Below, piece by piece: positions 1 to 47,787 of a stretch of 47,787 bases of DNA. A model generated the notes under the pieces. That model was not told where the DNA came from and did not search any database. It saw only the letters and a program-made list of their open reading frames with translations. This DNA is from a virus, in IMG/VR virus record IMGVR_UViG_3300005253_000173, positions 1-47,787 of that record; one strand, given 5' to 3'. Numbering within the stretch: the first letter of the stretch is position 1; every line of letters starts with the position of its first letter. The translations under genes and the position numbers were made by a program.

Positions 1-178
1 ACCTGTTGATCTTCGCGCGCTCCTCGGCTCTCTGGTAGAGAGCGAAAGCGTAGTTGATGAGGCTCAGCACCTTGATATGACCACGTCGGCTGATAGCTTC
101 ATCAAGGGTTTCGTACTCGTGCGTAAGGAAGGGGATCACTTTGTCACCCACCTTGATAGTAGACTTGTAGGATCTCAC
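1..178 (-). CDS. Small phage protein, 3' end cut by the window edge
   Basis: The GTG start at 178-176 follows an AGGAGGT ribosome site and overlaps the TGA of the upstream gene (GTGA junction), so the start is well supported. The 59 visible codons contain IKVGDKVIPFLTHEYETLDEA and then a helical stretch, without stop. I do not recognise the family. If position 1 were joined to position 47787 the reading frame would continue into the helicase fragment there. It is the last visible gene of the leftward string at this end. Confidence 0.75.
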   Translation of the reverse strand, partial: MRSYKSTIKVGDKVIPFLTHEYETLDEAISRRGHIKVLSLINYAFALYQRAEERAKINR

Positions 179-372
179 ACTACCTCCTGTGCTTCATATG
201 CGCCAGGTTTGATCGTTCCTGACTTGCCATGAACCCTCTCCCACAGCTCAGTGCAGGATCTGCAAAGCGGTTCTTTGACTCCATCTATCATGAGAGAGGG
301 TACGAGGTCTGGGTTGCAAGTGAACGTGCCCTTGCAGTTGCAGCAGGTTGCGAATAGCAGCATGTAGCCCAT
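175..372 (-). CDS. Zinc-ribbon protein, 65 aa
   Basis: Small soluble protein with a CxxC (CCNCKG) near residue 10 and a second CxxC (CRSC) near residue 39, separated by a short beta-type segment (FTCNPDLVPS). That is the layout of a treble-clef or zinc-ribbon protein common in phage accessory regions. It starts 3 nt after the stop of the upstream gene and ends in a GTGA overlap with the next one, so it is translated as part of a leftward string. The role is unknown; nucleic-acid or protein binding is a guess from the fold. Confidence 0.75.
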   Translation of the reverse strand: MGYMLLFATCCNCKGTFTCNPDLVPSLMIDGVKEPLCRSCTELWERVHGKSGTIKPGAYEAQEVV

Positions 373-375
373 TGC

Positions 376-876
376 TTAGTTCACCGAATCGAGGATGGCG
401 TCGACGTGTGCGAGTGGGAGGTGAGGTCCGTAGGGGTAGCTCTGGGCGAGGTCGCGGATGATGCGCTTGTAGAATCCCTTGGCCCGCGCCCAACCCATGT
501 GCCCGAGATTACTGTGGATCTGGCCCGCAGCGTAGGTATAGTCTTTGAGGTACTCACGCCGCTCACGAATCTCTTCGAGGACGCAGTCTGGGCAGCGCTC
601 ATCGCCTTCGAGGTCGCTGTATCCGTGGATGGGACAGGGATCGATTGGGTGGGCTTCAAGCTCATCAAGCAACGCGCGCCGCTCAGCTTGCTCGACCTTG
701 ATGAGTCCTTCCCACTCTGCGATGTAGCTCTCTGGGGTGATGAATCCATCGGCGATGGGAAGGGTAGGATGGAGACGAGTCTCAGCTTGGTCCATAGAGC
801 ATAGCGGCATGCAACTACAGCCACACTCACCTTTACAGGCGACGTAGTGGCATCTGGGACAATTGTGTGCTATCAT
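376..876 (-). CDS. Cysteine-rich hypothetical protein, 166 aa
   Basis: The start ATG at 876 has an AGGAGAAT ribosome site. The N-terminus holds a dense Cys cluster (CPRCHYVACKGECGCSC) and a second CxxC pair (CPIHG...CPDC) lies near residues 81-98, so two metal sites are likely. The middle is a charged helix and the C-terminus is rich in His, Tyr and Leu. I do not recognise the family. It is flanked by two other Cys-rich small proteins in the same leftward string. Confidence 0.75.
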   Translation of the reverse strand: MIAHNCPRCHYVACKGECGCSCMPLCSMDQAETRLHPTLPIADGFITPESYIAEWEGLIKVEQAERRALLDELEAHPIDPCPIHGYSDLEGDERCPDCVLEEIRERREYLKDYTYAAGQIHSNLGHMGWARAKGFYKRIIRDLAQSYPYGPHLPLAHVDAILDSVN

Positions 877-885
877 TATTCTCCT

Positions 886-1080
886 CTACTTGAAGCTCGG
901 GCAGAAGCAGGCTGTGTCACAATCGCACTCCCACTTGGACTTACGCCCTTGAAGACATCGAATCGCTCTAAAGAGTGTGCGTCGCCCAACGACTGTGGCA
1001 ATGCACATTCGTGACACCAGCAGGTCGATGGCGGCTCGTGTGTCCCATGCTCTTGAGTTGGTCAATTCACTCTCCCTCAT
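886..1080 (-). CDS. Short hypothetical protein with Cys-rich C-terminus
   Basis: Its ATG overlaps the end of the preceding leftward gene by 14 nt, and its TAG lies inside the ribosome site of the following gene, which fits the tight packing of this string. The C-terminus carries CDCDTACFC, a possible metal site. No clear ribosome-binding sequence precedes the ATG, so this is less certain than its neighbours. No function is assigned. Confidence 0.45.
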   Translation of the reverse strand: MRESELTNSRAWDTRAAIDLLVSRMCIATVVGRRTLFRAIRCLQGRKSKWECDCDTACFCPSFK

Positions 1081-1516
1081 GCGCTTGCTTTACGAGGTCT
1101 GCAAGCAAGCTATGTTCCTGTTCAGACTCTGAACAGGTCGGTCGCAATGCGTTACTGAGCGACTTCTTCATGATCTGTTCGAGAGTAAGCTCCCCGAGAC
1201 CAGAATGCTTCTTCAGGTTCTCGAGACAGTCTCCGCCGCAGATGATCTTGACGCGCCAGCCTTCACCACCGGTGAGACCGTGCCCCTTCTCGAAACCTGC
1301 GAGTCGTAGATGTTGTGGGGCGATGGTAAAGTGTTCTTTGCAGGTGTAGCACCGCGCGTGGCGTCCGACTAGTTCGTCGGCATTGTAGAGTAAATGCGGA
1401 CAATCGAAGCACTTCCAAACGGGACGCTCGGTGCCATGAGGATTCTCGCGCGTTCGACGCACGACTCGCATATATCGTCGGTAGCGGTGTGCGTCACATC
1501 TGTCTTTTCTAGTCAC
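1067..1516 (-). CDS. Zinc-finger-like hypothetical protein, about 149 aa
   Basis: I chose the GTG at 1516 because it overlaps the stop of the upstream HTH gene (GTGACTAG). A GTG at 1549 and an ATG at 1471 are alternatives. The protein has a basic N-terminus, then CFDCPHLL and CYTCKEHF (two CxxC pairs, a probable zinc site) and a helical C-terminus. The 21-bp palindrome at 1117-1137 lies inside the gene and encodes the SESEQE segment. No family is recognised; a small nucleic-acid-binding protein is possible. Confidence 0.65.
   Translation of the reverse strand: MTRKDRCDAHRYRRYMRVVRRTRENPHGTERPVWKCFDCPHLLYNADELVGRHARCYTCKEHFTIAPQHLRLAGFEKGHGLTGGEGWRVKIICGGDCLENLKKHSGLGELTLEQIMKKSLSNALRPTCSESEQEHSLLADLVKQAHEGE
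1117..1137. repeat. Dispersed palindrome, copy 1 (perfect)
   Basis: A perfect palindrome with 10-bp arms around one central base, the longest copy of the genome-wide CTGTTCAGNNNCTGAACAG element. It lies inside the leftward gene at 1067-1516 and is read there as SESEQE. Confidence 0.85.
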
Positions 1517-1718
1517 GTCGTCTTTCTTCTTCGATGATCTGACGCACACGCTCCCTGGTTAATCCAACAGATTTCCCAATCTCGAGGAGCGTCATACCCC
1601 TGATTCTCATTGCCATGACTAACACGTTGCGCTTGTCTTGATCTGGCTGCGCGTCTCTATGTAGAGTCATAGTCATTTGACCGAAAATTGATTCCTGCGG
1701 CAGAATCGCGGCAGACAT
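1509..1718 (-). CDS. Small helix-turn-helix DNA-binding protein
   Basis: The C-terminal half (GMTLLEIGKSVGLTRERVRQI) is a textbook HTH of the sigma-70 region 4 / small repressor type, with a recognition helix around LTRERVRQI and a basic tail. The ATG at 1718 lies inside the 11-bp iteron array, so residues 1-9 would be encoded by repeats. An ATG at 1676 (55 aa) just outside the array is an attractive alternative, and would leave the array as the gene's upstream operator. Neither start has a good ribosome site. The position beside the iterons suggests the protein may bind them, as ParR, TubR or Rep-type proteins do, but this is inference. Confidence 0.7.
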   Translation of the reverse strand: MSAAILPQESIFGQMTMTLHRDAQPDQDKRNVLVMAMRIRGMTLLEIGKSVGLTRERVRQIIEEERRRD

Positions 1719-1760
1719 GAGGCAGACGTGCGGCAGGCCTGCGGCATAGGTGCGGCAGGA
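1695..1760 (+). repeat. Six tandem 11-bp iterons (array A)
   Basis: Units begin at 1695, 1706, 1717, 1728, 1739 and 1750. The consensus is NTGCGGCAGRN, with exact 11-bp periodicity; a degraded seventh unit may follow at 1761. Spacing by about one helical turn would place bound protein on one face of the DNA. The array overlaps the upstream end of the small HTH gene and is mirrored by array B at 2114-2180. Confidence 0.85.
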
Positions 1761-2113
1761 GTAGCGCGGGCATCTGTTTCCTGTAAGTGATTGATTCTAA
1801 ACAAGTTACGCAATTGATGCCCCCGCGCATGGTCCTATCAGTAAGGTACGCCTTGGGGGGCCGTATGTCAAGTGACGATGGCTGATTTCCTCTCTTATCG
1901 TAGATTTGTTCTCTGTGGTTTCTTCTTCTTTCTTAAAAATAAAAAAAAAAATACAATAAGAGAAACTAACCAAAATAGCCCACAACGCCAAAACCCCCCT
2001 CATCCTGTTTACGCCCCCGAATGGGAGCCTATCCCTCGGTAAGGGGTGGGGGGCCTGGTTTCGATCTAAACCCCGCGTTTCCAAATACTTACGGGGATTC
2101 TAGCCCCGGAATA
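1761..2113. other. Spacer between iteron arrays with AT-rich block
   Basis: A 353-bp stretch without a convincing gene. It holds a pyrimidine-rich run followed by an A-rich block at about 1920-1960 (including eleven consecutive A residues), the natural candidate for a DNA-unwinding element. G-rich and C-rich runs follow near 1990-2055. A possible leftward -10 box (TAGAAT on the minus strand) lies at 1794-1799 but has no good -35 partner. Confidence 0.6.
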
Positions 2114-2180
2114 GTCCTGCCGCATGTCAGCCGCAAGGTCGGCCGCATGTCTGCCGCAGCTCAGCCCAAGGTCAGCCGCA
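2114..2180 (-). repeat. Six tandem 11-bp iterons in inverse orientation (array B)
   Basis: On the plus strand units end at 2124, 2135, 2147, 2158, 2169 and 2180, with spacings 11, 12, 11, 11 and 11 bp. The consensus is GTCNGCCGCA, the reverse complement of the array A core TGCGGCAGAC. One unit (ending 2169) is degenerate. Arrays A and B therefore point toward each other across the AT-rich spacer. Confidence 0.85.
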
Positions 2181-2210
2181 GCAATGGGGTCATATTGATG
2201 ACGGGGGAAA

Positions 2211-2250
2211 GCAGACAAAGAAAAGGCCGAGACCCCTGGGGGCCCCGGCC
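2211..2250 (-). terminator. Rho-independent terminator
   Basis: The GC-rich hairpin 2225-2250 (about 11 bp with two mismatches and a 4-nt loop) is followed on the minus strand by a T-rich run (TTTTCTTTGTCT). It sits 17 nt after the stop of the leftward gene at 2268-2717 and isolates it from the iteron region downstream. Confidence 0.75.
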
Positions 2251-2267
2251 GTTATGGACACTTTGAA

Positions 2268-2717
2268 CTACTCGTCCGCTTCGTCGTCGGTGTCTTCGCG
2301 CATCAGGCGAGCGCAGGCGAGTGCCTTCTCTTCGCTCTTGTACTGGCCGGACTTGACCAGCAGCGCAGCAATCTTCTTCAGCGCCTTGTCGGGATCTTCG
2401 AACTGTCGCTCGAAGTCCGCTCTCACCTTGGCGCGGCAATTCAGACCGTATGCGTAGCTGAGGTACTCGGCCACGGGGTGCTCACGGGGCACTTCGTTGC
2501 CGTCCTTGTCCTTGGTGGTGCCCCGGGCCGTGTCGCCCAACTCCATCAGTTCCGCAGCTTGCTCTTTGGTTTCGATGGTGAAGACCACCTTATCGAACTT
2601 GATGAGCTTCGTGTCGCCCTTGTTCGGAACGCCTTTCACGGTGACTTCGGCCTCTTCGATGCGGGCGAGCCCTCTGGTGACTGCGTTGCGAATCCAGTCT
2701 TTGTGCAGATTGCTCAT
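2268..2717 (-). CDS. Acidic-tailed hypothetical protein, 149 aa, own transcription unit
   Basis: A soluble, charged protein. The N-terminus (NLHKDWIRNAVTRG) is basic and helical, the middle has beta-type segments (KLIKFDKVVFTIETKEQA), then comes a helical region, and the last residues are acidic (REDTDDEADE). The start ATG at 2717 is preceded by GAG and GGAG. It is one of few genes here standing alone: 614 bp of regulatory DNA upstream and a strong terminator downstream, which suggests independent and perhaps abundant expression. An acidic C-terminal tail is typical of nucleic-acid-binding phage proteins, but I do not recognise the family. Confidence 0.8.
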   Translation of the reverse strand: MSNLHKDWIRNAVTRGLARIEEAEVTVKGVPNKGDTKLIKFDKVVFTIETKEQAAELMELGDTARGTTKDKDGNEVPREHPVAEYLSYAYGLNCRAKVRADFERQFEDPDKALKKIAALLVKSGQYKSEEKALACARLMREDTDDEADE

Positions 2718-3222
2718 GATACTCTTTTCTCCAATATGGATGAGCCCCGTCTACCGTCGCTGTATCGCGCGGTTTCCGGTGGCTCAGATTGTCAAAGAAC
2801 CGGGGCTCGCGGCCCCGCCGTCATTCACATCATACGCCCCGCGCCAGGGAATGCTATCGCTTTTCTTTCGCTTTAGTAAATAGATATGTGAATAATTGTT
2901 AACGCACATCGAGCGCCGGCGCCGAAAATAATTCGGACCTCTCGATCAATGCAGATATGTGGATAGGTGATCCAGATAAATGGATCAGCCAGCCGCCCCC
3001 TGTCGGACCAGTTGGGTCCCATCCCTGGCCCTGACGGGGGATCCTCAACTCCGCATTATTCCACTCGGAAAGCCAAAATCTAAAAAATTTTTTGACAAAA
3101 ATGGCTTCGTCATCTCTCTCTTTATCCCCGACGGAACGAAAAGAATTATAAACTAGAGCGCCTTTACGGTTCCCGTTATTTACTATTCCCCTGGATAAGC
3201 ATGCTTTTATGGAAGCGCCAAA

Positions 3223-3241
3223 CTGTTCAGGCTATGAACAG
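3223..3241. repeat. Dispersed palindrome, copy 2 (intergenic)
   Basis: One mismatch from CTGTTCAGNNNCTGAACAG. It is followed at 3249-3256 by an isolated CTGTTCAG half-site and at 3263-3268 by GTTCAG, making this the only cluster. It lies upstream of the putative rightward promoter. Confidence 0.8.
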
Positions 3242-3285
3242 AATGATCCTGTTCAGAGTAGCGTTCAGCTAACGATTCTTAGGAC

Positions 3286-3325
3286 TTGACAAATCGCTCC
3301 CTAGGCCCCATCATATACCCTAGGG
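3286..3325 (+). promoter_or_regulatory. Possible rightward promoter with CCTAGG pair
   Basis: A perfect TTGACA (-35) at 3286-3291, with TCATAT at 3311-3316 as the best -10 (spacer 19 bp, longer than ideal). Two CCCTAGG boxes at 3299-3305 and 3318-3324, 19 bp apart, bracket the -10 and could be an operator. Any transcript would begin only a few bases before the first rightward gene. Confidence 0.3.
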
Positions 3326-3331
3326 TGTATC

Positions 3332-3679
3332 TTGGAAGTTCATGAATTAGACCAGGAATTCGCGGAAGTACCACTGAGAACTTTTCATGGTCCCATCGTC
3401 TACAAGATATACCTCGGTAGTGTGTTGATGTACATTGGAGAGAGTGCATTTGGCTTGGCAAGGGTCCTAGCTCCAGCTCATCAGCACGCTGAGATAATTC
3501 GACATGAGATGGCTCGCCTCGAAATAATGTCTTGCAATTCGTCGAGGGAAGCACTCGATGCAGAAGCGGCACTTATCAAGTTCCACTCGCCGCCGCTCAA
3601 CAAAGGTAGAGTAATTGGAGAGACTAAACTCGAGAGACTTCACAGACTTCAAGATGATCGCAGAAAGCGGACGAAGTAA
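3332..3679 (+). CDS. GIY-YIG family endonuclease
   Basis: A stand-alone GIY-YIG nuclease domain. The two signature strands are VYKIY (residues 23-27) and MYIGES (33-38), followed by Arg44 in GLARV, a conserved acidic helix (EALDAEAALIKF) and the final Asn in PPLNKG. The length (115 aa) covers just the catalytic domain, as in small phage and homing-type nucleases. The start is a TTG after AGGGTG. It is the first rightward gene, directly downstream of the control region. A free-standing homing endonuclease or a DNA-processing enzyme are both possible. Confidence 0.8.
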   Translation: MEVHELDQEFAEVPLRTFHGPIVYKIYLGSVLMYIGESAFGLARVLAPAHQHAEIIRHEMARLEIMSCNSSREALDAEAALIKFHSPPLNKGRVIGETKLERLHRLQDDRRKRTK

Positions 3680-3695
3680 CCTTCGTAAGTTTTTT
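3671..3695 (+). terminator. Weak terminator-like hairpin after the GIY-YIG gene
   Basis: ACGAA (3671-3675) pairs with TTCGT (3682-3686), and a run of six T residues follows at 3690-3695. The stem is only 5 bp and the stop codon lies in the loop, so this is tentative. Confidence 0.3.
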
Positions 3696-3802
3696 GGGGT
3701 ATCCTCGAAGTGCTACGCTCCTCACCCTGATTGCGGCGGGGGGAGTCGAGTGGGGCTCTTGCAGGCTTCGGGGGTGCCCTCGTTACTACTCGCGAGGATG
3801 AA

Positions 3803-4360
3803 ATGGAGATCAGCGAAGAAGAAGCGGAGAGGATGCTGAATAATCCGAAGAACCTGATGAATAACGTCAGGTTCGTGAAGCTTCGTAAGGGCGGCCGTAA
3901 CGGCGGCAAGGAAGTTCCTAAGATCATCCGAGAACTCATTGGCATCGCTGCTCATAAGGATCCCGCAAAGGTCGTAGCCGGCGAGTTCGGCGTCAGTACA
4001 AGCACAGTCGCCGCCGCTAAGAAAGGTAACGTCGGCGTGAATCGACATGATCCTGAGCTGAAGGACAAGATCGACACCGCAGTCGATGAAGAGAAGAAGT
4101 CAGTACGCGACGTTGCACTGGACCGTGTCGCTCATATGCTCGCGACGACGATTACTCCTGCGAGCCTTGACGGAGTTACGAATCCGGCTAAAGCAGTCTC
4201 TATTGCAAAAGATCTGGCGGCGATAGCCGACAAGGTGCAGACACGAGGACCTAATGTCGGCAACGTGGTCTTCATGCACATGGCTCGTGAGAAGGCTGAG
4301 AGTGAGTATGGAGACCCGATCATCATCGAGCATGTGCCCGACAAGAAGAGGAGTGACTAA
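3803..4360 (+). CDS. Putative terminase small subunit (HTH protein)
   Basis: I start at the ATG at 3803 (185 aa), which has GAGG a few bases upstream; an in-frame extension to 3731 lacks a good ribosome site. A central HTH-like region (KVVAGEFGVSTSTVAAAKKG, about residues 55-74) is flanked by charged helices. The second half is helical. Its place as the first sizeable DNA-binding gene ahead of TerL, with only small genes and an HNH between, is the usual place of TerS, which binds the packaging site. The identification rests on context and the HTH; the sequence itself is not diagnostic. Confidence 0.55.
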   Translation: MEISEEEAERMLNNPKNLMNNVRFVKLRKGGRNGGKEVPKIIRELIGIAAHKDPAKVVAGEFGVSTSTVAAAKKGNVGVNRHDPELKDKIDTAVDEEKKSVRDVALDRVAHMLATTITPASLDGVTNPAKAVSIAKDLAAIADKVQTRGPNVGNVVFMHMAREKAESEYGDPIIIEHVPDKKRSD

Positions 4361-4590
4361 TGAAGCGTTCCGCAATCTGCAAGTGGTCGATAATCCTGCT
4401 CCACAAGCATCCCCGGTGGATTCAGCTCCGAGCCTTCTTCCGGAAAACAGGAATTTGGAAGGCCAACTGGGACGGCGGTATCATCTACTGGTGGTTCGAG
4501 AAGGCAAATCTCACCCTTCCAGTAGACTATGAGAGAAGGTTGTTTCAGCAGGGGCTGATTGAAGGGCTGCTAACGTCGAGGAGCGATTGA
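4360..4590 (+). CDS. Hypothetical protein with TLPVDY motif, 76 aa
   Basis: TAATG junction with the preceding gene. Aromatic, basic protein; near the C-terminus it contains NLTLPVDYERRL, almost the same as [12 protein letters not shown] in the gene at 4712-5047. The two genes therefore look like paralogues or share a small module. No function is recognised. Confidence 0.7.
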   Translation: MKRSAICKWSIILLHKHPRWIQLRAFFRKTGIWKANWDGGIIYWWFEKANLTLPVDYERRLFQQGLIEGLLTSRSD

Positions 4591-4712
4591 TGGATCGTTG
4601 TGAGCGGCGCCCGGAGGGTCCTCGATGTTGGTTCTGTCCTGCGTGTAAGCGATTCATGGATCACTTGTGGAAGAGAGAATCTCCCATGTATGCTCACTTG
4701 AGGAGTAGCTAA
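4590..4712 (+). CDS. Tiny zinc-knuckle protein, 40 aa
   Basis: The ATG at 4590 overlaps the previous TGA (TGATG) and its TAA overlaps the next ATG (TAATG), so it is locked into the translational string on both sides. The 40-residue product has CWFCPACKRFMDH, with three Cys and a His suited to one zinc ion, and a basic C-terminus. Function unknown. Confidence 0.65.
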   Translation: MDRCERRPEGPRCWFCPACKRFMDHLWKRESPMYAHLRSS

Positions 4713-5047
4713 TGGTTTCCCGCAGAGCCTTTTTTGCAATCCTTCCGCTGCCTTTCCTCCTGAAGCTCAAGCCCCTTCAATGCCCGCAGTGTGGACACCA
4801 ACATATGTTTCCCAATTACTGTGGAAAGGATGTTTGGAAGGCGCAAAACGGGCTCAGCATGATCTGCGAATGTGACATCCGCAAGCTTGGTCATCACTGG
4901 ATTGGGCGAGAGAACCCCACACTTCCAGCAGATTACAAAAGAAGGCTGCTATTGTCAGAAGAGCGGCGCCGTGAACTCGAACGTTCGCAGGCACGTGAGC
5001 TGTTCGAGCGGGACGAGCCCTTCTATCGAGGAGTTCAGTGGCGGTAG
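4712..5047 (+). CDS. Hypothetical protein with CxxC and TLPADY motif, 111 aa
   Basis: A hydrophobic N-terminus ([14 protein letters not shown]) is followed by [12 protein letters not shown], a zinc-ribbon half, and further Cys at CECD. The C-terminal half is a charged helix. The segment [12 protein letters not shown] is shared with the 76-aa gene upstream. It overlaps the next gene (HNH) by 10 nt. Family not recognised. Confidence 0.7.
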
Positions 5048-5517
5048 AAGAAGTCCAGCACGACTCTGAGCACTTCATTCCTTGGCGAGGAATGCCTTGT
5101 CTTGAGTGGCTTGGACCGAAGAGTGTCACGGGGTATGGCAGAGTCCCAGCAGGCATGTATGGGAATCCGGAGAATGACACTCATCGCCGAGCCTGGCACT
5201 TCACTTATGGTCCAATTCCTCCCGACATGTGCGTACTTCATCGCTGCGACAATCGAGCCTGCTGCGAACCTACTCACCTTTTCCTTGGAACTCGAGCAGA
5301 CAACATGGCGGACATGGACGTGAAAGGGAGAAGAGGGAGTGGTGGGAACGGTCCTAATCTTGGCCAACCTTCGGTCACTCATTGTCCGAAGGGTCATGAG
5401 TACACGCCCGAGAATACCTACAACAGAGGCAAGTTTAGCCATCTTAGGAGGGTTTGTAGGCAATGCGCTCTAGACTACGCTCGGAATCATCGCCAGAGGA
5501 GACAGTATGTCAGCTGA
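5038..5517 (+). CDS. HNH endonuclease
   Basis: GTG start with GAGG upstream. The HNH core is [20 protein letters not shown] (about residues 65-84), with the catalytic His in VLHRC, the central Asn in DNRACC and the last His in PTHLF. A C-terminal zinc module (HCPKGHEY...CRQC) is typical of HNH_3 phage nucleases. It overlaps terL by 11 nt. HNH proteins encoded next to TerL can assist packaging-end cleavage; others are homing enzymes. Its N-terminus shares the heptapeptide DSEHFIP with the N-terminus of TerL, so one probably derives from duplication of the other. Confidence 0.9.
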
Positions 5518-7165
5518 ACTCCAAGAGCGCGATAGTGAACACTTCATCCCTTTCGCCCGACAAGAAGAGTTTTTCGGAATCCCAACTTCAATCAAAGAAG
5601 CGTTCTTCGGAGGTGCTGCTGGCCCAGGCAAGTCTTATGCACTACTCATGGATCCAATACTCCGGAGACTTCATGAACACCCTCGATTCCATGGAATCCT
5701 CTTTCGTGAGTCCTTCCGAGAGCAGGAAGAATCACTGGTTTTTGAATCCCAGCACCTCTATAGACCACTAGGGGCTACCTACTCAGGCAAGCCTACCTTC
5801 GCTTGGAAATTCCCTTCCGGAGCAGTAATCCGCTTCGGTTATCTTCAGAGGGATGAGCAGGTTTATCAGCATGATACTGCTCAGTATAACTATGTCGCCT
5901 TCGATGAACTCACAGCCTTTACCCGTTTCCGGTGGATGTATCTTGTCCACGTCAGGTGTCGTACAACCGTTCCAGGTCTACCTGCATATGCCAGGGCAGC
6001 TTCCAACCCACTCGGAATCGGACACGCCTGGGTTAAGGAGAGATTCATCGACCCCGCTCCGGGAGGCAGACGAATAATCGCAGAGCAGATGCCTGACGGA
6101 ACGACTGTCAAGAGGATCTTCATCCCCGCAAAGGTGACGGACAATCCTCTCATCATGAAGGAGAATCCAGAGTACATTAACTCTCTGATGCTCCTTCCTG
6201 AAGCAGAAAAGCGCTCCAAGCTCTACGGAGACTGGGATGCTGTAGCTGGTCAGGTCTTCACTGAGTTCCGCACTCAGCAGATGCCCGATGAGCCAGATAA
6301 CGCCATCCACGTTATCAAGCCCTTCCCTATCCCAGAGTTCTGGCCAGTGATCCTAGCAATTGACTGGGGATTCGATCACCCGATGTGGGCTGGTTTTTTC
6401 GCAATATCTCCGATAGGCCGTTTCTATCTCTGCGAAGAATTCACTGCTAAGCAGGTCAAGATCAAGATCTGGGGAGCTGACCTAGCGCGTCGCGCGCATA
6501 GATACGTGAACCTCAAGACTCCAGCCTCTCTGGACCGCTCAGCATGGGGAGACAGAGGCGACGAGAAGACGCTTTCCCAGCAAATCGAGGAAGCTACTCT
6601 TCTCCCCATGGAGAGAGCGGATTCCGATAGAATCGGCGGCAAGCTCCTCATGCACGAATACTTCAGGTGGAAGCCCAGACCTGTACGATTTGAGCCGCCT
6701 ACGGGGTACAGTAAGGATACGGAGGATTTGATTTTTCGCCGACGTGGCGAAGAGGCTTCTCTACGTTATCGCCAGTACTTTGACCCCGAGCCACCTGAGG
6801 AGAACCTTCCGCAGTTTCAAGTCTTCGACACTTGCCCCGAATTCATTCGGGCAGTTATCGCTTGCGTCTCCGATCCGAAGAAGCCAGAGGATGTCCTTAA
6901 GTTCGACGGGGATGATCCTTACGATGGAGGCAGATACGGCTTCAAGCGAGTCCACCGTTACTTTGACGAATCCGCGGATGCTCATAAATCACTGGTACGA
7001 CGTGATACAGTCATAGAGAAACTACACGCTACCGGCGACATGACATCCTTCTATCAGGAGATGGAGAAACTTGAAGAAGATGAGAGAACTGATGCGGCGC
7101 CTGTTAGGCGTTACCACAGCTTCCGCACCCGTCGATCCCGTAGAGCGGCTTATCGAAGCCAATGA
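5507..7165 (+). CDS. terL: Terminase large subunit
   Basis: Packaging ATPase and nuclease that pumps DNA into the prohead. The Walker A motif GGAAGPGKS is at residues 35-43, Walker B VAFDE at 130-134, and the coupling segment AASNP about 165-169. The RNase H-like nuclease domain begins with LAIDWGFDH (Asp286) and continues with an acidic cluster near SAWGDRG. The length of 552 aa is normal. The start overlaps the HNH gene by 11 nt, and a small coiled-coil gene is nested over its 3' end. This is the most secure identification of the packaging module. Confidence 0.95.
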
Positions 7166-7391
7166 GCGTCTCATCGAGCAGTTACAGCTTGATATCGCAT
7201 ATGAGCGTTCAGTCAATACCGCTCTGCTTGCCCGTCTTGGTTCCGAAGTTCTTCCAGCCCCACAAGCTGAGATCAACTTTGAGGACTTTCAAGCCGTCGG
7301 CAGAGCCGCAAGGACGCCATCTCAACTGAAGGCTAGAGCAACTGAGGTTCTAGCTGAGAGAAGGAAGAAGTCTAATGAAAATACAAGGTAG
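7080..7391 (+). CDS. Small coiled-coil protein overlapping terL
   Basis: Starts inside the last 86 nt of terL in another frame (ATG 7080; TTG 7071 or ATG 7092 also possible) and ends inside the next gene. The product (about 103 aa) has a basic amphipathic N-terminus and a heptad-like helix, [20 protein letters not shown], then a flexible C-terminus. The deep overlap suggests translational coupling with TerL. Function unknown; a packaging or head accessory is a guess from position. Confidence 0.6.
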   Translation: MRELMRRLLGVTTASAPVDPVERLIEANERLIEQLQLDIAYERSVNTALLARLGSEVLPAPQAEINFEDFQAVGRAARTPSQLKARATEVLAERRKKSNENTR

Positions 7392-8295
7392 ACATGGAGG
7401 TTCTGGAAAAGGTCCTGGGCATGGAGGCTCAGGTGGTGGTTGCCTCGTCTTCTTCGTCGCGTTCGTGCTAGCTGCCGCAGGCTTCTTCGCTGTCGCGTGT
7501 GGAGGGAAGCCGCCTCCGGTTGACTGTCGGGTGCTCGGCTGTGATCTGGGTCTCGTCTGTGAAAAGGTGGACGACGTCTACAGGTGTGTGCCCACTCCAC
7601 CCTGCAAGCTCGGAGAGTGTCCGGAAGGCCAGGTTTGCGTCAACGGGAAGTGTGAGCCCAAGCCTCCGTGGAAGTGCGAGCTGAACATGCCTGGCTGCCA
7701 CGAGGTAGGCCAGACATGCTCTACCGTTGAACAACCCTGTTGGCACAACCCGACAACCAATTCGAAGCATTGCGAGGAAGCGCCAGCCTGTGAGTCTCCT
7801 CCGAGTGGAGAATGTACCTTTGGTACTCCGAAAGCATCTGAAGCAATGAACCCCGAGTACAAGATCCAGCGCCAGAGCAGGATGATCGTGACTGGGACGC
7901 CTATAGCCACCTTTGGCGAGGACTATTATTGCCAACTAGGTCTTTGGCCGGAAGCGTGTGCTAAAGGAAGAACTCGTGGTCCCGTAGCCCCTGATGGTCA
8001 TCCTCAACGACTCGCTTGCGAGCAGCAGTTCAACGAGCAACCTTGTCCTACGTATTCCGCAGTGGAATCGAACGGGCATATCTCATTCGACCCCTGGTTC
8101 GTGATCAGGGGTGTCAATCAGAATCACCCGAAGAACGTTGCCGCTGGCTGTAACGGGGAAGACTGGGTCAAGGAAGGCCAATACACTCAATCCGGGATGT
8201 GGTATGTTGCCACTGTCCACGGAGACACAAGGGTAATGGGATGCATCGCAGACGGCAAGGTCTGTGGTGTCAGCAAGTTTAGGGTGGATAACTAA
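7375..8295 (+). CDS. Cys-rich lipoprotein, possible envelope moron
   Basis: A Gly-rich basic N-terminus precedes one hydrophobic segment (residues 23-41) that ends in AVAC, a plausible lipobox with lipidated Cys42. The mature part begins with two EGF-like Cys modules (CDLGLVCEK..., CPEGQVCVNGKC) and a Pro-rich linker, then more Cys-rich sequence. It is unrelated in style to virion genes but lies between terL and the portal. Such outer-membrane lipoproteins in phages can block receptors or exclude superinfecting phage; here that is inference. The Cys module resembles lipoproteins of Myxococcota-type bacteria and may have been taken from a host. Confidence 0.75.
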   Translation: MKIQGRHGGSGKGPGHGGSGGGCLVFFVAFVLAAAGFFAVACGGKPPPVDCRVLGCDLGLVCEKVDDVYRCVPTPPCKLGECPEGQVCVNGKCEPKPPWKCELNMPGCHEVGQTCSTVEQPCWHNPTTNSKHCEEAPACESPPSGECTFGTPKASEAMNPEYKIQRQSRMIVTGTPIATFGEDYYCQLGLWPEACAKGRTRGPVAPDGHPQRLACEQQFNEQPCPTYSAVESNGHISFDPWFVIRGVNQNHPKNVAAGCNGEDWVKEGQYTQSGMWYVATVHGDTRVMGCIADGKVCGVSKFRVDN

Positions 8296-8600
8296 TGCCT
8301 GGATCAGGACTGCACACACCGATGACGCCTCGGATAGTGGATCCGTTTGCTCTCACAGAGACGAATGGTATTCGTCGATTCTCGGACAAGAAACTCGACG
8401 AAGCCATCACAGCCGCGATTGCTCGAAAGAAAGACAAGAAGGATCTCGTGGTTGTCGGTCACATCGACAAAAACAAGCTTTACTTCTCTGCCCTGTACAA
8501 GCTCGGCGATGATTTCTCTCTCGTCGCTGCTGCGTACAAGTCGAGGTCGGCTCCATCCGACTGGGGCTACGGAGCCGAAGTCATCTGGACTCCGTTCTAG
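8295..8600 (+). CDS. Hypothetical protein, 101 aa
   Basis: TAATG junction with the lipoprotein gene. The middle alternates beta-type segments (LVVVGHIDKNKLYFSALYKL, FSLVAAAYK), and the C-terminus is aromatic (DWGYGAEVIWTPF). Soluble, no signal peptide. Family not recognised; conserved spacing with the following membrane gene suggests co-translation. Confidence 0.7.
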   Translation: MPGSGLHTPMTPRIVDPFALTETNGIRRFSDKKLDEAITAAIARKKDKKDLVVVGHIDKNKLYFSALYKLGDDFSLVAAAYKSRSAPSDWGYGAEVIWTPF

Positions 8601-8635
8601 TGGTTATTGGACCGTTCGCCTATGAGGGGGAGGAT

Positions 8636-8866
8636 ATGCCAGTGAGTGAAAAGTACCAGGTCAACCCACCGTACAGCCTCTGGAAGACCGTCTGGAAGGG
8701 TCTCCGGCCAGCGTTGTGGGCATCCGGAGCCGCTGCAGGGCTCGTGTTCGCAGGATACTTTGCCGACGCAGGGGTACTCATCGAGATGGGCGTTCCGTCT
8801 CTTCTCGCTGTGTTCCTAGCAGAGGCTATCCGCAACGCCGTTAAGGAGTACAGACGGAGGAAGTAA
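8636..8866 (+). CDS. Small membrane protein, holin candidate
   Basis: ATG 8636 is chosen over GTG 8600 because a strong GGGGGAGG site precedes it. The 76-aa product has two hydrophobic segments (ALWASGAAAGLVFAGYFA and MGVPSLLAVFLAEAI) around a short acidic turn and a basic tail (KEYRRRK). That is a class II holin layout, forming membrane lesions for lysis. The location between terL and the portal rather than beside the endolysin makes the holin call tentative; a membrane anchor for the adjacent proteins is the alternative. Confidence 0.65.
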   Translation: MPVSEKYQVNPPYSLWKTVWKGLRPALWASGAAAGLVFAGYFADAGVLIEMGVPSLLAVFLAEAIRNAVKEYRRRK

Positions 8867-11188
8867 ATGGGAACGGCGCCACCAGCTGCACTAACGGAGG
8901 CTTTTGAGGAACCAATAGGAGGACCTCCGCCTGGTCCTCCTATGGGTCCTCCTCAAGGCCCTCAAGGTCCTCCTGAGCCTGAGGTCACGACGTTTCAGAT
9001 TGGAAACTCAGTCGAGCTGACTGACGAGGAGAAGACTGCCCTCAGGTTCATTCGAGACACCATTACTGAGCCAGACGACGAGATTCGGGAGAAGATGACT
9101 CCCATCTGGCAGATGTATGAGAACTACTGGCGTGGCATCCAGGATGTCGTTTATGATACGGACTCTCAGTCCTTCCTTTCCGCAGCTGGAGTCCTCAAGT
9201 CCGCAGGCGAACTGGAAGATACCTACATTGGCTCCAAGATAGTCAATACCTACAGAGCAAGAGGCGAGTCTATCGCTGCTGCACTAAGCACTGGAACCCC
9301 GCAAGTCAAATTCTTCCCAGAAGACGCAGACGACCCACAAGACATCAACACCGCAAAAGCTTACTCGAAGGCTTCTGAGTATATCGCCGACGACAATGAA
9401 GCGAAGCTCCTGCACCTGAGAGCGATCTACACCCGCTGGAATCAGCCTTTCGTAGCCTACTACAACACGTATGTCTACGATGAAGAGTACGGAATGCTCG
9501 AGAAGCGGGAGTACGGCTCGTCAGAGCAGGATATGACGGAAGCGCACTGCCCTGGATGCGGAGACGAACTTCCCGTTCAGACTCCGAACAGCATATGCCC
9601 CGACTGTGGCCAGGAGGCAGTTCAGGAGACTACGACAGAGACGATCCCCGCCGTCACGAAGATCGAGGAGATCCCCAAGGGCAAAGAAAAGATCGAAGTC
9701 TACGGACCGCGCCATGTGCGTATCCCCTACAACATCAAGAAACTCCAACAAGGTGGATACCTCATTCTCGAGACGGAAGGTCACTGGGCGCAGTTGGTGA
9801 GCATCTTCCCTCAGCTTCAAGCCGAAGTGAAGGAAGGTTCTCCAGCGCAGACCTCAACCTCGGATCAATCCCGCATTGCTCGGCGGTCTCTTGAGGGAGC
9901 AACTCCTGACTCTGATCAGAGAACGCTCCATCGCTGTTGGTTCCGCAAGTGGACATACGAGCTTATCGCTGACGAGAATGTGAGAGCTTCTCTTCGTGTC
10001 AAGTTCCCCGAAGGCGTGCAGGTGACTTTCGTCGATGAAATCTTCGTGGAAGCCTTCGATGAGTCCATGGACGAGCATTGGACTCTCGTGCCAGATCCCT
10101 TCGCCGAGCATGTCCATGGAGATCCTATGGGGAAGCCGATGATCCCCATTCAGGACATGACGAACGACGTGGTCCAGCTCACATTGGAGAAGATCCTCTT
10201 CGGTATCCCCGACTCGTTTGGGGACCCAACGGTCCTCAACTTCAAGAAGTATGCGAACTCCGAGAAGTCTCCCGGTAGTATCTTCCAAGCGAAGCGACCA
10301 CCTGGACAGAACCTGGATGCCGGATTCTTCCAGTTCAAACCTGCGACCCTCGGAGATAATGAGAGCATCTTCCGTGATGCGCTCGACCAGTACGGAATGT
10401 CGACGACAGGAGACTTCCCTGGAATTCATGGCGGACCTTTGCAGAAGGGTTCTTCGAGAACCGCTGACGAGTATCGTCAAGCAAAGCAATCCGCCCTTCA
10501 GAGACTCGGCATTCTTTGGTTCAACCTCGGCATCTGTTGGGCTCAGGTGATGAAGAAGGCTGTTAACGAGCTTCGGATTCACATGAAGTTCCAGGGTGAG
10601 GACGTGAAGTTCGTCGAAGAGGTCGGAAAGGGGTTCCTCAATGTCTGGATCAAGCTCGCGGACATTGCAGACGGTGAAATCGGAAGGGTCAGGCCCGAAA
10701 ACGCTGATACGTTCCCTCTCACCACAGAACAGCAAAGAGGCGCACTGCTCGAACTTATCCAGACTGGAAATCCCATGCTCTCAGACTTCGTCTTCTCACC
10801 TGAGAATATCGGAGAGATGTCTCGGATCCTTATCGGACTGAATCGCTTCAAGGTTCCGGGTGAGGAAGCTCGCGAACAGCAGCTTCAGGAGATCCACGAC
10901 ATCCTAATCGGTGCGCCGGTCATGGTCGATGAGATGATGGATGACCATGAGATGCACGCCATAACAGGGAAGTCGTGGGCAGCAGGTGAGGATGGCAGGA
11001 AGACCAAGGAGATCAACCCGCAGGGCTTCCAGATGGTCGTCGAGCATGTACAGCAGCATGAGTTCATTCTACAGATGATGCAGGAGCAACAAGCTGCTGC
11101 TGAAGCCGCAGCCGCAGTCCCTGCTCCTAAGGGTGGTCAGGCACAGAAATCGGGGGCTGCTGAGTCAGTGCCTCCACCGGAAGGATAA
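8867..11188 (+). CDS. Portal protein, P22-like, with zinc-ribbon insertion
   Basis: A dodecameric portal forms the DNA entry pore of the capsid; this one is large (773 aa). After a Pro/Gly-rich N-terminus comes a helical stem-like region (MTPIWQMYENYWRG), a region recalling P22 gp1-type portals, and a Gln/Ala-rich C-terminal barrel-like tail. An unusual zinc ribbon (CPGCGDEL...ICPDCGQE, about residues 228-247) interrupts the clip/wing region. It follows directly on the small membrane gene and precedes head genes, as expected. Palindrome copy 3 lies within the codons of the zinc ribbon. Confidence 0.85.
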   Translation: MGTAPPAALTEAFEEPIGGPPPGPPMGPPQGPQGPPEPEVTTFQIGNSVELTDEEKTALRFIRDTITEPDDEIREKMTPIWQMYENYWRGIQDVVYDTDSQSFLSAAGVLKSAGELEDTYIGSKIVNTYRARGESIAAALSTGTPQVKFFPEDADDPQDINTAKAYSKASEYIADDNEAKLLHLRAIYTRWNQPFVAYYNTYVYDEEYGMLEKREYGSSEQDMTEAHCPGCGDELPVQTPNSICPDCGQEAVQETTTETIPAVTKIEEIPKGKEKIEVYGPRHVRIPYNIKKLQQGGYLILETEGHWAQLVSIFPQLQAEVKEGSPAQTSTSDQSRIARRSLEGATPDSDQRTLHRCWFRKWTYELIADENVRASLRVKFPEGVQVTFVDEIFVEAFDESMDEHWTLVPDPFAEHVHGDPMGKPMIPIQDMTNDVVQLTLEKILFGIPDSFGDPTVLNFKKYANSEKSPGSIFQAKRPPGQNLDAGFFQFKPATLGDNESIFRDALDQYGMSTTGDFPGIHGGPLQKGSSRTADEYRQAKQSALQRLGILWFNLGICWAQVMKKAVNELRIHMKFQGEDVKFVEEVGKGFLNVWIKLADIADGEIGRVRPENADTFPLTTEQQRGALLELIQTGNPMLSDFVFSPENIGEMSRILIGLNRFKVPGEEAREQQLQEIHDILIGAPVMVDEMMDDHEMHAITGKSWAAGEDGRKTKEINPQGFQMVVEHVQQHEFILQMMQEQQAAAEAAAAVPAPKGGQAQKSGAAESVPPPEG
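9573..9591. repeat. Dispersed palindrome, copy 3 (in portal gene)
   Basis: Two symmetric mismatches (CCGTTCAG...CCGAACAG) keep the dyad intact. It is read in the portal frame as PVQTPNS, inside the zinc-ribbon insertion. Confidence 0.75.
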
Positions 11189-11192
11189 GAAG

Positions 11193-11537
11193 ATGGAAGC
11201 AATACAATTCGGCGAGCCGGTAAAGAGTCTCGACGCCGCTACGCCATCCAATGCACTCAACGGCACGGCTTACGCGGTTCCAAGCAACAACGTGGGATTC
11301 GCTTGGAGTACGGGCTTCTTGGTCGCTGTCGACGCGATCGACGTCGCGCTTCAGATCTCGATGGACAATTCGGTCTGGACGGACCTCGACTCCTCGACGG
11401 TAATTACAGGAGAAGCACGGTACAAGGATGGTTCTGCCAAGTTCGTGCGAGGTAGAGTCGAGACCGTTACCATTGGCTCGGGTGAGGAAATCACTCTCAC
11501 GATTGCCCTCATTGGAGCTGGAGGAGGAGGAGGGTAG
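11193..11537 (+). CDS. Small beta-rich structural protein, 114 aa
   Basis: ATG 11193 has an AAGGATAAG ribosome site. The product is small, neutral, beta-strand-rich (FLVAVDAIDVALQISMDNSV, ETVTIGSGEEITLTIALIG) and ends in a poly-Gly tail. That suits a head-decoration or accessory protein. It lies between portal and scaffold genes. No family recognised. Confidence 0.6.
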   Translation: MEAIQFGEPVKSLDAATPSNALNGTAYAVPSNNVGFAWSTGFLVAVDAIDVALQISMDNSVWTDLDSSTVITGEARYKDGSAKFVRGRVETVTIGSGEEITLTIALIGAGGGGG

Positions 11538-11538
11538 C

Positions 11539-11799
11539 TTGCAGCTTGCTGACCAACTTCTCCGACACGTCGACCAGTCCAATGCTCACCACTGGTTGTG
11601 GACTGGGGCTTTGAACAGGAACGGCTATGCGCTGGTCTTCGCCGAGGGGAAAACTACTCGTGCTCAAAGAGTCTCTTATGAGACCTTCGTTGGTCCCATC
11701 CCGCATGGCAAAGAGATCGCCCATCTCTGTGAGTACAGGCATTGCATTAGTCCAGCCTGTCTGACAGCTAGAACGCACCAAGAAAACATGGCGATGTAG
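11539..11799 (+). CDS. Small HNH endonuclease
   Basis: I place the start at the TTG at 11539, one base after the upstream stop and following AGGAGGAGGG; this gives 86 aa. The HNH core reads VGPIPHGKEIAHLCEYRHC followed by ISPACLTARTHQENM: the catalytic His is in AHLC, and Cys pairs bind the structural zinc. It is a second HNH gene in the rightward block, inserted among head genes like a free-standing homing endonuclease. Confidence 0.8.
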   Translation: MQLADQLLRHVDQSNAHHWLWTGALNRNGYALVFAEGKTTRAQRVSYETFVGPIPHGKEIAHLCEYRHCISPACLTARTHQENMAM

Positions 11800-11818
11800 A
11801 GAAGAAAAGGAGGTCTTC

Positions 11819-11986
11819 ATGCAATGTTACAAGTGCGGAGAGAAGTTCGACTTCTCCTCGTATGGCAAGGACAGGGATGGCGTGACCAGGTTCGCGAGTG
11901 ACCATGCCTCCCAAAAAGGTTGCGATTGGCCTGCCAATCATATTGGTGAGCTGGTGAAGCAATTGAGGAAGGAGGGAGGTAAGTAA
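11819..11986 (+). CDS. Zinc-finger miniprotein, 55 aa
   Basis: Strong AGGAGGTCTTC leader before the ATG, and a TAATG junction into the next gene. The product has CYKCGEKF at the N-terminus and His29, Cys35 and His41 as further ligands, so it could fold around one zinc ion. The C-terminus is a charged helix. No function is recognised. Confidence 0.7.
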   Translation: MQCYKCGEKFDFSSYGKDRDGVTRFASDHASQKGCDWPANHIGELVKQLRKEGGK

Positions 11987-12999
11987 TGCCTACCCTTAGA
12001 CTAGGCGCGACGGTCAACCTGTGGAGCGCAGAGACCTTCAGCGGTCTCAGCGCAGGTGACTATTCAGCAGTGGCAGAGTTTCTGCCCGGACAGGCTCGAG
12101 GCTTCCTTGTCTTCGAGCTAGTATTCAGTGCAGCGCCGACGGCGGTATCGCTCGACATCGAGCACGCCGAAGCCGGCGTCATCTACAGGAGACTGGTCAA
12201 CTTCACGAAGGCTGTGGAGAGCTTCTCCTGTGCAGCGACACCTGGGAAGTACCGGGTCAAGGTCGTCACCGTGACAGCAGCGGCAGCAGAGACGCTCACC
12301 CTGACGGTCACGGCGCAGACCGAAGCTCCGGCAGTCGCGGACAACATCGAGATCAATGAGGCATCCGGTGACTCCGCCGGTGCCGTCCTGAGAATGGGAC
12401 TCTCCGGATTTCCGCTCAGGAAGGATACAGTAGGAACAACGTTCATTTACGGGAACTTCGTGAATGACGCGGCATCAGGAGAGACGAACGCCCTGAAGCT
12501 CACCCTGGACGCTGGTGGGACGTTGCAGACCTACACCAACGTCTTCTACGGTGTTCTCAACATGACGGCTCAGCTGCGGAATCCGTTCGTGTACCAAGCC
12601 GACATGAACTGGACAACTCTTCTGGGTATTCAGGGAGCAGGTGGCGTTTACGGTGCCTACGTTTCCTTCCCAACTGGGGTGCTCGCGGAGACGGGTCGGT
12701 TCTCTGGTATCGCACTGGAGTTCGCATTCCCTGCTGGACTCACTCACGCCGCGAGTGGAACTCCACAAGTCGCCTTCTTCAATGCGGTTGTCAGTGGTGA
12801 CGCCACTGCCATCACGTCGATAGAGACTGCTGGTATCGCCCAGGGCAGACTCTGCCTCATGAACCTTCAGGGCTTCACGGCTGGAGGAAGTCGTTGTTTC
12901 GCCGTTGGCACGAGCACTGCCAGCATCGCTGCAACTCTGCGCATCTTGATCGGCACAACCGAGTACTTCATCATGCTCTCGGCTGGAGCGTCCACGTAG
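11986..12999 (+). CDS. Beta-rich virion protein, 337 aa
   Basis: An Ala/Thr/Val-rich protein dominated by beta strands. The N-terminal third resembles an Ig-like or jelly-roll domain (YSAVAEFLPGQARGFLVFEL), a Val/Thr strand region follows (KVVTVTAAAAETLTLTVTA), and the second half is Gly/Phe-rich. No signal peptide and few charged residues. Position between portal and scaffold suggests a head fibre or decoration protein. Family not recognised. Confidence 0.65.
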   Translation: MPTLRLGATVNLWSAETFSGLSAGDYSAVAEFLPGQARGFLVFELVFSAAPTAVSLDIEHAEAGVIYRRLVNFTKAVESFSCAATPGKYRVKVVTVTAAAAETLTLTVTAQTEAPAVADNIEINEASGDSAGAVLRMGLSGFPLRKDTVGTTFIYGNFVNDAASGETNALKLTLDAGGTLQTYTNVFYGVLNMTAQLRNPFVYQADMNWTTLLGIQGAGGVYGAYVSFPTGVLAETGRFSGIALEFAFPAGLTHAASGTPQVAFFNAVVSGDATAITSIETAGIAQGRLCLMNLQGFTAGGSRCFAVGTSTASIAATLRILIGTTEYFIMLSAGAST

Positions 13000-13014
13000 T
13001 CTTAGGAGGTCGTT

Positions 13015-13341
13015 ATGAAATTGTCTGTGTTGGAACGGTTGATCGTGTTGAACATCCTCCCGAAAGAGGGTGACGTCACAGCTTTGCGCGTTCTTCGTGA
13101 TCTCGCTGGAAGACTTAGTTTCAGTGAAGAGGAACTCGCTCTCCTGCAGTTCACACTCATTCCTGGTCCTCCAGAGAGGACAGAGTGGAAAAAGGACGTA
13201 GTCGGTGAAGTCGAAATTTTGCTTGGGCCAAAAGCTCATAACCTGATTGTTGAGTCTTTCGAAGCACTCAACCAGGCCAAGCAAATGAAAATGGAATTTC
13301 TCCCGGTGTACGAGAAGTTCACGGAAGAGCCAAAGGAGTAG
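13015..13341 (+). CDS. Conserved phage hypothetical protein, 108 aa
   Basis: Preceded by TAGGAGGTCGTT, a strong ribosome site. A helical protein, beginning MKLSVLERLIVLNILPKEGD, a pattern I associate with a small protein family found in many phages and of unknown role. It is acidic overall. It lies just ahead of the scaffold gene. Confidence 0.7.
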   Translation: MKLSVLERLIVLNILPKEGDVTALRVLRDLAGRLSFSEEELALLQFTLIPGPPERTEWKKDVVGEVEILLGPKAHNLIVESFEALNQAKQMKMEFLPVYEKFTEEPKE

Positions 13342-13347
13342 TGAAAC

Positions 13348-14700
13348 ATGACGAACGGTAGCAGTGAAGCCGACGACCTCGCCGCTGAGGCCGCGGACGA
13401 TCTCGCGAGGACACATGCTCTCCTCGACGCTGAGGATAAGGGCAAAGGCGAGGGCAGTGGTGAAGGCGAGGGTGAGGGCGAAGGAGCTGGCACCGGAGAA
13501 GGTGAAGGTGAAGGCGCTGACCCTGGCGACGTCGGAGATCTCGGAACAGGTGAAGGTGAAGGAGCCGGCGAAGGCGAAGGTGAAGGAGAGGGGAAAGAAG
13601 GAGAAGAAGAGGGAGAGACCGAAGAAGAGAAGACTGCAAGGGAAGCGAAAGAGGAAGAGGAAAGTCTCGAGGGTGAACTCGAAAGCGAGTTCCGAGCCGA
13701 GGGCGAACCTCCACTCCTCCGAGAGATCAACAAGAAGTTCCCCAAGATTCTCAAGGAGATCAAACCCCTTCGCGGTGTCCTCTTCCGAGAGAATGCGTAC
13801 AGCCAAGTCTTCGTTGATCCTCAAGAAGCTACACAGGCTGCACAATCCCTCGACGACTATCGCGAGTTCGAGCGTGAACTCATGGGCGGCTCGACCGAAA
13901 AGGTGCTGAGCGCGATCAAGAGTACAAACGCTGATGGATTCAAGAGATTCGTTAGTACCGTTCTCCCCGTACTTCAAACGCTCGATGCTGGCCTCTACTC
14001 AGAAGTGGCTACACCAGTCGTTGCGGCCATGCTACAACGGGTCGCACAAACAGGTAAGGCCACAGGCAACAAGAACCTCGAGAATTCTGCGAAACATATC
14101 GCTGGCCTCATTTGGCCAAACCTTAAGGGGGAGGTTCCAGAAACACCCAGGGCTCCCGTCGTTGACGAAGCGGCGGTGGCTCGTGACAAGGCGCAGGACG
14201 AGCGTGAACAAACGTTCGAGTTGCGCGTCCGAAAGGATTTTGTAGGTGGCGTGAAGGGAATGAGCGAGAAGTTGCTTCGCAAGCGAGTCGATAAAGGACT
14301 CGATCCGAACGACGCTCTGTCTCCCTTCTTGAAAGCCTCAGTCGTTGACAAAACGATTAGAGACGTCCAGGAGTTGATGGACGAAGATACTCGTTTCAAT
14401 CGTGCGATGGATAACCTCTTCGACAAGGCTCGAAGGGGTGGGTACTCAAATGAGTTCAAAACCCGAATGATTGGCACGTTTCTCGGGCGTGCAACGCAAC
14501 TCATTGGACCCATCAGGAAGCGTTATCTCCGTCAGGCGCTAGGTAAGTCTGATGGGGGTAAGAAACCACCAATGAGACGTCAGGTCGGCGAGGGTGCTGG
14601 AACGAAGGGTGGTGCAGAGGTCGATGCAAGTAAGATCGACTTCAGTCTATCCTCCGATATGGACATTCTCTCTGGCAAGGCGACTCGCAAAAAGCGTTAA
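13348..14700 (+). CDS. Putative capsid scaffolding protein with Glu-Gly repeat tract
   Basis: Directly upstream of the major capsid gene (12 nt). The N-terminal fifth (about residues 32-95) is an extreme low-complexity Gly-Glu tract with few other residues, then a Lys/Glu coiled coil (EEEKTAREAKEEEESLEGEL), a helical core, and a basic C-terminus ending in TRKKR. Long acidic coil plus a basic C-terminal end that can bind coat protein is the usual scaffold design. The role is inferred from position and composition. The tract creates long spurious open frames on both strands. Confidence 0.65.
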   Translation: MTNGSSEADDLAAEAADDLARTHALLDAEDKGKGEGSGEGEGEGEGAGTGEGEGEGADPGDVGDLGTGEGEGAGEGEGEGEGKEGEEEGETEEEKTAREAKEEEESLEGELESEFRAEGEPPLLREINKKFPKILKEIKPLRGVLFRENAYSQVFVDPQEATQAAQSLDDYREFERELMGGSTEKVLSAIKSTNADGFKRFVSTVLPVLQTLDAGLYSEVATPVVAAMLQRVAQTGKATGNKNLENSAKHIAGLIWPNLKGEVPETPRAPVVDEAAVARDKAQDEREQTFELRVRKDFVGGVKGMSEKLLRKRVDKGLDPNDALSPFLKASVVDKTIRDVQELMDEDTRFNRAMDNLFDKARRGGYSNEFKTRMIGTFLGRATQLIGPIRKRYLRQALGKSDGGKKPPMRRQVGEGAGTKGGAEVDASKIDFSLSSDMDILSGKATRKKR

Positions 14701-14711
14701 GGAGATAGGCA

Positions 14712-15983
14712 ATGCCTGCTCAAGATGAAGCTGCCGTTGCGGCAGTAGAGCTGGAGCACGTGGACAAGATCACTCCGGTCTTGTTCGAGCGCGAAGGCCC
14801 GTTCTTCAAGTGGGTGGATACTGCCGAAGACGTCGAGATCTCCAATCGGGATGCGAGGGTTCCCCTCGAAGTGTGGCCCGGAGGCAACTTCGGACACTAC
14901 AATCCTGATGGTGGCGCCATGGGTCTGGGTTCAGCACCGAAATATGACAAGGCTGTGATCAACAGCCAGCACCTCAAGATGGGCACCCAGTACACGCGGA
15001 AGGCAGAGTGGGCGACAGAGAGTGGTCGGAAGGCTGTGGTGAATACCGTGCGGAGACTTTCCGCATCGGCCATCGCAGAGTTCCGGCGCTACCTGGACTC
15101 CGTTCTCATGACCGCGGGCCAAGGCGTTCTCGGCACCATTTCGGCAATTTCCAATGACGGTACGGACGATACGATCACGTTCGGCACAGACGGATTCGGT
15201 TCCAAGCTGGTTCGGTATGCTCAAGAAGTCGCTATCATGAGTACCGACCTGGCTATCAACCGGACCGGCGGGACCGACAAGACCATCAACTTCCACGACG
15301 TTGTGGCCAAGACGGCGAAGTACCCAGCAGCATCGAGCTTCGCCTCTGCCACCGACAAGGTGGTCGTTGGCGGTCTGGGCAACGTGACTGGATCGTCTGT
15401 CGTCTCCCTGCTTGGAGTTCCGTACCATCACTCCAGCGCGTCCTCCGGCACATGGCTGGGACTGAACCGTGCTGACTATCCGCAGATCCGGGCAAACCAG
15501 GTCGATGCGAATAGTGGCACGATCGCTCTCAGTTACGTCCGTCGGGCGATGAACATCATCGGTGACCGAGTTGGGATGGACAATGCAGGCAAGGCAGTCG
15601 CCTGGATGCATCCCTGCCAGGTCCAGGCCATCGAGAACTTGGGTTGGGGTCTGACGACTCTGCCCAAGACAGGCGGCAACAAGGAAAGTCTCGACCTGTT
15701 CTTCAGCGTCGATCAGATCGCAGGAATCCCGATTCGCAAGTCCTTCTCTTGGGACAAGACGCGGATCGACTTCGCGGTCAAGGGCGTGTGGAAGAAGGTC
15801 GTCTTCAAGAAGCCTGGCATCTACAAGAAGGGTTCGGAGTCGTTGTTCGATATTCGGAGCACCACCGATGGATCGACGAAGACCAGTCTGGTCTTCTACC
15901 ACATCATCGGCTGCAACACGTACGTCAACAACCCGCCTCTGTGCTCGTACATCAACAACCTCGCAGTGCCGACAGGCTACTAA
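14712..15983 (+). CDS. Major capsid protein
   Basis: 423 aa, the size of an HK97-fold coat protein. The N-terminal arm is mixed, followed by a long helix (RKAVVNTVRRLSASAIAEFRR) suggesting the spine helix, a central Gly/Thr/Ser-rich region, and a late segment (SYVRRAMNIIGDRVGMDNAG) fitting the P-domain. The position after portal and scaffold, before connectors, and a strong hairpin right after the stop, as often seen behind highly expressed coat genes, support the call. No protease or cleavable pro-region is obvious. Confidence 0.8.
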   Translation: MPAQDEAAVAAVELEHVDKITPVLFEREGPFFKWVDTAEDVEISNRDARVPLEVWPGGNFGHYNPDGGAMGLGSAPKYDKAVINSQHLKMGTQYTRKAEWATESGRKAVVNTVRRLSASAIAEFRRYLDSVLMTAGQGVLGTISAISNDGTDDTITFGTDGFGSKLVRYAQEVAIMSTDLAINRTGGTDKTINFHDVVAKTAKYPAASSFASATDKVVVGGLGNVTGSSVVSLLGVPYHHSSASSGTWLGLNRADYPQIRANQVDANSGTIALSYVRRAMNIIGDRVGMDNAGKAVAWMHPCQVQAIENLGWGLTTLPKTGGNKESLDLFFSVDQIAGIPIRKSFSWDKTRIDFAVKGVWKKVVFKKPGIYKKGSESLFDIRSTTDGSTKTSLVFYHIIGCNTYVNNPPLCSYINNLAVPTGY

Positions 15984-16001
15984 GCTGTTTCACCCATCTT
16001 T

Positions 16002-16025
16002 GGGGGGTGGGGAGACTCACCCCCC
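16002..16025 (+). terminator. Hairpin after the capsid gene (attenuator or mRNA stabiliser)
   Basis: Perfect 8-bp stem GGGGGGTG/CACCCCCC with an 8-nt loop, immediately followed by the GGAGG ribosome site of the next gene and a short T-rich run. It may partly terminate late transcripts or protect the capsid mRNA 3' end while also tuning the next gene. Confidence 0.55.
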
Positions 16026-16037
16026 GGAGGTTTTCTC

Positions 16038-16700
16038 TTGAAGAACAAAGAAATCGACAACATCAATCGTTGGTTAGACGAGGAGTACGGCCATGATCTC
16101 CTTGGTCGCGCTCACTATCGAATCATCTGGTCTGTAGGTGAACTCGAGAAGAGAAAGGGAACCTTTCAAATCTTTTCTGGTCCCATCTTCCTTCGTGAGT
16201 TCTACGGAGTTCAAGAGCAACCGAAGTACAGGTATCATCCTGACTGGCGTGAGAGATGGATTCTGGAGAGGCTCGACTTTTCTCCTAACGACGAGCTTGT
16301 CCTGAATCAACCTGGTCATTACGAGCCCTTGTATGTTTTCTACGATAGGGAAGGTAAATACCAAAAACCTTTCCTAAGAGCAATCAAGTATTACATGTAC
16401 ATGCTCACCAAGCCGAGGCCAAAGCTGACGGATAAGCAATGGCAGAATCGCTTGGCAGAGGAAGAGAAGAAAGAGTTTGATGAAGAGACTGAGTTCTTCT
16501 ACGGTTGTCTCGAGGACGAGTATGGTGGAGGAATCGCTTCAGCACTTCATTACGGCGAAGCAATAGTCAATCCTGGGGTTATCTTTGACGCAGATGAGAA
16601 ACCCCATTGGTTCGATAGAGGTAAGAAAGATGCCAGCAACAGTAGTGACAGTGATTCCGTTCCCAGTAAAGGGAGACAAGCCGGGGCTGCAACCACCTGA
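16038..16700 (+). CDS. Hypothetical protein, 220 aa
   Basis: TTG start, seven bases after GGAGG. Rich in aromatic and charged residues; contains LGRAHYRIIWSVGELEKRKG and YRYHPDWRERWILERL. It recalls a widespread family found immediately downstream of capsid genes in podovirus-like phages, with unknown role. The last 71 nt overlap the next gene. Confidence 0.75.
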   Translation: MKNKEIDNINRWLDEEYGHDLLGRAHYRIIWSVGELEKRKGTFQIFSGPIFLREFYGVQEQPKYRYHPDWRERWILERLDFSPNDELVLNQPGHYEPLYVFYDREGKYQKPFLRAIKYYMYMLTKPRPKLTDKQWQNRLAEEEKKEFDEETEFFYGCLEDEYGGGIASALHYGEAIVNPGVIFDADEKPHWFDRGKKDASNSSDSDSVPSKGRQAGAATT

Positions 16701-17262
16701 GTACATTGTTCCCGCAGCGCGAGACGGGAAACATGAGATTCTGGTGGTGAAGGACGGCGTTCGGGGAATCTACCTCGACCACGACCGAGGGAGTGAGTCC
16801 GTTCGGGTCGACGCGGATATAATCGCGAGATCCATTGTGGAGGACTACGTCAAGAGCCAGCCTGCATCGGACCCGACTGCTGGCCCTGGACTCTTCTGGG
16901 TCAAGGAAGCATTAACGAAGGCAGAGGTAGCAGCGCGATACCCAAGAAAGATCGCAGCCGCTCTGAAGCTGCAACACAATTGGTGGACCAACTTGGTGAG
17001 GCTGGCGGATGACCTCTGGACCTCGAACCACAAGATGGCTCAGATCGGTGACCTCGATCGTGAGGCGTGTAGGCAGCTTGCACTCAAGCGAGACTGGCTG
17101 GATGACGCGCCTGACTCGATCATGAAGTGCCCGGTGTGCACGACGCTGGTCTCGATCGAGTCGATCATCTGCTTCGCCTGTCACGTGGTTCTCAAGGGGG
17201 ATCAACTCGAGAAGTACGAGTTCTTCGGGGGCGGTCCTGTTCAGGCCGTGAACAGCAAGTAG
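16630..17262 (+). CDS. Hypothetical protein with zinc finger, about 210 aa
   Basis: The ATG at 16630 (MPATVVTVIPFPV) follows GAGGTAAGAAAG. A beta-rich N-terminal part is followed by a helical region and a C-terminal four-Cys zinc motif (CPVCTTL...CFACHV). The gene lies between capsid and connector and is probably a head or connector accessory. Its last codons, PVQAVNSK, are formed by palindrome copy 4, so the 3' end overlaps that site. Confidence 0.7.
   Translation: MPATVVTVIPFPVKGDKPGLQPPEYIVPAARDGKHEILVVKDGVRGIYLDHDRGSESVRVDADIIARSIVEDYVKSQPASDPTAGPGLFWVKEALTKAEVAARYPRKIAAALKLQHNWWTNLVRLADDLWTSNHKMAQIGDLDREACRQLALKRDWLDDAPDSIMKCPVCTTLVSIESIICFACHVVLKGDQLEKYEFFGGGPVQAVNSK
17237..17255. repeat. 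Dispersed palindrome, copy 4 (end of head gene)
   Basis: One mismatch from the consensus. It ends 7 nt before the end of the upstream gene and sits 26 nt ahead of the connector gene start. Confidence 0.8.
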
Positions 17263-17280
17263 GCGTATTAGGAGGGTAGA

Positions 17281-17952
17281 GTGGCTATTACTGTTGCAGA
17301 TCCGCTAGGCCAAGCCGCGGCTCTGTTGAACGACCCTGATAGGGTCTCGTTCACCTATGACGCCATGCTACCCTTCTTCAAGATTGCCTGGCGTGAGATG
17401 CAAACGTTCCTCGTCAACAATGGCGTCACCGACGTTGATGAGTACACCACGACCGCCTTGACCATCACGGCTGACACGAAGGAGTGGACCTCCACGCCTA
17501 CTGATCTTCTCTTCCCCATCAAGTTGTGGGAGAGAGCAGTTGGTGGATCGGTCGATGATTGGGTCGAGATGGATGAGAGGATCCCTGACCCGTCCGAGGC
17601 ACAGGAGACGGAACTCGAGATCTGGTACTTCAAGGAGGGGAACATCTGGTTCCGTGGGGCGAATTCCGTTCGTCAGATCATTCTGAGATACCAGAAGGAG
17701 CTTGGTGCGATCGTCGATAAAGACACTTCGATCGCCGTTCGTGGCTCTATCTCGTTCCTGGCCTTCCGGACCGCAGGGATCATGGCGCGTGCGAGAGGAA
17801 ACAAGGGTCGTGCAAATGATCTTGACGCAGATGCGAAGATGCATCTCGACAGTATCATCGCTACCAAGGTCAAAGATGAACAAGGAATGCCTGTGCGGCC
17901 TCGCCGTTATGGGTTCACTCGACGTGCGAATCGGTCACATAGACTGATCTAA
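17281..17952 (+). CDS. Head-tail connector protein (gp4-like)
   Basis: GTG start after GGAGGG. 223 aa, helical N-terminus (DPLGQAAALLNDPDRVSFTY, then a helix ending in WREMQTFL), a beta core, and a helical C-terminus with a basic tail. The order after capsid and before the propeller protein is where the P22 gp4-type adaptor is encoded. Identity rests on position and layout. Confidence 0.6.
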   Translation: MAITVADPLGQAAALLNDPDRVSFTYDAMLPFFKIAWREMQTFLVNNGVTDVDEYTTTALTITADTKEWTSTPTDLLFPIKLWERAVGGSVDDWVEMDERIPDPSEAQETELEIWYFKEGNIWFRGANSVRQIILRYQKELGAIVDKDTSIAVRGSISFLAFRTAGIMARARGNKGRANDLDADAKMHLDSIIATKVKDEQGMPVRPRRYGFTRRANRSHRLI

Positions 17953-17962
17953 GGAGAAGAAG

Positions 17963-18331
17963 ATGGCTGAAGCATCCGTTGTTGTGACAGTAACGGACGT
18001 GATGCCCCTGGCAGGAAAAGGGGCAATCGTTCATGGGACACTCGCGGTCGACGCGTCCTCGGACGAGTACGCAGCTGGAGGTTTGGACCTCGGCAAGACG
18101 GAGTTCGGTGCGAAGTCTCCAGCCACACCGGGGACTCCACTGCAACTCTTCGCGAAGGGAATCGCGGGCTACGTGTACGAGTGGGATCGTGCCAACGAGC
18201 ATCTGTTGATTCGCGAGTCGGCAGGGAGCAATACGGTGCTGTCAGAGATTGCGACATCGGCAATCCCCTCTGGAGTGAGTGGAGACACGATCAGCTTCAT
18301 CGCACTCTTCGCCAAGCTTAGCTCGGACTAG
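17963..18331 (+). CDS. Small structural protein, 122 aa
   Basis: Good ribosome site (AAGGAGAAGAAG). Neutral, beta-rich, Ala/Gly/Ser-rich (ASVVVTVTDVMPLAGKGAIV, FAKGIAGYVYEWD). Sandwiched between connector and propeller genes, so probably a head-completion or decoration component. It ends directly at the start of the next gene. Confidence 0.6.
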   Translation: MAEASVVVTVTDVMPLAGKGAIVHGTLAVDASSDEYAAGGLDLGKTEFGAKSPATPGTPLQLFAKGIAGYVYEWDRANEHLLIRESAGSNTVLSEIATSAIPSGVSGDTISFIALFAKLSSD

Positions 18332-20218
18332 ATGCGCGATCATCATCCCATTCCGATAAAGGACTTTCGAGGGATATTCTCTCGAGGCATGGACGACGTG
18401 TGCCCGCAGGAGTTTGCCCTCGACTGTCTGAACGTGGAGTACAAGGAGAAAGGAGTAAAGACCAGAGCTGGCTTCGATTCCTTCAAGCAAGCAACAGGCA
18501 ACTGGGATGGGAGTATTGTTCGAGTCTACGAGTACAAGAAACGTGGTGAAGCTAGTCGTCTCCTAGTTCTTGACGATGGCGGAAAGATCTGGGATACCCT
18601 GACTGCAATGACTACTGCGGTATTGGATATCGCGACGATGACGGACTTCTCTGCGGTAACCATCTTCGAGCGCGTCTTCATCACTCCACACGATGGGGAC
18701 GTTGGACTCAGCAATGAGAGTGTCTACATCTACGACGGTGCGGGGACAGCGAGAGTAGCAGCCGGTGTCGCTCCTTCAGGTTACACTCTCGCGGTCGCGG
18801 ACTCCGCAGCATCGGGGGACATTGAGGAGGGGACGCATCTCTTCTCTATCGCATACGAGACAGCCTCTGGACACATCACGAAGTTCGGGCTCACTGGGGG
18901 TGAAGTAAAGGTATACGAAGCTCCTGGGGGCAAGAAGGCCGACATGACGGCTATCCCAGTAGGCGCGGCTGGCACTGCGGCGCGGTACGTCATCGTGACG
19001 AAGATTCTCGTCGACTATGATGGGAACCCGGAGGATAAGCAGTGGTGGTTCCTTCCAGATGGGAAGATCGAAGACAACACAACGACGGTCCTAGCTGACA
19101 TTAACTTCTTCGACTCCAGTCTTATCAACAGTGCGGAACGCCTGATGAATCAGGTTGCTACAATTCCAGCCGGAGCCTGTATTACGAGTTTCGGGAGCAG
19201 AATGCTCGTCGCTGGGGAAGCCTCTGCCAACGCCACGGCTCGTGCTTCTGAGCCTGGCTATCCCGAGTCAATCTCCGATCTCGAGGGAGGTATCGCTGTT
19301 GATCCTGGCGATGCTGGAGGAGCCATACACTACATGGTCGAGCATCGTGGAATTCTTTTCTTCCTGAAGGACCATCGAACGTATGCCTCGAAGGACAATG
19401 GCGCTGCACCGAACACCTGGAACGTCATACAAGTCGATGCCGCTCAGGGGACAGGTGTCCACGGCTCCGGTGGAGTCCTTGACGAAAAGGGACAGACGAT
19501 GGATCAATTCCTCATCTGTACTCGAACAGGGCTTCAGAGATTTACAGGCACCTACGGGGATGCTAGAGAGCTCTCCTACGTCATCGAAGACATTTGGCAG
19601 AGGATTAATCCTCTCTACTTCAACAAGATTCACATCTCGATTGATCCAATCAAGAAGAGGGCCTACATCTGTGTCCCCCTTGATGCAGCAACTGAGCCCT
19701 CTCATATTCTCATGTGCGACTTCAATGAGGGTCTGGAGTGGGATAAGGTCAAGTGGGCACCTTGGCTGTTCCCCAAGAAGGGTACTACCTCGTGGGTCGA
19801 GACGAAGCACTCCACGAGGGAAACGCAGTTCAAATTTGGAGCCTCTGACGGAGGTATCTACGTTCGTAATACGGCCACACTGCTTGACTTCGGGACGGCG
19901 ATTGAGTCTTATTACCGCCCCGGCTTCGTAACCGCCGATCCGTCCGGCGGTGTCTGCCACTTCCATGCGATTCGAGCACGCTGTGTCGGAGCGGGTAACC
20001 TCGATCTGACACTATACGGGGAAGACGACGCCACGAATTTACTCCCTGCATCCCTCACGCTCGCTGCTGCTCCAGGAAGAGAGCTATATCGTATTTTCTC
20101 GTTTACTGGCGAGAAGGTCTCTCTGAAGTTCGGAGTCAATGCGGCGAGTGAGTGGTTTGACATGTCGTCTCTCCGCATTGCTGGAAAACTCGTATGGAGT
20201 GAGCAGGCGCATTCTTGA
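18332..20218 (+). CDS. Tail hub / packaged-DNA stabilisation protein (P22 gp10-like)
   Basis: 628 aa. The N-terminal pattern IPIKDFRGIFSRGMDD with LNVEYKEKGVKTRAGF matches proteins that plug the portal complex in short-tailed phages. Repeated short beta segments follow (SRLLVLDDGGKIWD, AVTIFERVFITPHDG, HRGILFFLKDHRTYA), as in a beta-propeller. The C-terminus is a beta domain. The role is to close the channel and connect head to tail. It directly abuts the previous stop; no strong ribosome site, so translational coupling is likely. Confidence 0.65.
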   Translation: MRDHHPIPIKDFRGIFSRGMDDVCPQEFALDCLNVEYKEKGVKTRAGFDSFKQATGNWDGSIVRVYEYKKRGEASRLLVLDDGGKIWDTLTAMTTAVLDIATMTDFSAVTIFERVFITPHDGDVGLSNESVYIYDGAGTARVAAGVAPSGYTLAVADSAASGDIEEGTHLFSIAYETASGHITKFGLTGGEVKVYEAPGGKKADMTAIPVGAAGTAARYVIVTKILVDYDGNPEDKQWWFLPDGKIEDNTTTVLADINFFDSSLINSAERLMNQVATIPAGACITSFGSRMLVAGEASANATARASEPGYPESISDLEGGIAVDPGDAGGAIHYMVEHRGILFFLKDHRTYASKDNGAAPNTWNVIQVDAAQGTGVHGSGGVLDEKGQTMDQFLICTRTGLQRFTGTYGDARELSYVIEDIWQRINPLYFNKIHISIDPIKKRAYICVPLDAATEPSHILMCDFNEGLEWDKVKWAPWLFPKKGTTSWVETKHSTRETQFKFGASDGGIYVRNTATLLDFGTAIESYYRPGFVTADPSGGVCHFHAIRARCVGAGNLDLTLYGEDDATNLLPASLTLAAAPGRELYRIFSFTGEKVSLKFGVNAASEWFDMSSLRIAGKLVWSEQAHS

Positions 20219-21648
20219 CACTACAATCTCACAACAACAGAATCGCTAATCTGGTTCAAACGTTCAGGAGGGATGACCCTCGTCTGGCGGACATTCTTGA
20301 GTTCATTGCTGGGGATCTTCACGAAGTCATCACAACTGTCTCCCCCATCCAGGAGCTTCTTGAGATCACTCTCGAAACAGGCGATCAGCCTCCTGCCGAT
20401 GTCAGTGCCGCAGTCGTCGTGTTCTTGGATCGAGCGATCTTGATTGCATGGGCTCCAGTCACCGGCGCGCAGTTCTATGAGATTCGGGAGGGAGCTACTT
20501 GGGACGCCGCGACTTTCGTCTTGAAGACTCCTTCACTCAGCGCCGCTCTGGAGCCTAGGACTGCCAACACGTACAACATGCTCATCAAGGCGATTGCTTC
20601 CAACGGGCTGTACTCCGATGCTGCATTTGCTTTCGACATTGTTATCGAAGGAATAGACGCGCCATCAATGACTGCGCAGGTTATCGACAACAATGTCCTG
20701 CTCTACTGGACGATTCCCACCACGGTCTTCAAGATCGACTACTACATCGTCTATCGAGACACTGTTGAGTTCGCTCGGATCTCAGGGAACTTCCTCACAC
20801 GATTCGAAGTCCTTCCAGGTACATACTTGTATGAAGTGGAAGCTATAGACATTGCCGGGACAGTAAGTGCGAAGGGCTCAATTTCTGCATCGGTTCGACA
20901 GCCTCCTGACTATGTTCTTGAGGGTGAGTACCTACCCGACTTCTCTCTCGGGACTATCATCAATGGGAAAGTCGATGCAAGCGGTGCGCTCATTGTCTGT
21001 ATCGACGTCGCTGAAACCATTGCGGCTCACTTCACGAGTGAGAGTTATCTCGATCCAGAGGATCAGGTAACTGGCGGTTGGGCAAGATGGATTCAAGAGA
21101 ATCTCATCACCGGCTCATATGAGGAGAAGAAAGACTTCGCCCCAGATGCTCCTAATGCTCCTCTCGAGAATACCATCGTCAACGTCACTTACGTCAAGGA
21201 GCAATTCGCTGGCTGTAGTGACGTTGCAGTCGTCGTCCAGATGAACGTGTCCGACGATGATGCTGCTTGGGCAGGCTGGACAGAAGGTGCATCTCAGTTC
21301 TTCGAGTCCTTCCGATATCTTAAGTTCAAGCTGGAGTTCACGGGGGCAAACGATGACGCAATGGTTGCGATCAGTTCCCTCAAGGTCGCGCTCAATATCA
21401 AAAAGGAGGTGGACTCGGGGGTAATGACCGCAGACAAGACTGACGGATCTGGCACGCCCGTGAGCTTTACTAAGGCTTTTAAGGACGTAGACTCCGTAAC
21501 CGCAGAAACAGACGACGTCCAACCGATGACCGCTATAGTCAATTTCACTGATGTGCCCAACCCGACAGGGTTCGTCGTTTATGTCTTCGATACCAAGGGT
21601 CAGCGAGTCGATGCCACTGTCTACTGGAAAGCTCGAGGGGTTGTCTAG
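20215..21648 (+). CDS. Tail protein with fibronectin-III-like domain
   Basis: TTG start overlapping the previous TGA (TTGA). N-terminal helices (LADILEFIAGDLHEVITTVS) are followed by FN3-like strands (AILIAWAPVTGAQFYEIREG, then YNMLIKAIASNGLYS), a second such unit, and a C-terminal beta domain ending with KGQRVDATVYWKARGV, a pattern common in podovirus tail proteins. It may attach the fibre genes that follow. Confidence 0.65.
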   Translation: MTLQSHNNRIANLVQTFRRDDPRLADILEFIAGDLHEVITTVSPIQELLEITLETGDQPPADVSAAVVVFLDRAILIAWAPVTGAQFYEIREGATWDAATFVLKTPSLSAALEPRTANTYNMLIKAIASNGLYSDAAFAFDIVIEGIDAPSMTAQVIDNNVLLYWTIPTTVFKIDYYIVYRDTVEFARISGNFLTRFEVLPGTYLYEVEAIDIAGTVSAKGSISASVRQPPDYVLEGEYLPDFSLGTIINGKVDASGALIVCIDVAETIAAHFTSESYLDPEDQVTGGWARWIQENLITGSYEEKKDFAPDAPNAPLENTIVNVTYVKEQFAGCSDVAVVVQMNVSDDDAAWAGWTEGASQFFESFRYLKFKLEFTGANDDAMVAISSLKVALNIKKEVDSGVMTADKTDGSGTPVSFTKAFKDVDSVTAETDDVQPMTAIVNFTDVPNPTGFVVYVFDTKGQRVDATVYWKARGVV

Positions 21649-22661
21649 TGCCTTCTTGGGTTAGATTCAACGACACCAGTGATAGGTGGGAGTACTCCGT
21701 CAACGCTGGAGGTGCGTGGAATGAGCTGCCACTCGGGATTCGTCTAATCGACGGCACGGCGGCGGCTCCTTCGCTGGCTTTTGCGGATGATCCTGATACT
21801 GGTCTTTACAGAGTAGCAGCCGATAGGTATGGTTTAGTTGCTGGTGGGAGGCTCCTACTCTCTGGCATTAAACAGGCTGCTCAGGCAGGCCATACATTTT
21901 ACAGTGCAGATGGTACTTCTTACCTTACCGCTCTCATTCTTGATAATAATTACACTTACTTATCTCATGGCTCCTCGAGTGCAGCTTCTCATTTCTACAT
22001 CAGAAACACTACCGCAAATGGAACACTGCGACTCGGGACAGCCGGTATCGATAGGTGGGTTATAGCTGCCGCTGGACATTTTGAACCAACTGCTAACCTT
22101 GCATACGATATTGGGAGTGCAGCACTTAAGGCAAAGTCTATATACTCCAGTGCTTACCGTGGGCAGGTCATCAAGGGCATTGGCTTCAGTGGTGGTGAGT
22201 ACAACATGAACGGTGCCGCTGATGATGAGCTAGTAAACTACAGGTTCACCATCCCAGCGGACACTCTTAAAGTGCCGGGAGACTTCGTTCTGATTGAGGG
22301 TGTTTTCATCCCCGCAGCGAACGCCAACACGAAGACCATTCGACACCAGCTCGACGCGACGATCAAGAGGATCTCTTGTCAGACAGCCGTCAACCTCGCC
22401 GACATGCGTGTTCGCGTCATGGTGAAGCTCTACTACCGCACCTCGACCACGGGGTCGTGGGGTGGGCTCTCTTGGATCAACGCGTCTGGTGCATCCCCCA
22501 TCGCCGGTCAGGGCTACCTGATGAACGCAGGGCTGTCCAGCGCGGACTGGACCTCTGATCAAGTCCTCGCACTCTGGGCTCAAGGCGGTGCTAACCAAGA
22601 CGTCAGAGCCACTGACTACAACGTTACAGCCTTCCTCGCAACTGCAGGATCAACGGTATAG
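21648..22661 (+). CDS. Tail fibre protein
   Basis: GTG start at the previous stop (TAGTG). Contains the phage-fibre repeat SLAFADDPDTGLYRVAADRY followed by LVAGG, plus a helical-prism type segment (NLAYDIGSAALKAKSIYSS) used in trimeric fibres. The C-terminal half is a separate beta-rich domain, likely to contact receptor or form the trimer tip. It belongs to the fibre cluster 20215-25038. Confidence 0.8.
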   Translation: MPSWVRFNDTSDRWEYSVNAGGAWNELPLGIRLIDGTAAAPSLAFADDPDTGLYRVAADRYGLVAGGRLLLSGIKQAAQAGHTFYSADGTSYLTALILDNNYTYLSHGSSSAASHFYIRNTTANGTLRLGTAGIDRWVIAAAGHFEPTANLAYDIGSAALKAKSIYSSAYRGQVIKGIGFSGGEYNMNGAADDELVNYRFTIPADTLKVPGDFVLIEGVFIPAANANTKTIRHQLDATIKRISCQTAVNLADMRVRVMVKLYYRTSTTGSWGGLSWINASGASPIAGQGYLMNAGLSSADWTSDQVLALWAQGGANQDVRATDYNVTAFLATAGSTV

Positions 22662-22669
22662 GAGATCAA

Positions 22670-22939
22670 ATGCCTACTCTTACCCTCAGCTTTGACGTAC
22701 CCGCCGACGCAGTCCCCCGTCTTGAGGGACTCATGGTTCAGATGAATGAGGGTCGAATCGAGGGAGAAGAAGCACCTTGGGCAAGCGTCAATGAGATGAT
22801 AGAGGCTATCCTCAAGAACCGTGTGAAGCTCCTTATTCTAGAAGCTGAGCGGCTTGAGACAAGCGCAGCACAGCTGGCCGTACAGGACGCAACTCCAGAG
22901 CAGATTGAGCGGATCGCTGCTATTCTGAAGGAGGAATAG
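22670..22939 (+). CDS. Small helical protein, 89 aa
   Basis: Starts 9 nt after the fibre gene. The N-terminus is a beta strand (LTLSFDVPADAV), the rest helical with Glu-rich coiled coil (LILEAERLETSAAQLAVQDA). Overlaps the next GTG by 1 nt. No function recognised; a fibre chaperone or assembly factor is possible from context. Confidence 0.7.
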   Translation: MPTLTLSFDVPADAVPRLEGLMVQMNEGRIEGEEAPWASVNEMIEAILKNRVKLLILEAERLETSAAQLAVQDATPEQIERIAAILKEE

Positions 22940-23196
22940 TGAATATCAACGTCAATCTCGATGAGCAGGCACTAACGTCCCTGGAGCTGTACCGCAAACA
23001 GATCAACCGCACGCATGGGACAAACTATCCTGATCTTCAGGAAGCGCTCAATGATCTCACGAAGAAGTACCTTGGGAGCCTCGTGAACCAGGTACAGCAG
23101 AAGCGGAGAGATAAAGTCTCCAAGCTTTATCGTCACGCGAATAAGGGAAAGCGGGACCAGGTCGACGTAATACTCGAGGTCACAGATGATGATTGA
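22939..23196 (+). CDS. Small basic helical protein, 85 aa
   Basis: TAGTG junction with the previous gene. Begins INVNLDEQALTSLELYRKQ and continues as a helical, basic protein. It overlaps the following mini-gene by 11 nt. No family recognised. Confidence 0.7.
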   Translation: MNINVNLDEQALTSLELYRKQINRTHGTNYPDLQEALNDLTKKYLGSLVNQVQQKRRDKVSKLYRHANKGKRDQVDVILEVTDDD

Positions 23197-23338
23197 TGGA
23201 ATGCCCGTCGAGGAATTCTTCACGATCATCGGTCAACAGGCCGTGAGGATCTACATGCTCGAGAGGGAGAAAACTGTACTCCAGGAGCAGGTCACAGAGC
23301 TACTGAAACCGAAGGAGAAGGAGGCTTCTCGTGGCTGA
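23186..23338 (+). CDS. Coiled-coil miniprotein, 50 aa
   Basis: ATG at 23186 with GAGG upstream. Overlaps the genes before (11 nt) and after (8 nt) in different frames. The product (MPVEEFFTIIGQQAVRIYML then a Glu/Lys helix) is a short amphipathic coiled coil. Not recognised. Confidence 0.6.
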   Translation: MMIDGMPVEEFFTIIGQQAVRIYMLEREKTVLQEQVTELLKPKEKEASRG

Positions 23339-23768
23339 TTGGGACGATCCAGAACTGACTAGCACGTATGCTGATTTCCTGAGCAAGCTCAAGGCACGCG
23401 ACGTTGACGCTGCGTGTTTGAAGGAGTCCAGCTCGAATACTCCTACGGGATACATCCAGTGGGTAGTGGCCTCCAACAAGTTCCAGCGGTGGAGCGGCTC
23501 GGCCTGGGTCGATCTCGTTCTCTCCGTCGCTGGTGGTGGAACCGCAGGAGTAGTCGCGCTCGGAACAATGGCCTTCCAGAACTCGAATGCTGTCGCTATC
23601 TCGGCAGGGACGATTGCTGGGCTCACGACTTTCGAGTTTGCTTGTGATCTGATTCCTGATGGAGACGAGACCCGCAACCTCGGCTCGGATGCGAAGAAGA
23701 TCAAGAAGGCTTACATCGGAGAAGGGTTAGTTATCCCCGTCGGCGTGGATAAGTGGGTTACAGCATAA
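23331..23768 (+). CDS. Short tail-fibre-like protein, 145 aa
   Basis: GTG start within the preceding mini-gene. The N-terminus MADWDDPELTSTYADFLSKL and then QRWSGSAWVD, RNLGSDAKKIKKAYIG recur in fibre proteins of many phages. It probably caps or extends the main fibre. Confidence 0.7.
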   Translation: MADWDDPELTSTYADFLSKLKARDVDAACLKESSSNTPTGYIQWVVASNKFQRWSGSAWVDLVLSVAGGGTAGVVALGTMAFQNSNAVAISAGTIAGLTTFEFACDLIPDGDETRNLGSDAKKIKKAYIGEGLVIPVGVDKWVTA

Positions 23769-23778
23769 GAGCGGATAA

Positions 23779-25038
23779 ATGGCAGAAGTAACTACAGGCG
23801 CCCGAACCTTTATATCTGTCAATCAAGGTGCGCATACTGCCTCCTATAACATGCACGGCAGCTTCTCGGGCGAGGTTCAATCTACCGTAACCAGGAGGAT
23901 CGACTACTATCTTGATGCTGTTCTAGTTGAGACGGGTGCACACGGCCAGGTAAGTGCTCTTAACACCTCTTGGAATTCTTACACCAATGGACAAACGCCT
24001 AAGGATCTCGTGGCGGATGAGGATGGATATTCGTGGAAGGCTCGGGTCACATCGAACATTTATGGGAGTCTTGTAGGAGCACTAGAGTATTTCAAGACCC
24101 ACGCAGTCACAGCTACCGCTTCCACACCATCTTCTAGCGCTGTGACGGCTAGGACCGCGACCATCGCCTGCAATTATTACCCGAATGTTAATGTATCATC
24201 GTGCTCTGCCCAGCTTCAGTATAAGAAGACGGCTGATCCTGGTTGGACCAACGCTGGCTCTCCTGCAACTGACGGAGGGAAGGTGCAGGCCAGCGCCTCG
24301 GAAGGTATCACCGGTCTTGATCCCTCGACTCAGTATCAAGTCCGGCTCGTCATCACAAGAACAACTGAGAACGAGACGAGTCTAACTTCGGCTGTAGCGA
24401 GCTTTACGACTGAAGCAGGAGTTCCTGATCTTACTACAGATGCGGTGACCAATATCGCTGCTACTACAGCAATCCTTCATGGTACTCTTGTTATCAATGA
24501 GGGAGCCGGAGTCAATGTCTACTTCAAGTGGGGTGAGAATACTCCACCTGTTGCAAATCAAACGGCGAATCAATCCAAGTCGGCAGATGAGTCGTTCCAG
24601 CAGGCTATTTCTGGACTGTCTTATAATACGCTTTATTACTTCCAAGCCTTTGTTAGCTTTACTTCACCGGCTGGAAGTCCTATTTCTGGCTCAATACTCT
24701 CGTTCACTACAGCCGCAGATCCATCGGCGAAGGTTGGTTCCCTCTGGGTTGAGGACGTTGGAGTAAACTGGGTGGATACTAACAGGTTTGTAAAGGGTAG
24801 CACTGGAGTTGATCTTGGACTTCAAGCAGGGGCAAAGAAGGGTTCGCCTTGGGTTGAGGGAGATAACCTTCACTACATTGATGATGACAACCACGAAAGA
24901 AGGATTAATGGTATCCTTGGAGACGTCGTGGCTGGCCTGCCTGGCAGCATTTGGGTTCAGGCAGTAGTTCACCAGTTGCGGTGGGTTACAGAGGATTCGG
25001 GAGGAGGAACGAAGGAAGCCTCAATGGCTGCCTTCTAG
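23779..25038 (+). CDS. Adhesin with fibronectin-III-like repeats
   Basis: 419 aa. The N-terminal beta domain is followed by two FN3-type units (SAVTARTATIACNYY..., TNIAATTAILHGTLV...) each ending with the typical LSFTT/ASFTT strand, and a C-terminal triple repeat of GSLWVED/GSPWVEG/GSIWVQ (about residues 325-410). This is a probable receptor-binding or capsule-binding protein. Its TAG is followed without a gap by palindrome copy 5. Confidence 0.7.
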   Translation: MAEVTTGARTFISVNQGAHTASYNMHGSFSGEVQSTVTRRIDYYLDAVLVETGAHGQVSALNTSWNSYTNGQTPKDLVADEDGYSWKARVTSNIYGSLVGALEYFKTHAVTATASTPSSSAVTARTATIACNYYPNVNVSSCSAQLQYKKTADPGWTNAGSPATDGGKVQASASEGITGLDPSTQYQVRLVITRTTENETSLTSAVASFTTEAGVPDLTTDAVTNIAATTAILHGTLVINEGAGVNVYFKWGENTPPVANQTANQSKSADESFQQAISGLSYNTLYYFQAFVSFTSPAGSPISGSILSFTTAADPSAKVGSLWVEDVGVNWVDTNRFVKGSTGVDLGLQAGAKKGSPWVEGDNLHYIDDDNHERRINGILGDVVAGLPGSIWVQAVVHQLRWVTEDSGGGTKEASMAAF

Positions 25039-25057
25039 CTGTTCAGACTCTGAACAG
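25039..25057. repeat. Dispersed palindrome, copy 5 (between adhesin and endolysin)
   Basis: Perfect 19-bp copy, starting at the base after the adhesin stop codon. Its right arm supplies the AGGAT ribosome site for the endolysin ATG at 25071, so a bound protein or an RNA hairpin here would hit endolysin translation. Confidence 0.85.
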
Positions 25058-25070
25058 GATCAAGAACGAT

Positions 25071-25436
25071 ATGCTGTCTAAGTACAAGAAGAAGCAAGCA
25101 CATTTCTCGCACTTCAAGGCTCAGCTGATTATCTTTGCGCACTCGCAAGGGTACTGCCTCGTAGAGTACGAGGGCTGTGTTATGCCAGATCGGAAGTCTC
25201 GTACTGGTAGAAGGTTCAGGGATGCTGTCCACATGAAGCTCTCTCTCCACTACGACCGCATGGCTTCTGACTTCGTCTTGTACGACGGTAAAACAGGAAA
25301 GCCTGTATACGACGGCGATGATCCTCGTTGGCTCAAGCTGGGAGAATTTTGGGAGTCTCTCAATCCCCTGTGCATGTGGGGTGGTCGGTTCGGTGACGCA
25401 AATCACTTCTCACTTTCACATGGCGGACGGAGTTAA
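25071..25436 (+). CDS. Endolysin, peptidase M15 family
   Basis: D-Ala-D-Ala or L-Ala-D-Glu-type metallopeptidase that cuts peptidoglycan cross-links at the end of infection. The zinc ligands are visible: His60 and Asp67 in SLHYDRMASDF and His112 in GDANHFSLSHGG. The 121-aa length equals one catalytic domain with no cell-wall binding domain. The start MLSKYKKK is chosen over an upstream extension because the latter runs through the adhesin stop. Regulation may involve palindrome copy 5. Confidence 0.85.
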   Translation: MLSKYKKKQAHFSHFKAQLIIFAHSQGYCLVEYEGCVMPDRKSRTGRRFRDAVHMKLSLHYDRMASDFVLYDGKTGKPVYDGDDPRWLKLGEFWESLNPLCMWGGRFGDANHFSLSHGGRS

Positions 25437-25438
25437 TT

Positions 25439-25666
25439 ATGATTGAAGAGGCTCTTGTGGCGCTTGGTGCTTCCGTTACAGGATGGGCAACTCGCGTCGA
25501 GACGAAGATGGGGAGAACGAATCGAAAAGTGAACGAGCATGAGGTTGCCCTCGGGAAGATCCCTGCTGAGATACGAGTCGCTATACTCGAATCTGAGGAG
25601 CGGACTGGTGAGAAGATCGCTGACCTAAAGGAAACAGTGCTCCTTAAGTGTGGGAGGGACGACTAA
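25439..25666 (+). CDS. Hypothetical protein, 75 aa, next to endolysin
   Basis: Starts 2 nt after the endolysin. An acidic helical protein, with weakly hydrophobic N-terminus (EEALVALGASVTGWATRV) and a charged helical C-terminal half. A lysis accessory such as spanin is conceivable from position, but the hydrophobic segment is too weak to be a clear transmembrane helix. Confidence 0.6.
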   Translation: MIEEALVALGASVTGWATRVETKMGRTNRKVNEHEVALGKIPAEIRVAILESEERTGEKIADLKETVLLKCGRDD

Positions 25667-26646
25667 TGGCGCTCACTGGATCAGGACGGAAGGAACTAGC
25701 TGCCTGGACTAGAGGCGATCGAGCCGCAGCAGAGCGCGACTATGGCGATCTCGGTAGCCGTATGAAGAGCCGCGGGCAGGCCGCTTATGATAAATTCGGT
25801 GGTGAAGGTGGCGCTCAAGACTTCATTGGTGGTGAGCTTCGTGGCATCTACGAGGGCCTTGGCTCCAGTGGCGGCTATGGGGGAAGTGGAACTGGTGGCC
25901 TCCCAGGAAAGATGCAACCTTATCTGTCATGGGCCCAGGGTGTCGGTGAGCTAGGTGCTTCGAGCCCAGAGCAGCTTGAGGAAATGAAGGGTTGGGGAAC
26001 CTTCAAGGAGGCTGCTGACACGGGCCTCTGGAGTGACGAGGATAAGCGTGACTTCAGAGCCAGGGGCACGCAGGGTCAAGAGGCATTCTTCGGCGGGATG
26101 GCCAGTGAGATGGCTCGTGGCAGACAGGTCCAAGGTGGCTATGGCACGGGTTATAGCACCTCAAGGTCTCAGCTAGCGAGAGATGCTGCTGCTGGTCAGG
26201 AGTCACAGAGACTCGGAGTCGAGACCACCATGGCTTCGTCCATCAGAGAGAATCGGAAGTGGGGAGCCCTCGGAGGCGCGGACGCTGCCCAGAAGATCTT
26301 CGGGAACATGATGGAAGGACAGAAGATGGGCATGAGCATCGAGCAGAGTATTGCGGCTGCGAAGCGTGCGGCTCGATCTTCTGCTGCGGCTGGTGGACGA
26401 GCACTGACTCGGGATCAGCTGATGCTCCTTGACGAGATCGGTGAGAACGCTCGCGCGACAGGCGGAGACCTTGATTACGCTCAGGAAGAGCGTCTGGGGT
26501 ACGGTCAGAGAGGTGCAGAGCTAGCCGGAACTCGAGAGAGCATGGCAGGGCATCAGCAGAGAAAGGACATCTGGGACAAGATGGAACAGGGTACTAGGGC
26601 CCTCAAGAACGTCGGTGAAGGTATTGGATCGGTTGTTCCTGGGTAA
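25666..26646 (+). CDS. Ala/Gly/Arg-rich internal virion protein candidate
   Basis: ATG 25666 overlaps the previous TAA (TAATG). 326 aa, low hydrophobicity, many Gly/Ala/Arg, with helices around a Gly-rich linker (LGSSGGYGGSGTGGLPGKM). Together with the next two genes it forms a group after the fibre and lysis genes. In podoviruses such groups encode ejection proteins stored inside the capsid. The assignment is by position and composition. Confidence 0.55.
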   Translation: MALTGSGRKELAAWTRGDRAAAERDYGDLGSRMKSRGQAAYDKFGGEGGAQDFIGGELRGIYEGLGSSGGYGGSGTGGLPGKMQPYLSWAQGVGELGASSPEQLEEMKGWGTFKEAADTGLWSDEDKRDFRARGTQGQEAFFGGMASEMARGRQVQGGYGTGYSTSRSQLARDAAAGQESQRLGVETTMASSIRENRKWGALGGADAAQKIFGNMMEGQKMGMSIEQSIAAAKRAARSSAAAGGRALTRDQLMLLDEIGENARATGGDLDYAQEERLGYGQRGAELAGTRESMAGHQQRKDIWDKMEQGTRALKNVGEGIGSVVPG

Positions 26647-26658
26647 AGGAGAAGACTA

Positions 26659-27690
26659 ATGGGAGGCGAATACACGCCGTTTAACGCATTCGGGAGGTTC
26701 GACTTCACGGCTCCCACTTCACCTGAAGAAGAAGAGGAAGAGCGACGTCGAAGAGAGGGAATGTTTACTCCTGCTCCAGGAGGTGGTGAGGCGAGTGCTC
26801 TCCTCGCTCCAGAGGCACCACCAGAGGAAGGAGTGGAGGACTTCGGGGTCATTCAAGCTCCTGAGATTCAGGGTATGCCTCCTTCTCCCACAGCTGGCAT
26901 CGCGGAGCAGTACCAGGACTGGATGAGTAGACAACCGGAGCGACCAGATCCCAGTCTGGGACGGAAAATCCTTGGTGGGGCTGTTGGCTTCCTCGCTGGG
27001 ATGGGTGGAGGCGTGCAGGCAGGGAGGAGTGTCAATCGACGCATCCAGTATGGTGGCTATGATGAGGATGTAGCCGAGTGGGAGCAAGAAGGGGAGGCTC
27101 TCAAGGACGTCGGTACTTACACCACGACGGCAGCTGAGACAGAACGGAAGGGCCGTGGTGACGTCATGCGGCTCGAGGGTATCAACAGGAGAGTCACTGC
27201 TGCGAGAGAGTCCATTGAACAGAGAAAGACAGCAGAGGAAAGTCGTCATGCAGATCGTGAGGCTGCTGATCTCACTGACAACGAGAGACTGGAGGAGACC
27301 AAGGAGCATAATAACGCTCTGGAAGCGATCGCTGAGGAGAACAACAGGATCGACGCAATCTTCGGTGCAGCAGCTACGAGCCGAGCCGAGTCGGCTGCGA
27401 CTGAAGCAGAGCGTGGACCTAGGCCAACGAAGCTTGGTGGCTACACTGACCTCAGCAACGCCATGATGGACTCTCTCAAGGAGATGATGGCGATCTATCC
27501 TGGCATGTCAAAGTACTTCAAGGCCATCGGAGACAGAGACGTCGCTATCATCAAGGGTCTCGACCTCTCTAATGAGGAGCATGGAGAGTTCACCTTCTGG
27601 CTGGATACTGCCAAGAAGAAGGCTGTGGAGAAGCTCAAGACTCTTCAGGGTGACGACGTAGAGCCTTTCATGAGAGGAGAGGTTCAGTAA
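26659..27690 (+). CDS. Coiled-coil virion protein, possible ejection protein
   Basis: 343 aa with a Glu-rich N-terminus and a short Gly-rich hydrophobic stretch (LGGAVGFLAGMGGGVQAG, about residues 106-123), then a long charged coiled coil. A membrane-active Gly stretch plus coiled coil is usual for internal virion proteins that form the trans-envelope channel. Its stop abuts the start of the 1374-aa gene. Confidence 0.55.
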   Translation: MGGEYTPFNAFGRFDFTAPTSPEEEEEERRRREGMFTPAPGGGEASALLAPEAPPEEGVEDFGVIQAPEIQGMPPSPTAGIAEQYQDWMSRQPERPDPSLGRKILGGAVGFLAGMGGGVQAGRSVNRRIQYGGYDEDVAEWEQEGEALKDVGTYTTTAAETERKGRGDVMRLEGINRRVTAARESIEQRKTAEESRHADREAADLTDNERLEETKEHNNALEAIAEENNRIDAIFGAAATSRAESAATEAERGPRPTKLGGYTDLSNAMMDSLKEMMAIYPGMSKYFKAIGDRDVAIIKGLDLSNEEHGEFTFWLDTAKKKAVEKLKTLQGDDVEPFMRGEVQ

Positions 27691-30600
27691 ATGGACTGGA
27701 CTGATACTGGCTTCAATCCCCTCCGCGATGAGGAAGAGGAGAGGAGAGTCCCCTGGCGTGATCCTCGAACGGGGGAGATGCTTGAGCTTCGTTTCACTGG
27801 CACTCCCTCAACAGGGGATCGTGAGCGTCTCATAGAGGAAGCTCGTGCCAGGAAGTCTAGGGAGGTTGAGGACGTTGATCCCGGTACGGCCTTCGTTCGA
27901 GGGGCTGGAGAGAAGGCCAAGGCTGGTATCGAATGGGCGATGGACGCTCCAGTCCTGAAGCCTATCTCAGAAGCCCTGAGAAAGCCTGGAGTAAGTACAG
28001 CCGCTCGAATGCTCATTCCAGGTTATGCTGGAGTGGAGGCAGCAACGGGACTAGTCGCTGGAGCTGGTGCGGCTTTGGGAACGATGTGGGATCAGGGAGT
28101 AGAAGGTTTCGATCCCGACATCGTGAAGGAGGAAGCTGGAGAGGGCATCCACACTGCTCTCGAGATGGTCGCACCCATCGACGTTGCTGCCATCGGACTC
28201 ACTGGTGGAGCTGGCATTGCTGCCAAGCTCGCGAGGTCCGCGAGAGGTCTTCAAGGAGCACGTGTACTTGGCCGACTAGGTCAGGCGGCTGACGTCTCTG
28301 AGGGTCTCTTCGGAGGTGGTCAGTTCCTGGGAGGTCTTGAGGAAGGGAACCTGGCTGAGATGGGTGTTGGACTAGCTCGTGCAGCTGGTGGTGCTGCAGG
28401 AGCAGCTTGGATCCCTGACGTCCCATCACCGAAGCAGCTAGGGACGGAGGTTGTGGAGGAGTTCCTTCCCGAGCGGATACCTGAGACGCCTTCAGATGTT
28501 CCAGATCTCCCTGGTGGAGAGACCATGAATCGTGGTCCCTTCGACGTTTCAGAGTCATGGGGTTCTGAGACTGGAGCTGTGGAGTTCGGAGGGAAGAGAC
28601 CTCCAGAGCCAGTGAAGCTAGATCCACTACCTGAAGATCCCAATGCACTCATCGACCTTTGGGGTGGAGGAGAAGGAAGCAGTCACTTCAGTAGGAGTGC
28701 TGAGCGAGCAGGGTCCTACCCTGGTACGCCACGACACGTCCAGATTACACGGGCACAGTTCGATGAGTTCCATGCAGAGGCCACTAAGCAGGGACTGCCA
28801 GCCACCGATGACGTGTTTCTCCCCAATGACATAGTGAAGCAGTCAGTGGAAGATCCGAGTGCTCAACCAAGAGTTTGGGAGGGAGAGGGTGGAGAGGATG
28901 TTCAGGCCATTCTTAAGGAGCTAGAAGTAGAGGAGTTTCTACCACCCGCTAGAACAGGTTCTGAACAGATTACTGAGGGGGGCCTCGAAGGATCATACCA
29001 GGAGGGGGTGGTTCCCGTTCAGAAAGGCGTTCAAGGCGTTCAGGAAGGCGTTCAGCCCCCTGCAGTTCCCGGCCGGCCCGGAGAAGTCGGTCCTCTGGAA
29101 GAAATTCTTCCTCCAGAACTTGCTCCTGTGAAGGCTGAGCTTGATGAAGTAACGGCTGCGTTCAAGACAGCTGTCGAGAGTAATGACACCGCACAGATGC
29201 AACCCCTTGCTAATCGAATGAGTGAGTTGAACGACGAGATTGCGGGTGGACTCGATACTGCCAAGCAAGGTGCTATCGACGTCGAAGCTAAGGTTATTGA
29301 TGACGTCGAACCCTACGACCAGGTGCCAGACGACATCGCTCGCGTAGAAGCTGATGCCGACGCCGCTATCCTCGAAGCTGATGCTCTTGCTCCAATAAAG
29401 AATCTCCGCCTACGACAAGTGACGGCAGACTCGGGACGCTTGGACCTTGCTCTTGACAAGGGTACTACTAGCCCTGACATGATTGAGCAGATGTTGAAAG
29501 ATCAATTCCCAGAGCACTCTATCGAAGTTGCGCCGATGAAAGCGGGACTAGGTTGGGGCAAAGAGGTTGATCTTCATCATGTCACTTTCTGGAAAAATGG
29601 ACGTCTTGACTATAAGGCAGCGGAACGTGCTCAGGAGTTACTAGGTGGTAAGCTCTTGCGAGAGGCTCCTGGCATGGAAGCTGCTAAGCCTCCTGTACGT
29701 TCAGAGGAACCACCAATCAAGCCTCCCGCGAAGCCTGCTCTCGAAGCTGTCGTTCCAACTGCCAAAGGCCAATCCTTCAATGAGTTCATGCAGGAGAAGT
29801 TCGGGGACAAGAGGACGACAGGGAAAGAAAGAGCTATTGCTCGTGCCGAGTACAAGGCAGGAGGAGAAGCCAAGAAGCTCCGCCAGATGGCAGAGGACGC
29901 CGGCATCCCGCCCGAGAGACTGCAAGAGGAGCTGAACAAGGGACCTGAGGAGCCGGAAGCCCAGAACATCCGTGTTGACGAGTGGATCAAGAATCCTGTT
30001 AGGAGTAACTTCGAGAAGATACACCCCGGACTCGCGGCGAAGTTCGACGACTACTTCAGTCTCGCTGAGGAACCTGCGATGAGGAATATCGCAGAGTTGT
30101 ACAATCTCAAGAGGGGCCTCAATAAATCACAGCGGAAGGAAGCCATCAGTACCCTCGTCGAACTGGACCGACATCCTGAGAGGAACCTCGACGATCTCCG
30201 CTTCGATGATCCCCAGGTGGAGGCTGCAGTTCGTCAGGTCCGTATGATGGTCGACAAGACGTGGGATGATGCAGTGAAGGGTGGAGTACGGAAGGCCGAT
30301 GATCGTCCGAGGAAAAACTACTTCCCTCGCAAGTTCGCTGAGGGGTGGGAGGACGAGGCTCTTCAGTCGCCGAAGCTCACAGAGAACTGGGAGGACATTG
30401 ATCCGCATCTTGAAAAGCCTCGACTGACTGGACGGTCGGACTACAGGCGGGATTGGGATGTCCTCGATGAGTACTTCATTGGCGGTTATCGACGCATCTC
30501 GGAAGTACAGACCTTCGGGAAGGGGCTCAAGGAACTTAGGGATCTCCTCAAGACTCTACCCGTGGACCCAATGACTTCCAAGTTCGTGAGAATGAATGCT

Positions 30601-31815
30601 CGTAGAGTCCTGGGTCGAGAGCCGGAAGGACTCGGCGGAAAAGTCCTCGGTACTGCGCGGCACACTGAAGCACTCGCTGACCTCGGGCTCGCTCCGTTCT
30701 ACCAGCCTATCCAGTACGTCAACGTTGGGCTCCACGCTGGCTTCGGAAGATCCGTGCGGGGACTGACGAACTTCATGACGCACTACGGTGACGAGACCTA
30801 TCGAGCGTTGCGCTCTGGTGCCCTGACTCCGAATATCAGCCAGGAAGTCATTGGAGCATACGGAGGTAAGTCCACCTTCTATCCTCGTGCAGTCGAGAAC
30901 TTCATGTACGGCATCCCGACCACTGACAAGTTCACCAGGATTCCTGCGAACACAGCGGGACGACTCCTGGTCCAGGATGCCCTAGAGTCCAAGTGGTACC
31001 AGACTCGCTACGCCAAGTGGAGTGCGGGGAAGGATCTCAAGGGTCTTGGGTTCGACGTCTCGAAGATCAAGGACACACCCGAGTGGCACGAGAAGGTTGG
31101 GAAGGCCCTCTCCGACAAGGCTCTCTACAGGACCGGCGCAATGGAGGTTCCGGGTTGGTTCTCCTCACCTGCTGGTAAGCTGGGGAGTCAGTACACGAGG
31201 TTCATGTACCGCCACTCCATCATGATCGGCAATCTCTTCAAGGAGGCTGCTCAGGGAAATGTCCTACCGCTCACAAGGTTCCTCACGGTGTCCATGCCTA
31301 TCATACAGGGTGCCTCCGAATTCCTCATCCCACTGAGGGAGGGTCTGAGGGAGGCGATCAAGCAGAGCTTCGGTGAGGATCCGTATGATCTTGAGAAGAT
31401 CAAGTGGGAAGCTCTTGGCGATGAGAACGCTTGGGATGACGAAGTCACTTGGGGAGCCATCCTCAGGAACAAGCGTATTCCTATGTCCCATCCGTACAAG
31501 CGAGCCCTTCAGAACTTCGCCATGTACGGCGGCATTGGTCTCTACCAAATGATAGTTGAGCGAATCTTCAGGGGAGGCAGCATCGAGGAGAAGGGTGCTC
31601 AGTGGCTTGGTCCTGTGATAGGCACTGGCATGGAAGCTGTAGGTTCGATAGCGGCTGACGTCGAGAGAGCCACTGAGGGTGAGTGGCCACGACACACGCC
31701 AAGAGTTGGTCTCCAACAGATCCCGGTGGGTGGCTACCAAGCTGCTAATCGGCTCTTCCCTCCCGAAGAACAGGGTAGAGGAACACGTGGTGAGAGGCGC
31801 AGGCGTGCGCGGTAA
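27691..31815 (+). CDS. Large ejection-like/polyvalent virion protein, 1374 aa
   Basis: The largest gene. The N-terminal 230 residues include Gly-rich hydrophobic helices (GLVAGAGAALGTMWDQG; IGLTGGAGIAAKLARS); residues about 230-750 are Pro/Glu-rich linkers with small domains I cannot assign; residues about 800-900 hold LNKSQRKEAISTLVELDRHP and NYFPRKFAEGWED, a pattern seen in large multi-domain phage proteins; the C-terminal 400 residues are helical with hydrophobic segments. It is expected to be packaged and ejected with the DNA. Short direct repeats near 29015-29060 encode VQKGVQGVQEGVQ. Confidence 0.65.
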   Translation: MDWTDTGFNPLRDEEEERRVPWRDPRTGEMLELRFTGTPSTGDRERLIEEARARKSREVEDVDPGTAFVRGAGEKAKAGIEWAMDAPVLKPISEALRKPGVSTAARMLIPGYAGVEAATGLVAGAGAALGTMWDQGVEGFDPDIVKEEAGEGIHTALEMVAPIDVAAIGLTGGAGIAAKLARSARGLQGARVLGRLGQAADVSEGLFGGGQFLGGLEEGNLAEMGVGLARAAGGAAGAAWIPDVPSPKQLGTEVVEEFLPERIPETPSDVPDLPGGETMNRGPFDVSESWGSETGAVEFGGKRPPEPVKLDPLPEDPNALIDLWGGGEGSSHFSRSAERAGSYPGTPRHVQITRAQFDEFHAEATKQGLPATDDVFLPNDIVKQSVEDPSAQPRVWEGEGGEDVQAILKELEVEEFLPPARTGSEQITEGGLEGSYQEGVVPVQKGVQGVQEGVQPPAVPGRPGEVGPLEEILPPELAPVKAELDEVTAAFKTAVESNDTAQMQPLANRMSELNDEIAGGLDTAKQGAIDVEAKVIDDVEPYDQVPDDIARVEADADAAILEADALAPIKNLRLRQVTADSGRLDLALDKGTTSPDMIEQMLKDQFPEHSIEVAPMKAGLGWGKEVDLHHVTFWKNGRLDYKAAERAQELLGGKLLREAPGMEAAKPPVRSEEPPIKPPAKPALEAVVPTAKGQSFNEFMQEKFGDKRTTGKERAIARAEYKAGGEAKKLRQMAEDAGIPPERLQEELNKGPEEPEAQNIRVDEWIKNPVRSNFEKIHPGLAAKFDDYFSLAEEPAMRNIAELYNLKRGLNKSQRKEAISTLVELDRHPERNLDDLRFDDPQVEAAVRQVRMMVDKTWDDAVKGGVRKADDRPRKNYFPRKFAEGWEDEALQSPKLTENWEDIDPHLEKPRLTGRSDYRRDWDVLDEYFIGGYRRISEVQTFGKGLKELRDLLKTLPVDPMTSKFVRMNARRVLGREPEGLGGKVLGTARHTEALADLGLAPFYQPIQYVNVGLHAGFGRSVRGLTNFMTHYGDETYRALRSGALTPNISQEVIGAYGGKSTFYPRAVENFMYGIPTTDKFTRIPANTAGRLLVQDALESKWYQTRYAKWSAGKDLKGLGFDVSKIKDTPEWHEKVGKALSDKALYRTGAMEVPGWFSSPAGKLGSQYTRFMYRHSIMIGNLFKEAAQGNVLPLTRFLTVSMPIIQGASEFLIPLREGLREAIKQSFGEDPYDLEKIKWEALGDENAWDDEVTWGAILRNKRIPMSHPYKRALQNFAMYGGIGLYQMIVERIFRGGSIEEKGAQWLGPVIGTGMEAVGSIAADVERATEGEWPRHTPRVGLQQIPVGGYQAANRLFPPEEQGRGTRGERRRRAR

Positions 31816-31836
31816 CCTGTTCAGGGTGTGAACAAG
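31816..31836. repeat. Dispersed palindrome, copy 6 (gene junction)
   Basis: Two mismatches in the 16 arm positions. It occupies exactly the 21 nt between the TAA of the 1374-aa gene and the next ATG, so it also contains any ribosome site used by that gene. Confidence 0.75.
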
Positions 31837-32187
31837 ATGGATTGGGGAAACTTCGGTGGGGACATTGCAGATCAATTCGGACGCTTGAGGTATGGAGTTC
31901 CAACGTCAGAGAAAGAGCGTCTGGCGAGAGAAGGTAATCTACCTGGAGCACCCGACCCAGCACGAGGAGTAGAGGAAGCGGACCGCTATGCTTCTGGATT
32001 CCTTTCTGGTCAAACCTGGCCGGTCGCGAGTGAGATGTTCCAACCACTCGTGGATCGGGTAAAGACTTCGGATCTTCCCGTCTTTGGAGGGGACAATCCT
32101 GAGCTACAGTCGTATGCGTCGGAGGGATCCAGGAGAGGATCACGGATGGATCCTCTACTCTTGAAACTACTAATGGGAGGAAAGTAA
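31837..32187 (+). CDS. Hypothetical virion-associated protein, 116 aa
   Basis: ATG 31837 (an in-frame GTG at 31828 lies inside the palindrome). A soluble, mildly charged protein beginning MDWGNFGGDIADQFGRLR. It sits behind the large ejection gene and before a Pro/Gly-rich gene, so it may be a minor virion protein. No family recognised. Confidence 0.65.
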   Translation: MDWGNFGGDIADQFGRLRYGVPTSEKERLAREGNLPGAPDPARGVEEADRYASGFLSGQTWPVASEMFQPLVDRVKTSDLPVFGGDNPELQSYASEGSRRGSRMDPLLLKLLMGGK

Positions 32188-32742
32188 ATGCCACTCGAAG
32201 GAACAGAAGAAAGATACGGAGGTGGGGGATTCCTCGGCGGAGGTGCTAGAGGGATGAGACGGCCAGGAGGCTGGGGGACGATGGCGGACCGATTCTCACC
32301 GGGTATGGAAGAGGGTGCTGGATCCACTGGTGGTGGAGAGTGGGGAGCAATCAAGGGAATGCCTCCTCCCGCAGAAGGGATGGGTGCTGGCGGTGTTCCT
32401 AGCTTCAGTGCTGCGCCTGCTCCTGCTGTCGATCTCAGCGCTCCTCCACTGGCTCCACTAGCTCCACCAGCCGCTCCTATCGGGAGAGGACAAGGACCGA
32501 TGGCGATGCCTAGTCGTATGTCTTCACCGGCACCGCTCGCTGCCCCTGGACCTATGCAGGGTAACATCGGCTCTGCGATGCGTGGGGCTGGACAGATGAG
32601 TCCCGGTGGATTCGCAGGGAACTTCAGGAGAGGTGGTCAACCCCCTAATCAGGGTCAAGCTCCATACGAGAACCCCGGTGACAGACGGGCTCGTATCTCG
32701 CAGGAGGCTAAGGCAGCTCGTCGAGGTGGAGGAAGAGTCTAG
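32188..32742 (+). CDS. Pro/Gly/Ala-rich virion protein, 184 aa
   Basis: Low-complexity protein: Gly-rich N-terminus (YGGGGFLGGGARG), Ala/Pro middle (PAVDLSAPPLAPLAPPAAP), Gly/Arg/Gln-rich C-terminus ending in RRGGGRV. Probably disordered. Starts immediately after the previous stop. A structural or DNA-condensing role is possible; nothing specific is seen. Confidence 0.6.
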   Translation: MPLEGTEERYGGGGFLGGGARGMRRPGGWGTMADRFSPGMEEGAGSTGGGEWGAIKGMPPPAEGMGAGGVPSFSAAPAPAVDLSAPPLAPLAPPAAPIGRGQGPMAMPSRMSSPAPLAAPGPMQGNIGSAMRGAGQMSPGGFAGNFRRGGQPPNQGQAPYENPGDRRARISQEAKAARRGGGRV

Positions 32743-32915
32743 TGCCACTCAAGGTCGGCAAGTCCGAGAAGACACTCGTCGAGAACTTCAAGACGGAGAG
32801 AGCCCATGGGAGGGATGAAGACCAAGCGTGGGCTATCTCCTACGAGGCGCAGCGTCGAGCGAAGAGAGGGAAGAAGAGGAAGCGTCGTAAGTACGACGAC
32901 CACGACTACTCCTAG
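32742..32915 (+). CDS. Basic miniprotein, last rightward gene, 57 aa
   Basis: GTG start overlapping the previous TAG by 1 nt. Starts PLKVGKSEKTLVENFKTE, then a QAWAISYEAQRRAKRG segment and a KKRKRRK tail. This is the layout of a frequent small phage protein family of unknown role. Its stop overlaps the stop of the convergent leftward gene by 3 nt. Confidence 0.7.
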   Translation: MPLKVGKSEKTLVENFKTERAHGRDEDQAWAISYEAQRRAKRGKKRKRRKYDDHDYS

Positions 32916-33289
32916 CGTGCTACTCCTTTCCCTTTCTTCAGGTCGATTTGATTCTTCATCTCTTCGGCGAGATCCTCACGGAGATTGTCGATGTTCGTGA
33001 GACACCACTCGAAGTAGTCGACGGGAATGTCCGCGAGTGCCTTCCCCTTATGCTTCCCGAATGGCATCTTCATCTTTGCCGGGCTAGACGTGGGGTCAAT
33101 GGTCCCGACTTGCTTGCCGCCAACCGTGATCTTGATGCCTCTAGTTGCGACTGCGTCGAGCGGCTCCTTCCCTAGAGCAGCGATAGATCGGTCCACGATG
33201 TCTCCCCACGTGTGATTCTCTTTGCAGATGTATACGACCTTGAGACTGAGAACCTCACCATTGCACTCGGGACATCTGATGTCAGTCAT
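32912..33289 (-). CDS. DUF3820-domain protein with zinc motif
   Basis: Start at 33289 (125 aa), overlapping the upstream gene in ATGACTGA. The N-terminus has a zinc motif (RCPECNG... CKENH). The C-terminal part, MPFGKHKGKALADIPVDYFE and then WCLTN, is the diagnostic DUF3820 signature (FGK-KGK...DIP-Y--W), frequent in phages, of unknown biochemical role. Last gene of the leftward block; its terminator is not visible because it overlaps the convergent gene. Confidence 0.85.
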   Translation of the reverse strand: MTDIRCPECNGEVLSLKVVYICKENHTWGDIVDRSIAALGKEPLDAVATRGIKITVGGKQVGTIDPTSSPAKMKMPFGKHKGKALADIPVDYFEWCLTNIDNLREDLAEEMKNQIDLKKGKGVAR

Positions 33290-33638
33290 GTTGCATACCC
33301 ACGTCGTATAGCCAGATTTTGAGGTCGGAGAGATTCCCAAAGATTGGAAGGTTTAGTTCTCTGCACTTGTTGTGCTCTGCTCTAGAACCAGAAGAACCCA
33401 TCCATAGCCCAACTGTTATTGCAGCATCTGCACATCTATTGAGAATCTCGAGGTCTCCCCTTAGAAAGATCTCCTCTAGCATCGTTCCCATGAAAAAGCG
33501 ATTCATGGAATGCATGCAGATGGGGACCGCTCCGAGTCTCCAAACTGCGAGAGCCATTCCCTCAGCTATCCGAATATTCTGCTCGACCTCCCAAGTATTC
33601 TCTGCTCGGAATGGTCCGATTATGTAAATGACTTTCAT
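33282..33638 (-). CDS. DUF4406 protein, nucleoside deoxyribosyltransferase-like
   Basis: ATG 33638 with GGAG at the right distance (118 aa). KVIYIIGPFRAENTWEVEQN begins a Rossmann-like domain; AEGMALAVWRLGAVPICMHS and DLEILNRCADAAITVG follow, typical of DUF4406. These proteins resemble nucleoside 2-deoxyribosyltransferases, which exchange bases on deoxynucleosides; in phages they may serve nucleotide salvage or base modification. The late GSSGSRAEHNKCREL matches the conserved SxGxxxE active-site style. Coupled (ATGA) to the gene before it. Confidence 0.75.
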   Translation of the reverse strand: MKVIYIIGPFRAENTWEVEQNIRIAEGMALAVWRLGAVPICMHSMNRFFMGTMLEEIFLRGDLEILNRCADAAITVGLWMGSSGSRAEHNKCRELNLPIFGNLSDLKIWLYDVGMQHD

Positions 33639-33817
33639 GGACTGATCTCCACGGTAGCATCCCTTACCAACCTGGGAGGCCTGACTGTCACTAGTCTCTG
33701 CGCTTTGTTTAGACACTCGAAGGTGATACCATCCGTCGGGTCCACTATGATGCGCACGAGAGTGTACGCCTCACTGTTCATGCTATGACCCTTCCCTGTT
33801 CTGACTATCAAATCCAT
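33635..33817 (-). CDS. Hypothetical protein, 60 aa
   Basis: Joined by TAATG to the upstream mini-gene and by ATGA to the DUF4406 gene. Contains beta-type segments with a short basic linker (EAYTLVRIIVDPTDGITFEC). No family recognised. Confidence 0.65.
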   Translation of the reverse strand: MDLIVRTGKGHSMNSEAYTLVRIIVDPTDGITFECLNKAQRLVTVRPPRLVRDATVEISP

Positions 33818-33987
33818 TACTTTACCTCAATGAGCTCTTCACAATTGCGGCTCATCAACTCCATCCAGCACTCCAGGCAGTAGCGCCTGTCGATCTTCTT
33901 CCTAGGAAGGTCGATTGTGAGCTGCACACCAACGGCTGCCTCCCCATGAAGAGGGCACTTCCACCTTCTCTCATCAATAGTACCCAT
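33817..33987 (-). CDS. Zinc-finger miniprotein, 56 aa
   Basis: The start ATG at 33987 shares one base with the stop of the DUF3987 gene (TGATG), and its stop joins the next gene by TAATG. Metal ligands: CPLHG near residue 11-15 and YCLECW near 36-41. Nucleic-acid binding is a possibility. Confidence 0.65.
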   Translation of the reverse strand: MGTIDERRWKCPLHGEAAVGVQLTIDLPRKKIDRRYCLECWMELMSRNCEELIEVK

Positions 33988-35180
33988 CAGTGAATCCCTC
34001 CCTTGAATGCTTCGATTACGTCAAGCAACGTGTCCGTTGCAGTGTAGAGTTCGTCCTTACCAACAGTCCTGGCCGTGACTGCCTTAGCTCCCTCTAGAGT
34101 TTGGATGACGATAGATAGCTCAGCAGCAGTGAAGTCTCCCCAATGCTTGATTAGAAGCTCCGAGCGCTTGACCTTATGATCTGGGGAGGACTCAAGTTCC
34201 TCCAGGACGATCCTGACCTTCGGACTGAAGTCAGACTCACCATGCCCTCGAGTGGCAGATGCTGCGGTCTTGATCGCTGACTCGAGCAGGTCCATGGCCT
34301 CTTGAATGTCCTCCTTGAGGTATATCAGTTCCGTGTCCCTCGCAAGGGAGAGTAGCATGGCGACTTTCAGGATTTGATCATGGATTCTATTCGCGGTCCC
34401 AGTATCATCCTCCATATCCTCAGGGTTGAAGGTCTTGTACCACTCCCGATAGAACTCTGCGGCATCATCACTCCACTTGAATTCGCCCTCGACCTTCGAG
34501 AGCTCGACGAGGTATCGCACAAGCTCTGCGGTATCGAGCCGCTGCTTCGGGGCGTCGATGAGTGGATTCTTCAGGGCTCTCCTACTCTCCTCGACGATGA
34601 TCGTCCGTGCGATGAATCCTCCAGTAATGTCCTTCGAGTGGACCATGTCCTTGAAGTGAGGAGGGTTGATGGCTCCCAGGAGGGTAACGGCGATGTCCTT
34701 CAATGACTCCTTCCCAGTCCCCTTGAGGGTATAGTCCCATCCGTCTTGGTGATAGTGACCGTCGTAGAGATCCATGAGGATAGTGAGAGTCTGAGGGTCC
34801 TCGATGAACGTAGTAGACAACTCTCCCGTTACTATAAAGCCATGAGCTTTGACGAGTGGAGACTGTTTAGGCTTGGTGACAGTCGTAGACAACTCATGTA
34901 TAATCGCTTGGATAGAGTTCCGTCCCGAGATGACTCTCGTATTGTCAACAACCTTCACTAGAGCCTTGGCCAGCATTGGTGGGAAACTTTTACGCAGCCC
35001 AGATTTAGCAACAAGCAGGACATAGATGTTGGGAAATAGCTTGTAGTAGTGCTTGTCAAGGTAGACCCGATCCGTCATGACAGCTGAGATCGCACAGAGT
35101 GCAGCCCATCTGACGAACGAACGAGGAGACTCTGCCTCCAAGGTGGCGTCCATCACGTCGTCGATCCAGTTTCGCGTCAT
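33987..35180 (-). CDS. DUF3987 family ATPase (primase/helicase-like)
   Basis: The start ATG at 35180 (397 aa) is preferred, since the upstream extension would overlap polA by 187 nt. The Walker A-like motif AKSGLRKS (about residues 58-65) follows hydrophobic strand NIYVLLV; a Walker B-type strand (HGFIVTGEL) lies near residue 115. The C-terminal part is helical with a winged-helix-like end. Members of this family appear beside phage polymerases as replicative ATPases or helicase-primase partners. It is next to the polymerase here, so a replication role is likely. Confidence 0.75.
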   Translation of the reverse strand: MTRNWIDDVMDATLEAESPRSFVRWAALCAISAVMTDRVYLDKHYYKLFPNIYVLLVAKSGLRKSFPPMLAKALVKVVDNTRVISGRNSIQAIIHELSTTVTKPKQSPLVKAHGFIVTGELSTTFIEDPQTLTILMDLYDGHYHQDGWDYTLKGTGKESLKDIAVTLLGAINPPHFKDMVHSKDITGGFIARTIIVEESRRALKNPLIDAPKQRLDTAELVRYLVELSKVEGEFKWSDDAAEFYREWYKTFNPEDMEDDTGTANRIHDQILKVAMLLSLARDTELIYLKEDIQEAMDLLESAIKTAASATRGHGESDFSPKVRIVLEELESSPDHKVKRSELLIKHWGDFTAAELSIVIQTLEGAKAVTARTVGKDELYTATDTLLDVIEAFKGGIH

Positions 35181-35209
35181 GCGATATTCTCTTGGCCTTA
35201 CAGTTTCTA

Positions 35210-37618
35210 CTATCCAGCGGATACAGGCAGCTTGAGCTTCTTCAAGTCCTTGTAGTTCTCTCCTACTTCTATGTCGCATGGTATAGATAGTTCTCCTCTT
35301 GAGATAGTGCAACCCGAGAAGTCGATGGGCTCCTCCATGACTTCCTTGACGTACGGCGCCACCTCCTGTTCGAGCATGTTCCTCTCGCCCTCGCAAGTGA
35401 AGGAGTCATGAGCTTCTATCAATATCCTGAGGAGAGGGAACTTCTTCTTAGTCTTGATCATCGCTCCCTTGGTTTTATCAGAAACGTCAGCTTGGGGGAT
35501 GTAGGAATACATCTCTCGATATAGGTCATCATTGAGTCGGTTGAGAAATTGACGCACTCTCCCGTGTGCGGTTCTGAGTATGCGGTCACCGTGAGCCACG
35601 GCGCGGATGGCCGGCCAATAAACCTCTTGAATCTTTGGACACTTCTCGTCCATAATCTCAAGGACTTTTCCTGCTCTCCATTGGGAAACTTGGATATCAA
35701 TACCAAACCGTCTTGCCTGCGTGTTAGCTTCCAGCATGAGCCTACGGGCTGTAGTTCCATAAGCATAGGCATGTCTTCCAATCTTCCCAATATGGCGTTC
35801 AGGAGCGGGTTTCTGGTAGCTGGCTTCATCACCTCCGAAGATGAATGCGGACGTTCGCGCATGGACATCGACTCCCTCCTTGAACCATCGAAGTAGTTCT
35901 TCATCCTGTGACAGTACAGCGACAACTCTAGTCTCAGCCGTGGCCAAGTCAGCGTTTAGAAATACCCAGCCAGGGAAAGTCGGTACAAACATGGTGCGAA
36001 TATCCCCTCCGAGATCCCCATGCTTGGTGATGGAGTGGAAGGACATTCCCATCTCATGCATCCTGACGGGTTTCTTGAGAATGGCTGTAGAGGAGCGACC
36101 GGCCTCCGTTCCCACTAGGCGGTAGCTCGTTCTCATTCTGCCATCGTAGTCAACGCGCGATGCAATCTTAGACTTGGCGTTTCTTATCCGGCGGATATTG
36201 ATGATGTGATTGAGGACCGCTCTCTTGTCATCCTTCTTGACGACGTTCATGAGGAGAGCAACAAGGGTATCTTCGTCTACCTTGGCCCGTCGAGGGATTC
36301 TCAATTCTTCCCAGAGGAGGAACTTGACCTGCGGGTGGGAGTTACAGTTGATTGGGTGCCCGATGATCTTGAAGAGCTTATCTTCTTCTTCCAGTTGGAG
36401 GTCAATGTACCTCGCATAGAGCTTGTTACGGACGTCGAAGTCTACCTTGAGACCTATCTCCTCTATCTCTTGATAGATCGGATGGAGCTTCATCACGAAG
36501 TTGAAGAAGAAGTCAACCAGTCCAATCTCCTCCGCGTCCTTCATGAGTTCTTCGTAAGCCTCGAAGGTGACAGCAGAGTCCCGCGCGTTGTAGATGAGGA
36601 TCTTCTCGATGCTATCCTTCGAGGGATCGAAAGTCCTATACTCATCCTTGTAGTAGGGTTCACGGGTGTAAGTCGAGGTGATAAATGCTAGGTTCGCGTC
36701 GAACTCAGGATTGACAGTCTTCTGCAAGAGCATCGTGTCAGCGAAGAGTTTCCACATGCGGAAGCCAATGCATGATAGCTTCTCGTCGTCATACTTCCAG
36801 TTCTGACCGATGAACTCCATCGTCTTGTCACGGAGGAACTTGTCAATCATCCTCCAAATCTCAGCGAGATCGTAAGTGGGGATAGATAGACCAGGGAGGG
36901 GTACGAGAGGGACACTCAGTGACTCATGCCTGGAGAAGGCAATCGAGATCATCGACGGGACGCAGTGGTATGCCTCTATGTCAAGGGCTGCACGTTTATC
37001 ACCCTCATGCCGCCCGAGGTAGTCATAAAGATCAAGGCTCCGCTTGGCGAAGCTCAAGTTACGCTTGGGGAGTTCCAGTTCCTCAGTGAGAGACTCCTCC
37101 ACTGCTCGGTTAAAGTCCATCTGGATGTAGACCTTAGCCGAGTATGGGAACATCCCCTTCTTGCCACGACGCTCGAAGAGGTTTGCTGGATGTATTGAGG
37201 CTACTACCTTCCCACCTACATATAGGCAGGGGAGGATACTTCCCCTCCACTTCTTGATTCCGCTCTCTCCTGTCAGGACTTGTAGTGCTAGGTTACCAAG
37301 CGCAAGGATACACTTCGCTCCACCTTGCGTCCTTATAGCTTTAAGTGTCGTCCACAGGTCAGGGATGCACTCCTCGATCGTGTGCCCAGTTTCAGCGGCT
37401 CGTCTAATGTCATTCCCTGGAGGGCGATACGGAAAGACGTTGGTGTAGAAGCAAGCCTCTGGTGCGATTCCAGCAAGACGGAGCATGGACCGCGTCTCTT
37501 GTCCGGTTGGCCCAACAAAGGGCTGCCCTTGCTCTTCTTCTTGCTTGCCGGGAGCTTCACCACATACGACGAGATCGGCCGAGGATGATCCATAACCAGG
37601 GACATACCTATAGCTCAC
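35210..37618 (-). CDS. Uracil-DNA glycosylase / DNA polymerase I fusion
   Basis: 802 aa. An N-terminal family 4-type UDG domain has GEAPGKQEEEQGQPFVG (residues 20-36) and SIHPA (141-145). A 3'-5' exonuclease follows: exo I DIE (213-215), exo II GQNWKYD (271-277), exo III YNARD (343-347). Family A polymerase: motif A NADLATAETR (555-564), motif B R608-K612-Y620-G621, motif C HDS (737-739) where the usual third residue is Glu; His616 occupies the place of E. coli Phe762. This is the replicative polymerase, with built-in uracil recognition. UDG-PolA fusions exist in other phages. Confidence 0.9.
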   Translation of the reverse strand: MSYRYVPGYGSSSADLVVCGEAPGKQEEEQGQPFVGPTGQETRSMLRLAGIAPEACFYTNVFPYRPPGNDIRRAAETGHTIEECIPDLWTTLKAIRTQGGAKCILALGNLALQVLTGESGIKKWRGSILPCLYVGGKVVASIHPANLFERRGKKGMFPYSAKVYIQMDFNRAVEESLTEELELPKRNLSFAKRSLDLYDYLGRHEGDKRAALDIEAYHCVPSMISIAFSRHESLSVPLVPLPGLSIPTYDLAEIWRMIDKFLRDKTMEFIGQNWKYDDEKLSCIGFRMWKLFADTMLLQKTVNPEFDANLAFITSTYTREPYYKDEYRTFDPSKDSIEKILIYNARDSAVTFEAYEELMKDAEEIGLVDFFFNFVMKLHPIYQEIEEIGLKVDFDVRNKLYARYIDLQLEEEDKLFKIIGHPINCNSHPQVKFLLWEELRIPRRAKVDEDTLVALLMNVVKKDDKRAVLNHIINIRRIRNAKSKIASRVDYDGRMRTSYRLVGTEAGRSSTAILKKPVRMHEMGMSFHSITKHGDLGGDIRTMFVPTFPGWVFLNADLATAETRVVAVLSQDEELLRWFKEGVDVHARTSAFIFGGDEASYQKPAPERHIGKIGRHAYAYGTTARRLMLEANTQARRFGIDIQVSQWRAGKVLEIMDEKCPKIQEVYWPAIRAVAHGDRILRTAHGRVRQFLNRLNDDLYREMYSYIPQADVSDKTKGAMIKTKKKFPLLRILIEAHDSFTCEGERNMLEQEVAPYVKEVMEEPIDFSGCTISRGELSIPCDIEVGENYKDLKKLKLPVSAG

Positions 37619-37937
37619 GAACCTTCTTGAGGTTCGCTATGACTTCGTCGAGGCTACGGAACCAGTCCCAGCTTTCCATCCTCTCTATGCACTCATCGAG
37701 AATCTCCAAGTCCTCCCTCGTCAAGTGATCGTCAACGTCCTTCACGGCGAACCCTGCCTTGAGCGCACGATAAAGCTCCCGCTTGAACTCCTCCCTTCCC
37801 TCTGGAGACGACTCGATCCACAACTTGGTAGAGATAGCGGCACGTACTCCCGAGATCATGAGGTCATCGGCGGTGTCGTACTCCGGGAGTTTCTCGATGA
37901 CCGTCATGCAACCCCGGACGAGTTCTTCCTTGGTCAT
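37608..37937 (-). CDS. Hypothetical protein, 109 aa
   Basis: Overlaps polA by 11 nt. A charged helical protein (MTKEELVRGCMTVIEKLPEY; REEFKRELYRALKAGFAV). Coupled by ATGA to the upstream gene. Function unknown; its place suggests a replication accessory. Confidence 0.75.
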   Translation of the reverse strand: MTKEELVRGCMTVIEKLPEYDTADDLMISGVRAAISTKLWIESSPEGREEFKRELYRALKAGFAVKDVDDHLTREDLEILDECIERMESWDWFRSLDEVIANLKKVREL

Positions 37938-38272
37938 TTCTTCTCCCCTGATACATAATCGACGATGATTCGATCACGTTTGTCTATTTCCCTCTCTAGC
38001 TCCTTAACGCGGACTCTAAGTGCCCTTACGTGCTCATCCCGCAGTTTGCTGGTTTCCCTGTGGACCACATCCGTTAGATTGCAGAGATTCACTTGCGTGG
38101 GATGATCGAACGCCCGTCTCCGCGCTTGAAGGATTGGGTTGTCTTTGAATGGCTCCTCGTTCTCTGATGCCGTGAAAACGCCAGAGACCATCTTCGGTTG
38201 CTCCGGTTCCGGACCATACAACTCAGCCCGCAGCCGCTCGTTCTCGTCCAGCGTCTTGACGTGGTCGTTCAT
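37934..38272 (-). CDS. Coiled-coil protein, 112 aa
   Basis: The ATG at 38272 overlaps the stop of the ParB-methyltransferase gene (ATGA), which fixes the start. A helix at the N-terminus (HVKTLDENERLRAEL), a middle loop rich in Pro/Asn, and a C-terminal basic coiled coil (LRDEHVRALRVRVKELEREI). Function unknown. Confidence 0.7.
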   Translation of the reverse strand: MNDHVKTLDENERLRAELYGPEPEQPKMVSGVFTASENEEPFKDNPILQARRRAFDHPTQVNLCNLTDVVHRETSKLRDEHVRALRVRVKELEREIDKRDRIIVDYVSGEKK

Positions 38273-39567
38273 TTCTTTCCCATCCGTTTCTTGATTCCTT
38301 CGTAAGCAGTATGGTCCCGCTCGATGGCGATCCATCGGCGCTTCAGTGACTCGCAAGCCTCGACATGAGCACCCGAGCCAGCAAAGGGATCGAGTATTAC
38401 GGAACCTTCGTGACTACAGTCTCGGAGGATATGTTGGATTGCTTTGATGGGCTTTTCGTGTGGATGGGTAAGTTTGACGGGGGGAAGTGGGGGGTAGACA
38501 AGGACGGAGGATTGTTGGGTGGAGTGTGTGAGGGATGGGGAGCCTTTCACGGCGAGGAGTATCAGCTCAAAGTCTCGTGAGTATTCCCAAGCTCGTGCTC
38601 CCTTGGAGATGACTACTCCGTGGAGCTTCGCTCTTGCATCCTGTACTGGAGGGGTTCCCTCAAAGACGACTCTCAGTTCCTTCTTCACCCAGAATAGTGG
38701 GGTCTTGGCAACAGTGAAGCCGAAGTGAGGAAGTCGTCGGGAGTAGGAACGGAAGTCCTCGAAGCCGACGAACATGTAGAGGAAGGAGTCGGGCTTGAGA
38801 ACCCGATAGACTTCCTTGAAAACGGGAACGGTATCGTCGTCTCTCGTGAGCTTCTCGTCCACGTACTTGAGCCAAGGCGGATCAGTGATGCACGCATTGA
38901 AGGAGGAATGTGGAAACTGCTTGAGGATGTCAGTGGCTGATCCATTATACACCTGGTTGATAGCAAACTCCACTGGAGCTTCTGCTCCCAGCTCTGCCTC
39001 GATTCTCTTCGCAGCGGAGCGGACTAGACGAATAGCAGTATCCCTGTCCTTGATCTTCCTGAGCACTGGGTCACGCTTGACTGCTGCGTCCAGTGCTATG
39101 GCCTCAGAAATGAAACCGAGAGACTTGCCTAGCTCCGCAGCAGTATCTCTCATCGAGTGACCAGGCCGCTCTCGCTTGGCCTTTCCTTTCTTAGGCTCAG
39201 CTATTCCTTTCTCCTCCTGCCGAAGGGCATGCCAATCGGCGACGTACTCACAGATTTCCCACCAGGGAAGGTTGTACCTTCGTAAGTTCTCCTCGATCTG
39301 AATCAGTTTGAGTTCCTTCTCATCCCCCGAGACGATAACGCAAGGGACCTCCATGTGCCCTATCATCTCGCAGGCTCTGAGTCGTTTCCTCCCCGCTCTA
39401 ACCATGTAGCTAGGCGGCGTAGTGTTCAGATCCTGAACAGCAAGGGGATGCAAGAGTCCTCTCTCCCTAATGGACTCGGATAGTTCCTCGATCTCGCGAG
39501 TGACTTCAGTGTCCTCTGCTCCCCCGAGGAACTGCATTTGGATGTGTTGAATCTTTAGTTCCTTCAT
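38269..39567 (-). CDS. ParB-like domain fused to DNA methyltransferase
   Basis: ATG 39567 has AGAGGAGAAA upstream and overlaps the previous stop (ATGA); 432 aa. N-terminal ParB/Srx-like domain: LSESIRERGLLHPLAV, RAGRKRLRACEM, and QIEENLRR, the classical set. A middle HTH-like region (DTAAELGKSLGFISEAI) and then an amino-methyltransferase with DPPW (229-232) ahead of DPFAGSG (393-399), the permuted N4/N6 type. It would methylate exocyclic amino groups on DNA, probably guided by the ParB-like and HTH parts. Palindrome copy 7 lies inside the ParB region. Confidence 0.85.
   Translation of the reverse strand: MKELKIQHIQMQFLGGAEDTEVTREIEELSESIRERGLLHPLAVQDLNTTPPSYMVRAGRKRLRACEMIGHMEVPCVIVSGDEKELKLIQIEENLRRYNLPWWEICEYVADWHALRQEEKGIAEPKKGKAKRERPGHSMRDTAAELGKSLGFISEAIALDAAVKRDPVLRKIKDRDTAIRLVRSAAKRIEAELGAEAPVEFAINQVYNGSATDILKQFPHSSFNACITDPPWLKYVDEKLTRDDDTVPVFKEVYRVLKPDSFLYMFVGFEDFRSYSRRLPHFGFTVAKTPLFWVKKELRVVFEGTPPVQDARAKLHGVVISKGARAWEYSRDFELILLAVKGSPSLTHSTQQSSVLVYPPLPPVKLTHPHEKPIKAIQHILRDCSHEGSVILDPFAGSGAHVEACESLKRRWIAIERDHTAYEGIKKRMGKK
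39422..39440. repeat. Dispersed palindrome, copy 7 (in ParB-methyltransferase gene)
   Basis: One mismatch from the consensus; read on the minus strand as AVQDLNT. Confidence 0.8.
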
Positions 39568-39821
39568 TTTCTCCTCTGCGACGACCCACAATTGCAGTGG
39601 TGCTGATAGGTTGCGTGACCGACGATTCCCTTACACGTGTGGTGTAGATGGAACTCGTCGTTACTCTTTGTCGTCCATTCGTGGTCGCATCTAGGCTTTT
39701 GGCGCAGGAGGAGGGCCCGCTGAATAATGGGATCTCTCAGACTCCCAGGGTAACTCGACGACTGTGAACCCGGCCGCATTCCTGTGACCTCTTTAACTAG
39801 CTCGCTTAGATGCTTCGCCAT
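39564..39821 (-). CDS. His/Cys-rich hypothetical protein, 85 aa
   Basis: Joined to the ParB-methyltransferase gene by ATGA. The C-terminal half is rich in His and Cys (CDHEW, HLHHTCKG, HHCNCG), likely a metal site. No family recognised. Confidence 0.65.
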   Translation of the reverse strand: MAKHLSELVKEVTGMRPGSQSSSYPGSLRDPIIQRALLLRQKPRCDHEWTTKSNDEFHLHHTCKGIVGHATYQHHCNCGSSQRRK

Positions 39822-39824
39822 GGT

Positions 39825-40124
39825 TTATCTCAACGCCTCCTGTCTGAGTAGGTCGGCGAGCATCACGACGTCCCTTGGATTGGGCTCGCCATCCGCGATA
39901 TACGACATGAACCCATGGGCGAGGAAGTGGCAGCGGTCGTGGAGTGGGGGTCTGAAGACTTCTGATTGACTACCCCCAAGATATCCCACTCCTTGCATAC
40001 CCTTGGCTCGTGTGGCTTGAATCTCCGCGAGACGCTTCTCTTCAGCTCGATCTTCACTCATTTCTTCCTCCTTACCATCGGGAAAGGTGATTCTTTTCCC
40101 TAGGTCTAGTATACCTGTTACCAT
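39825..40124 (-). CDS. Hypothetical protein, 99 aa
   Basis: An AGGAGGG site precedes the ATG, with a GC-rich hairpin just upstream. The protein starts with a short beta segment (TGILDLGKRITFPDG), then a charged helix and a C-terminal part with CHFLAHGFMSYIADGEPNP. No family recognised. Confidence 0.7.
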   Translation of the reverse strand: MVTGILDLGKRITFPDGKEEEMSEDRAEEKRLAEIQATRAKGMQGVGYLGGSQSEVFRPPLHDRCHFLAHGFMSYIADGEPNPRDVVMLADLLRQEALR

Positions 40125-40140
40125 CTTCGTCCCTCCTATG

Positions 40141-40165
40141 CAGCCCCCTTGAGGGTAGGGGGCTG
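40141..40165 (-). terminator. Intercistronic hairpin
   Basis: 8-bp perfect stem CAGCCCCC/GGGGGCTG with a 9-nt loop, between two leftward genes, no U-tract after it. Right behind it on the minus strand comes the AGGAGGG site of the next gene, the same arrangement as the hairpin after the capsid gene. Confidence 0.5.
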
Positions 40166-40183
40166 GAACGAGGTACGACTTTC

Positions 40184-40384
40184 CTATACGGAATGGACCG
40201 AGTGACCAACGATTCTGAACTTGGAGAACACGGCAAGCTTCGACACACCGTCAGACATAGCGGTGTACCGAAATGCGAGGACGTTCTCGTTGTCTGCCTT
40301 GATCTCCACATCCTTGAAGGAGAATGTGTGACCACTCTCCATGAAGATGCAGAGATTGACTCGTGGCTTCGAAGCGGCACTCAT
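40184..40384 (-). CDS. Hypothetical beta-rich protein, 66 aa
   Basis: GAGGTAAGAAA precedes the ATG. Contains VNLCIFMESGHTFSFKDVEI and NVLAFRYTAMSDG, an antiparallel beta pattern; small SH3- or OB-like fold possible. Flanked by 5' and 3' hairpin regions, so perhaps an independent mRNA segment. Function unknown. Confidence 0.7.
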   Translation of the reverse strand: MSAASKPRVNLCIFMESGHTFSFKDVEIKADNENVLAFRYTAMSDGVSKLAVFSKFRIVGHSVHSV

Positions 40385-40512
40385 TTTCTTACCTCAAGTG
40401 ACTAAAGCTCCCACCATGCTCTAGCTCCGGTCGAGTCCCTACTTGGTAGCATATACTCTCTCGACCCCCAGGTAGATCCAACGCACCTACCTACGCAAGG
40501 AATGAAACGGCT
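40385..40512. other. Intergenic region with nested inverted repeats
   Basis: 128 bp without a gene. GGTCGAG (40429-40435) and CTCGACC (40460-40466) pair around an inner CTAC/GTAG hairpin, and AGGTAG/CTACCT lie at 40470-40475 and 40488-40493. The arrangement could form an RNA structure in the leader of the 66-aa gene, or bind protein. It is not a recognisable tRNA. Confidence 0.5.
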
Positions 40513-40692
40513 TTAGACGTCGGGGGCGGGCTCCTCGGGATCTCCCTCGGTGGCCTCGTCGTCGTCCTCGTCTTCGGCGTGCTCTTCCTTCTCGAGAGCG
40601 TCCTCGTCAGGCTCTGGAGCTTCGGGCTCAGGAGCATGCTCGAGGGGTTCGCCCCCTTCAGGAGAAGCGAGTAGGGTGTATCGTTCTTCCAC
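40513..40692 (-). CDS. Extremely acidic 59-aa protein or read-through tail of the gene before it
   Basis: GTG at 40692 with strong AGGAGG. Of 59 residues about 26 are Asp or Glu and only two are Lys or Arg (for example EHAEDEDDDEATEGDPEEP). The frame is the same as that of the DUF669-like gene upstream, separated from it only by that gene's TAG and three sense codons. It may be made alone as a DNA mimic or acidic partner, or as a C-terminal extension by amber read-through. SSB-type proteins carry just such acidic C-terminal tails. Confidence 0.7.
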   Translation of the reverse strand: MEERYTLLASPEGGEPLEHAPEPEAPEPDEDALEKEEHAEDEDDDEATEGDPEEPAPDV

Positions 40693-40701
40693 GTTGTCCT
40701 C

Positions 40702-41091
40702 CTACCCAGTCTCGACAATGTGCTTGCGGAAACGAGCCACATTGTTCTGGAGGTTGCCCTTGTCGTCCTTGCGCTGCTCGATGTAGCCGTCGATGGTCTT
40801 GCCCTTGGTGGAGTCGAACTCGAAGTTGCCACCACCCTCGACGAGGGGAGTGCCGCAAGCTTCTGCGAAGTCCTTGATGAATCCAGGAGCTTTCTCATTG
40901 AAGTAGCGCGGAACAGGAACGCCCTTGTACTTCCCGTCCGAGATGATCAGAAGGTCGACGATGACATTCTGAGAGGCGTCTGTCTTGGCCTCCTCCTCGC
41001 GGATTCCTTCGACTCGAAGAGCGTACCACGCGGCCGCCTCGATCAGGGTTCCACGGAGAAGATCTTCTGCGGAGTATCTCATCTTTGGCAT
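40702..41091 (-). CDS. DUF669-like single-strand DNA-binding protein
   Basis: 129 aa with an OB-like strand pattern: NVIVDLLIISDGKYKGVPVP, APGFIKDFAEACG, DGYIEQRKDDKGNLQNNVAR. This agrees with DUF669-type proteins that accompany Sak4 annealing ATPases in phage recombination modules; the Sak4-like gene is two genes upstream here. It would coat ssDNA. The protein ends at VETG with TAG, and the reading frame continues open into an acidic tract. The family call is from motif layout and neighbours. Confidence 0.65.
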   Translation of the reverse strand: MPKMRYSAEDLLRGTLIEAAAWYALRVEGIREEEAKTDASQNVIVDLLIISDGKYKGVPVPRYFNEKAPGFIKDFAEACGTPLVEGGGNFEFDSTKGKTIDGYIEQRKDDKGNLQNNVARFRKHIVETG

Positions 41092-41192
41092 AGTTTACAT
41101 TCCTTTGGTTGGTAGTTAAGGTCAGCGAGGATTTCCCCACTTTCGCTGGGGCTACCCACAAACTCCACGGCCTCACGCCCACGATGGGTTAT
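41092..41192 (-). promoter_or_regulatory. Leader of the DUF669-like gene with two alternative hairpins
   Basis: 101-bp intergenic gap. CCCCA/TGGGG (41135-41139 with 41147-41151) and CAGCGA/TCGCTG (41123-41128 with 41143-41148) share bases, so they exclude each other in the RNA. This may be a simple regulatory switch. There is no clear U-tract. Confidence 0.35.
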
Positions 41193-41507
41193 TTATGAAG
41201 CCACGTATTCCGATATGATAGTACGCATCTTACTGATAATGGCCTTCAGCTCTCTCACTCGTTCCTCAGCTTCCATTGCGCGAGCTGCGAACCTAATTAC
41301 TCGATCCTGCTGTACTTGGACTTCTTTCCTTTCTCGATCAATGCCTTTCCTCCACGTTTGGACTTCCTCCTTGAGTCGTTCGATCTCGCGCCGCTCTTGA
41401 GACTCCGGGCAGTAACGAGAGTGCTGCTCCGGGGCAGGCTTGCACATGCATCTTGTTGCCATCTTGTCCTCCGCTGCGTCCTTATCGAGGATACATTTTA
41501 GACACAT
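41193..41507 (-). CDS. Zinc and coiled-coil protein, 104 aa
   Basis: Starts with MCLKC and CMCKP (two CxxC/CxC pairs) with YCPES, a likely zinc site, then a long basic coiled coil (RREIERLKEEVQTWRKGIDR) to the C-terminus. Starts 1 nt from the stop of the Sak4-like gene. Function unknown; perhaps a recombination accessory. Confidence 0.7.
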   Translation of the reverse strand: MCLKCILDKDAAEDKMATRCMCKPAPEQHSRYCPESQERREIERLKEEVQTWRKGIDRERKEVQVQQDRVIRFAARAMEAEERVRELKAIISKMRTIISEYVAS

Positions 41508-41508
41508 C

Positions 41509-42348
41509 TCACTTCTCCAACAATGTCGCGGCGTAAGACGAGTCCATCTTCTTCACTTCCTCCATGATCTTAGGATAGAGTCCAAGCTCTCCCGGTTTCA
41601 TCGACCAGTCCATCTTACCAGGGAGGGATAGAGCGGATCTACATTCGGGGTAGATTTCGTTGGGGACAGTATAGATGTAATACTCCGGCAGGTCACCCAT
41701 CACTCCGGGTGTCGAGGGCTCGAAGAGGTAGACTTCATCGAAGAAGATGGGAACCTTCGGAGCTATCTTCCGACCTTGAGTCACGACGAGTCGCTCGACT
41801 CGCTCCTCCTCGGCTGCGTTCTGTCCCTTGCCCTTCTTCACCTTGTAGGTAATGGTTATGAGGTGAGCGGTCATGATGAAGTGGCGAGGGAATGTGCGGA
41901 GATTGTCGAGGACTGCGGAGATGCATCGCTGCTCCGCCTTGTAGTCCTGGATCTCGGGCATGGAGAGACCTGACTTGCCAAGCTTCATCGCGGCGGATCT
42001 GGGAGTACAGTCCATTGAGAAGGTGATACTCTGATCAGCGAGCATCGTTAGCCCGTCGAGAACTACTCCCCAGTAGCGGCTAGGATCATCGAGGAGCCAG
42101 TTCACCTTGTCGAAGAGTCTCTCGAAGTCGTGGGGCTTGTAGTAGTCGAAGTCGATCTTGTCGAGGAGCTGAGGGTACATTTTTACGATCGGGCGGATGC
42201 GGCCGTCCAAGTCGAAGACATATATCTTCTCCCCTTCAGGAGCTAGCTGGGCGAGGGACGCCGCTCCGACGGTCTTGCCTCCTCCCGAACGACCGACATG
42301 CAGGGCCTTGATCCTGCCTGCGGGGGGTACTTCACTTAGACTTGGCAT
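41509..42348 (-). CDS. Sak4-like RecA-family ATPase
   Basis: 279 aa. Walker A GRSGGGKT (residues 19-26), an early strand-Asp pair (IYVFDLDGR), Walker B-type strand (WGVVLDGLTML), and a RecA-like core in the expected length for Sak4 single-strand annealing proteins. Sak4 anneals complementary strands together with SSB in phage recombination and replication. Neighbours (DUF669-like protein, Cas4-like nuclease) support this. The alternative is a generic phage AAA_24 ATPase of the same superfamily. Confidence 0.8.
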   Translation of the reverse strand: MPSLSEVPPAGRIKALHVGRSGGGKTVGAASLAQLAPEGEKIYVFDLDGRIRPIVKMYPQLLDKIDFDYYKPHDFERLFDKVNWLLDDPSRYWGVVLDGLTMLADQSITFSMDCTPRSAAMKLGKSGLSMPEIQDYKAEQRCISAVLDNLRTFPRHFIMTAHLITITYKVKKGKGQNAAEEERVERLVVTQGRKIAPKVPIFFDEVYLFEPSTPGVMGDLPEYYIYTVPNEIYPECRSALSLPGKMDWSMKPGELGLYPKIMEEVKKMDSSYAATLLEK

Positions 42349-42526
42349 CTTTCTCCCTCTTAATGAATTTCACTACTCCTGTGAGTTCGATCTCCACTCT
42401 CACAAACTGTGGATCATTCGGCCGAATGTCTAGTTCTAGAGTAAGACTATCTCTCTTGCAGACCAGTCGCTCCGCGTCGACGAAGAGTTGTAGAACTCCT
42501 GTCTCATCAACTACTTGAACTATCAC
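42332..42526 (-). CDS. Small beta-rich hypothetical protein, 64 aa
   Basis: GTG start overlapping the previous stop (GTGA) and 17-nt overlap with the Sak4-like gene. Alternating strands (LQLFVDAERLVCK, LTLELDIRPNDPQFVRVEIE) with a basic tail. No family recognised. Confidence 0.7.
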   Translation of the reverse strand: MIVQVVDETGVLQLFVDAERLVCKRDSLTLELDIRPNDPQFVRVEIELTGVVKFIKREKDAKSK

Positions 42527-42828
42527 AGATCACTCTCCTTCGGCTTATCCGTCTCACCGAGGATCCACTCGACGTCGAGGACTCCTCCGTCCTTGAGATT
42601 GTCCCAGTTTGCTTCGAGCCATAGGTGTGCCTCATGCATCGTCCGACCTGTCCAACCAAAGGGATCGAACTGGCACTCCATGTGGGTGAAGTGAATGAGG
42701 ATTACGAAAGGCATCCCGTGGAATCCTGCACGTGCCAGTAAGGGATCGTCGTCCCCATCGACACGTAGAGCAAGAGCAGGAACGAGCGTAGCCCTATCCC
42801 TGATTTCGACTCTCTTGACTTCGATCAT
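42523..42828 (-). CDS. Hypothetical protein, 101 aa
   Basis: Beta-rich N-terminus (IEVKRVEIRDRATLVPALAL), aromatic middle (FVILIHFTHMECQFDPFGW) and acidic C-terminus. Overlaps both neighbours. No family recognised. Confidence 0.7.
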   Translation of the reverse strand: MIEVKRVEIRDRATLVPALALRVDGDDDPLLARAGFHGMPFVILIHFTHMECQFDPFGWTGRTMHEAHLWLEANWDNLKDGGVLDVEWILGETDKPKESDL

Positions 42829-43024
42829 TCGATACCTCCATGGTGAAGACCACTGTCTCGAATTTGATCTCCTTTAAGAGTGAAATGAGACTGCGTTCAG
42901 CACTAAAGGGCCTGGGGAGGATCTTGATTGCTTTACGCTCGACTTCCTCTTGTAGCCACTTTCGTGCTTTCCTCTCTAGAGCCTCACGGACTGTGCGAAG
43001 GACGGATGCGGACGTTTCTTCCAT
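42794..43024 (-). CDS. Helical hypothetical protein, 76 aa
   Basis: The ATG at 43024 has AGGAGGAAGTG upstream and shares a base with the previous stop (TGATG). A basic helix (LRTVREALERKARKWLQEEV) precedes a beta segment (IKFETVVFTMEV). No family recognised. Confidence 0.65.
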   Translation of the reverse strand: MEETSASVLRTVREALERKARKWLQEEVERKAIKILPRPFSAERSLISLLKEIKFETVVFTMEVSNDRSQESRNQG

Positions 43025-43152
43025 CACTTCCTCCTCTTGACCTGCGTACACACACTCTTCCTTCCTGGCCTGCAGAATCCGTTCTTGCAGTGGAAGTTCG
43101 CGTGCAGCGAGTGGTGACGCTTGTGCTTGCGGCAGTAGATTCTAACCTTCAT
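43024..43152 (-). CDS. Basic Cys/His miniprotein, 42 aa
   Basis: The start at 43152 overlaps the preceding stop (ATGA) and its TGA overlaps the next ATG. The product is very basic and has C7, H10, H13/H14, H21, C22 and C27, so a zinc knuckle is plausible. No function recognised. Confidence 0.6.
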   Translation of the reverse strand: MKVRIYCRKHKRHHSLHANFHCKNGFCRPGRKSVCTQVKRRK

Positions 43153-43343
43153 TCAATACTCCCTCTCCCTCGATAATACATGATGACGAAGATGATGAGA
43201 CCTATGGGCCAGAGAATCTTGAAGAAGAGAAGCGTAAGGAAGGCATCCATTTGAGGCCATGCCCCACTTCGATCGATGAATCTCAAGTCAATCATCTTGT
43301 TGAGCATCACGCTCGCGAGGATATAGGCCAGGAGGTAGATCAT
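43149..43343 (-). CDS. Small membrane protein, 64 aa
   Basis: Two hydrophobic segments: MIYLLAYILASVML at the N-terminus and FLTLLFFKILWPIGLIIFVI near residues 35-54, separated by a charged loop and ending in YYRGRGSIE. Joined to neighbours by TAATG and ATGA. It could be a holin or another inner-membrane factor; it sits within replication genes, so a membrane anchor is possible. Confidence 0.65.
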   Translation of the reverse strand: MIYLLAYILASVMLNKMIDLRFIDRSGAWPQMDAFLTLLFFKILWPIGLIIFVIMYYRGRGSIE

Positions 43344-43567
43344 TACCCCAGCACTCCTCCCCTTTCCATGTCGAGGTGCTTGACTCTCTCTTCGATCTCA
43401 GCCTCGAGCTTGGGATTCGCCTTGAGCTGCTCCATCGCGTCGTCTATGAGACTGGCGGAGTGGTCTGTGACTGCATCGTCTGCTGCAAGGGCAGCAACCT
43501 TCTCGCCCAGACCATCCTCGACGGCATCGTCATACGCTTCTTGCCAGACTTCTTTCGGGTCTTTCAT
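43343..43567 (-). CDS. Acidic helical protein, 74 aa
   Basis: Starts MKDPKEVWQEAYDDAVEDGL and remains acidic and helical throughout. Three nt after the Cas4-like gene. No family recognised. Confidence 0.7.
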   Translation of the reverse strand: MKDPKEVWQEAYDDAVEDGLGEKVAALAADDAVTDHSASLIDDAMEQLKANPKLEAEIEERVKHLDMERGGVLG

Positions 43568-43570
43568 TTC

Positions 43571-44428
43571 CTACCTCTTATCGTAAATGGACTGTAGCCT
43601 CACGCGCTTGATGAAGTTTTCGTTGAGGAATCTTTCCCTTTCATCCGGGCTCTGCATGCAGACATCTTGGAACCAGCAGCCGCTGTACTCGTCACACTTG
43701 GTGAAGTCAGGTGGCCAGTTGTCGCTCTTGATACAGGCGTCGATGAACTGCGCGCGGTAGACAGTCCATCCCACCCACCACTCTAGGACTTTTTGAGGGT
43801 AGGGGAAGAAATCTCGAGTAAACTTCCTCTCAGGGGGTACCGTCTTCTGGAAGCCTACGTTATTTCTCATGGATCGCTTCGTGCCAGAAACGTGTGCGTA
43901 AGCCATGAACTGATTAGAGACAGGCGTCGCTTCCTTGTTCCGGCTTCGAGTCTTGTGATCCGTCCAAAGCAGGTGCCCCTGCTGGTTCTCGAAGATGATA
44001 TCGACGATCATTTGAAGGAGAACTCTCAATCCTTCTTCCTCGTCAGTATCCTCCCGCTCGAATAGGACGAAAGTGACGGGATGCTCTATGGCGACTGGAG
44101 TGTACGGATCAGTCTGCCAGAAGAGACAGTACTGATTGAAGGTACTAATGACTACGTCTTCGGACTCCTCGATTTCAAGGTCCATCTTGATGACTTTCTT
44201 CCGACCCAACTCGATAGCCTTATCGATCATCTCAAGGTGTGGGAGCCGCTCCTCTGGCTTCTTCATCTTCTCGCGATAGTATTCCGCGAGCATGATATGC
44301 ATGAGGTCGCCCTTCTCAAGGAAGGCAGGCTTCTTCTTGGGCGCCGCTTCGACGATCTTATCGTACATAAATTTCGTCATGCACGAAGAGAGGTTGAGTG
44401 AGTTAGGAGAGGTCAAGAGCGTCTTCAT
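43571..44428 (-). CDS. Cas4/RecB-like PD-(D/E)XK nuclease with Fe-S cysteines
   Basis: 285 aa. Nuclease motifs: MHIMLAEYY (His44, Glu49), MIVDIIFE (Asp143), WTDHKT (Asp157, Lys159), and QFMAY (Gln173...Tyr177). Four cysteines fit a Cas4-type iron-sulfur cluster: Cys16 in SSCMTKF, and C-terminal Cys245, Cys251, Cys257. No cas1/cas2 or repeat array is present, so this is a phage recombination exonuclease that trims ends for Sak4 annealing, as in other phages. It overlaps its upstream neighbour by 26 nt. Confidence 0.85.
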   Translation of the reverse strand: MKTLLTSPNSLNLSSCMTKFMYDKIVEAAPKKKPAFLEKGDLMHIMLAEYYREKMKKPEERLPHLEMIDKAIELGRKKVIKMDLEIEESEDVVISTFNQYCLFWQTDPYTPVAIEHPVTFVLFEREDTDEEEGLRVLLQMIVDIIFENQQGHLLWTDHKTRSRNKEATPVSNQFMAYAHVSGTKRSMRNNVGFQKTVPPERKFTRDFFPYPQKVLEWWVGWTVYRAQFIDACIKSDNWPPDFTKCDEYSGCWFQDVCMQSPDERERFLNENFIKRVRLQSIYDKR

Positions 44429-44594
44429 AATTCCCTCGCATGAACTGGAAAGCCTTTCTTGCTTTCTTCTCGTCCAGACTCTCGAAGACTATCTCGCCCG
44501 TCTTGATGTTGTAGATTTGGGCGACAGTAGTACATACGACTCGATAACCTATGTCGAGCCTGTGTATGTCCTCAGAAGTAATTTCCTCAGTCAT
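44403..44594 (-). CDS. Hypothetical protein, 63 aa
   Basis: The start MTEEITSED at 44594 overlaps the stop of the gene before it (ATGACTGA). The protein is mixed (TVAQIYNIKTGEIVFESLDE) with a basic helix near the end. No family recognised. Confidence 0.65.
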   Translation of the reverse strand: MTEEITSEDIHRLDIGYRVVCTTVAQIYNIKTGEIVFESLDEKKARKAFQFMRGNYEDALDLS

Positions 44595-44760
44595 GTTCGT
44601 TCTGAAAGAGACGAAGTATGAGACCATCGTCCCATCGAAGTATTACTCCTAGATCGAGATGGACTCGGAGGCTTCCATTCTTCCAAGCAACACCTACACG
44701 TTGCCAGCTTTCCTCACCCTCAGGCTTTGCCTTAAGGATGTAGTCAGGTTTTCGTTTCAA
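44587..44760 (-). CDS. Conserved small phage protein, 57 aa
   Basis: A TTG start at 44760 after AGGGAG, 11 nt behind the upstream stop. The sequence KRKPDYILKAKPEGEESWQR and VGVAWKNGSLRVHLDLGVIL resembles a small beta-barrel family common in phages and plasmids (K-T/D-Y-L-A-G...W..IG.AW...), unknown role. Ends in an 8-nt overlap with the next gene. Confidence 0.65.
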   Translation of the reverse strand: MKRKPDYILKAKPEGEESWQRVGVAWKNGSLRVHLDLGVILRWDDGLILRLFQNEHD

Positions 44761-44771
44761 CTCATTCTCCC

Positions 44772-44996
44772 TCAGACGAGATCGTGTTTGACAAGTTTCT
44801 CTTTGACTCCATTGACCCTAAGAGTAGTTAGGTTGACGTCCTTGTCTAGGTGTCCAAGCTGGAACTTGAGGTAGGTCTTACGACTAAGATCATCGGGCAT
44901 ATTCTTGAGAGCAACGAGGATAGCTTTAAGCCTCTCCTCTAGGATCCAAGCTGCCCGCATCGCTCCTTCGACTTCATCGACTATGTGACTTTTCAC
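44772..44996 (-). CDS. Helical hypothetical protein, 74 aa
   Basis: Acidic to neutral helices (HIVDEVEGAMRAAWILEERL) then a beta end (VNLTTLRVNGVKEKL). Starts 3 nt after the lipoprotein gene. No family recognised. Confidence 0.7.
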   Translation of the reverse strand: MKSHIVDEVEGAMRAAWILEERLKAILVALKNMPDDLSRKTYLKFQLGHLDKDVNLTTLRVNGVKEKLVKHDLV

Positions 44997-44999
44997 TTC

Positions 45000-45536
45000 T
45001 TACCCTCCGAAATACCACGATCCCTTATACGCAGGACCGTACCAACAGCCGTCTGTAAAAGCTACGGAGTGATACTCTTCAATGACATCACCTGAAGCCC
45101 GAACAGCGAGAGCATCTGCCCAAGGACCGCGCGCGCAGATGTTCACCCGCTGAAGCTCCACTGCCAGCAGTGCTAGCGTGTTGAAGGGATTCTCTCCACA
45201 CCGCTCGCCGACCTGAACCTTCGCGGCTTCGACTTGGTCCATCATCTCAGGTGCACTGCGGAACCAGCTCCACCCTGGAGCCTCCGCGTCTGGAATGATG
45301 CAAGAGGTATCGCGGTGAGTGCAGCACAGTTGGTACTGCCACCAGCCATCGCGGAGCTCGTAGCAATCACAAAGGATCGCGCAGTCGGCTCTTTGCTCTG
45401 GAGTGAGATGTTCTCTCGCTGCGATCGCCTGACACTGCTGGGCTTCTGGAGGAGCCTCACTCCCTGTTGGAACTATCACCTCCTTCGTACATGCGACGAG
45501 TGCGACCAGTGATAGTACAGCGATTAGACTTTTCAT
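45000..45536 (-). CDS. Predicted lipoprotein, Cys-rich, 178 aa
   Basis: Perfect type II signal: basic start, hydrophobic SLIAVLSLVALVAC with lipobox LVAC and lipidated Cys16. Thr-Lys follows the Cys, so transfer to the outer membrane is plausible. The mature part is rich in Cys (CDCYEL, QLCCTH) and Trp. Together with the neighbouring lipobox protease and secreted protein it forms an envelope gene group. Possible roles are superinfection exclusion or lysis; no family is recognised. Confidence 0.8.
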   Translation of the reverse strand: MKSLIAVLSLVALVACTKEVIVPTGSEAPPEAQQCQAIAAREHLTPEQRADCAILCDCYELRDGWWQYQLCCTHRDTSCIIPDAEAPGWSWFRSAPEMMDQVEAAKVQVGERCGENPFNTLALLAVELQRVNICARGPWADALAVRASGDVIEEYHSVAFTDGCWYGPAYKGSWYFGG

Positions 45537-45545
45537 TTTTTCCTC

Positions 45546-46037
45546 CTAAAACAAAAGGCGCGGATCTTCCCAGTTGTCCACGACACACTGATTGGCAAGG
45601 TCTTCTACGTTGATAGAGTAGTCACCATACCCCATCTTGAGATGGCAGCACTCGTGTCTGGCGAAGGCAAAAAGCAAATCTCTATCATACCTCTCAGGGT
45701 CCTCCGCTAACCGAGACCATATGACTACCTCATTCTTGCTGATAGCTGCCCACATTGCAGCCGTGAGGGTCTCACCTGGACGGCCATAAGGTGTACCATC
45801 AATTAGTCTCACTTCATCAGAGTATCTTATGACAGCAGTGATACTTAGTTTATTGCACTCGTTCATGACTATGGCTGCTATGTTGAACTCACTCGGTCCT
45901 GTGGAGTTGCGGTAATTCTGGCAACCAAGTATGCTGTAGAGGATAACCATGGACACCCAGAAGGCGAACCGAGGCCACCTTATCTTGTACAGCTTTCCTG
46001 CTAGCCACATCAGGACGTTGCGTTCGTGGGTTAGCAA
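45546..46037 (-). CDS. Lipobox-bearing zinc metalloprotease-like protein
   Basis: 163 aa, TTG start with GAGGAG, overlapping the stop of the upstream gene. One hydrophobic segment (FAFWVSMVILYSILGC) ends in the lipobox ILGC (Cys39), giving lipoprotein or single-pass topology. The mature domain contains HECCH (residues 128-132), the HExxH zinc motif, followed by Tyr/Asp-rich sequence with Glu and Asn near residue 144-148 that could be the third ligand. A membrane-bound protease encoded by a phage is unusual; it could process envelope proteins during lysis or exclusion. Activity is untested. Confidence 0.7.
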   Translation of the reverse strand: MLTHERNVLMWLAGKLYKIRWPRFAFWVSMVILYSILGCQNYRNSTGPSEFNIAAIVMNECNKLSITAVIRYSDEVRLIDGTPYGRPGETLTAAMWAAISKNEVVIWSRLAEDPERYDRDLLFAFARHECCHLKMGYGDYSINVEDLANQCVVDNWEDPRLLF

Positions 46038-46210
46038 ATCTCCTCGATTCTCACGAGTTTACCACCATCAGTTACTCGCGCTAGAATTTGGTCAAGCGTA
46101 AAGGAGTCCCCACCCCATTGAATGACAGTCCCGTTGGAGTAGATACGAAGGATAACAGGCTTTCCCTGCTTTGCCTTGAACCACCACCATCCAACATAAG
46201 CATGTAACAT
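46031..46210 (-). CDS. Small hypothetical protein, 59 aa
   Basis: ATG 46210 after AAGGGGATG; its stop lies in a 7-nt overlap with the metalloprotease TTG. The N-terminus is aromatic (AYVGWWWFKAKQGK), then a beta pattern (PVILRIYSNGTVIQWGGD). The family is not recognised; coupling to the envelope group suggests a related role. Confidence 0.65.
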   Translation of the reverse strand: MLHAYVGWWWFKAKQGKPVILRIYSNGTVIQWGGDSFTLDQILARVTDGGKLVRIEEIC

Positions 46211-46211
46211 T

Positions 46212-46364
46212 TTACATCCCCTTGATTCTATTCTTCCACTTCCTAGGTACTCGCAGGAAGATTTGGGACTTACTACACACGCAGCAAACTCGCTCGGTGT
46301 TCTCTTTAAAGTACACCCATGGGTGGAAGCCGAGTAAGCAGATTATCCAACAAATGACGCCCAT
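46212..46364 (-). CDS. Cys-rich membrane miniprotein, 50 aa
   Basis: ATG 46364. A short hydrophobic N-terminus (VICWIICLLGFHPWVYF) is followed by RVCCVCSK and a basic tail. One membrane segment plus a CCxC metal site. It lies immediately after the coiled-coil membrane gene. Function unknown. Confidence 0.6.
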   Translation of the reverse strand: MGVICWIICLLGFHPWVYFKENTERVCCVCSKSQIFLRVPRKWKNRIKGM

Positions 46365-46366
46365 CA

Positions 46367-46618
46367 CTAATGTTTCACCTCTCTTGGAATCCCCTGACGA
46401 TCAAGCTCCATCTCGCATTCTCTCAAGGTCTTCTTGAGTTGGCGGAGGAGCAACTTGATCTCTGGATTATCCTTCAACACTTCCTGTTCAGGGTCTGAAC
46501 GGGGTGTTCCCTTTGTCTCTTCATGCGCTTTCCAGACGATCCACATGAATCCGAGGCAGCCTAGCACAAAGATCAGAGTGCCTAGAACTTCTCCTATGGA
46601 CGCCAATTCTCTTTCCAT
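46367..46618 (-). CDS. Membrane coiled-coil protein, i-spanin-like, 83 aa
   Basis: N-terminal transmembrane helix (LGTLIFVLGCLGFMWIVW), then a charged coiled coil (IKLLLRQLKKTLRECEMEL). This type II membrane protein with a periplasmic coiled coil is the architecture of an inner-membrane spanin, but no partner outer spanin is certain; one of the two nearby lipoproteins could fill that role. Palindrome copy 8 lies inside. Confidence 0.6.
   Translation of the reverse strand: MERELASIGEVLGTLIFVLGCLGFMWIVWKAHEETKGTPRSDPEQEVLKDNPEIKLLLRQLKKTLRECEMELDRQGIPREVKH
46484..46502. repeat. Dispersed palindrome, copy 8
   Basis: One mismatch from the consensus. Inside the membrane coiled-coil gene, read on the minus strand as SDPEQE, the same frame as copy 1. 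Confidence 0.8.
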
Positions 46619-46667
46619 CTAGTCCTCCTAGTCTGCCCACGATGCGGGTCGTGAGCAGGTACGAGGA

Positions 46668-46889
46668 CTACCAGCGAGGTCGGTGACTCCAGCAGTAGAC
46701 TGAATCCCACTGAGAGCAGTTCCTGCACTGATAGCCGTCTTTCTTGATCTTGATGCACTGCCCGTATGTGCACTCTCTGCTCAGTTGCATATTGGCGTAG
46801 AGCATGCTCCCCGTGCTGTAAGTCGTCGCCGCCAATAGACTGGCCGTAAGTGCGAGTGCCGAAAGTCCAACTAGTATTTTTCTCTTCAT
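46668..46889 (-). CDS. Secreted Cys-rich protein, 73 aa
   Basis: Signal peptide (KRKILVGLSALALTASLLAA) without a lipobox, then a short mature domain with five Cys (40, 45, 55, 58, 66; CTYGQC and CRNC). Strong ribosome site AGGAGGAAGAA. A small exported factor of unknown role, belonging to the envelope gene group. Confidence 0.7.
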   Translation of the reverse strand: MKRKILVGLSALALTASLLAATTYSTGSMLYANMQLSRECTYGQCIKIKKDGYQCRNCSQWDSVYCWSHRPRW

Positions 46890-46898
46890 TTCTTCCTC

Positions 46899-47069
46899 CT
46901 ACTGACCCGACGTATCTGGGAACTCGAGACGTGAGACTTTATCCCTCGCCTCTTCCTTATCACGACGCTGTTGGTGAAACCTTTTCTCCAGCTCCTCTGT
47001 ACAGAGACGAATCATGTGAGTCAGTCGATTCACCTCCATAGCTTCGACTTGACTTCTTAGGGTCTCCAC
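46899..47069 (-). CDS. Coiled-coil miniprotein, 56 aa
   Basis: GTG start after GGGAGGAAGAA, within the last 13 nt of the helicase gene. A charged helix throughout (EELEKRFHQQRRDKEEARDK), likely a coiled coil. No function recognised. Confidence 0.65.
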   Translation of the reverse strand: METLRSQVEAMEVNRLTHMIRLCTEELEKRFHQQRRDKEEARDKVSRLEFPDTSGQ

Positions 47070-47787
47070 TTCTTCCTCCCTTCCGTCGCGAGACGTAGCG
47101 TAAGCTCCGTCATGATCTCACTCTCGGCCGCGCTGCCCCACTTACCTTCGACAGTCTTTAGGTCAACGCGCTTCTTTTCGACTAGCTCCGCGAGGTACTC
47201 GTCCACCGTCCCGACCGCAACTGGATACACGACGTTGACCTGACTGGCCGTGGTCCCAGGTCGTGGGAACCTACCCTCTGCTTGCTCTTCATTTGGGGGG
47301 TTCCATTGCCTCTCCATGAGTACGGCATTAGAGCAGAATTGAAAGTTCTTTCCCTCGCCCGCTGCAAGAGTAGAAGCAATGAGAACACGCCTCTTGGGAT
47401 TGGCACGGAACTCCTCCTCAACCGGCACCGACTTCGCGCCCATTCCACCGAGCAATCTCGCGCAGGGAGCAATGTCCCTCTTTGCAAGCTCAGCGTCGAG
47501 GTTAGATTGCAGGACGGTGCCAACGTCGATGTGGTGAATGAAGATGATGATCTTGGGCTTGGCCCTGATTGGGTCTGGCCCATTGAGGATGTCAATCTCC
47601 TCGTCGTTCCCATCTAGCCACTCGAGAACGCCTTCCACGACAGGTTCGACTTTCGCAAGACCGACGATCTGGCGCATTCTCATCAAAGATGCACCAATCG
47701 CCTGCTTCGCTGCGAACTTGTCCTGACCACTCATGTACTCTGCTTCGTCGTAGGCTTCGAGGAAGGTATTCATTTCCTTCCCGTAAG
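47057..47787 (-). CDS. SF2/SNF2-type helicase, C-terminal half (5' end beyond window)
   Basis: The RecA2 lobe is clear: KIIIFIHHIDVG (motif IV), RVLIASTLAAGEGKNFQFC (motif V) and QAEGRFPRPGT (motif VI with the arginine fingers), preceded by LMRMRQIVGLA, a SNF2-like linker. A possible ATG at 47773 exists, but the frame stays open to the window edge and the N-terminal lobe with Walker A and DEAD-box motifs is missing. The rest is either past the edge or encoded separately. DNA remodelling or helicase in phage replication. Confidence 0.75.
   Translation of the reverse strand, partial: YGKEMNTFLEAYDEAEYMSGQDKFAAKQAIGASLMRMRQIVGLAKVEPVVEGVLEWLDGNDEEIDILNGPDPIRAKPKIIIFIHHIDVGTVLQSNLDAELAKRDIAPCARLLGGMGAKSVPVEEEFRANPKRRVLIASTLAAGEGKNFQFCSNAVLMERQWNPPNEEQAEGRFPRPGTTASQVNVVYPVAVGTVDEYLAELVEKKRVDLKTVEGKWGSAAESEIMTELTLRLATEGRKKWRP

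Follow-up and report, generated by a model that had tools for sequence, protein, structure and literature searches.

A candidate split single-stranded DNA-binding protein with a separately encoded acidic tail in uncultivated tailed phages

Introduction

In the textbook account, single-stranded DNA-binding proteins (SSBs) recruit proteins of repair and replication through their tails, and these are described as belonging to the SSB chain itself. The locus studied here belongs to an IMG/VR virus record of 47,787 bases, the whole of which was analysed and is referred to as the window, and it raises the question of how such a tail is produced when an SSB-like core ends at an amber codon and the same frame continues into a highly acidic open reading frame (ORF). 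The initial annotation had offered two routes to a tail, i.e., amber read-through giving a core–tail fusion, or translation of core and tail as separate chains. No split SSB of the latter kind is described in the literature searched, the coverage of which was incomplete.

Results

Core gene, acidic mini-gene and their junction

The junction comprises the following features.

40702–41091, minus strand: SSB-like core with predicted OB fold, 129 aa, tailless (ends FRKHIVETG), TAG stop
40702–40704, minus strand: TAG stop of the core, the AG of which is part of AGGAGG
40698–40703, minus strand: Shine-Dalgarno sequence AGGAGG of the acidic gene, assigned from the sequence and overlapping the core stop
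40513–40692, minus strand: acidic mini-gene running from GTG to TAA and encoding 59 aa; proposed to supply the SSB tail in trans

After the core TAG, the same frame reads GAG GAC AAC GTG and stays open as far as the TAA at 40513; the acidic ORF contains 8 Asp and 18 Glu residues, and Lys and Arg together account for two. The initial annotation had described this arrangement correctly (core TAG, three open codons, a 59-aa frame with 26 acidic and two basic residues, AGGAGG and GTG), and its statement that amber is not globally reassigned also holds, TAG serving as a stop throughout the window. The overlap of TAG and AGGAGG at the core–acidic junction is TAGGAGGACAACGTG, and since the AGGAGG partly overlaps the TAG and lies upstream of the GTG, it constitutes a proper Shine-Dalgarno sequence for the acidic ORF.

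The acidic ORF exceeds every other ORF of the window in net negative charge, with 21 per 40 aa against at most 11 per 40 aa in 100 Markov-simulated genomes, and its GA dinucleotides fall predominantly in one codon phase (26, with 2 and 1 in the remaining two). The chain ends EEPAPDV, i.e., the acidic tract is present without an IPF tip. The last 25 residues of the core are net basic, and the core carries no acidic/aromatic tip of the HK620 type on its own chain. A shared frame is ordinary in this part of the genome: 5 of 21 neighbouring gene pairs of this arm are in frame (3 with a TAG between the two genes), and the pair 45546–46037 and 45000–45536 displays a TAG plus 9-nt geometry identical to that of the core/acidic pair.

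Conservation of the gene pair among relatives

Three close relatives were found in IMG/VR through their Sak4 proteins (64–65% identity) and a fourth through alignment of the core (71%); a polymerase-based scan of viral contigs found no relatives. In all four, the core is followed downstream by a small acidic ORF in another frame with its own Shine-Dalgarno sequence, at distances of 31, 115, 119 and 136 nt. For wider relatives, a scan with an exonuclease alignment yielded 43 loci, in which the Sak4 and SSB-like genes were located by iterated profile searches; a pair was scored when an acidic ORF (net charge of at least 12 per 30 aa) ended 50–500 nt past the stop of the SSB-like gene. In 34 of the 39 related IMG/VR loci that have the SSB-like gene (some of them near-duplicates), an acidic ORF follows closely on its 3′ side; judged from how often such ORFs occur in the remainder of the same DNA, about 0.011 per locus would be expected by chance. 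The five exceptions are L048, in which the start of an acidic gene is recognisable before it runs into an apparently chimeric contig end, and L079, L080, L082 and L083, in which an ORF encoding a zinc finger plus acidic tail lies upstream of the exonuclease.

The 27 non-identical core/acidic pairs form 8 core clusters at 60% identity. All 27 cores lack an acidic C-terminus (net at most 3 in the last 25 aa), a Shine-Dalgarno sequence precedes nearly every homologous acidic ORF start, and the acidic chains vary in length between 46 and 82 aa. That the acidic stretch is not a gene but a purine-rich DNA or RNA element, open by accident, is an explanation to which we assign a negligible probability: the coding strand is indeed GA-rich, however, the GA dinucleotides of the relatives' acidic ORFs display a strong codon phase (805 / 8 / 100), both GAY and GAR codons are used, start signals are present and the peptide tip is conserved in one lineage. 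The codon phase of the GA dinucleotides likewise led us to reject a purine-tract DNA element. As judged by sequence comparison, the acidic ORF is conserved as a gene in its own right that is translated separately from the core. The window acidic chain itself aligns only marginally with those of the relatives (shuffle fractions 0.026–0.47), and it is assigned as their orthologue from position and composition.

More distant phages (L017, L019 and L023–L026) encode a small SSB-like core with neither a tail nor an acidic ORF, which indicates that the tail is not universally needed. Among the relatives, the acidic segment rides on N-terminal mini-domains that differ by lineage, as if a tail module swaps carriers; these are a zinc ribbon (L084:3719–3865), a small folded domain (L072:7670–7918 and L085:8481–8705) and zinc fingers (L079:5090–5419 and L082:5007–5300). 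The cores of L064, L069, L071, L075, L076 and L081 terminate in short sequences (e.g., NIPGSDF or NVPDADF) reminiscent of a minimal SSB tip, and the same loci have a separate acidic ORF without a tip.

Read-through versus separate translation

Programmed amber read-through to a core–tail fusion would account for the shared frame of the window, open across three codons, and for the frequency of TAG among the stops of SSB-like genes (22 of 27 pairs, compared with 57 of 192 background genes). However, the two frames coincide in only 10 of the 27 pairs (p = 0.69 against 1/3), 7 of these 10 have further in-frame stops between core and acidic ORF, and the core of L005 ends in TAA. Where the tail lies out of reach of read-through, the core TAG is no less conserved; nearly every acidic ORF has a Shine-Dalgarno sequence of its own, and the acidic ORF is out of frame, 31–136 nt away, in each of the four close relatives. 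The initial annotation had named homologues with an out-of-frame acidic ORF as the observation that would speak against its read-through proposal, and this is what the close relatives display; together with an in-frame share at the level of chance and cores that end in TAA, it leaves read-through highly improbable. The excess of TAG at SSB-like stops is also seen with the acidic ORF out of frame, and the related loci in which it was counted are non-independent.

The second route of the initial annotation, core and tail as separate chains, is upheld by the synteny in 34 of 39 loci, the separate Shine-Dalgarno sequences, the tailless cores, the fused forms found elsewhere and the lineage with a DDDDIPF tip (see below). 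None of the 27 cores is fused to an acidic tail, whereas SSBs of other phages often are.

The RNA between core and acidic ORF was not more stable than shuffled sequences in the four gaps from the close relatives (z between −0.82 and 0.22). By eye, hairpin-like inverted repeats are seen in the core–acidic gaps of L063, L065, L066, L072 and L081, and these may act as terminators or processing sites and so uncouple the expression of core and acidic gene.

Recombination cassette and identity of the core

Two neighbouring genes place the pair in a recombination cassette.

41509–42348, minus strand: Sak4-like (AAA_24/RecA-core) single-strand annealing protein, the likely partner (phrog_124, E = 1.4e-9; PF13479 above cut-off)
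43571–44428, minus strand: PD-(D/E)XK/Cas4-like exonuclease of the recombination cassette (PF12705, phrog_1218)

The cassette runs from the exonuclease through the Sak4-like annealase and one small ORF to the core and the acidic ORF; the core thus adjoins sak4 with a single small ORF between them, and this order is kept in the relatives. Downstream of the acidic ORF follow a ParB–methyltransferase fusion and a family A polymerase. The former (38269–39591) joins a ParB N-terminal domain to an N6/N4 DNA methyltransferase and was also seen, by eye, in L004 and L005; the latter (35210–37618) carries a fused N-terminal domain of the uracil-DNA-glycosylase superfamily, and a similar polymerase is present in the distant L017.

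An AlphaFold model of the core based on 28 homologues has a pLDDT of 90.6 and an OB-like strand order; an earlier model based on 5 sequences reached 77.7. With the earlier model, Foldseek matched several DUF669 proteins in BFVD, with E down to 2.6e-6, and the nearest solved structure was PrgE (PDB codes 8s4s and 8s4t; E = 8.7e-5). PrgE was dropped as the nearest structure, being absent among the listed matches of the better model, whose PDB matches are below significance and comprise mixed OB-fold proteins, SSBs and RPA included.

At the level of sequence, the Pfam profile PF05037 (DUF669) does not match the window core and gives 0.022 at best for two relatives, below the curated cut-off, and profile–profile comparison yields a probability of 11%. 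For one close relative of the window core there is a phrog_3724 match spanning the OB region (E = 0.0019), and the core of L066, from the clade with split genes, has a weak match (E = 0.03) to the DUF669 protein in bajarodcaudo virus 5. Searches of the PDB, the phage collection and species genomes with the core sequence gave no matches. A canonical SSB (PF00436) was found neither in the window nor in the three relatives tested, while 12 of 14 control genomes match this profile. The SSB/DUF669 assignment of the initial annotation is plausible in view of the OB-like model, the Sak4 neighbour and the DUF669 matches in Foldseek, but it is not backed by any sequence profile passing its cut-off. Membership of the core in DUF669 is weakly indicated by sequence and moderately by predicted fold.

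SSB-type tips on separate and fused chains

The C-terminal tip of Escherichia coli SSB is DDDIPF. Among the related loci, the acidic ORFs of L054, L055, L056, L057, L059 and L060, which encode identical chains, and that of L061 end in DDDDIPF. The acidic chains of L054 and L061 agree in 7 of 7 tip residues and in only 8 of 44 residues elsewhere; all these loci belong to one lineage and therefore represent one evolutionary case, not seven. Acidic chains of other lineages, including the window, are without this tip. A separate acidic chain that ends in DDDDIPF suggests that here the tail has become a protein of its own. In a pattern scan for DDDDIPF, most proteins among the matches listed are SSB-sized, and a few are small with other bodies; the latter include, among the matches listed, small viral proteins of 73–89 aa with different bodies (L134, L109, L115, L095, L092, L140 and L137). 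No amphipathic docking helix was demonstrated at the N-terminal end of the acidic chains; of these, L063 and L065 alone are below the 5% shuffle level, and L066 and L068 come near it.

In other phages, DUF669-type SSBs encoded next to Sak4 carry a long fused acidic C-terminal tract in 11 of 18 sampled genomes, a fraction that is only indicative as the sample was hand-picked for diversity (from two tblastn lists, with Troll4, chosen earlier, and two later matches added). The fused tail is present in Axym, Troll4, JacoRen57, Huwbert, Opt-155, STP9, Polewnik, Jalebi, Lovelyunicorn, Braxoaddie and bajarodcaudo virus 5, and absent from GodonK, Molivia, Siara, MMDA13, JenK1, Erebus and MiCath. The fused tail of Mycobacterium phage Troll4 gp60 ends in DDPF and that of bajarodcaudo virus 5 contains EDDDLPF. 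Matches to both DUF669 (at best 1.1e-6) and phrog_3724 were obtained for seven of the fused cores.

Discussion

We favour, by a modest measure, the interpretation that the pair constitutes a split SSB, in which the OB-fold core is complemented by an acidic tail supplied as a separate chain. The 129-aa DUF669-like core, a putative ssDNA binder, would work beside the Sak4 annealase and the Cas4-like exonuclease, and the tail, which is fused in other phages, would here be translated separately, with a ribosome-binding site of its own. The acidic chain would then play the part of a fused tail on or with SSB-coated ssDNA: it would recruit Sak4 or host proteins that bind SSB tails, and/or compete with ssDNA for the DNA-binding groove of the core. 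A tail on a separate chain could be adjusted in dose independently of the core. Binding of ssDNA by the core, cooperation of the two chains and recruitment of Sak4 or host proteins by the tail are what we infer from these data.

Small, highly acidic phage proteins can also be DNA mimics, and the acidic chain may in principle be an Ocr-like mimic or counter-defence protein that merely travels in the recombination cassette. The differing mini-domains that carry the acidic segment (the zinc ribbon of L084 and the small folded domain of L072/L085) would fit such a role, as would the zinc-finger-plus-acidic ORF of L079/L082, located upstream of the exonuclease rather than beside the SSB. We nevertheless consider a mimic rather unlikely, as the acidic ORF adjoins the SSB in 34 of 39 loci, the Asp/Glu tracts are of low complexity with no evident folded acidic surface, one lineage has the SSB-type DDDDIPF tip and the same type of protein has a fused tail elsewhere; furthermore, the acidic protein has neither a PADLOC match nor an informative PHROG match. 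An acidic chaperone or competitor, which keeps the SSB or Sak4 soluble or strips SSB from ssDNA and recruits no partner, would agree with the finding that most acidic chains are simple Asp/Glu tracts lacking an aromatic tip, but it leaves the conserved DDDDIPF of the L054/L061 lineage unexplained, and we regard it as improbable.

The reading of the mini-protein as an SSB tail in trans, serving Sak4 or host partners, is drawn by analogy with phage HK620, in which the last six residues of the DUF669 SSB (NDYPPF), on a fused tip, are needed for Sak4 binding to SSB-coated ssDNA (PMC5928155). More tentatively, and with somewhat less than an even chance in our estimate, a large group of uncultivated tailed phages may use an obligate two-chain SSB, composed of an OB core without a tail and an acidic tail translated apart from it that acts in trans (and bears a true SSB-Ct tip in one lineage), so that the number of recruitment tails could be set independently of the protein coating the DNA.

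If the tail is naturally kept as a separate gene, covalent attachment to the SSB would not be required. If the proposed split is true, it would provide a ready-made in-trans tail for biochemistry, and recruitment by the tail versus competition with ssDNA becomes testable.

Comparison with known systems

PrgE of plasmid pCF10 is a small OB-fold ssDNA binder, as is proposed for the core, but it is a plasmid protein, and its paper mentions no acidic tail or partner. Gordonia phage Axym shares with the window the order of Cas4 exonuclease, Sak4 and OB core, and its gp38, an SSB of the phrog_3724 type, has a long acidic C-terminal tract; however, SSBs of this type are one chain, whereas the window has two, and the sequence similarity between the cores is very weak. 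Bacterial SSBs (PF00436) have a tail comparable with the acidic chains in its acidic low-complexity tract and, for L054/L061, in the DDDDIPF tip; unlike in bacteria, the tip of L054/L061 is located on a free-standing protein of 51 aa, and the core is not PF00436. A further parallel is the DUF669 SSB of HK620 (HkaK/Abc1; Hutinet et al. 2018, PMC5928155), which, like the window core, is encoded in a sak4 cassette and is an SSB-like chain of a type, DUF669, to which the window core plausibly belongs. In HK620 the tip is fused on a 21-kDa protein, whereas in the window the core is tailless and a second gene encodes the acidic part.
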